Shown: positions 1 to 33,316 of the stretch, piece after piece
Numbering within the stretch: the first letter of the stretch is position 1
Layout of the letters: each line of letters starts with the position of its first letter
Source of the DNA: Salinivirgaceae bacterium
GTDB lineage: Bacteria > Bacteroidota > Bacteroidia > Bacteroidales > SZUA-534
Length of the DNA: 33,316 bases
Direction: 5' to 3'
Assembly (NCBI GenBank): GCA_027858735.1
Contig: JAQICC010000364.1
Coordinates: 1 to 33,316, forward strand
The notes under the pieces: generated by a model
What the model was told of the DNA's origin: nothing
Database searches by the model: none
What the model saw: only the letters and a program-made list of their open reading frames with translations
Translations under genes and position numbers: made by a program

Positions 1-1
1 A

Positions 2-1570
2 CCTTTAATAGGTTTAGCCAAAACTAGTATCGATAGTTTATTAATTGATTTAAGTAGTTTCATTGAAAACAAAGATCAATATGTTGAACAAAAATTGGAA
101 AAACTAACTGTACTTAAGAGCATTGCAGCAAATAGTGCTAAAAACAAAGATTTATATTACCAATATTCGGTATATTCTGAACTATATGCTGAATATAAAA
201 GCTTTAAATACGATTCTGCTTTTACCTATGCCAAAAGAATGCTAAAGATTGCACATAAATTAAATAATACAGAAATTATTGTAGATGCCAAAATTAATAT
301 GTCCTTTATACTGTTATCATCGGGGTTTTTCCAGCAATCTATTGATACCTTAAAAACAATTGCTCCTGACCCTTTACCTACAACACTAAAAGTTAAGTAT
401 TACAAAACGCTTAACCGAGCATGGATTGATTTTGCAGATTATACGCAGGACAATCATTATACTCCAATTTATAATGCTATGGGTAATAAAGCATTGTTAA
501 GTGCCATTGAAGCTTGCGATTCAAATTTACCTGAATTTAGCTTTTTAAATGGTTTGTACTGCTTAAGAATAAATGACAAATCAAGCGCCAAAATTTACTA
601 TGAGAAATTATGGGACAATACAACTATTTCGAAGCATGAAAGGGCTATATTAGCATCAACTTTAAGTTATATATATGGAGAACTAAATGAGGTTGACAAG
701 TCCATTGAGTTTCTGATAAAAGCAGCCAAATTAGATATTCAGGTTGCTACCAAAGAAACTGTTGCCCTTATTAATTTAGCTGAAATACTTTTTAATCGCG
801 GCATGCTTGATTTATCACTTTTATGTGTTAACCAAGCATTAGAAGATGCGAACTATTACGGTGCTAAACATCGCATCGCACAAATATCAAATATTTTACC
901 CATTATTGAAGGAAGTATGCTTAGAACCAAAGAAAAACAACGTGAAATATTTATGCTTTTCTCCATTGTTTTAGGTTTATCGGTTATAGGACTAATGCTT
1001 TTGGCTTATACAGTTACAAAACAAAATAGGAAACTTGTTAATACAAAAAGAAAACTTAGTAGCACTATTGAAAGCCTTCGTAACACAAATAAAGAACTCT
1101 CGGAAGTAAATCGCATTAAGGAAGAATACATTGGACATTTCTTTGAATTAATATCGAGCTATATTGGTAAAATTGAAAAACTCAAAAAATCGGTTAGTAG
1201 GAATTTAATGTTAAGTAAGTTATCGGAGGTTGAAAAAATAATGAGTAACATTGATTTAAGGATGGAACGAGAAGAGCTTTATGCAAGTTTCGACTCTATA
1301 TTTGTAAAACTTTTCCCAAGATTTATTGGCAGGTACAATTCTCATGTTGGAGAGGTTGATAAAGTTTCAGAGGGCAAATCACATGCCTTTACACCAGAAC
1401 TTAGAATTTATGCATTAAAGCGTTTAGGCATTAACGATAATGAAACCATTGCAAGATTCTTAGGTTATTCAGTAACAACAATTTATACTTATAAAACTAA
1501 ACTTAAAAAGCGCTGCCCCAATCCCGATGCTAACTTAGACGAAGTGCTAATGACCATTCAAATGGAATAA
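2..1570 (+). CDS. DUF6377 TPR transmembrane regulator, 5'-truncated by window edge
   Basis: The frame is open from the first bases of the window, so the true start lies outside. An internal TTG at 95 could be taken for a start, but in-frame residues before it (LLIDLSSFIENKDQY) match the usual N-terminus of this family, so probably only a signal peptide is missing. The product has helical TPR-like repeats over roughly its first 300 residues, one membrane segment (IFMLFSIVLGLSVIGLMLL), a charged coiled coil, and a C-terminal DUF6377 region ending in a LuxR-like helix-turn-helix (NDNETIARFLGYSVTTIYTY). Family knowledge: these Bacteroidota proteins are predicted membrane-tethered transcription regulators with periplasmic TPRs sensing an unknown signal; targets are not known. 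It converges on the LRR gene with only 5 bp between stops. The domain call is firm; the regulatory role is inferred. Confidence 0.85.
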   Translation, partial: PLIGLAKTSIDSLLIDLSSFIENKDQYVEQKLEKLTVLKSIAANSAKNKDLYYQYSVYSELYAEYKSFKYDSAFTYAKRMLKIAHKLNNTEIIVDAKINMSFILLSSGFFQQSIDTLKTIAPDPLPTTLKVKYYKTLNRAWIDFADYTQDNHYTPIYNAMGNKALLSAIEACDSNLPEFSFLNGLYCLRINDKSSAKIYYEKLWDNTTISKHERAILASTLSYIYGELNEVDKSIEFLIKAAKLDIQVATKETVALINLAEILFNRGMLDLSLLCVNQALEDANYYGAKHRIAQISNILPIIEGSMLRTKEKQREIFMLFSIVLGLSVIGLMLLAYTVTKQNRKLVNTKRKLSSTIESLRNTNKELSEVNRIKEEYIGHFFELISSYIGKIEKLKKSVSRNLMLSKLSEVEKIMSNIDLRMEREELYASFDSIFVKLFPRFIGRYNSHVGEVDKVSEGKSHAFTPELRIYALKRLGINDNETIARFLGYSVTTIYTYKTKLKKRCPNPDANLDEVLMTIQME

Positions 1571-1575
1571 TCTGG

Positions 1576-2862
1576 TTAAAAATAAATCTGTGTTTTAGGA
1601 AAAAATTTCTTTACCTGCTTCTTTTGAAAATCGTTTAACCTTGGGTTACGCTCAATATAAAGTTCAGCAAGCGAAGTCATACCCGATAATTGTTTGTTTA
1701 AATACATGAGTTGATTGTCACTAATATTTAAGAACTTAAGACTTTTCAGGCCTCCAAGTGATTTATCGATTTTTTCAATTCTATTATCAGATAAATCCAA
1801 TTCTTCAAGTTTTGATAACTTATAAATAGACCCCTCTACCCGTCTTATTTTATTCCGGTTCAAAAGCACCTTTTTTAAGCTGGTTGCATAACCAATATTT
1901 GCAGGTACTTCTGATAACTGGTTAATTGAAACATCTAGCGTTTCAAGCTTTTGTAAATTGCTCATTTTTGCTGTAAACGAGGCTATTTTATTAATGCTTA
2001 AATCAATGTTTTTGGCATTTGAAAAATTTATACTGTTGCCAGAAACCGATTTTATTTTATTGTTGGAAAGATTTAACTCTTCAAGGTTTTCAAGTGCTCC
2101 AAGTTCGTTGGGTATCATAGTCAATTGATTTTGACTAATATTTAAAGTTTTAAGTCCATTAATATTGCCTAATGACGATGGCAATGCGGTTAATGCATTT
2201 TTCTCAAGGTTAAGTGAGGGTAATTTTGTTAGGTTGCCAATGTTCTCAGGTAATTTGCTTAATTGGTTTTCTGCTACTTTCAATGATGTTAAATTAGTAA
2301 GATTACTTACAGACTCAGGCAGTTCGGTCAAAATATTTCGTTCCATCAATAGTTCTTCCAAAGCAATCAAATCTCCTATTTCATTGGGTAGCGAACTAAT
2401 TTCATTCCAGTTTAAATCTAGTTTTTTAAGCTTTTTAAGATTTCCTATTTCAGCAGAAACCATGGTTATAGAGTTATTAAATACATCTAAAACCTCTAAA
2501 TGACGAAAATTGGTAACCTCTACAGGAATTTCGGTAAAATTGTTTTCGCCCAGAGCCAATACTTGTAGGTTTGGCAATAAAAACAATTCAGAGGGAAGTT
2601 CTGAAATATTGTTGTTTCTGACATACAATTCTTGTAAGTTTTTAAACTTACCAATCTTACCAGGTATTTTTGTAAGTTTCTTATTATCAAGATTAAGAAT
2701 ATAAACACGCTTCTTGTTGGCCATAGCATCATTCCATTCGCGGTAAACTTTCTCATTTTTAAGTTTTTCTTTTGAAATGGGTGCTTTAACCTTTTTATGA
2801 GCTGATAACGAAAGCGAACTTGCAATTACTGCTATAGTAAGAATAATATTTAGAATCTTCAT
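1576..2862 (-). CDS. Secreted leucine-rich repeat protein
   Basis: The 428-residue product starts with a Sec signal peptide (MKILNIILTIAVIASSLSLS) followed by a lysine-rich linker. About 15 consecutive 23-residue leucine-rich repeats of the type LxxLxLxxNxLxxLPxxIGxLxx follow, then a short aromatic C-terminal cap (FFPKTQIYF). The ATG at 2862 is preferred over an in-frame TTG at 2883 because the signal peptide begins there. A TATTTTTG box on the minus strand at 2896-2889 would place the transcript start just upstream. No lipobox, sortase motif or type IX sorting domain is visible, so it is probably periplasmic or released. LRR arrays of this kind mediate protein binding; no enzyme domain is present and the partner is unknown. 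The repeats are regular in length, which suggests an intact, selected fold. Confidence 0.9.
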   Translation of the reverse strand: MKILNIILTIAVIASSLSLSAHKKVKAPISKEKLKNEKVYREWNDAMANKKRVYILNLDNKKLTKIPGKIGKFKNLQELYVRNNNISELPSELFLLPNLQVLALGENNFTEIPVEVTNFRHLEVLDVFNNSITMVSAEIGNLKKLKKLDLNWNEISSLPNEIGDLIALEELLMERNILTELPESVSNLTNLTSLKVAENQLSKLPENIGNLTKLPSLNLEKNALTALPSSLGNINGLKTLNISQNQLTMIPNELGALENLEELNLSNNKIKSVSGNSINFSNAKNIDLSINKIASFTAKMSNLQKLETLDVSINQLSEVPANIGYATSLKKVLLNRNKIRRVEGSIYKLSKLEELDLSDNRIEKIDKSLGGLKSLKFLNISDNQLMYLNKQLSGMTSLAELYIERNPRLNDFQKKQVKKFFPKTQIYF

Positions 2863-2888
2863 AGTTTTAAATTTAAGCGGCAAAGAAA

Positions 2889-2896
2889 CAAAAATA
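2889..2896 (-). promoter_or_regulatory. Candidate -7 box for the LRR gene
   Basis: The minus strand reads TATTTTTG, an exact match to the Bacteroidota TAnnTTTG -7 element, 27 bases before the chosen ATG at 2862. No TTTG -33 box sits at the usual 19 to 21 base spacing (the nearest is about 27 bases away), so this is a partial match. Confidence 0.4.
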
Positions 2897-2940
2897 GCTT
2901 GTATTATTACAATTATATGGAAACAAAACCGGCAGACGTA

Positions 2941-3057
2941 GATTCAACCCAAATTGAGCGATTCGCTATCGCAAATCTGCTCAATCGACTGAGGTCGGGG
3001 TTATACCTAAGTAAAGCGCCTCTTCACTTTGTTCGAATCGCTCAACTTAGGTTCAAC
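2941..3057. repeat. Inverted-repeat element in intergenic spacer
   Basis: The spacer 2884-3203 holds no convincing gene. Its left arm at 2941-2965 and right arm at 3034-3057 are imperfect inverted copies, with the perfect core TTGAGCGATTCG on one side and CGAATCGCTCAA on the other. Inside lies a second pair, ATTGAGC (2953-2959) and GCTCAAT (2978-2984). The composition is more GC-rich than the surroundings, and the only open frame (2899-3129) reads through the repeat without recognisable protein. It looks like a small palindromic dispersed element or the remnant of one. Copy number cannot be judged from this window. The rest of the spacer (3130-3203) shows nothing definite. Confidence 0.6.
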
Positions 3058-3203
3058 TTACAAATGCAACTTTTGTTTATGCTCCTGAATTTAATATTTA
3101 TCTTATATCCAGATTGCGGCAAGTTTTAGATAGCCGTTGTTCCGATGGTATATTCACGATTTTTTTCAAAACCGTCAGGATATTGGTGGAATATAGATAC
3201 TCG

Positions 3204-4127
3204 CTAAGAAATTTTTACTTTCTTTTTACTTAAGGCAATCAACAATACTCCAGAAATGACTATAACAGTACCTATAATTTGATATATGCCTATTTTTTCA
3301 CCTAAAAATATTGTAGCAAGTATAATTGTGCTGATGGGTCCTATACTACCTACAATAGCTACATTTGAAGCTCCTATTCTTTTAATTGCTTCGGCCAACA
3401 TAAAACTAGGTATTATGGTACTTATAAAAGCCATACCTAAACCTAAAAAATAAACCTCAGTTTGCTGATCGAGTACATTTCCATCGTTTTTAATAAAATA
3501 ATGAAGCATTACCGCAATACATGAAACAATCATAGCATAACTTGTAAAGCGCACTGATCCAATACGAGGAATCATATCGCCGCTACCCACCAAATAAACA
3601 GCGTAAGTTAAAGCACTACCAAATACCAAAACTGTTCCCAATGGAATATTTGAACTAATAGCCGCATATGCTGAATATTTGTAAAAGGCCACAAAAACAC
3701 CAATATAGGTAACGCCTACAGCAAGTTTTTGTTGTAGGCTAACCGGCTTTTTCAAAAATATTGCCGATATAATAATCACTAAGGTTGGATAAACAAATAA
3801 AATTAGTCGTTCAATACTTGCTGTAATATAGTTTAACCCTTTAAAATCAAGATAACTTGCCATATAATATCCTAAAAAACCAAGTATTGTTAAAAATAAA
3901 TAATCTTTAGGCATAAGTTTCATATTGGTTTTTCGCCTGCTTTCAAATAATGCAATTATTATATAAAAAGGAAGGGCAATACCCATTCTTATTAAAAGTA
4001 GCGATAAAGTGTCAATATCGTAGCCATACGCCATTTTTACCATAATAGCTTTGGCTGAAAACAATACGACTCCTACTGCCGCCAATCCAAAGGCTATTGT
4101 GCTGTAATGCTTGCTTTTAGGGTTCAT
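3204..4127 (-). CDS. EamA/DMT-family permease
   Basis: The 307-residue integral membrane protein has about ten hydrophobic segments arranged as two EamA repeats. Typical features are the second-repeat end (VAIVGSIGPISTIILATIFLGEKI, quoted in part as GPISTIILATIFLGEKI) and a short basic C-terminal tail (KKKVKIS). The drug/metabolite transporter superfamily exports or imports amino acids, nucleosides and other small metabolites; the substrate cannot be read from sequence. The ATG at 4127 has no in-frame alternative nearby. The gene is monocistronic in this window. About 33 bases upstream of its start is a strong minus-strand intrinsic terminator inside its own leader, so expression is probably controlled by premature termination. 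Confidence 0.88.
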   Translation of the reverse strand: MNPKSKHYSTIAFGLAAVGVVLFSAKAIMVKMAYGYDIDTLSLLLIRMGIALPFYIIIALFESRRKTNMKLMPKDYLFLTILGFLGYYMASYLDFKGLNYITASIERLILFVYPTLVIIISAIFLKKPVSLQQKLAVGVTYIGVFVAFYKYSAYAAISSNIPLGTVLVFGSALTYAVYLVGSGDMIPRIGSVRFTSYAMIVSCIAVMLHYFIKNDGNVLDQQTEVYFLGLGMAFISTIIPSFMLAEAIKRIGASNVAIVGSIGPISTIILATIFLGEKIGIYQIIGTVIVISGVLLIALSKKKVKIS

Positions 4128-4158
4128 AGTTTAAAAGGTTTTAATTCAAATTATGGGT

Positions 4159-4194
4159 AAAAAAAAACCTCCCTACACTTAAGTGAGGGAGGTT
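4159..4194 (-). terminator. Intrinsic terminator in the leader of the EamA gene (attenuator)
   Basis: On the minus strand AACCTCCCT (4194-4186) pairs perfectly with AGGGAGGTT (4174-4166), with a CACTT/AAGTG inner stem and one bulged base. A run of T from the A tract at 4159-4167 follows. This is a textbook rho-independent terminator, but it lies upstream of the EamA start (4127) in the same orientation, so it would stop transcription before the gene. An upstream minus-strand segment AGGCAGGTT (4247-4239) can pair with the same 5' arm at 8 of 9 positions, giving a mutually exclusive antiterminator. The alternative is the end of an independent short RNA. Confidence 0.75.
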
Positions 4195-4225
4195 CTTATT
4201 AACTAACAATAATATAATTAAATAT

Positions 4226-4300
4226 TTACGTAACGAATAACCTGCCTCTGAATTTTAATTCGAGCCAGCGCTTAATTGATATGTAAATATTAATATTCAT
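4226..4300 (-). other. Possible leader ORF and antiterminator segment
   Basis: A 24-codon open frame runs on the minus strand from ATG at 4300 to TAA at 4226, upstream of the leader terminator. Its last codons (AGA GGC AGG TTA) contain the candidate antiterminator AGGCAGGTT, so a translating ribosome would cover it and favour termination. The encoded peptide is basic with one Trp and shows no run of a single regulatory amino acid, so classical amino-acid attenuation is not obvious. It may instead be part of an unrecognised riboswitch or chance. No perfect TAnnTTTG box was found just upstream. Confidence 0.35.
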
Positions 4301-5022
4301 AATTTCATGTAAAAGTATGAATTAAAGCCATGCAATAACCCATTTAGCATAATGTGAAATAAATTCATTAATAAACTATTCTTAACAAAAGCCTTTAGAC
4401 CAGTAGAATTAGATATGAAAAGGATTGCATTACTTTGTAAATAATTTTTATGTTAAAAATAATTATTTAGTTTTACTTACGTCTTCGCAAGAAAATTCCA
4501 AATACTTTAACGAGGATTCGGCACAGGCTGTTATTCTTGTTTTGAAAACAGTCATCCCGCTATTTTAATCAACGATTTTATTAGGTATAATAATAGTACA
4601 AATATAATATTTTTGCCTAAATATGAATCAATTACCCAATTATGCCACGCAAGTTATTGTATTGCTAAATAGTCATATCAATCTGTTTACTGAATTCCTA
4701 AAAAAGACTTCATCCTTTAAAAAACAAAATTAACGACATCGCCCATAAATCATAAATCAATGTGGATGGAGGTATTTAATAGTGAAGTATCAAAAAGTAA
4801 TTGAATTGAATGGTTACTCAGCACCTCTCCATTAAATATCCCTACTATTTTGCTATTGGTAACGATTATAATAACCTTGATATGCTAACCTTTGCACAAC
4901 GAACGTTTTGTGGTAGCAAATGCCCCACCATACCTTAAAAGCAGGTTTAAAGTAAGCAAATCAAATAATCAGAGTGGGTTTACTCATGCCATTAACTCCC
5001 TGAATATTTAAACCATTTAGAC
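4301..5022. other. Gene-poor intergenic region
   Basis: There are about 720 bp without a convincing gene. The region contains the dispersed repeat copy at 4481-4560, a TATTTTTG box at 4608-4615, and right after it a 36-codon ORF (4623-4733, beginning MNQLPNYATQVIVLLN) that I do not recognise. That ORF could be a leaderless small protein or a decayed gene fragment. The remainder (4734-5022) is broken in all frames. A decayed mobile element is possible but no transposase motif is visible. Confidence 0.5.
4481..4560 (+). repeat. Dispersed repeat, copy A
   Basis: The stretch from GTCTTCGCAAGAAAATTCCA to CAGTCATCCCG matches, in reverse orientation, the sequence at 11966-11912. The first 20 bases match at about 17 positions and the last 30 at about 24. 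Copy A carries an extra block of about 22 bases between the two conserved parts. It lacks the TCCCGA/TCGGGA hairpin seen in copy B. Differences are mostly transitions, suggesting ageing copies of one family. Confidence 0.6.
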
Positions 5023-5052
5023 TTTACAATTATCTTTTGTTTGCTACTTTTG
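5023..5052 (+). promoter_or_regulatory. Probable promoter of the rel gene
   Basis: TACTTTTG at 5045-5052 is an exact TAnnTTTG -7 element 22 bases before the ATG at 5075. TTTA at 5023-5026 is a three-of-four match to the TTTG -33 box at an 18-base spacing. The predicted leader is short, about 15 bases. Confidence 0.6.
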
Positions 5053-5074
5053 TAATGAAGTTATTGATCCAATT

Positions 5075-7294
5075 ATGAGTATTCCTGAAAAGTTTAAAGA
5101 TGAATTAAATTGCCTTTACACAAATTTAATGGATTTGTGTGCCAAAAGTTTTTCGCCTAACGATATTGAATCCATTCAAAAGGCCTACGATTTATCACTT
5201 GCCCATTCTGAAACAAAACTAAGAATATCGGGAGAACCCTATATACTGCATCATTTGCGAGTTGCAATTATACTTCAAGACTTAATTGGATTAGGCAAAA
5301 CTACTATTATTGCTGCCTTAGTGCACGATTTGGTTCAAGATAATCTCACATCACTTGAAACAATTAAAAAAGAATTTGGCGATGAAGTTAGCGGAATTGT
5401 TGAAGGTGTTATAAAAATAAGTTCGCTTTATACCAAAAAATTATCTTTACAGAGTGAAAATTTTATAACTCTAATCCTCACTATATCAGATGATGTACGC
5501 ATAATTCTAGTAAAAATTGCCGATCGGCTTGACAATATTCGTAAAATAAAGAATTTTGACGAGGAAAAGCAAAAAAAGATAGCCCAAGAAACCAGGCTAC
5601 TTTACGCTCCTATTGCCCACAGATTAGGACTTTACCATATAAAAACTGAATTTGAGGATATTTCGCTACGACATATTGACCCAGAACCCTATTTTAGCAT
5701 TGCCCAGCAATTAAAAACTACAAAAAAAGCTCGTGAAGCTTATATCGAGAAATTTTCACAGCCTATCCGTGAAATTCTTGAAGAAAAGGGCTATGACTAT
5801 GAATTTAAAGGGCGTCCGAAATCGGTAAATTCTATTTATGGAAAGGTTCAAAAAAAAGGAATTGACATTTCTGAGATTTTCGATTTATTTGCCATAAGAA
5901 TAATATTGAAAAACACACCTCTTGAAAAAGAGAAAGAAGAGTGTTGGAATGTTTACAGTTTGGTGACCAATATTTATAAACCCAATCCTTTAAGATTACG
6001 CGACTGGATTTCAACACCCAGACCAAGTGGGTACGAATCGCTACATACGACTGTTATTGGCCCTGATGACCATTGGGTTGAAATACAAATACGTACCAAT
6101 CGCATGGACGAAGTGGCTGAAAAAGGCGATGCTGCGCATTGGAAGTATAAAGAATCGGCAAATGAAAAGGATCATGACTCTTGGCTAAGAAATATTCGTG
6201 ATGCGCTTGAAGTAAAAGATACTGAAGCTATAGATGATTTTAAAAATACAGCTAAACAAAAAATAAATTCCGATATTTTTGTTTTCACCCCCAAGGGTGA
6301 TATCAAAAAATTACGTGATGGAGCTACAATTCTTGATTTTGCCTACTCTATTCACAGTAAAGTTGGAAATACCTGCACCGGAGCTCGTGTAAATGAAAAA
6401 ATTGTTCCCATAAAGTACAAATTGAAAAATGGCGACACGGTTGAAGTTATAACATCGAAAAATCAAAAGCCACGCGATGAATGGATAAATATTGTAGCCA
6501 GTTCAAGAACAAAGGCTCGTATTAAAAAAGCTATTAACGAAACTTTGTTTAAGCAAGCTGAAATTGGCAAAGAAATGTTGGAGCGTAAAATGTCGCAGCT
6601 TAAATTGGAAATGGGTGACCAATTTATTCTGAAATTATTGGGCCACTTTAAGTATAAACGGGCTTTGGATTTTTACCAGGCCATTGCCGATGAAAAAATT
6701 GATTTACAATCGATTAAAGGAGTTTTAGCCAAATCGAAAAGTGAAGATGATAGTAAAGATGAGGCAATTACGGAGGCTAGCGCTGCCGAATACACAAAGC
6801 GCAGGAATGATGAAAGCGATTTCTTAGTCATCGATAAAGATCTGAAAAATGTTGATTATAAATTGGCAAAATGCTGCAAACCTATTCCTGGTGATAATAT
6901 TTTTGGCTTTGTTACGGTTGATCGAGGAATTCAAATACATCGATATAACTGCCCTAATGCCAAAGACTTAAGAACGCGATACTCGTATAGAATTGTTCCG
7001 GCAATGTGGACTGATCGATCAAAAGATTCAGCCTTTTTAGTTGAATTGGTTGTAACCGGATTAGACAAGATCGGTATTATGAATCATATTAGTGAAGTAA
7101 TATCCAAAAACCATCAGGTGAATATGCGTTCAATTGCAATAAATACAAAAGATGGTATTTTTCAAGGCTTTATTACGGTTTTTATAAATAGTTTAAATCA
7201 CCTTGATTTGCTGCTAACAAATATTAACAATATTAAAGGGGTACTAAAGGCCGAACGATTGAATAAAAACACAATAGTTACGGAATCTTCATAA
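5075..7294 (+). CDS. RelA/SpoT-family long (p)ppGpp synthetase/hydrolase homologue
   Basis: The 739-residue protein has the full long-RSH order: HD hydrolase domain (about 30-190), synthetase (about 230-360), TGS (about 400-460), a CC/zinc-finger region (KLAKCCKPIPGD) and a C-terminal ACT domain. Synthetase residues are present (GRPKSVNSIYGK at 246-257, D270, E336 in EIQIRT). The charge motif is RLRD (307-310), closer to the RXKD of Rel/SpoT than the EXDD of RelA. In the HD domain H59, H84-D85 and D150 are kept, but the usual ED pair reads QD (Q88-D89), which may weaken hydrolysis. It should make the stringent-response alarmone from GTP/GDP and ATP in the cytosol. It overlaps queE by 17 bp, tail to tail. 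The family is certain; the balance of the two activities is inferred. Confidence 0.95.
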   Translation: MSIPEKFKDELNCLYTNLMDLCAKSFSPNDIESIQKAYDLSLAHSETKLRISGEPYILHHLRVAIILQDLIGLGKTTIIAALVHDLVQDNLTSLETIKKEFGDEVSGIVEGVIKISSLYTKKLSLQSENFITLILTISDDVRIILVKIADRLDNIRKIKNFDEEKQKKIAQETRLLYAPIAHRLGLYHIKTEFEDISLRHIDPEPYFSIAQQLKTTKKAREAYIEKFSQPIREILEEKGYDYEFKGRPKSVNSIYGKVQKKGIDISEIFDLFAIRIILKNTPLEKEKEECWNVYSLVTNIYKPNPLRLRDWISTPRPSGYESLHTTVIGPDDHWVEIQIRTNRMDEVAEKGDAAHWKYKESANEKDHDSWLRNIRDALEVKDTEAIDDFKNTAKQKINSDIFVFTPKGDIKKLRDGATILDFAYSIHSKVGNTCTGARVNEKIVPIKYKLKNGDTVEVITSKNQKPRDEWINIVASSRTKARIKKAINETLFKQAEIGKEMLERKMSQLKLEMGDQFILKLLGHFKYKRALDFYQAIADEKIDLQSIKGVLAKSKSEDDSKDEAITEASAAEYTKRRNDESDFLVIDKDLKNVDYKLAKCCKPIPGDNIFGFVTVDRGIQIHRYNCPNAKDLRTRYSYRIVPAMWTDRSKDSAFLVELVVTGLDKIGIMNHISEVISKNHQVNMRSIAINTKDGIFQGFITVFINSLNHLDLLLTNINNIKGVLKAERLNKNTIVTESS

Positions 7295-7913
7295 ATTTAT
7301 GCGCTTGTAGTGAAACCATCCATTGTGGGTTATTCTTTACATAATCAACAATGGTATCAATATTTGCAGCATACCTACTCCACTCAGGTTGTAAAAACAG
7401 CATACACTTTTCTGAAACACGTTCGGCACATTGTTCACCCCAAGCTATATCTTCTGCATCATCGTATATAATTACCTTAAGCTCATCGGCACGTTTATAC
7501 ATACTTTCATCAGGATGTACATTACGCTTAGGCGATAAACAAATCCAATCCCATGTACCTGTTAAAGGGTAAGCTCCCGATGTTTCAATAAAAGTTTCAA
7601 TATTATGTTCTTTTAATTTATCGCATAACGGATTAAGGTTATGTAACGAGGGTTCCCCACCCGTAACTACCACCGATCTGGCAGGAGTATTCAATACACT
7701 TTGTAATATTTCATCAACTGAAACCAGTTTATGAATACCAGGACTCCATGATATTTTAGAGTCGCACCAACGACATCCAATGTCGCACCCACCTATTCGG
7801 ATAAAATAAGCAGCTTTGCCCGTATGAAAACCTTCCCCCTGTAGGGTATAGAATTGTTCAACTAAAGGCAATACATTTCCTTCCCCACCTCCTGGTAATT
7901 TGTCCTTTTCCAA
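7278..7913 (-). CDS. queE: 7-carboxy-7-deazaguanine synthase
   Basis: The 211-residue radical SAM enzyme has the CX3CX2C cluster motif (GGCDIGCRWCD) right after the QueE-type N-terminus FYTLQGEGFHTGKAAYFIRIGG. Also visible are VVTGGEPSLH, ETSGAY and CLSPKRN. It converts 6-carboxytetrahydropterin to 7-carboxy-7-deazaguanine in the queuosine (7-deazaguanine) pathway. No other que gene is in the window. No in-frame ATG precedes the conserved region: a TAG stop sits directly before the TTG at 7913, so initiation is at TTG 7913 or at another TTG at 7871. It lies 17 bp behind the HNH gene on the same strand and probably shares its transcript. Its stop overlaps the 3' end of rel. Confidence 0.93.
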   Translation of the reverse strand: MEKDKLPGGGEGNVLPLVEQFYTLQGEGFHTGKAAYFIRIGGCDIGCRWCDSKISWSPGIHKLVSVDEILQSVLNTPARSVVVTGGEPSLHNLNPLCDKLKEHNIETFIETSGAYPLTGTWDWICLSPKRNVHPDESMYKRADELKVIIYDDAEDIAWGEQCAERVSEKCMLFLQPEWSRYAANIDTIVDYVKNNPQWMVSLQAHKFMKIP

Positions 7914-7930
7914 CTATAAAATTTTTCTAG

Positions 7931-8524
7931 TTAATCTTCGTCGTCTATTTTAACGTGTCCCCAGTTTTCACCCTTACGAATTCGATTAAGCTGTGTATGG
8001 GTAATACCAAATTCACGCGCAATTTTATACAACGGGTTATTGCTACGTCGCAACTTTTTCTTTAATCGAATAACATCGGTTTCAGTTAGCTTAGCATGCG
8101 TTATATTGCCTATTCTATTTGCGCGTGCATGTATAACTTTCGGATTTTCATTGTTATGCATGTTCAATTCATGCTGAGTTACCCATTTAAGATTTTCAAA
8201 ATTGTTATTCTTTTTGTTGAAATCTTTATGAATAACATATTTGTGTCTTTCTGATGGGCGCTCACAATAAATTGTTGCAACCAAACGATGTACAGATTCT
8301 GTTACCCTTTTGGTAGTGCCTTTAACTCTTTTAAAGTTATTAACATACTCAAAACCAGATCCATCTTTAAACTGATTAATTGTAGAAAGAAATTGCCATT
8401 CTTCCTTTTTCTTATTGTTGTGTTTAACGCGACCATAAGTAGATACTTCATATACCTCATCTTCACGCATTCCAGGAAGAGTAAAGCGTTTCCACTCCTC
8501 ATTCCAATATTTTTCTTCTTTCAT
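7931..8524 (-). CDS. NUMOD4/HNH endonuclease-like protein with C-terminal helix-turn-helix
   Basis: The 197-residue protein opens with a NUMOD4-like segment (EEWKRFTLPGMREDEVYEVSTYGRVKH in the N-terminal 40 residues). An HNH_3-type nuclease follows (VHRLVATIY then IHKDFNKKNNNFENLKWVT, about residues 80-135). It ends with a DNA-binding helix-turn-helix (IAREFGITHTQLNRIRKG). These domains are known from homing endonucleases, but no intron, intein or interrupted host gene surrounds it, and free-standing copies occur in Bacteroidota. The HNH His and Asn are present, so it may be catalytically active. It has its own well-formed promoter (8563-8593) and is followed 17 bp later by queE. Target and biological role are unknown. 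Confidence 0.82.
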   Translation of the reverse strand: MKEEKYWNEEWKRFTLPGMREDEVYEVSTYGRVKHNNKKKEEWQFLSTINQFKDGSGFEYVNNFKRVKGTTKRVTESVHRLVATIYCERPSERHKYVIHKDFNKKNNNFENLKWVTQHELNMHNNENPKVIHARANRIGNITHAKLTETDVIRLKKKLRRSNNPLYKIAREFGITHTQLNRIRKGENWGHVKIDDED

Positions 8525-8562
8525 GCTTCTTTAAATATTTTGAATAATAAACATCCCTGTCA

Positions 8563-8593
8563 CAAAAATAGTTGTTTTATGCACTTATCCAAA
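8563..8593 (-). promoter_or_regulatory. Bacteroidota-type promoter of the HNH-queE transcript
   Basis: The minus strand shows TTTG at 8593-8590, a 19-base spacer and TATTTTTG at 8570-8563, an exact match to the TTTG-N19-TAnnTTTG consensus of the Bacteroidota primary sigma factor. The -7 box ends 38 bases before the HNH start at 8524. This is the best promoter match in the window. Confidence 0.7.
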
Positions 8594-8678
8594 AAAAATA
8601 ATTCAACGTATTACTGTATAACTTAAATATTTTGAGGTATTTAACATTATTTGTGTCTTTACAACGAGGCAACAAAAT

Positions 8679-8721
8679 ATATCTAGAAATATAGATATAT
8701 CTAAAAATATCCGTAGTTTTG
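8679..8721 (+). promoter_or_regulatory. Candidate tatA promoter with tandem operator-like repeats
   Basis: TAGTTTTG at 8714-8721 is an exact TAnnTTTG box 19 bases before the tatA ATG. No TTTG -33 box is visible. In its place lie two 14-base direct repeats, ATATCTAGAAATAT (8679-8692) and ATATCTAAAAATAT (8697-8710), one mismatch apart and 18 bases start to start. TAGATATATCTA (8692-8703 region) is palindromic. This arrangement could be an activator or repressor site, or simply AT-rich promoter DNA. Confidence 0.45.
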
Positions 8722-8740
8722 TCCTAAACAAGATATATTT

Positions 8741-8983
8741 ATGACAAATTTCATTTCAATACCCTTAGGTATATTAGGTGGTCAGGAGATTATTCTTATT
8801 GTTCTTGCAATTTTACTTCTATTTGGAGGACGAAAAATTCCTGAATTAATGAAAGGTCTAGGTAAGGGCATTAAAGAATTTAAAAATGCTACTAGCGATA
8901 GTGAAGTCAGCGAAGACATAAAAGACATTAAAAAGGAAATTGACTCTGTTGGAGACGATTTTAAGAAAAGCGCTAAATTTTAA
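8741..8983 (+). CDS. tatA: Twin-arginine translocase subunit TatA
   Basis: The 80-residue protein has one N-terminal membrane helix (EIILIVLAILLLF), the conserved hinge FGGRKIPELMKGLGKGIKEFK forming the amphipathic helix, and an acidic-basic C-terminal tail. TatA oligomerises to form the passage for folded twin-arginine substrates across the inner membrane, working with TatC. The next gene, tatC, starts 6 bp downstream, so they form an operon. No separate tatB is present, as is usual in this phylum, so TatA probably serves both roles. Confidence 0.95.
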   Translation: MTNFISIPLGILGGQEIILIVLAILLLFGGRKIPELMKGLGKGIKEFKNATSDSEVSEDIKDIKKEIDSVGDDFKKSAKF

Positions 8984-8989
8984 AATAGC

Positions 8990-9796
8990 ATGTCTAAGGA
9001 GACGAAAAATTTAGAAATGACTTTCTGGGATCATCTGGAAGAGTTACGTTGGGTATTTATTCGCGCACTTATCGTTATTATAGTATTAGGTGTTGTAGCC
9101 TTTTTAAATAAAAATTTGGTTTTCAATTACGTTTTTCTTGCTCCTAAGGAACCTTGGTTTATTACCAACGAATTGCTGTGCCAATTTTCGAAATTTATAA
9201 ATTCCGATGCCCTTTGTCTTAATCAAAATGGCCTTGAGATTATAAATATTAAACTATCCGGTCAGTTCACAACCCATCTGTTTACATCATTTGCAGTGGG
9301 AATGTTTCTGGCATCGCCTTATATTATTTTTGAATTTTGGAGGTTTATAAATCCTGCTTTACGCGACAATGAAAAAAAACATAGCCGCGGAGCTGTTTTT
9401 GTGAGCTCTCTCCTTTTTATTACCGGTGTTTTATTCGGATACTTTTTGATAGTACCCCTTACAATTAATTTTCTTGGAGGGTATCAAGTTAGCGAACAAG
9501 TTGCAAACACCATATCATTAGGTTCGTACCTCAGAAATATTGTATCCGTTTCATTGTCTTTAGGGGTCGTTTTCGAAATTCCCATACTCGTATATTTTTT
9601 AACCAAAACAGGCATAATTACTCCCGCATTCATGCAATCAAGTCGAAAGCTTATTCTCATAATCCTACTTATAATGTCAGCAATTATTACTCCACCTGAT
9701 ATGATAAGCCAAATAATGGTTTGTATACCACTCGTGATTCTTTACGAGCTTAGTATAAAAATTAGTCAGAGGGTATATAAAAAGAACTTTTCTTAG
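8990..9796 (+). CDS. tatC: Twin-arginine translocase subunit TatC
   Basis: The 268-residue protein begins with the TatC signature MTFWDHLEELRWVFIRAL and has six membrane helices. Other conserved blocks are LSGQFTTHLFTSFAVGMFLASPYIIFEFW (start of the second helix region), NPALRDNEKK, and ITPPDMISQ in the last part. TatC is the receptor for twin-arginine signal peptides. A 40-residue periplasmic loop after the first helix contains two Cys (CQFSKFINSDALC), which could form a disulfide. It is co-transcribed with tatA. No obvious terminator follows. Confidence 0.96.
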   Translation: MSKETKNLEMTFWDHLEELRWVFIRALIVIIVLGVVAFLNKNLVFNYVFLAPKEPWFITNELLCQFSKFINSDALCLNQNGLEIINIKLSGQFTTHLFTSFAVGMFLASPYIIFEFWRFINPALRDNEKKHSRGAVFVSSLLFITGVLFGYFLIVPLTINFLGGYQVSEQVANTISLGSYLRNIVSVSLSLGVVFEIPILVYFLTKTGIITPAFMQSSRKLILIILLIMSAIITPPDMISQIMVCIPLVILYELSIKISQRVYKKNFS

Positions 9797-9890
9797 CTCC
9801 TTTTCCAAAACTAGGTCTTTTAAGATTTGTTTGTAGTTACTAACTTTTCAAAAAAGAGATAAATACCCTTTTATTGTGCTTTTCTATTCG

Positions 9891-9898
9891 TAAATTTG
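9891..9898 (+). promoter_or_regulatory. Candidate -7 box for the MEMO-AMMECR1 gene
   Basis: TAAATTTG is an exact TAnnTTTG match 24 bases before the ATG at 9923. The -33 position has only TTTT (9869-9872) at 18-base spacing, so the match is partial. Confidence 0.45.
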
Positions 9899-9922
9899 CT
9901 TATCAACCGAAAAATGAATTAG

Positions 9923-11341
9923 ATGGATAAGTTGATAAATAGAAAACCTGTTGTAAGTGGAAGATTCTATTCAGCAGACCCTTTAGAACTGGAATCAAGC
10001 TTAAAAGAGTATTTCGACAAAGCAGATTATCCCGAAAAAACAAATTTTGTTAATGCTATAATTTCACCTCATGCTGGTTATGTATATTCAGGAGAAGTTG
10101 CAGCAAGTGCATTTGCATATATTGATCCTGATTTTGAATATGAAAATGTTTTTGTTTTGGCTCCTTCTCATCAGTTGTCGTTCAAAGGAGCCTCCATATA
10201 TAACATTGGTAATTACGAAACTCCATTGGGAGAAGTAGCTGTAAATATAAACCTTGCAAATAAATTACTAAATCAATCTTCAACCTTTAGTTTTTACAAT
10301 GAGGCTCACAAAAACGAGCATAGCCTTGAAGTTCAACTTCCTTTTTTGCAGTATTGGCTAAAAAAACCTTTTAAACTTGTTCCAATAGTTATCGGAACCC
10401 AAGATTTATCTGTACTTAAAAAACTTTCAGATAGCCTTCTTCCCTATTTTACAAATAAAAATCTGTTTGTTATAAGCTCCGATTTTTCCCATTTCCCGAA
10501 TTATAACGATGCTATAATAGCTGATACCCTAATAAGTGAAGCTATTTTAACAAAAGATGTGAAAGCTGTAGAAAATGCCATTAAAAAGAATAAAAAATCG
10601 GGAATTAAAAACCTTGCCACAAGTGCGTGCGGTATTTCAGGAATATACACCTTACTATATTTGCTAGAAGATAAACCCGATATTCAGTTTGAAAAGATAA
10701 AATATTTGAATTCTGGCGACTCACATTTTGGCGATCATTCCAGAGTAGTTGGTTACCTCTCATTTATTGCATCAACAAAATCATATGTCGATGAATTTCT
10801 ATTGGATGATACAGACAAAGAACAATTATTAAGCCTTGCTCGAAATGCTATTTCATCAAAACTGGAAAATAATCAGAATACTGAATTAAGTTCAGATAAT
10901 TATAGTGCTAAACTTCATTCAAATTGTGGGGTTTTTGTTTCCATTCACAAAAAAAAGGAACTTCGCGGATGTGTAGGAAGGTTTATTTCTGACGACCCGC
11001 TTTTTGAATTGGTTCAAAAAATGGCCATATCATCAGCCTTTTATGACACCCGTTTTTCACCAATTTCAATAAATGATCTAGGCGACATAACAATTGAAAT
11101 TTCAATATTGAGCCCCTTAAAAGAAATTACAAACCATGAAGAAATTATTATTGGAAAACATGGTATATATATTAAACAAGGTTATAAGAAAGGCACTTTA
11201 CTGCCCCAAGTTGCAGTTAAAAATAATTGGAGCGTTGAAGAATTTTTGGGCTACTGCTCAAAACACAAAACAGGTATTGGTTGGGATGGCTGGAAAAATG
11301 CTGAGCTTTATACTTATACTGCCCAAATTTTCAAAGAATAG
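9923..11341 (+). CDS. Fused MEMO-AMMECR1 protein (AmmeMemoRadiSam B+A)
   Basis: The 472-residue protein joins two families. Residues 1-285 are MEMO (AmmeMemoRadiSam system protein B): the start RKPVVSGRFYSADP, PHAGY with H50, H83, HKNEHSLEVQLPF, SSDFSHF and C236 in SACGISG. H50, H83 and C236 correspond to the metal-binding residues known in human MEMO1. Residues 295-472 are AMMECR1 (protein A), with the hallmark LRGCVG at 347-352 and LLPQVAV and GIGWDGW blocks near the end. The system normally includes a radical SAM enzyme; none is adjacent here. Its biochemical function is unresolved in bacteria. The downstream gene is on the other strand and begins at the next base after the stop. Confidence 0.93.
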   Translation: MDKLINRKPVVSGRFYSADPLELESSLKEYFDKADYPEKTNFVNAIISPHAGYVYSGEVAASAFAYIDPDFEYENVFVLAPSHQLSFKGASIYNIGNYETPLGEVAVNINLANKLLNQSSTFSFYNEAHKNEHSLEVQLPFLQYWLKKPFKLVPIVIGTQDLSVLKKLSDSLLPYFTNKNLFVISSDFSHFPNYNDAIIADTLISEAILTKDVKAVENAIKKNKKSGIKNLATSACGISGIYTLLYLLEDKPDIQFEKIKYLNSGDSHFGDHSRVVGYLSFIASTKSYVDEFLLDDTDKEQLLSLARNAISSKLENNQNTELSSDNYSAKLHSNCGVFVSIHKKKELRGCVGRFISDDPLFELVQKMAISSAFYDTRFSPISINDLGDITIEISILSPLKEITNHEEIIIGKHGIYIKQGYKKGTLLPQVAVKNNWSVEEFLGYCSKHKTGIGWDGWKNAELYTYTAQIFKE

Positions 11342-11656
11342 TTAAGGCTTACTTTTCATAAGCGACTTAACGATAGAATAAACAGTAAAAAGACCAAAAA
11401 TAAACAATCCTATTGATAAAAATATTTCTTTATCAAAATGGGTATCTATACCAATTCGAATGTTTTGAAACATTGCCGGCAAATAAATTAAAAGAAAAAT
11501 CGTAACCACAATTAACGATGTCCAAACCATAATTCGTTTTAACTTCTCTTTTTTTCGTAATTCCTTTTCTGTAAAACTATTTGCTCTGCCTCTTTTCGCT
11601 TTACTTCCAATCATTAATGCCAGTAAACAAAGCAGTAAAAATAATCCACCTTCCAT
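11342..11656 (-). CDS. Small three-helix membrane protein of unknown function
   Basis: The 104-residue protein has hydrophobic segments at about 4-17, 43-62 and 80-97, separated by a strongly basic linker (residues 18-42) and a short loop. I do not recognise the family. Its stop abuts that of the MEMO-AMMECR1 gene, and the start at 11656 is an ATG preceded by AT-rich DNA. The tight packing and coherent topology support a real gene, but no functional inference is justified. Confidence 0.6.
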   Translation of the reverse strand: MEGGLFLLLCLLALMIGSKAKRGRANSFTEKELRKKEKLKRIMVWTSLIVVTIFLLIYLPAMFQNIRIGIDTHFDKEIFLSIGLFIFGLFTVYSIVKSLMKSKP

Positions 11657-11719
11657 TTTTTTTGTAATTTCGTTTTATTTGGTGCCGAAAGTTAATAAAA
11701 TTGCACAAAACAATTCTAT

Positions 11720-11866
11720 GCATGAATAAAGACTCACACTATTGGATTGAAAAACTTAAATTGATAGCTCACCCGGAAGGTGGTTATTATGCTGAAACTT
11801 ATAAATCAGATGCGTATCTAAGTAGTGCGTGCAAGAAAACTCGGTCTCTTAAAAGAAAGCTCCAAG
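11720..11866 (+). pseudogene. Truncated DUF985 (cupin_5) gene remnant
   Basis: From ATG 11720 the frame encodes the N-terminus of the DUF985 cupin family: YWIEKLKLIAHPEGGYYAET, then YKSDAYL. Around 11820-11830 family similarity stops and the frame runs into repeat DNA, ending at TGA 11867-11869. Full-length members have roughly 160 residues with a cupin barrel, and none of the missing part is found in the next 600 bp. The gene was cut by deletion or replacement at the edge of a dispersed repeat rather than split by a simple insertion. Confidence 0.75.
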
Positions 11867-11966
11867 AATGAGGCTTTCGCAGTATTGAAAATCAAGAGTC
11901 CCGAAATCTCGGGATGACTGATTAAAATGCAAGAGTAACGAAATTATTGGAGTTTTCTTACGGAGA
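11831..11966 (-). repeat. Dispersed repeat, copy B, with terminal inverted repeats
   Basis: AAGAAAACTC (11833-11842) and GAGTTTTCTT (11950-11959) are perfect inverted repeats. Nested inside are CTCCAA (11860-11865) and TTGGAG (11947-11952), and a central hairpin TCCCGA-AATC-TCGGGA (11899-11914). The right half read on the minus strand matches copy A at 4481-4560. The palindromic build resembles a small non-autonomous element. It sits exactly where the DUF985 gene loses its similarity. Confidence 0.6.
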
Positions 11967-12454
11967 CTAATTACAAGTGCTTTCAGCCTAATGCTTGGTA
12001 TAGCTTTAAGCTGTTCCTTACATGACGAGAGCTAACTCATTAGGCCCATGGCGTCCGCATGACCAGACGGTCAGATTGCCTTGGGTTGAAATTGCTGCAT
12101 TTTCAGTGCGAAAGTAAATATACTTCAACCTTTGATTCGAGTACATACTCAAATGAACAACCTCACTGCAAGCAAACGAGATATCAAAACAACAATAAAA
12201 TCGTTTTATACGCAGCAAGCTGTGGAGAATAAAACCCACTATGTGGGATTTAATATAAAATTAAAATACTCCCTAACTTTTTGGCTTAAAGCCAAAGCCT
12301 ACATCACGTCCTCCAATAGTTTATTTAAACAAATACGCTATTAAGTTGTCTATTATTTCTGTTAGGGATAAATAGGATAATTTTTCTGTAAAATTCGTTG
12401 GTTTATTTCTTTACAAACACAAAATTAATTTATTTAAACGTTAAAATAGTTTAC
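11967..12454. other. Non-coding spacer, possibly degraded
   Basis: There are about 490 bp with no credible protein. Open frames at 12018-12239 (-) and 12132-12344 (+) overlap and look random. Small hairpins are present: CCCAC-TAT-GTGGG near 12236-12248 and TTTGGCTT-A-AAGCCAAA near 12281-12297, neither followed by a convincing T run. I see no RNA gene that I recognise. Confidence 0.5.
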
Positions 12455-13966
12455 ATGATAATTACTGATACTGAACAACAAGTAACATTCAAAGAATTTT
12501 TAAACAATTTAAAGAGCACCTTACACAACGCTTTCCACGAAATTGATGACATAGAATTATTCTCACAAAAACGGGGTTTTCCAGCACTTGTTCTTCGGAA
12601 CATTATGGAAACAAATCCCTTGTCTGTAGCCATACCAACCCAATATGGCGGACGAGGTGCTAAAGTGAGTGAATGTTTGGCGGTGCTCGAAGCTGCTTCT
12701 TATGAGTCCTTATCATTGTCCTTAACTTTTGGCATAAACATAGGTTTATTTTTAGAACCCGTAGCAAAATATGCTCAAGACATTGTAAAAGGCGATATTT
12801 TTAAGCGCTTTTTAACGAAGCAAAATATGGGCGGTTTAATGATAACCGAACCCGATTACGGCAGCGATGCACTTAACATGCAAACATCAAACATAAAACA
12901 AGGCAATACCTACCATATTAAAGGCACCAAACACTGGCAAGGTTTAACCGGCATGGCCGATTATTGGATAATGACCACTCGCTCAAAAAATGAAGCTGGT
13001 GAATTAGGTCGTGATCTTGATTTTTTTATTTCAGATAATCAACAAAGCGAACAACGTGTAATTGTTGATGAGTACTACAATAATATTGGCCTTTATGCCA
13101 TTCCGTATGGCATTAACAATATTGACATTAAAGTACCTGAACAGTTTAAGTTACAACCCGAATCGACCGGATTAAAACTTATGATGGATTTATTGCACCG
13201 TAGCCGTATGCAATTTCCGGGAATGGCCATGGGCTTTATTCGTAGAATGCTCGATGAATCGATAAAACATTGCAACAGCAGAATTGTAGGCGGTAAACCT
13301 TTATTGGCTTTAGATCAGGTTAAACAACAAATTGCGAAAATTCAAAGTCATTTTACTGTATGTTCGGCAATGTGTTCGCGCAGTTCTGATGTTAGTGGCA
13401 TTGACAATAATTTAGCCTTATTTGGGGTTGAAGCCAATACCATGAAGGCTTATGTTAGCGATGCCATGCAAGAATCGGCTCAATTACAAACCCAACTTAA
13501 AGGTGCCAATGGCTACAAAATGGAAAATATAGGTTCGCGCGGTATTGTTGATTCGCGACCGTTTCAAATTTTTGAGGGATCGAACGAAATGCTTTATACT
13601 CAAATTTCGGAAATGGTAATCAAATTTATGGGACGCAAAAAAATAGTGAATATGGCCAGTTTTATTAAGGTTTACGAAATAACCGATAAAGCAGCCGACT
13701 ATTTTAAATCCTTACTTGATTTTAATATTGATGCTACCCTTCCGCAGCGAAAAATGGTAGATTTAGGAAAAATAATTAGCAAAGTTATATCGGCTAACCA
13801 TGTTTTTTTATTGGGAGCAAAAGGGTTTAGACCCGATTTAATTTCTAGTAGTTTGGAAATGTTAAAGCACGAAGTAACCATGTTGGTTAGTTCGTTTAAT
13901 TTCGATTCGAAAGCTACTCCTATTGAAGATTATAGCGATGGAGGAAGTTGGTTGGCGTTTAGTTAA
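12455..13966 (+). CDS. Acyl-CoA dehydrogenase family flavoprotein
   Basis: The 503-residue protein shows the acyl-CoA dehydrogenase order: N-terminal helical domain, beta domain with MITEPDYGSDALNMQT and TKHWQGLTGMADYW, and a C-terminal helical domain. The block FQIFEGSNEMLYTQI carries the catalytic-base Glu position of medium-chain enzymes. It should bind FAD and oxidise an acyl-CoA thioester. It is longer than typical enzymes of about 380 residues, with an extra C-terminal region of about 80 residues. The ATG at 12455 is chosen over an in-frame TTG at 12398 because the extra residues are unlike the family. No electron-transfer flavoprotein or other beta-oxidation gene is nearby, so the substrate is unknown. 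Confidence 0.85.
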   Translation: MIITDTEQQVTFKEFLNNLKSTLHNAFHEIDDIELFSQKRGFPALVLRNIMETNPLSVAIPTQYGGRGAKVSECLAVLEAASYESLSLSLTFGINIGLFLEPVAKYAQDIVKGDIFKRFLTKQNMGGLMITEPDYGSDALNMQTSNIKQGNTYHIKGTKHWQGLTGMADYWIMTTRSKNEAGELGRDLDFFISDNQQSEQRVIVDEYYNNIGLYAIPYGINNIDIKVPEQFKLQPESTGLKLMMDLLHRSRMQFPGMAMGFIRRMLDESIKHCNSRIVGGKPLLALDQVKQQIAKIQSHFTVCSAMCSRSSDVSGIDNNLALFGVEANTMKAYVSDAMQESAQLQTQLKGANGYKMENIGSRGIVDSRPFQIFEGSNEMLYTQISEMVIKFMGRKKIVNMASFIKVYEITDKAADYFKSLLDFNIDATLPQRKMVDLGKIISKVISANHVFLLGAKGFRPDLISSSLEMLKHEVTMLVSSFNFDSKATPIEDYSDGGSWLAFS

Positions 13967-13972
13967 AAGGAA

Positions 13973-13992
13973 CTCGTAGCGCCTGCTACGAG
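13973..13992. repeat. Hairpin 1 of a REP-like set
   Basis: CTCGTAGC-GCCT-GCTACGAG is a perfect 8-bp stem with a 4-base loop, starting 6 bp after the acyl-CoA dehydrogenase stop. It could help to end that transcript but no T run follows. Its core AGCGCCTGCT is the exact reverse complement of the core of hairpin 3. Confidence 0.6.
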
Positions 13993-14054
13993 AATAGCTA
14001 ATTCGGAGCATATCCCCTTTTGGAGAGTTTGTGCCGAACTTAATTCAGTAGTTT

Positions 14055-14070
14055 GTCCGCCGTGGCGGAC
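14055..14070. repeat. Hairpin 2, GC-rich palindrome
   Basis: GTCCGCC-GT-GGCGGAC is a perfect 7-bp inverted repeat, strikingly GC-rich for this genome, midway between hairpins 1 and 3. Confidence 0.55.
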
Positions 14071-14095
14071 GGGGGAGAAATTATAAGTTTCAGAT

Positions 14096-14113
14096 AATAT
14101 GAATATTCATATT
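14096..14113. repeat. 18-bp perfect palindrome
   Basis: AATATGAATATTCATATT is identical to its reverse complement. It may be an operator or a chance AT-rich palindrome; it lies between two convergent genes, which makes a promoter role less likely. Confidence 0.4.
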
Positions 14114-14136
14114 TGATTTGACACTACAAGCAAATT

Positions 14137-14156
14137 AACGCAGCAGGCGCTGCGTT
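14137..14156. repeat. Hairpin 3 of a REP-like set
   Basis: AACGCAGC-AGGC-GCTGCGTT is a perfect 8-bp stem with a 4-base loop, just past the end of ppc. Its core AGCAGGCGCT is the reverse complement of the core of hairpin 1, while the outer stems differ, as expected for two REP-like units in opposite orientation. Confidence 0.6.
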
Positions 14157-14188
14157 GTCCAAAAACTGGCAGCAGGATATACAAGCTC

Positions 14189-16759
14189 CTACACAGAATT
14201 TCTACTGGCATTTATATTACCAAATAACGAACGCATTACCATGCGTTCGTACTTTTCTAAAAAGGTATCGTTGCCATTTTGCTGAGCTTTCTGAATTTCA
14301 ATTAAAGCATATTGCTGTATTGCAAGCAAAGGCAATACCACTTTTTCTCGTAAATTAATACTCATTCGGCTTCGTGGATTATCCTCAAGCAGTTCGTTTA
14401 AACCCGAGATCTTTAGCACCATTTCTTTGCTCAGCAAATACTCATCATGAATGATGTTCCAAAAACCTCCAAATTTTTCATCTTGCTCCATATATCGGGT
14501 AATAGAAAAATTCGTTTTGCTCATGCTTTGCATGCTGTTTGAAATTAGTGTTTTAAAGAAAATTGAGGAATGATACAAATCGCTACAAGCCTGTAAATTT
14601 CCTTTTTCTGCCTGCTCTTTTAATGCGGTGCCCACGCCAAAAAAGCCAGGCACATTTTGCTTTAGTTGGCTCCAAGCTCCAACAAAAGGGATGGCTCTTA
14701 AATCTTCAAACCTTAATTTAGTGTTGGCTCCACGTTTTGACGGACGACTACCTATATTTGCCATTCCATAATACTTTAAGGTACTTCGTTCCTCAAGAAA
14801 AGGTATAAACAACTCATGCTTTTTAAGGGCCTCGTATTTAGCAAAACTGTTTTCTGAAAGTTCATCAATTAATTTACGCTGATCCTTATTGAGATTTGTA
14901 GCTGATCGGTTAAACAAATTATTTTCAATTCCGGCAGAAAGCAAATGCCCTAAATTATGAACTGCGGCCTCTTTAATGCCATAGTGCGAACTTATGGTTT
15001 GGCCTTGAACAGTTATTTGTATTTGCTTGCTTTCAATTTCCTTACCCATGGCAGCATAAAACTTGTGTGCATCGCCCCCTCCCCGAGCTGGTGGTCCACC
15101 CCTTCCATCAAAAAACTGCACTTCGATAGTGTTGTTTCGCGAAACCTTGGTTATATCTTCTTTTGCACGATAAATAGACCAGTTGGCCATTAAATAGCCC
15201 CCATCTTTTGTTCCATCGGAAAAACCAAGCATTACCGTTTGTTTATTGTTACGCTGAGCTAAATGCTGCATATAAATTCCATTGGTATACAATACATTCA
15301 TCGTTTTTCCCGCTTTATGCAAATCATCAACGGTTTCAAAAAGTGGTATAATATCAAGGCTGAGTTTTTGTTTGCCAAAACTACATAATCTGGCCAGGGC
15401 TATTACTCTTCCAATATCAAGCACTCCTCTACAATTGCTTATTATGTAGCGGTGTGCACCTGCTTCCCCATTCATGGCTTGAATTTCTGATATAACACCA
15501 AACGACTCACAAGTATCCTGAATTACATCGTCATCAAAAACAGTAAATTCAATGGGTTCTTCAATTTTAAGCAACAATTCCAATTGCTCTTGCAGCTCAA
15601 GTACATCGAAATTTTCTGGCAATATCGTTGGGAATTCTTTTAAAACAGCATCGAAAGTCCGTTTAATTATACGGCTATCTTGCCTTATATCTATACTCGC
15701 AAAATGAAATCCAAACAATTGTACTTTTCGTCTAAACGATTGTAATTTATCAAGAAACAAGCTTTGATGTTTGTCAACAAGCAAAACCTCAATCTCGTTT
15801 ATTCTATTCAAAAAATAACTTAAATCAACATTTTTTTCACCATTAATATGAGTAAGCTCAGCTTCAAGAATATGATCGAGATCGGTTAAAATACCATAAA
15901 CCCCGTCGAAACTCAAGCGACGCTTAAGCTGCTTAACATCTTGCAAGTAGCACGTTGTTAGTGTATTACGCAAATTTTTTGCAACTTTTCGTGTAGTATT
16001 TACAGTAACAAACGGATTACCATCGCGATCGCCACCAGGCCAAAACCCCAGGCTTAAAAGTGCATTATGGCGACTAAAATCAAAGGCAAAAGTTTGTACC
16101 AATCTATCCATTAGTTCGCCTACCGCAGGATAAAAAACATTGCCTAAATACCATGTTAAGGCTGTAGCCTCATCAAAAGCTGTTGGTTTTTTCTTTCTAT
16201 AAAAAGCAGTTTTACCTAATTGCTGAAGCAAATCACGCACAAAAGCAATATCACCCTTTTCAATGGCCTCGGTTAAATCGTTAGAAATTGCTAGTACATT
16301 ACCAGGATAAAACTGTGTGGGGTGTGCTGTTAAAACCACTCTTAAACCAAACGATTGAAGCAATTGCTCCAATTGAGTTTCAATGTTTCTGTTTTTTACT
16401 TTGGCATATATCTGTTCCCAACGGTTCGAATCGTTTACATTGTGAATTTTACCATAGGCTGCTTCTTCTAAGGCATCAATAAGCACAATTTGCCGTTCAA
16501 CATATTGTATAACTTTAAATAGAAAAGTTATTCTATCTTTTTCATTAAATCCTGATTTATGTTCCATAAAAAAGGAATTAATAATATCCTCTGGCGATTT
16601 CCCATTCTCAAATCCCTTAGAACAAGCCTCTTGCAATAAAGGCAACAATAAACCGGTTTGCTCAACGGCATCTAACGGAAGGGTTAAAAACAGACTATTA
16701 TATAACTGGAATTTTAATTCAACAAGTTCTTTAAACGATTTTTGAATTTGTTCACTCAT
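14189..16759 (-). CDS. ppc: Phosphoenolpyruvate carboxylase
   Basis: The 856-residue enzyme adds bicarbonate to PEP to form oxaloacetate, an anaplerotic step. Signature blocks are VLTAHPTQ (catalytic His), GFWPGGDRDGNPFVT, and the glycine-rich loop FDGRGGPPARGGGDAHKF. The loop differs from the classical FHGRGG form but keeps the GRGG arginine. The C-terminus ends GNINASRNSV rather than the usual QNTG, while its position and the final active-site helix are kept. Both variations fit a Bacteroidota subtype as far as I recall. Length is close to the E. coli enzyme (883). It is divergent from the GreA-like gene, with a 108-bp shared promoter region, and its 3' end faces the hairpin-rich spacer. 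Confidence 0.95.
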   Translation of the reverse strand: MSEQIQKSFKELVELKFQLYNSLFLTLPLDAVEQTGLLLPLLQEACSKGFENGKSPEDIINSFFMEHKSGFNEKDRITFLFKVIQYVERQIVLIDALEEAAYGKIHNVNDSNRWEQIYAKVKNRNIETQLEQLLQSFGLRVVLTAHPTQFYPGNVLAISNDLTEAIEKGDIAFVRDLLQQLGKTAFYRKKKPTAFDEATALTWYLGNVFYPAVGELMDRLVQTFAFDFSRHNALLSLGFWPGGDRDGNPFVTVNTTRKVAKNLRNTLTTCYLQDVKQLKRRLSFDGVYGILTDLDHILEAELTHINGEKNVDLSYFLNRINEIEVLLVDKHQSLFLDKLQSFRRKVQLFGFHFASIDIRQDSRIIKRTFDAVLKEFPTILPENFDVLELQEQLELLLKIEEPIEFTVFDDDVIQDTCESFGVISEIQAMNGEAGAHRYIISNCRGVLDIGRVIALARLCSFGKQKLSLDIIPLFETVDDLHKAGKTMNVLYTNGIYMQHLAQRNNKQTVMLGFSDGTKDGGYLMANWSIYRAKEDITKVSRNNTIEVQFFDGRGGPPARGGGDAHKFYAAMGKEIESKQIQITVQGQTISSHYGIKEAAVHNLGHLLSAGIENNLFNRSATNLNKDQRKLIDELSENSFAKYEALKKHELFIPFLEERSTLKYYGMANIGSRPSKRGANTKLRFEDLRAIPFVGAWSQLKQNVPGFFGVGTALKEQAEKGNLQACSDLYHSSIFFKTLISNSMQSMSKTNFSITRYMEQDEKFGGFWNIIHDEYLLSKEMVLKISGLNELLEDNPRSRMSINLREKVVLPLLAIQQYALIEIQKAQQNGNDTFLEKYERMVMRSLFGNINASRNSV

Positions 16760-16867
16760 AAGTTCCTTTTTTTCAATAAACAGCTTTACATAAAATATGT
16801 TTTTGATTTAATAAATATAGTAAGATATCTTGTATCTTTAAACATTAAATAATTTGGCAACTATACG

Positions 16868-17317
16868 ATGACTGAAAAACAATTTTTAGCTGAACATTTG
16901 CTAAGCGAACTAAATTTAAAAGCTGATGAATTGCGACAAGTTATTTCCGATGCTAAAGAATCGAGAGCCAGTGATACCAAGAGCAGTGCAGGCGATAAAT
17001 TTGAAACGGGCCGTTCCATGATGCAAATGGAAATTGAAAAAAATGAAACTCAACTTTTTAAAACCTTAAAACTCATTAATGAAATAAAAAAAATTAATTA
17101 TTTAAAACCTTGTGCTATGGCTGAATTTGGAAGTTTAGTTAAAACAAATTCGGGTAATTATTTTATTGCCGTAGCCTTCGGAAAACTACACCTAAATAAT
17201 CTGGAATACTACTGCATTTCGCTGGCATCACCCATTGGTCAAGCTCTCAATAATCATACAGTAAACGAGAGCATTGAATATATGGGCAAGCACATAGTTA
17301 TTCTTGATATATTATAG
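16868..17317 (+). CDS. GreA/GreB C-terminal-like protein
   Basis: The 149-residue cytosolic protein has a helical, coiled-coil-like N-terminal half with the conserved block TKSSAGDKFETGRSMMQMEI and a small beta-rich C-terminal half (GSLVKTNSGNYFIAVAFGKL, SPIGQAL, KHIVILDIL). The ending resembles the FKBP-like C-terminal domain of GreA/GreB/Rnk, which binds RNA polymerase. Bacteroidota homologues are often labelled 3-oxoacyl-ACP synthase, but no ketosynthase motif is present. A role at RNA polymerase is inferred only. A weak TATCTTTA box at 16833-16840 could serve as -7 element. Confidence 0.7.
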   Translation: MTEKQFLAEHLLSELNLKADELRQVISDAKESRASDTKSSAGDKFETGRSMMQMEIEKNETQLFKTLKLINEIKKINYLKPCAMAEFGSLVKTNSGNYFIAVAFGKLHLNNLEYYCISLASPIGQALNNHTVNESIEYMGKHIVILDIL

Positions 17318-17409
17318 CTATTTCGTTTAATCAATTCTAATTTTATTTTTTAAATAAATTATACCATAAAATTACATTTTAAATTATCACTATAAATAAA
17401 ACTAAGCTC

Positions 17410-18159
17410 ATGATTATTGCGCACCGCGGCGAATCTTATTTGGCTCCTGAAAATTCCTTAGCATCAATAAACATGGCTTGGCACAAAGGCGCCGAGGCCG
17501 TTGAAATTGATATTCAGCTAACTACCGATAATGAAATTGTGGTAATTCATGATAGCAACACCAAACGGGTAGGTAATAAAAATCTCAAAATAGCAGCATC
17601 GACACTTGAAGAATTAAAAATAGTTGACATTGGACAGAAAAAAGGAAACCAATGGACTGGTGAGCAAATTCCAACTTTAATGGAAGTTTTGCAAACTATA
17701 CCCTCAACTGGTAAACTAATAATTGAAATTAAATGCGGAAATGAAATTATCGAACCTTTAAAAAAGGTATTGGAAAACTTTTCTGGTCAACATTCACAAA
17801 TAGAAATAATCGCATTTGACTTTGCTGTTTTGAGCGCAGCAAAAAAAGCAATGCCCATATACAAAATGCTTTGGTTGCTAAACCTCGATTATTATTTACC
17901 TTACTGGATGATTTTTATTAATACTAACAAACTTATAAACAAACTGCAAAAACATAATATTGATGGAATAAATGTATGGGCAGGTAAAACCATTAACCCA
18001 CATTTTGTTAAAAAATTTACTCATCAAAATTTTAGCATCTATACCTGGACTATAAATAAAGCCAATCAGGCCAAAACCCTATTTAATTATGGAGTTATGG
18101 CGGTAACCACCGATCGGGCTGCATGGCTAAGTAACGAATTAAATCAGCTGCAAAAATGA
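17410..18159 (+). CDS. Glycerophosphodiester phosphodiesterase
   Basis: The 249-residue GDPD TIM-barrel protein has HRGESYLAPENSL (H5, R6), the metal ligands E32 and D34 in EIDIQLT, the second catalytic His H47 in VVIHD, and KLIIEIKCG in the barrel. It lacks a signal peptide, so it acts in the cytosol, cleaving glycerophosphodiesters to sn-glycerol-3-phosphate and an alcohol. Its TGA overlaps the ATG of the next gene (ATGA), and glpD follows, so the product can be oxidised straight away. The 92-bp AT-rich gap upstream may hold the promoter, but no exact consensus is visible. Confidence 0.92.
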   Translation: MIIAHRGESYLAPENSLASINMAWHKGAEAVEIDIQLTTDNEIVVIHDSNTKRVGNKNLKIAASTLEELKIVDIGQKKGNQWTGEQIPTLMEVLQTIPSTGKLIIEIKCGNEIIEPLKKVLENFSGQHSQIEIIAFDFAVLSAAKKAMPIYKMLWLLNLDYYLPYWMIFINTNKLINKLQKHNIDGINVWAGKTINPHFVKKFTHQNFSIYTWTINKANQAKTLFNYGVMAVTTDRAAWLSNELNQLQK

Positions 18160-19169
18160 AACAAGTAATCATTGGCATACATGGCTTAGGCAATAAACCT
18201 CCTAAATACCTTTTAAAAAAATGGTGGAAAGATGCAATTCTTGAAGGATTTTCCCATCAAAATATAAAAACTATCCTGCCTGAATTTGAATTGGTGTACT
18301 GGGCTGATCTTTTATACGATAAACCACTCGACAAATGGGAGAAAAACACCGATAGTCCATATTTTTTAGACGAGCCCTATGAAAAAGCCAAGGGCAAATT
18401 CGTACCTGAGGATCATTCCCTGCGGATTAGGGTTATTGATTTCATTTCAAGACAGCTAAATAAAATTTTCTTGAACGACGATAGAACTTTAAACTACGGT
18501 TATTTATCCGATAGAATTTTAAAAAGGTATTTTCATGACCTTGACGTGTATTACTTCGAAGAACATAAAGATGAATTTGACACCACATACAAGGCGCGCA
18601 AGTTAATTCGAAAAAGGATGGTTGATACGCTTTTCAAATACAAAGACTATGAAATATTAATTGTAGCCCATTCCATGGGATCGATCGTTACTTTTGATGT
18701 ATTAAGTTTTGTGATGCCTGAGGCCAAAATTAATACACTTATAACCATTGGTTCTCCTCTTGGTTTGCCGGTAGTTGTAAGTAAAATTGCCAGCGAACAT
18801 AAAAAAATATTTCACGACAACCACCTATTGATTACCCCACATAGTATTAATAAGAGGTGGATTAACATGGCTGATATTCTTGATCGCGTGGCACTGAATT
18901 ATAAACTCAGCGATGATTTTACACCCAATACAAACGGAATTTTACCTATTGATTATTTAGTGAATAATAATTACAAAATTAATGGGGAAAGAAACCCGCA
19001 TAAATCGTTTGGCTATTTGAGAACACCGGAATTTACCCGCATTTTGCATGAATTTATTAGTGAGAGAAAACTTACCAATGCAGAAAAGCTTCTGAAAAAA
19101 TTGAACGCAATATTTAATAAAGTACTAGAAGAGTACAGCCTTATTAAAGATAAATTTAACCTGAACTAA
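18156..19169 (+). CDS. Alpha/beta hydrolase, lipase-like
   Basis: The 337-residue protein begins with the oxyanion-loop type strand VIIGIHGLGN and contains the nucleophile elbow LIVAHSMGSIV, with S173 in GXSXG context (H-S-M-G). No signal peptide is seen. The large insert between the two motifs (about residues 50-165) is charged and aromatic and could form a lid. Placed in a 4-bp overlap between the phosphodiesterase and glpD, it plausibly acts on lipid or glycerol esters upstream of them, but the substrate is not known. The acid and His of the triad cannot be assigned safely. Confidence 0.8.
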   Translation: MKQVIIGIHGLGNKPPKYLLKKWWKDAILEGFSHQNIKTILPEFELVYWADLLYDKPLDKWEKNTDSPYFLDEPYEKAKGKFVPEDHSLRIRVIDFISRQLNKIFLNDDRTLNYGYLSDRILKRYFHDLDVYYFEEHKDEFDTTYKARKLIRKRMVDTLFKYKDYEILIVAHSMGSIVTFDVLSFVMPEAKINTLITIGSPLGLPVVVSKIASEHKKIFHDNHLLITPHSINKRWINMADILDRVALNYKLSDDFTPNTNGILPIDYLVNNNYKINGERNPHKSFGYLRTPEFTRILHEFISERKLTNAEKLLKKLNAIFNKVLEEYSLIKDKFNLN

Positions 19170-19170
19170 A

Positions 19171-20736
19171 ATGAATAGAACGAAAATGCTTGCAGATATT
19201 TCCACTAATACAAAATTATGGGATATCGTAATTATTGGAGGTGGCGCAACAGGCATGGGAATTGCTGTTGATGCAGCTTCGCGTGGTTATAAAACAGTAT
19301 TGTTTGAACAGTCCGATTTTGGCAAAGGTACTTCAAGCCGAAGTACTAAATTGGCACATGGGGGGGTAAGATATTTGCAACAAGGTAATATTTCATTGGT
19401 ACTTGAGGCTTTGAAAGAACGCGGTATTATGACTCGAAATGCACCTCATCTGGTAAAAAACTTGTCGTTTATTGTGCCTATTTATGATTGGTGGGAAGGT
19501 CCTTTTTATGGCATTGGGTTAAAACTTTATGATTTATTAGCAGGCAAACAAGGTTTAGGCGCCTCAAAATCACTTTCGCTTGAAGAAACCATAAAACATA
19601 TACCTACCATTGAAACCGAAGGGCTAAAAGGGGGTGTTATGTACCACGATGGTCAATTCGACGATGCCAGAATGCTTATAAATCTTGCTCAAACAGCCCA
19701 TAAACAGGGTGCAACGGTATTAAACTACATGCAAGTAACTTCACTTATAAATAAAATCGGAATTGTTGAGGGTGTTGAAGTTCATGATTTAGAAAATGGT
19801 GAAAATTATAGCATTAGGTCAAAAGTTGTAATTAACGCCACCGGAGTTTTTACCGATAAAATAAGAAAATTAGATACTCCTGATGCAAAACCTATTTTAA
19901 CGAGTAGTCAGGGTATTCATATTGTGTTGGACAAATCATTTTTACCTGGCGACAGTGCCATAATGGTTCCGCATACCGATGACGGTCGGGTTTTATTTGC
20001 AGTACCCTGGCACGACAAAGTAATCGTTGGAACCACAGAAACACCTGTAAGCGAATTTCCTTTAGAGCCTGTCGCATTTAAAGAAGAAATCGATTTTTTA
20101 ATTAGCCATGCCTCGCGATATTTAGCAAAAGACCCTGAATTAAAAGACATTAAAAGTATTTTTGCAGGCTTACGTCCATTGGTAAAAGAAGACGAAAATG
20201 TAAATACTGCGGCAATATCGCGTGAGCACACCATAAACATTTCAAGAAATGGCTTGTTAACTATTGCTGGTGGAAAATGGACAACATACCGAAAAATGGC
20301 AGAAGACGTAATGGATCAAGCCATATTACTTGGCAATTTACCGGAACAAAAATGTATTACCGAATCGTTACAAATACATGGCTACCATAATCATTCTGAA
20401 ATTTTTGATCATTTAGCTGAATATGGAAGTGATGCTGCTGAATTGGAACAACTTTTACAAGAAAACAATCATTACCGGAATAAACTTCACAACGATTATA
20501 CTTTTATGGAAGGTGAAGTTGTATGGGCTGTTCGCAATGAAATGGCCAGAATACCGGAAGACTTTTTAGCACGAAGAACACGATTGCTATTCTTAGATGC
20601 TCAGGCTAGTATACATATAGTTGAAAAGGTAGCAATTATAATGGCTATGGAGCTTGGCAAGAATGAGCAATGGATTAAAGATCAAACACATAATTTCTGT
20701 GAAGTCGCCAAATACTATACATCAAATCGTGATTAA
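19171..20736 (+). CDS. glpD: FAD-dependent glycerol-3-phosphate dehydrogenase
   Basis: The 521-residue protein has the dinucleotide-binding motif IIGGGATGMGIAVDAASRG at 21-39, the GlpD signature GTSSRSTKLAHGGVRYLQQG, YHDGQFDDARM, GGKWTTYRKMAEDV, and the C-terminal domain with RIPEDFLARRTRLLFLD. It oxidises glycerol-3-phosphate to dihydroxyacetone phosphate at the membrane, passing electrons to quinone. It starts 1 bp after the hydrolase stop. No glpF or glpK is present, so the substrate probably comes from glycerophosphodiesters rather than free glycerol. The permease begins 16 bp downstream, suggesting one operon. Confidence 0.95.
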   Translation: MNRTKMLADISTNTKLWDIVIIGGGATGMGIAVDAASRGYKTVLFEQSDFGKGTSSRSTKLAHGGVRYLQQGNISLVLEALKERGIMTRNAPHLVKNLSFIVPIYDWWEGPFYGIGLKLYDLLAGKQGLGASKSLSLEETIKHIPTIETEGLKGGVMYHDGQFDDARMLINLAQTAHKQGATVLNYMQVTSLINKIGIVEGVEVHDLENGENYSIRSKVVINATGVFTDKIRKLDTPDAKPILTSSQGIHIVLDKSFLPGDSAIMVPHTDDGRVLFAVPWHDKVIVGTTETPVSEFPLEPVAFKEEIDFLISHASRYLAKDPELKDIKSIFAGLRPLVKEDENVNTAAISREHTINISRNGLLTIAGGKWTTYRKMAEDVMDQAILLGNLPEQKCITESLQIHGYHNHSEIFDHLAEYGSDAAELEQLLQENNHYRNKLHNDYTFMEGEVVWAVRNEMARIPEDFLARRTRLLFLDAQASIHIVEKVAIIMAMELGKNEQWIKDQTHNFCEVAKYYTSNRD

Positions 20737-20752
20737 CTAAAATTTAAACAAA

Positions 20753-22519
20753 ATGTCGAAAAAAAAATTAGGCCAATTAGCCTCGACAGCTATATGCGGT
20801 AACGATATTAGCTCATCGGTGCTTTATGTTTCAGCATTGGCCATTGGTTTTGCAGGCCAATATGCCTGGATAACGCTTTTAATAGTTGCATTTGTACTGT
20901 TCTTGTTCCGAAAAATTTATGGAGAAGTAGTTGGAGCTTTACCCTTAAATGGAGGCGCATATAATGCCTTACTAAATACCACCAGCAAGTCTACAGCATC
21001 GCTGGCAGCAACATTAACCATATTGTCGTACATGGCCACCGCAGTAATATCGGCCAACGAAGCCATGCACTATTTGCACCATATTTTTTATGGCTTACCA
21101 ATAATGCTGGCAACCGTAATACTACTGTTTTCATTTGCAATACTAACCATTATGGGAATTACCGAATCGGCAAAAGTAGCCATTGGTATTTTTATTTTTC
21201 ATTTGTTTTCACTATTTATTTTAACCGGTTTTATTTCGTTTTATTTAATGAACAATGGCTTTAATCAATTCTTAATTAACTGGAGACTACCAGTACACGG
21301 AAGCATTACCATGGCCATTTTTCTTGGTTTTTCAGCATCAATGTTAGGCATATCAGGTTTCGAAAGTTCAGCAAACTTTGTTGAAGAACAAAAACCTGGA
21401 GTATTTAGAAAAACACTACGCAATATGTGGATCGTGGTAAGTATAATAAATCCTCTTATGGCATTTTTAGCTTTGAGTATCGTACCCATTCCTGAGATAA
21501 AATTGCATTATTCGACCACTTTATTGTCTTATATGGGTGAAATTTCAGGTGGAAACTGGTTAGCTACCTTAATTTCAATTGATGCGGTGCTTGTACTTAG
21601 TGGTGCAGTACTTACAGCTTACGTAGGTGTATCAGGCTTATTGGAACGCATGACTCTTGACAGAATATTGCCCCAGTTCTTTTTAAAAAAGAACAAAAAA
21701 GGAAGTTCGCATAGAATTATCATCATGTTCTTTATCCTATCTGTATCGGTTTTATTAATTACCATGGGTAATGTAGGAACACTGGCAGGGGTTTATACCA
21801 TTTCATTTTTATTGGTTATGTTTTTATTTGGCTTTGGAAATATTTTACTTAAGGTACGAAGAGCCAAATTACCTCGACCCGAAACGGCAACATGGTTAAG
21901 TGTTCTGTTTGCAATATTTGCTGTTACAATTGCATTGGTAGGAAATATAATGATGGAACCTGAAGATGCTGATTCCACATCAAACTTTAAAGTTTTTTTA
22001 AGTTATTTTATTCCGGCTATAAGCTTTATTGTAATAATGCTTAATAGAGTAGCCATTTTAAGAGCTTTGCTAGGAGTTTCAATTTATGTATTTAATCGCA
22101 TTAAAAACTGGTTTTTAAAAATATCAAATAACCTTAATAACAGTATAAATTCAATAAATGACCAGCAGTTTGTATATTTTGCAAAGCGCGATAATATAGC
22201 CATACTTAATAAGGTAATGCTTTATATTAAAAATAATGAACAAACTAAAAATCTTAAGATCATCCATATTAAAGATCCTTCGAAAGAAGATGAGGGTGCA
22301 TTTATTAAAAGCTTCAAGAAAGTTGTTGAAATAATTAACGAGGAATATCCTGAAATAGATGTGCAAGGAATGGCCATTGAAGGGGAATTTGGTCCTGAGC
22401 TTATTAAAAAGTTATCGCATGAATGGAACATACCAATTAACTTTATGTTTATTGCATCGCCAGGCGATCACTTCCCATATAAGGTTGAACAATTAGGAGG
22501 TGTTCGTTTAATAATTTGA
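20753..22519 (+). CDS. APC-superfamily amino-acid/organic permease with C-terminal cytosolic domain
   Basis: The 588-residue protein has about twelve membrane segments over its first 430 residues. The APC start is recognisable (STAICGNDISSSVLYVSALA, then LPLNGGAYNALL). A soluble tail of about 130 residues follows (VYFAKRDNIAILNKVMLYI to IASPGDHFPYKVEQLGGVRL), resembling the UspA-like regulatory domains of some APC proteins. The substrate is unknown: amino acids or polyamines are typical. It lies 16 bp after glpD and 23 bp before an mscS gene, which would fit uptake of an osmolyte or nitrogenous headgroup, though this is inference. Confidence 0.85.
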   Translation: MSKKKLGQLASTAICGNDISSSVLYVSALAIGFAGQYAWITLLIVAFVLFLFRKIYGEVVGALPLNGGAYNALLNTTSKSTASLAATLTILSYMATAVISANEAMHYLHHIFYGLPIMLATVILLFSFAILTIMGITESAKVAIGIFIFHLFSLFILTGFISFYLMNNGFNQFLINWRLPVHGSITMAIFLGFSASMLGISGFESSANFVEEQKPGVFRKTLRNMWIVVSIINPLMAFLALSIVPIPEIKLHYSTTLLSYMGEISGGNWLATLISIDAVLVLSGAVLTAYVGVSGLLERMTLDRILPQFFLKKNKKGSSHRIIIMFFILSVSVLLITMGNVGTLAGVYTISFLLVMFLFGFGNILLKVRRAKLPRPETATWLSVLFAIFAVTIALVGNIMMEPEDADSTSNFKVFLSYFIPAISFIVIMLNRVAILRALLGVSIYVFNRIKNWFLKISNNLNNSINSINDQQFVYFAKRDNIAILNKVMLYIKNNEQTKNLKIIHIKDPSKEDEGAFIKSFKKVVEIINEEYPEIDVQGMAIEGEFGPELIKKLSHEWNIPINFMFIASPGDHFPYKVEQLGGVRLII

Positions 22520-22542
22520 TAGTAAATTAATAAAGCAACAAG

Positions 22543-23394
22543 ATGATAGAATTTAAAATGATAATAGATAAGCTAGTTCTTTATTTACCAAAAATAGGAC
22601 TGGGCTTAAGTGTTTTACTGGTTTTCATATTTATGTCATGGGTAGTAAGAAAAATTATTACCAAACGCATTAAGCCTAAAACAAAAAACCCTTTATTGGC
22701 CGATTTTTTAGGTAAAATTGCAGCCTTTATAATTACCATTACGGGCTTTGTATTTTTTCTGAATATAATAGGGCTAGGACGAATAGCAACTCATATAATG
22801 GCCGGAGCAGGAATAACTACCTTTGTAATTGGCTTTGCATTTAAAGATATTGGAGAAAATTTTCTTTCCGGAATTTTAATGGCATTTAAAAGTCCTTTTC
22901 GAGTTGGCGATTTAATTGAAACAGGGGGTACTATGGGTTATGTAAGTGAACTAAATTTAAGAGAAAGCATACTTAAAACCCTCGATGGTAAAGACGTGTA
23001 CATACCAAATTCACAAATTATAAAATCACCACTTTTTAATTATACTATTGATGGATTTTTACGCTACGAAATATTAATAGGTATTGATTATAATGTAGAT
23101 ATTAAAAATACAATTGAAATTATTCAAAAGGTATTATTAAATTTTTCAGAGGTATTACAAGGAGATAAAAAACCGATTGTTGTGGCTGAAAATTTTGCAG
23201 CAAGTTCTGTTTCATTGAAAGCTTTTTACTGGATTGATACCTTTAAATCCAAATCAAAAGCTTATCATCTTAATCTAAAATCGAATATTATGATTCAAAT
23301 ACTTGAGCAATTAAATAAGAATAATATTTATTTGCCATCTGAAATAGTAGAATTAAAAAATTATAATAATCAATCGCTCAAAACGAATAATTAA
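22543..23394 (+). CDS. MscS-family mechanosensitive channel 1
   Basis: The 283-residue protein has three N-terminal membrane helices. The pore-lining helix (IMAGAGITTFVIGFAFKDIG) runs into the MscS beta domain (FRVGDLIETGGTMGYVSELN, GKDVYIPNSQI) and then an alpha/beta C-terminal domain. MscS channels release solutes when membrane tension rises. ATG 22543 or ATG 22558 could each be the start. It is the first of three MscS paralogues within 7 kb and is no closer by eye to the second than to the third. It probably belongs to the preceding operon. Confidence 0.9.
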   Translation: MIEFKMIIDKLVLYLPKIGLGLSVLLVFIFMSWVVRKIITKRIKPKTKNPLLADFLGKIAAFIITITGFVFFLNIIGLGRIATHIMAGAGITTFVIGFAFKDIGENFLSGILMAFKSPFRVGDLIETGGTMGYVSELNLRESILKTLDGKDVYIPNSQIIKSPLFNYTIDGFLRYEILIGIDYNVDIKNTIEIIQKVLLNFSEVLQGDKKPIVVAENFAASSVSLKAFYWIDTFKSKSKAYHLNLKSNIMIQILEQLNKNNIYLPSEIVELKNYNNQSLKTNN

Positions 23395-23434
23395 AAATAA
23401 AAACAAAAAAAAATTAATTTTTATTTAAACACTT

Positions 23435-24373
23435 ATGAAAAACTTAATTAATAACGAATTAATGGCTGATCAGCTAAGTAAATTTCAGCAATAGGTTATT
23501 GTTGAACTACCCATTGTATTTTTACTCATTTTGCTACTATTAATTACTTTACGTTTAGTACATTTTGTTATTAAACAATTAAAGAAAACATTACTAAAGC
23601 ATGCTGATAAAAATGACAAAGTAGACACTAACGAAGCTGAAAAGAGAATTAACACCTTAATGGGTATTTTTGGAAGTGTGGTTAAAATAATGCTGTTTGC
23701 AACCTTTATCATGATGATACTTCAAAAGTTCGGGGTAAATATAGCTCCAATTATAGCCAGTGCCGGTATTATTGGTTTGGCTGTGGGCTTTGGTGCACAA
23801 GAATTGGTCAGAGATGTTATTTCTGGTTTTTTTTTAATACTTGATAATCAGGTTAGAATTGGTGATGCTGCAATAATTAATGGAACCAATAGTACGGTAA
23901 AAAAAATAGAATTGAGAACATTAACATTACGTGATTTTTCAGGAGTAGTACATGTTTTTCAAAATGGTAAAATAGATACTTTATCAAACAGGTCAAAGGA
24001 ATGGTTGGCAGCAGTATTTAGTATTGGGGTTGCTTATAAGGAAGACGTGCAGCAAGTAATGAACATCATGAAAACAACAGGAGAACAGTTAGCGCTTGAT
24101 CCGGATTTTAAAGATAAAATAATTGAACCTATTGAAATAATGAGCTTGGATCAATTTGCCGATAGTGCACTCATTATTAAAGCTAGAATTAAAACAAAAC
24201 CTTCGGTGCAATGGGCAATTGAAAGACAATATAATAAGTGTTTAAAAGATGAGTTTGATAGAAAAAATATTGAAATTCCATTTCCACATACTACAATATA
24301 TTGGGGCGAGAAAATTACGCCCTTGCATTTAAATATAAATACCGATTCACCAGCTGAAACAAAAAAAATATAA
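23435..24373 (+). pseudogene. MscS-family mechanosensitive channel 2, interrupted by in-frame TAG
   Basis: From ATG 23435 the frame reads MKNLINNELMADQLSKFQQ, then TAG at 23492-23494, and continues in the same frame as VIVELPIVFLLILLLLITLR and the rest of an MscS protein to 24373. The stop is one base from CAG (Gln), so a single transition would explain it. Downstream the pore helix (ASAGIIGLAVGFGAQELV) and beta domain (VRIGDAAIINGTNSTVKKIE) are intact, and no further frame damage is seen. A shortened product could start at TTG 23531, but this would lose the start of the first membrane helix. Either a recent pseudogene, a sequencing error, or read-through/re-initiation. It ends 2 bp before corA. 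Confidence 0.8.
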
Positions 24374-24375
24374 CT

Positions 24376-25437
24376 ATGGCAAGGTTTTTAAAAAGTAGGA
24401 TAAAAGCAAAAGGGGCTGCCCCTGGTAGCCTAATATTTATGGGTAAGCAAAAAATGGATAACATAGGCATTCGCTTATTCAAATACAATGAACATGAAAC
24501 TTCCGAAAAGGAATTCAAATCGATCGATAAAGCTCTTAAAGCTATTGACACAACTCAAATCAATTGGTTGAATATTGATGGAATACATGAAATTGAGGTA
24601 ATTCAAAAAATAGGATCGCATTTCAATATTTCAAATTTAGCACTTGAAAATATTTTAAACACCGGTCAACGATCAAAATTTTTTGAAGACAAAGAATCGA
24701 TCACATTACTCACTAAAGCAATCTATTACAATAGTGAAGAAAACAAAATAACCGTAGAACAAATATCTTTTGTACTATTAAATAATGTGGTTATAAGCTT
24801 CCAAGAAAAAAAAGGCGATCATTTTGAACCCGTGCGTAAACGTATTCGTGACAACATTGGTAGAATTCACAAATCAAAATCCGATTATTTGGTTTATGCG
24901 CTAATCGATAGCCTGGTTGATAATTATTTAATAAACCTGGAGCAAATGGGCGAAAAAATTGAAACGCTTGAAGCTAAACTTGATAACCCTACGAAGGAAA
25001 TAAGTGGCATATTATTCCAATACAAAACCGAAATTTCGTATTTCAGAAAAACCATTAAACCTTTAAAAGAACTCCTTATTCGATTATTAAGATCAAAAAA
25101 TGATTTAATAGAAGATACCAATATGGCATACTATCACGAGCTTTACGACCTTAATGAACAAGCGATTGATGCTGTTGAAAATTATTTCACAATGACCAAT
25201 GACCTCATAAATTTATACAACACCAATATTAGCAATAAAGCAAATGAAGTAATGAAAGTACTTACCATTTTTGCTTCCATATTCATTCCATTAACCTTTA
25301 TTGCAGGTATTTACGGTACCAATTTTGAATATGTTCCTGAATTGCATTATAAATATTCCTATTTTATTATGTGGGGAGTTTTGATTTCAGTTGCCGGAAT
25401 AATGCTCTATTTTTTTAGAAAAAATAAATGGTTTTAA
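24376..25437 (+). CDS. corA: CorA-family divalent cation transporter with GTN in place of GMN
   Basis: The 353-residue protein has the Bacteroidota CorA start (GAAPGSLIFMGKQKMDN), a long cytosolic alpha/beta and stalk region, and two C-terminal membrane helices with a short loop. The pore signature YGMNF reads YGTNF (G314-T315-N316, bases 25315-25323); the loop PELHYKYSYF and basic tail RKNKWF are normal. CorA pentamers move Mg2+ (also Co2+/Ni2+) into the cell through the GMN selectivity ring. The substitution needs at least two base changes (ATG to ACC) and may alter selectivity or function. It overlaps the next gene in TAATG and sits 2 bp after mscS2. Confidence 0.9.
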   Translation: MARFLKSRIKAKGAAPGSLIFMGKQKMDNIGIRLFKYNEHETSEKEFKSIDKALKAIDTTQINWLNIDGIHEIEVIQKIGSHFNISNLALENILNTGQRSKFFEDKESITLLTKAIYYNSEENKITVEQISFVLLNNVVISFQEKKGDHFEPVRKRIRDNIGRIHKSKSDYLVYALIDSLVDNYLINLEQMGEKIETLEAKLDNPTKEISGILFQYKTEISYFRKTIKPLKELLIRLLRSKNDLIEDTNMAYYHELYDLNEQAIDAVENYFTMTNDLINLYNTNISNKANEVMKVLTIFASIFIPLTFIAGIYGTNFEYVPELHYKYSYFIMWGVLISVAGIMLYFFRKNKWF

Positions 25438-26447
25438 TGATGAACGATGCGCTTATTTGGATAGGTATATTTTTTTGCTTAACGCAATCGGCAATGTTTT
25501 CAGGGTTAAATCTGGCTTTTTTTAGTTTTACACGATTACGACTTGAAATTGAAGCTGAAAGTGCACACTCAAAAGGTGCCACAAAAGTTCTTAACATGCG
25601 GGATGATTCAAATTTTTTGCTTACCACCATTTTATGGGGAAATGTTGGCATTAACGTTTTACTAACCTTGCTTTCCGATTCCGTTATGGCAGGTATCGTT
25701 TCTTTTATGTTTTCAACGGTTCTAATCACCCTTTTTGGCGAAATTGTACCTCAAGCCTACTTTTCTCGCAATTCATTAAAAATGGCCTCGCTACTATCAC
25801 CCGTTTTGCGTATTTATCAATTTGTTTTATATCCGGTTGCTAAGCCTAGTGCCCTATTGCTTGATGCGTGGCTCGGAAAAGAGTCGGTAGAGTTTTTTAA
25901 AGAGAAAAACATAAAGCTTTTTTTAAAAAAACATATTGAAGGTTCTGATAATGAAATTGATCATATTGAAGGTACAGGAGCAATAAACTTTTTATCACTC
26001 GATGATATTTTAGTTGCTGATGAGGGCGAAAATATAAATAAACATAGCATTATTGCTCTTAATGAAGTAGATGGGGAATTAGTTTTTCCAAATTATAACA
26101 GCACCACAGATGATATTTTTATACAAAAAATAAATAAATCGAATGAGAAATGGATAATTTTTACAAACCAAACCGGAATTCCTAAAGCTGTGCTTGATGC
26201 TGATGGATTTATTCGATCAACATTGTTTTGTAAGGGGTGTGAAAGCATTCAAAATTTTTGCCATACTCCTCTCGTCATCTACGATAACAATGTTAATCTT
26301 GGAATGGTTTTAAAAGATTTACATCATAAAATTGATAAGCATAATGACCTTCCCATTGAAAAGGATATTGTATTATTATGGAGTTTAGAAAATAAAAAAA
26401 TAATTACAGGAGCCGATATTTTCGGTCGATTACTAAAAGGAATTTAG
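25437..26447 (+). CDS. DUF21/CNNM-type (CorB-like) membrane protein
   Basis: The start ATG overlaps the corA stop (TAATG); an in-frame ATG at 25428 inside corA is less likely. The roughly 336-residue product has a DUF21 membrane domain of about 140 residues with MFSGLNLAFFSFTRLRLE, TTILWGNVGINVLLTLLSD and the hallmark GEIVPQAYFSR. The cytosolic C-terminal half corresponds in position to a CBS pair but is divergent. CNNM/CorB proteins are linked to Mg2+ homeostasis, usually as exporters. Direct coupling to a CorA homologue suggests paired Mg2+ import and export or regulation. A short CXXC (FCKGCES) lies near residue 275, of unknown use. Confidence 0.85.
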   Translation: MMNDALIWIGIFFCLTQSAMFSGLNLAFFSFTRLRLEIEAESAHSKGATKVLNMRDDSNFLLTTILWGNVGINVLLTLLSDSVMAGIVSFMFSTVLITLFGEIVPQAYFSRNSLKMASLLSPVLRIYQFVLYPVAKPSALLLDAWLGKESVEFFKEKNIKLFLKKHIEGSDNEIDHIEGTGAINFLSLDDILVADEGENINKHSIIALNEVDGELVFPNYNSTTDDIFIQKINKSNEKWIIFTNQTGIPKAVLDADGFIRSTLFCKGCESIQNFCHTPLVIYDNNVNLGMVLKDLHHKIDKHNDLPIEKDIVLLWSLENKKIITGADIFGRLLKGI

Positions 26448-26475
26448 TTTGTATTAACATTTAATAATTAAAGAA

Positions 26476-27039
26476 ATGAAAAAACTTTTAATTTGTACAA
26501 TAATTTTTTTGGCTGCCTTTAGTGGCTATAGTCAAAATGTTGTTGCTCAACGTCAACCAGCAAGTGAAAAAGCTATTCCAAGTTTGGTTATAACAAACTT
26601 TAGAATTCAGTATCCTGATGCTCTCGTTAGGCAATGGTTTGCTACGCACCTAACATACTGGCAAAATGATTATAGTTCAAACTATAATAATGACTGGTAT
26701 AACCAAAGAACGGTAGTTGTATATACTTATGAAAGACCTAACTATTTTGAAGTTGAATTTATTAACAATCCGGGTGAACTTAGTAGGGCAATATACAATA
26801 TTCATGGTTATTGGTATGAAACTAGAACCCAACTAAAAGGTTTACCAATGCAAGTATTAGAGGCCTTAAAGAAAACAAAATATAACGAATGGAAAATTTC
26901 ACCTCTAAAGGAAAAAATTGAAACCGATGCCTGGCCAGAAGATATTTATCGCTTTCATGTATCGAAAGGATTAAAGTCTAGAATTATCCGAATGGATCCG
27001 AAGGGCAATATAATTCAAGAAAGATTCATAAACGATTAA
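26476..27039 (+). CDS. Secreted PepSY-like protein
   Basis: The 187-residue protein begins with a Sec signal peptide (MKKLLICTIIFLAAFSGYSQ). It then has two loosely repeated units of the PepSY-like (PF11396-type) fold common in Bacteroidota: FRIQYPDALVRQWF...YFEVEF...IYNIHGYWYETRTQLKGLP, then EALKKTKYNEWKI...RFHVSKG...MDPKGNIIQERF. It is expected in the periplasm; the function of such proteins is not established. It lies 28 bp after the CNNM-like gene and may end that operon. It is rich in Tyr, Trp and Asn in the middle, unlike its neighbours. Confidence 0.7.
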   Translation: MKKLLICTIIFLAAFSGYSQNVVAQRQPASEKAIPSLVITNFRIQYPDALVRQWFATHLTYWQNDYSSNYNNDWYNQRTVVVYTYERPNYFEVEFINNPGELSRAIYNIHGYWYETRTQLKGLPMQVLEALKKTKYNEWKISPLKEKIETDAWPEDIYRFHVSKGLKSRIIRMDPKGNIIQERFIND

Positions 27040-27132
27040 AATAATTTTAGACAAATTACATTTATTGCAATGAATACCTTGTAAATTAGCATAAATTATA
27101 AAATGTAATAAAAATGATTTGATATGGAAAAA

Positions 27133-27146
27133 TCAGAGTACTCTGA
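27133..27146. promoter_or_regulatory. 14-bp palindrome upstream of the haem-binding gene
   Basis: TCAGAGTACTCTGA is a perfect palindrome 44 bases before the start at 27190, in an otherwise AT-rich 150-bp spacer. It could be an operator for a dimeric regulator. No recognised binding motif. Confidence 0.35.
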
Positions 27147-27189
27147 GTATTTCTAAATTGATTGTTTAATAACAAATAAATAGCTGTAA

Positions 27190-27654
27190 ATGAAAAAGAT
27201 ATACATTGTAGTATTTGTGTTTTTGTTTATATTACTAGTGCTTATCCAGTTTATTGGTGTAAAACCAGATTTGCGCCAAACAAATAATATAAATGCTATT
27301 TTTACCCTTAACAACACACCCGATGAAATAGGTTTATTGCTGAAACAATCATGTTTTGACTGTCATTCGAACGAAACAAATTTTCCGTGGTATTCAAAAA
27401 TAGCGCCAATTTCATGGCTTATCAATGCGCATATTGAAGAAGGTCGATCACATATTAATTTTTCAAATTGGGAGCAATATACTACCGAAAAGCAACATGC
27501 ATTGATTAATAAATGCAAAGAAGAAGTTAAGGAAAACAAAATGCCACTAAAATCCTATACTTTAATTCACCGTAATTCAAAACTTACTTCAGAAGAAAAA
27601 ATTGAATTAATCAGCTGGTTTGAATACTATTCGAACAATGAAATAAAAAAATAA
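27190..27654 (+). CDS. Membrane-anchored haem-binding domain protein
   Basis: The 154-residue protein has an uncleaved-looking N-terminal membrane helix (about 4-24) followed by a periplasmic domain. This carries a single cytochrome c haem motif, CFDCH (C55, C58, H59), in the context QSCFDCHSNETNFPWYSKIAPISWL, which defines the Haem_bd family (PF14376). It should carry one covalently bound haem c. Its redox partner is unknown; the next gene, a CDF transporter, starts 7 bp downstream, so the two are probably co-transcribed. Confidence 0.88.
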   Translation: MKKIYIVVFVFLFILLVLIQFIGVKPDLRQTNNINAIFTLNNTPDEIGLLLKQSCFDCHSNETNFPWYSKIAPISWLINAHIEEGRSHINFSNWEQYTTEKQHALINKCKEEVKENKMPLKSYTLIHRNSKLTSEEKIELISWFEYYSNNEIKK

Positions 27655-27661
27655 TGTAGCG

Positions 27662-28660
27662 ATGAAAAATAATAATTCTGAAATAAAAATTGTTGTTCAA
27701 AGAAGAATAGTAATTATTTCAGTTATTCTTTTCTTTGGCAAATTAATCGCCTATTTTTTAACCAATTCAGTTGGTATTTTAACCGATGCTTTAGAAAGTA
27801 CAGTGAATGTTTTAACCGGTTTTATTAGTTTATACAGCATAAGTATTTCATTAAAACCCCGAGATAAAAACCATCCGTTTGGCCATGGCAAAATTGAGTC
27901 TATATCAGCTTCTATTGAGGGTTTTTTAATTTTACTTGCAGGGTTAATTATAATTTTCGAAGCGGTTAAGAGACTATTTAGGCCGGTAGAAATTCAACAA
28001 TTGGATATTGGAATTATTATTATCGGCATAGCCGGATTAATGAATTACATTTTAGGCTATTACAGTAAAAAAGTAGGTAAAAAACACAATTCAATAGCCT
28101 TAGTTGCCGGAGGAAAGCATTTACAATCCGATACTTATTCGACCATAGGTTTAGTTATAGGTTTAATTCTACTTTTGATAACTAAAATCGCCTGGTTAGA
28201 CAGCGTTATAGCCATACTTTTTGGATCTATCATTATTTATACGGGATACAAAATACTTAAAGAAACTACATCAAACTTAATGGATGAGGCCGATACGAAA
28301 ATATTGAACGAAATTGCTCATATATTACAAAGCAATAAATTAAAGAATTGGATTAATATACATAATTTAAAATTAGTTAAGTATGGTGATTCATATCATA
28401 TTGATTGTGATTTAACCCTTCCTTTTTATATGAATATTGCTGATGCCCATAAAGAGAGCGAAATACTAATGAAAACTATATCGGAAAACCAGCATAATAA
28501 AATTGATTTTACGATACATACCGATGCATGTCACAAAGGTTTATGTAGCCATTGCAAAATTACAAATTGCATGCATCGTGAAAATCCATTTGAAAATGAA
28601 TTAATCTGGTCACTTGAAGAACTTACACAAACCATTCATTTTGAATACAAAACAAATTAA
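27662..28660 (+). CDS. Cation diffusion facilitator family transporter with Cys-rich tail
   Basis: The 332-residue protein has six membrane helices and a cytosolic C-terminal domain. Landmarks are TDALESTVNVLTGF in helix 2, HPFGHGKIESISASIEG, and GGKHLQSDTYSTIG in helix 5 (H153, D157). At the transport site, helix 2 offers E45 and N49 where classic Zn exporters have D/H and D, a variation found in a CDF subfamily. The end carries CHKGLCSHCKITNCMH (C290, C295, C298, C303), a likely extra metal site. It should export a divalent metal (Zn, Fe, Mn or Co) using the proton gradient; the metal is not predictable. It is paired with the haem-binding gene. Confidence 0.9.
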   Translation: MKNNNSEIKIVVQRRIVIISVILFFGKLIAYFLTNSVGILTDALESTVNVLTGFISLYSISISLKPRDKNHPFGHGKIESISASIEGFLILLAGLIIIFEAVKRLFRPVEIQQLDIGIIIIGIAGLMNYILGYYSKKVGKKHNSIALVAGGKHLQSDTYSTIGLVIGLILLLITKIAWLDSVIAILFGSIIIYTGYKILKETTSNLMDEADTKILNEIAHILQSNKLKNWINIHNLKLVKYGDSYHIDCDLTLPFYMNIADAHKESEILMKTISENQHNKIDFTIHTDACHKGLCSHCKITNCMHRENPFENELIWSLEELTQTIHFEYKTN

Positions 28661-28766
28661 CCTATTAAATTTATCGTGAAATACCTAAATTAATTTCCTT
28701 TAAAATAAACCTATAACCGTATAAATTGTAATTATATATTACATATACATTAATCAACTTAAAAGC

Positions 28767-29618
28767 ATGCTTCTTTCTCTCTATTTAAATATCATTTCAA
28801 ATCAATTTCAATTAATTGGCAAACGAATACTTATTATTATTGCAATTGCTATAGGTGCTCATTTGCTTGTAATACTTGTAAAAAAAGCAAGCAAGCTATT
28901 TCATTTTAAAACTTCTGGTAAATCTTCATCAAAAATTTTATCGGTAAGCAGCTTGTTAACAAGCGTTTTGGTGTTTATTATTTATTTTTTGGCCATTGGC
29001 TACGCACTAAAAGAATTGGGAATATCACTTACCGCTTATGTTGCTAGTGCTTCGGTTATTGGTCTTGCAGTTGGTTTTGGTTCACAAGGTATTGTTCAAG
29101 ATATGGTTACAGGTTTTACCTTAATTGTATCAAACCAAATTGACATTGGCGATATGGTTGAAATCAATGGGCAAACAGGAATTGTAAATTCAATTAGTAT
29201 GCGATTTGTTGTATTTGAGAATGCTAATGGTGCAAATGTTTATATTCCCAATAGAAATATAAATGTGGTAATTAATTACCCAAAAAAACATATAAACTGC
29301 CATGTTGATATCATTTTGCCAAATGAAGATGATTTAAAAATACAAGTAAAAGAAAAAGCAAAGAAAATGATAAAAGTAGTGCACGAAAAATATCCTAATA
29401 TTTTAATGCAACCAAAATCGAATAGTAAAATATTGAAAACCAATTTAGATAATGAAGTACTTCGCTTGATATTTCATATATGGCCAGGCAGAGGCACTCC
29501 AATTGAAAGTGCTTTTAAGCAAGAATTATTACAAGCCATTAAAGTAATTGTTCCAACCTATGCCGATTGGATGATTTCAGTAAATTATGAAGTTGAAATG
29601 AATGAAAATACAAACTAA
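28767..29618 (+). CDS. MscS-family mechanosensitive channel 3
   Basis: The 283-residue protein has three membrane helices. The pore helix (YVASASVIGLAVGFGSQGIV) is followed by the beta domain (IDIGDMVEINGQTGIVNSIS, GANVYIPNRNI) and a C-terminal alpha/beta domain. It lies 106 bp after the CDF gene and may have its own promoter, though only a partial box is visible. Compared with MscS 1 and 2 it keeps the GLAVGFG pore sequence of MscS 2 and the IPN motif of MscS 1. Confidence 0.9.
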   Translation: MLLSLYLNIISNQFQLIGKRILIIIAIAIGAHLLVILVKKASKLFHFKTSGKSSSKILSVSSLLTSVLVFIIYFLAIGYALKELGISLTAYVASASVIGLAVGFGSQGIVQDMVTGFTLIVSNQIDIGDMVEINGQTGIVNSISMRFVVFENANGANVYIPNRNINVVINYPKKHINCHVDIILPNEDDLKIQVKEKAKKMIKVVHEKYPNILMQPKSNSKILKTNLDNEVLRLIFHIWPGRGTPIESAFKQELLQAIKVIVPTYADWMISVNYEVEMNENTN

Positions 29619-30344
29619 TTCTTAGAATTCAATAACAACTCTTTAAGCTAACTTATCAAAGATTAATTTGAAACATACGGATTCCCTCTCCGCATGCTGA
29701 CAAGTCTCACTGTATATTACAGGTATGCTATACTTGATCTTTCCACTACTTTTTTTACTCGCTTACTTTATTCAAACAATTACTGACTTTGGGGGAAAAC
29801 GATCCGAAGAACTTAGAGTGTAAGTTCCCATAATTTTGATGTGTTTGCTCTAATAAGCACTTAATTTTCAACCTTGAATTTTAGTTTAACCCGTATTATT
29901 AGGGCTAAAAAAAACTTCAAAACGCTGTTTCTATTAAATCCACGATTCTTGTTAACCTTGGCTGAAATAACATTTTTCCAGTTCTAAGGAATTTATGTTT
30001 TCATTATTTTTTAAATAAATAAGTTCTTTAAGTAAGGGTATCCATATTTTCTTGTGTGATAGTATAAACAGATTACTAATTTAAAAAATAGAAAGATGAA
30101 AAAGTCAGAAGTAATTATCGTAGAGAGCATTTATATTTTAAGTTTTGTTGGAACAATAATTATATCAATATTAATTGGATAAAAACTTAACAACAAATTA
30201 AGTATAGTAACTACACCAAAACAATTAGGGCCTTAATTATTAAAATTTTAGTCAACTTGAACCGAATAATTAATTAGTAAGTGTAACATTATAAATTCCG
30301 TTGCTATATTGCTATATTCACATTTAAATTAATTATTGTACGGA
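29619..30344. other. Gene-poor region with two possible tiny ORFs
   Basis: There are about 725 bp without a normal-sized gene. Two short frames encode single-helix peptides: 29725-29823 (32 codons, starting MLYLIFPLLFLLAYF, ending in a charged tail) and 30096-30182 (28 codons, starting MKKSEVIIVESIYIL). A tandem TTGCTATA repeat lies at 30301-30316. No RNA gene, terminator or repeat copy was recognised in the rest. Confidence 0.5.
30096..30182 (+). CDS. Possible 28-residue single-helix membrane peptide
   Basis: ATG 30096, preceded by a purine-rich stretch (AGAAAG), opens a 28-codon frame to TAA 30180-30182. Residues 1-9 are charged and the rest is a single hydrophobic helix ending in Gly. It resembles small membrane-protein subunits in form only. 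It might equally be chance in AT-rich DNA. A precursor-peptide role for the nearby radical SAM gene seems unlikely as it lacks a core-like polar tail. Confidence 0.3.
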   Translation: MKKSEVIIVESIYILSFVGTIIISILIG

Positions 30345-30965
30345 ATGAGAATTAACACCAACGCTTGGAATAAATTGCGTTACACACTTTACGCACCCGG
30401 TTACGACATTGCCGCTCGTATTTTAGATGGTTCTCGTAAAAAATCTATTGATTCATTAGCCATAGCACCCGGCAATAAAGTTTTAATTATTGGTGCTGGC
30501 ACTGGCTTAGATTTGGAACATTTACCTGTTGGATGCGACATAACTGCAACCGATATTACTCCAAAAATGATTGAATTAACAAAAAAACGCAATGCAAAAA
30601 TAGGGCATAAACTTACTGCTTTGGTAATGGATGGTCAAAATTTGGATTTTCCCGATGAATGCTACGACATTGTAATTTTACATTTGATTGTATCTGTTAT
30701 TCCAAATCCCATTGCATGCATACAAGAAGCTGAACGCCTACTCAAATCAGGTGGACAAGCAGTTGTTTTTGATAAATTTGTTAGAAAAAACACCCAAATT
30801 TCGAGATTGAGAAAAACCGTAAATTTATTTACAAACCTTATGTTCTCCGATATTTCTCGAAGTTTTGAGAAAATTATTACTCATACTAAATTATCAGTGA
30901 TTTCAGATATTGATGCTAATTTTAAAGGGAATTTTAGAATTATTAAATTAATAAAAATTGACTGA
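30345..30965 (+). CDS. Class I SAM-dependent methyltransferase
   Basis: The 206-residue cytosolic protein has motif I NKVLIIGAGTGLDLEHLP (44-61), the acidic residue D70 at the end of the second strand (ITATDITPKM), a motif like DIVILHLIVSVIPNP and post-motif SGGQAVVFDKF. This is the Methyltransf_11 type. The N-terminus (WNKLRYTLYAPGYDI) resembles phosphatidylethanolamine N-methyltransferase and UbiE-like proteins, so a lipid or quinone substrate is possible but not shown. ATG 30345 is preferred over in-frame TTG 30336. The radical SAM gene follows 59 bp downstream on the same strand. Confidence 0.85.
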   Translation: MRINTNAWNKLRYTLYAPGYDIAARILDGSRKKSIDSLAIAPGNKVLIIGAGTGLDLEHLPVGCDITATDITPKMIELTKKRNAKIGHKLTALVMDGQNLDFPDECYDIVILHLIVSVIPNPIACIQEAERLLKSGGQAVVFDKFVRKNTQISRLRKTVNLFTNLMFSDISRSFEKIITHTKLSVISDIDANFKGNFRIIKLIKID

Positions 30966-31024
30966 TTATGATTGACGAAAAAAAGTTAGTTATATAGCCC
31001 AATCTTACCTTAAAACAACATACT

Positions 31025-33214
31025 TTGAACGATATACTACTTATAACCCCACCCTTTACTCAATTAAACACCCCCTATCCGGCAACGGCTTATTTAAAGG
31101 GCTTTTTAAATTCTAAAAACATAAGTTCATTTCAAGTGGATTTGGGTTTGGAAGTTATTTTAAAACTTTTCTCAAAGGATGGATTAAAGCAGTTATTTAG
31201 CCTAGCTAATAACAACTCACCCATTCCAAAATCGGAAAATTCACAGCGAATTTTAGCGCTGCAAAATGAATATATAAATACAATTGAAGGGGTTGTTTCT
31301 TTTTTGCAAGAAAAAAACCAAACCTTAGCCAGGTTAATCTGTACCGAAAGCTTTCTGCCACAAGCTTCTCGTTTTAATCTCACTGATGATTTAAATTGGG
31401 CTTTTGGCACCATGGGTATGCAAGATAAAGCCAAACACATGGCAACCTTGTATCTTGAAGATATTTCAGATTTTATTATAGAATGCATCGACGAAAATTT
31501 TGGCTTTAGCCGCTATGCAGAACGCTTGGGTAGAAGCGCCAATAGTTTTGATGAACTATCTGATCAGCTTAAAAAGCCTAAGAGCTTTATTGATAAACTC
31601 GCCCTAAACATACTCGAACACAGAATAAAATCTACCCAACCAAAACTTGTCGCTTTTTCGGTCCCCTTTCCAGGAAACTTATTCAGTGCTTTTCGTTGTG
31701 CACAGTACTTAAAAATAATTCATCCCGAAATTAAAACAGTCATGGGTGGTGGTTTTCCAACAACCGAATTACGAAGTATTTCTGATGCACGTCCGTTTAA
31801 ATTCTTCGACTATATAACCCTTGATGGTGGAGAATTACCAATTGAATTAATATATGAGGATGTTTTAAATAATGGGTCTAAATTATTAAAAAGAACATTT
31901 GTATTAGAAAACCAAGAAGTCGTGTATAACAATACTTCCACCAAAATTGATTATAAACAGAGTGAGCTGAGTACACCTGATTATTCCGATCTTTTGCTTA
32001 ACAAATACATTTCGGTAATTGAGGTAACCAACCCAATGCATAGCCTTTGGAGCGATGGCCGATGGAATAAACTAACCATGACCTATGGCTGCTATTGGGG
32101 AAAATGCACATTTTGCGATGGTTCATTAGACTATATAAAAAACCTAGACCCCATAAATGCCAGTATTTTGGTGGACCGTATGGAGCAAATTATAGAACAA
32201 ACAGGCGAGCGTGGTTTTCATTTTGTTGATGAAGCAGCACACCCTACTATAATGAAGTCATTGGCCCTTGAAATTATTAGACGAAACTTAACCGTTACAT
32301 GGTGGACTAATATCCGCTTCGAAAAAAGCTTCTCATACGACATTTGTCAATTATTAAAAGCTTCTGGCTGCATTGCTGTTTCTGGTGGATTAGAAGTAGC
32401 ATCTGATAGACTATTGGGTTTAATAAACAAAGGCGTTAATGTTGAGCAAGTAGCAAAAGTAACAAGCAATTTCACCGAATCGGGCATTATGGTGCATGCC
32501 TATTTAATGTATGGTTTTCCGAGCCAAACGGTGCAGGAAACTATCGACAGCCTTGAAATGGTACGGCAAATGTTTGAAATAGGTATTATACAATCAGGGT
32601 TTTGGCATCAATTTGCCTTAACAGCCCATAGCCCTATTGGTTTAAACGCGAACCGATATAATATTGAACCCGAATATAAAACAATAACTTTTGCCAATAA
32701 CGATATTCAATTTAAAGACAGTACAGGAATAAACCACGATAAATTTAGCTTTGGCTTAAAAAAATCACTTTACAACTACATGCTTGGCACATGTTTCGAC
32801 TTTCCTTTGCAAGAATGGTTCGAATTTAAAATTCCAAAAACAACTATTTCCAATAACTTTATTAGAAATAGCATTGAAAAAGATGAAGCCCTCAATACAA
32901 AAACGACATCAAAAATTATTTGGTTAGGCGGAACACCTTTGATATCAGCTCATACAAAATCGAAAAAAGGCAAAAACTGGGAAATGCTTCAATTAACATT
33001 TCATTTAAAAAATAATACACTTACTATTTCTCTTGACAAAGACAAAGGAGAATGGTTTGTTAAGACTCTCGAGAAACTATCTGTACACAATAAGCAGCAA
33101 CTCACCTTTGAGCAACTTAAAGCCGATTATGAAAATATTTTTAATGACTTTGAACTCTTTTGGTTTTCAAAACCCCTTATGAAAATTAAAAAACAGGGCT
33201 TATTGACTCTATAA
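31025..33214 (+). CDS. B12-binding-domain radical SAM protein with CX4CX2C motif
   Basis: The 729-residue protein opens with the class B radical SAM start NDILLITPPFTQLNTPYPAT and has a cobalamin-binding-type fold (about 1-280, with VAFSVPFPGN and GGGFPTTELR). A radical SAM barrel follows. The iron-sulfur motif is CYWGKCTFC (C356, C361, C364), i.e. CX4CX2C rather than CX3CX2C. Further blocks include HFVDEAAHP, GGLEVASDRLLGLINKGV and YLMYGFPSQT. No DXHXXG cobalamin-His motif is seen. About 130 residues form a C-terminal extension. An in-frame TAG lies 30 bases upstream and no ATG follows, so TTG 31025 is the start. The substrate is unknown. Confidence 0.85.
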   Translation: MNDILLITPPFTQLNTPYPATAYLKGFLNSKNISSFQVDLGLEVILKLFSKDGLKQLFSLANNNSPIPKSENSQRILALQNEYINTIEGVVSFLQEKNQTLARLICTESFLPQASRFNLTDDLNWAFGTMGMQDKAKHMATLYLEDISDFIIECIDENFGFSRYAERLGRSANSFDELSDQLKKPKSFIDKLALNILEHRIKSTQPKLVAFSVPFPGNLFSAFRCAQYLKIIHPEIKTVMGGGFPTTELRSISDARPFKFFDYITLDGGELPIELIYEDVLNNGSKLLKRTFVLENQEVVYNNTSTKIDYKQSELSTPDYSDLLLNKYISVIEVTNPMHSLWSDGRWNKLTMTYGCYWGKCTFCDGSLDYIKNLDPINASILVDRMEQIIEQTGERGFHFVDEAAHPTIMKSLALEIIRRNLTVTWWTNIRFEKSFSYDICQLLKASGCIAVSGGLEVASDRLLGLINKGVNVEQVAKVTSNFTESGIMVHAYLMYGFPSQTVQETIDSLEMVRQMFEIGIIQSGFWHQFALTAHSPIGLNANRYNIEPEYKTITFANNDIQFKDSTGINHDKFSFGLKKSLYNYMLGTCFDFPLQEWFEFKIPKTTISNNFIRNSIEKDEALNTKTTSKIIWLGGTPLISAHTKSKKGKNWEMLQLTFHLKNNTLTISLDKDKGEWFVKTLEKLSVHNKQQLTFEQLKADYENIFNDFELFWFSKPLMKIKKQGLLTL

Positions 33215-33316
33215 AAATTAGTAAAATACACTTTCCAAACATTATAACCTGATTAATTCATAAACTTTTTCAAAAAGCAATAAACATGCTGATTATCAAA
33301 CTGCAAAACATATTAG

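Follow-up and report, generated by a model that had tools for sequence, protein, structure and literature searches.

A candidate translation-dependent attenuator with a single tryptophan codon before an EamA transporter gene in Bacteroidota

What decides whether transcription continues past the terminator that precedes an EamA-family transporter gene of a Salinivirgaceae bacterium? The first-pass annotation of the 33,316-nt stretch of DNA that was analysed (the window) had proposed an attenuator or a riboswitch of no recognized class in this leader. A direct reading of the minus strand found its terminator, T run and 24-codon leader ORF (uORF) where it had placed them, together with an upstream segment, AGGCAGGTT at 4247-4239, that pairs with the terminator arm AACCTCCCT at 8 of 9 positions. 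The elements of the locus are listed below.

Elements of the window leader

3204..4127, minus strand: EamA-family (DMT) transporter gene, 307 aa, the putatively controlled gene; apparently monocistronic
4127-4125, minus strand: transporter ATG, 31 nt past the T run (direct reading of the strand)
4159..4194, minus strand: intrinsic terminator with arms AACCTCCCT (4194-4186) and AGGGAGGTT (4174-4166) and T run 4167-4159
4221..4229, minus strand: 3' arm of P1, GTAAATATT, over the uORF stop codon (MFE folds)
4226..4300, minus strand: uORF of 24 codons, peptide MNINIYISIKRWLELKFRGRLFVT, TAA stop (direct reading)
4239..4248, minus strand: antiterminator strand (region 2), GAGGCAGGTT, in uORF codons 18-21
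4239..4272, minus strand: leader hairpin 1:2, which contains the Trp codon and keeps the antiterminator paired (MFE folds)
4265..4267, minus strand: single Trp codon, codon 12, the proposed control or stall codon, 19 nt before the antiterminator
4283..4291, minus strand: 5' arm of P1, AATATTTAC, in uORF codons 4-6 (MFE folds)
4310..4317, minus strand: putative promoter -7-like box, TACTTTTA, with 5 of the 6 fixed letters of TAnnTTTG; it starts 17 nt before the uORF

Pfam assigns the transporter to the EamA family (PF00892, E = 3.8e-37, above the cut-off), and its matches to the TIGR00950 and YddG models fall below their cut-offs. Identity as a YddG aromatic amino acid exporter was rejected, as NF050091 scores 44.7 bits against an NCBIfam equivalog cut-off of 300. 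The sole match in a sequence search of the PDB is LicB (E = 1.2e-4).

The 153-nt leader has a minimum free energy of -38.5 kcal/mol, compared with -23.0 +/- 3.6 kcal/mol for shuffled sequences (z = -4.26; 0 of 200 as low). In the predicted fold, the P1 helix (4291-4283 with 4229-4221) joins the start of the uORF to its own stop region. The antiterminator can form 9 pairs with the 5' arm of the terminator (-13.1 kcal/mol), and this duplex exceeds those of shuffles in two tests (P = 0.020 or 0.004), while P rises to 0.24 when the entire stretch is refolded in a stricter test. Since the window alone yields values from 0.004 to 0.24 depending on the test, we regard its antiterminator as secure because it is conserved in relatives. 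A simple terminator scan missed the window terminator, probably on account of its interrupted stem, and a later scan found it.

Several other features of the window were recorded. Positions 4468-4559, upstream of the leader, belong to a dispersed repeat of which stretches of 30-89 nt with 81-100% identity occur on five other contigs of the same genome, on two of them less than 400 nt from the contig end. A free-standing HNH endonuclease-like ORF (PF13392) at 7931-8524 is situated between queE-like and tatA-like genes, the latter two named by reading the ORF list. An ion-transport cluster at 22543-29618 comprises three MscS-type channels, CorA, CNNM and a cation efflux protein.

Distribution of the leader and pairing among relatives

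The transporter is sparsely distributed. It occurs in 1 of 20 genomes of the window's family (its own), in 4 of 247, 6 of 393 and 6 of 397 genomes of the order (overlapping draws that include its own genome), and in 30 of 396 genomes of the class at E = 1e-60. In the families around these matches it is found in 3 of 23, 1 of 1, 2 of 5, 4 of 18 and 4 of 71 genomes, and a scan of genome contigs gave 15 loci. There are 57 distinct EamA loci with the window included, of which 56 could be judged because one (L021) has too little upstream DNA.

A leader with the window's layout precedes the gene at 14 of these 56 loci (the window, L009-L013, L056-L058, L066, L088, L089, L092 and L093). It is absent at 42 loci, many of them in Flavobacteriaceae, where absence means that the 350 nt ahead of the aligned start contain no terminator or that no antiterminator is significant (L090 was judged by eye), a criterion blind to attenuators of other design. 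Terminators do stand before six of these EamA relatives (L020, L022, L036, L038, L043 and L044), and their antiterminators are not significant (P = 0.35-0.80). On a tree of the 56 proteins, the presence of the leader requires 2 changes compared with a mean of 12.6 for shuffled labels, and we conclude from these sequences that the leader is mostly inherited together with the transporter. At one locus (L010, 156-1400) the uORF begins about 4 nt past the leuB stop and no -7 box occurs in the preceding 50 nt; this leader may therefore be an attenuator inside a leu operon.

All 14 leaders contain a uORF, 23-37 codons long, within which the antiterminator has its first nucleotide at nt 49-65, in codons 17-22. 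The first-pass annotation had put the antiterminator in the last uORF codons, which agrees with codons 18-21 of 24 in the window. The uORF stop is 17-37 nt before the terminator, with the shortest spacer (17 nt) in L010. Of the 14 leaders, 13 have a uORF of at least 23 codons whose end precedes the terminator by 20-38 nt, an arrangement that arises in 2.5-11.5% of shuffles. In L011, the uORF was counted from an upstream ATG; from an inner ATG, its Trp codon would be codon 8. Seven of the 14 leaders have an exact TAnnTTTG in the 50 nt that precede the uORF (shuffle mean 0.85; 0 of 300 as many), which starts 12-16 nt before the uORF in six of the seven, and the window box is a one-letter variant. 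This motif is the Bacteroidota -7 box consensus according to the available part of PMC7366714, and it makes these boxes candidate promoter elements.

The mutually exclusive structures predicted for the window recur in the 13 further leaders, which are of divergent sequence, with terminator arms as different as AACCTCCCT, GAAGCCTTCC and AGCCTCCCCG. When each antiterminator is paired with its own terminator arm, the energies sum to -181.0 kcal/mol, compared with -149.2 +/- 7.8 kcal/mol for swapped arms (P < 1/20000; 0 of 20000 permutations). The difference persists if one member of each of three close pairs is dropped (11 leaders, P = 0.00045). The own arm ranks first among the 14 in 5 leaders only, and in L010, L012, L013 and L088 it does not surpass the average of the other arms. 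At the level of sequence, the exclusive pairings are thus preserved, and antiterminators co-vary with terminator arms when the leaders are taken together, although not in each one. A lack of conservation or covariation of either stem in close relatives, which the first-pass annotation had named among the outcomes that would speak against it, is not what these leaders display.

Tests against shuffled sequences in the first 10 leaders are in accord with the antiterminator duplex (Fisher P = 6e-11). Under the stricter refolding test the combined value is 1e-6, and five of the 10 leaders exceed 0.05, the window (0.24) among them. The duplex is weak in L012 (P = 0.12) and L066 (P = 0.10), and L010 fails (P = 0.85). 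Folds containing P1 reach a modest Fisher P of 3e-4 in the same 10 leaders. In nine individual folds, P1-like helices connect the beginning of the uORF with its late portion or the region of its stop. Within the closest trio (L013, L088 and L089), P1 and the 1:2 hairpin each have one pair changed on both sides, and a few pairs are broken.

The tryptophan codon and codon-run attenuators of the same genomes

Most of the uORFs share a tryptophan codon at a nearly fixed position. UGG occurs 18 times in the uORF frame of the 14 leaders, compared with 3 and 2 times in the other frames (binomial P = 1.3e-5). Six leaders have Trp at codon 12, four at codon 13 and two at codon 14, which places it at codons 12-14 in 12 of 14 (400 shuffle runs have a mean of 0.98 and never exceed 4). 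Only L009 (codon 18) and L057 (codon 5) deviate, and both belong to a set of three leaders from a single genus. From the Trp codon to the antiterminator there are 15-28 nt in 12 of 14 leaders, the values for L010, L012, L066 and L092 among them having been derived from long gapped duplexes. Ungapped pairing picks other sites in the window, L010, L012, L089 and L092, and the EamA distances were consequently taken from gapped duplexes.

Eleven leaders have one Trp codon and three have 2-3 separated ones; none of the 14 carries its cognate control codon in a run or in a high proportion. The Trp surplus irrespective of position is mild (18 codons compared with 8.3 expected, P = 0.0075), and Thr and Arg codons are likewise in surplus (P = 0.005 each), Met slightly so. 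Control by Cys, His or branched-chain codons was rejected because Cys, His and Val codons have no surplus across the 14 leaders and those of Ile (P = 0.04) and Leu (P = 0.03) are only slightly enriched. This lack of a branched-chain signal holds despite the location of the L010 leader after leuB and of valS after the L012 gene. Nine of the 14 leaders have His at exactly codon 7 (shuffle mean 0.57, maximum 3). The codon is CAT in all nine on reading, and several folds place it within or next to the P1 arm, for which reasons the conserved His7 may be a feature of the RNA rather than of the peptide. The leaders are related, and the counts of Trp and His positions are not independent draws. A WQLxL motif follows the Trp site, also on reading, in L012, L013, L089 and L092.

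Attenuators of amino acid operons in these genomes allow the spacing to be calibrated. IGPS is present in all 10 leader-bearing genomes tested (of 14), on which ground Trp auxotrophy was rejected as a reason for an importer. The sequence upstream of trpE is readable in nine of the 10 (the tenth contig is too short), and each of these nine trpE genes is preceded by an attenuator-like leader in which Trp codons are clustered (WWW or WWWW in eight, WHW in L083). In the window's own genome, this leader (L084, G000:C101) encodes MIRNYKNIWWWRNDL and has an attenuator-type terminator. The trp operons L078 and L082, from one family, carry an extra 253-aa gene between trpG and trpD. A scan of 2.33 Mb from one related genome (G055) gave 10 candidate leaders with a uORF and a terminator. 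Five precede trpE (WWW), hisG (L187, HHHHH), pheA (L146, FYFYFFF), leuA (L164, LLL) and cysK (L134, CCCCC), where trpE and pheA were named from their best-matching models at scores below the equivalog cut-offs. Of the others, four are chance-like and one (L204, upstream of 7029-7541) has the uORF MMSLKHTNPNRYQHLTVGSFDWITRTGCIMYF, with a single Trp and no codon run, and a terminator before a 171-aa TPR-type protein.

In 10 of 13 codon-run leaders, 16-23 nt separate the last control codon from the antiterminator (7 of 9 trpE leaders; cys 19, phe 19 and leu 17). Outlying distances of 6 and 31 nt in two trpE leaders and of 39 nt in the his leader all belong to weaker pairings, and the 19 nt of the trpE leader L080 rests on 5 pairs. 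These trpE antiterminators were located by ungapped pairing, which replaced a noisy gapped-duplex estimate. The position of the single in-frame Trp codon in the EamA leader therefore corresponds roughly to that of the last control codon in a codon-run attenuator, as judged by sequence, and this spacing is the main argument for a ribosome pause there.

The trpE leaders of the same genomes resemble the EamA leader in their short uORF, in the distance of mostly 16-23 nt that separates their last Trp codon from the antiterminator, and in a mutually exclusive terminator. They differ in having 2-4 clustered Trp codons, mostly at codons 5-13, whereas the EamA leader has one at codons 12-14 as a rule. 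The trpE antiterminator also pairs mostly with the loop and 3' arm of the terminator, and that of the EamA leader with the 5' arm. The hisG, pheA, leuA and cysK leaders of G055 similarly place a uORF and then a terminator before the gene, but they contain runs or clusters of cognate codons that the EamA leader lacks.

Proposed mechanism, alternatives and implications

The leader is probably a ribosome-mediated, translation-dependent transcription attenuator in which a stall at one Trp codon switches the transporter on. The -7 boxes suggest that transcription starts just upstream of the uORF. Full translation of the uORF would bring a ribosome over the antiterminator in its last codons, so that the terminator forms and the transporter stays off. 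If the uORF is not translated, the predicted folds suggest that P1 and the 1:2 hairpin would hide the antiterminator and again leave the terminator to form. A ribosome stalled at Trp codon 12-14 would block P1 and the 1:2 hairpin and stop just short of the antiterminator, which could then pair with the 5' arm of the terminator and allow polymerase to enter the EamA gene. The logic would be that of the classic 1:2, 2:3 and 3:4 regions, with the on state at the Trp12-14 pause. Given the lack of a codon run, the signal may be either Trp limitation or a nascent-peptide stall that depends on a drug or metabolite. Shortage of charged tRNA-Trp is the simplest candidate, and the transporter may in that case be part of the Trp or aromatic economy of the cell.

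Several observations fit this Trp-codon attenuator poorly. One Trp codon is the rule (3 of 14 leaders have more), compared with the clusters in the trpE leaders, and one model of attenuation favours a large share of control codons according to the available text of PMC1183508. The leaders L009 and L057 do not conform to the proposed mechanism, and the retained IGPS genes give no sign of an auxotrophy that would explain an importer. The duplexes of L010, L012 and L066 are weak, the own arm comes first in only 5 of 14 leaders, the conserved His codon 7 is left unexplained, and Thr and Arg share in the surplus. EamA proteins are often exporters, a role that fits a starvation signal poorly.

A rather unlikely alternative is a ligand- or drug-dependent stall, in which His7 and Trp12-14 act jointly with the ribosome tunnel as a sensor of a small molecule (an antibiotic that targets the ribosome, free Trp or some other metabolite) and the stalled ribosome switches an exporter on. 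The leader would then, with the same low probability, encode a sensor peptide of a new kind whose stall at a single Trp induces a dedicated DMT exporter and to which tRNA-Trp charging is irrelevant. The single, positionally fixed Trp without a run, unlike the trpE, hisG, pheA, leuA and cysK leaders, speaks for such a stall, as do the position of His7, the shared WQLxL motif and the membership of the protein in the DMT family. The peptide is otherwise poorly conserved over the 14 leaders, however, and the invariant CAT of His7 may reflect the RNA constraint noted above. The macrolide arrest motif is +X(W), which on reading is present in only 4 of 14 leaders. Precedents for a leader peptide with attenuation before a transporter or resistance gene are the BmrB leader of bmrCD (BmrC/BmrD) and the MsrD leader, as the available parts of their sources describe them; both systems are from Firmicutes, and the likeness noted is one of layout. 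The TnaC leader of Escherichia coli has 24 residues and an essential Trp12, stalls at the stop codon after Pro24 and acts via Rho. Here Trp12 occurs in six leaders, four of which also have 24 codons (the window, L013, L088 and L089), and the TnaC leader is likewise tied to Trp-related transport and breakdown in the available text of PMC8429421 and PMC3902921. Membership in the TnaC class was rejected, with Trp12 in 6 of 14 leaders, Pro at position 24 in none of 14, and a variable distance from Trp to stop; a ribosome that stalled at the stop codon, as on TnaC, would mask the antiterminator of these leaders and thereby promote the off state.

It is less likely again that the uORF is a general sensor of slow translation, in which any early delay frees the antiterminator and Trp merely sets the slow point. 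The antiterminator position at nt 49-65 in all 14 leaders, including the two with Trp elsewhere (L009 and L057), is as this account would predict, but Trp at codons 12-14 in 12 of 14 is not accounted for. The first-pass alternative of attenuator or riboswitch is narrowed by the recurrent uORF, the in-frame Trp and a spacing like that of codon-run attenuators, all of which favour the attenuator; a riboswitch is unlikely. A metabolite aptamer closed by P1, with an incidental uORF, would have its P1-like helix, antiterminator and terminator all in place, yet it is highly improbable. UGG is biased towards the uORF frame, and neither inspection by eye nor alignments within groups of leaders revealed a conserved nucleotide core beyond the helices and codons. 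Rfam at gathering thresholds has no match anywhere in the window or in the leaders of the 13 other loci, in agreement with the first-pass statement that no known class is recognizable, and its one match at those loci is a tRNA outside the leader. At a low threshold, the window leader has sub-threshold matches alone, mostly over the terminator and rejected as such, of which the best is IS102 RNA (E = 0.018, 26.5 bits against a gathering score of 46). We expect that a covariance model of these leaders would chiefly recognize terminators. Equally improbable is an ordinary terminator of an upstream transcript with a chance antiterminator pairing. Terminators are common and the window alone is equivocal (P = 0.004-0.24), but on the transporter strand no ORF of at least 80 aa lies between 4128 and 7277, the spoT/relA homologue is divergently oriented, the layout is retained in 13 relatives, and own arms outperform swapped ones.

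Possible precedents have been described in the phylum. The available text of PMC9723704 describes strong clues for leader-peptide attenuation before amino acid operons of Flavobacterium psychrophilum, and that of PMC7366714 reports sORFs in long 5' UTRs of B. thetaiotaomicron. In the accessible main text of an attenuator survey (PMC2965389) the terms 'Bacteroid' and 'EamA' are absent. No attenuator before an EamA gene in Bacteroidota is among the matches listed in our search, which covered mainly open-access literature, and an earlier description is possible.

The first-pass annotation had suggested that the leader, if conserved, could reveal the ligand of the transporter. A Trp-codon attenuator suggests a possible signal, tryptophan, and does not extend to proof of a substrate. 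The leader nevertheless offers direct access to the signal, and perhaps also to the substrate, of a branch of the large EamA/DMT family that is uncharacterised. If the proposed mechanism is true, Bacteroidota use leader-peptide attenuation outside amino acid biosynthesis, and the same genomes would provide a natural comparison between codon-run attenuators and a single-codon one.
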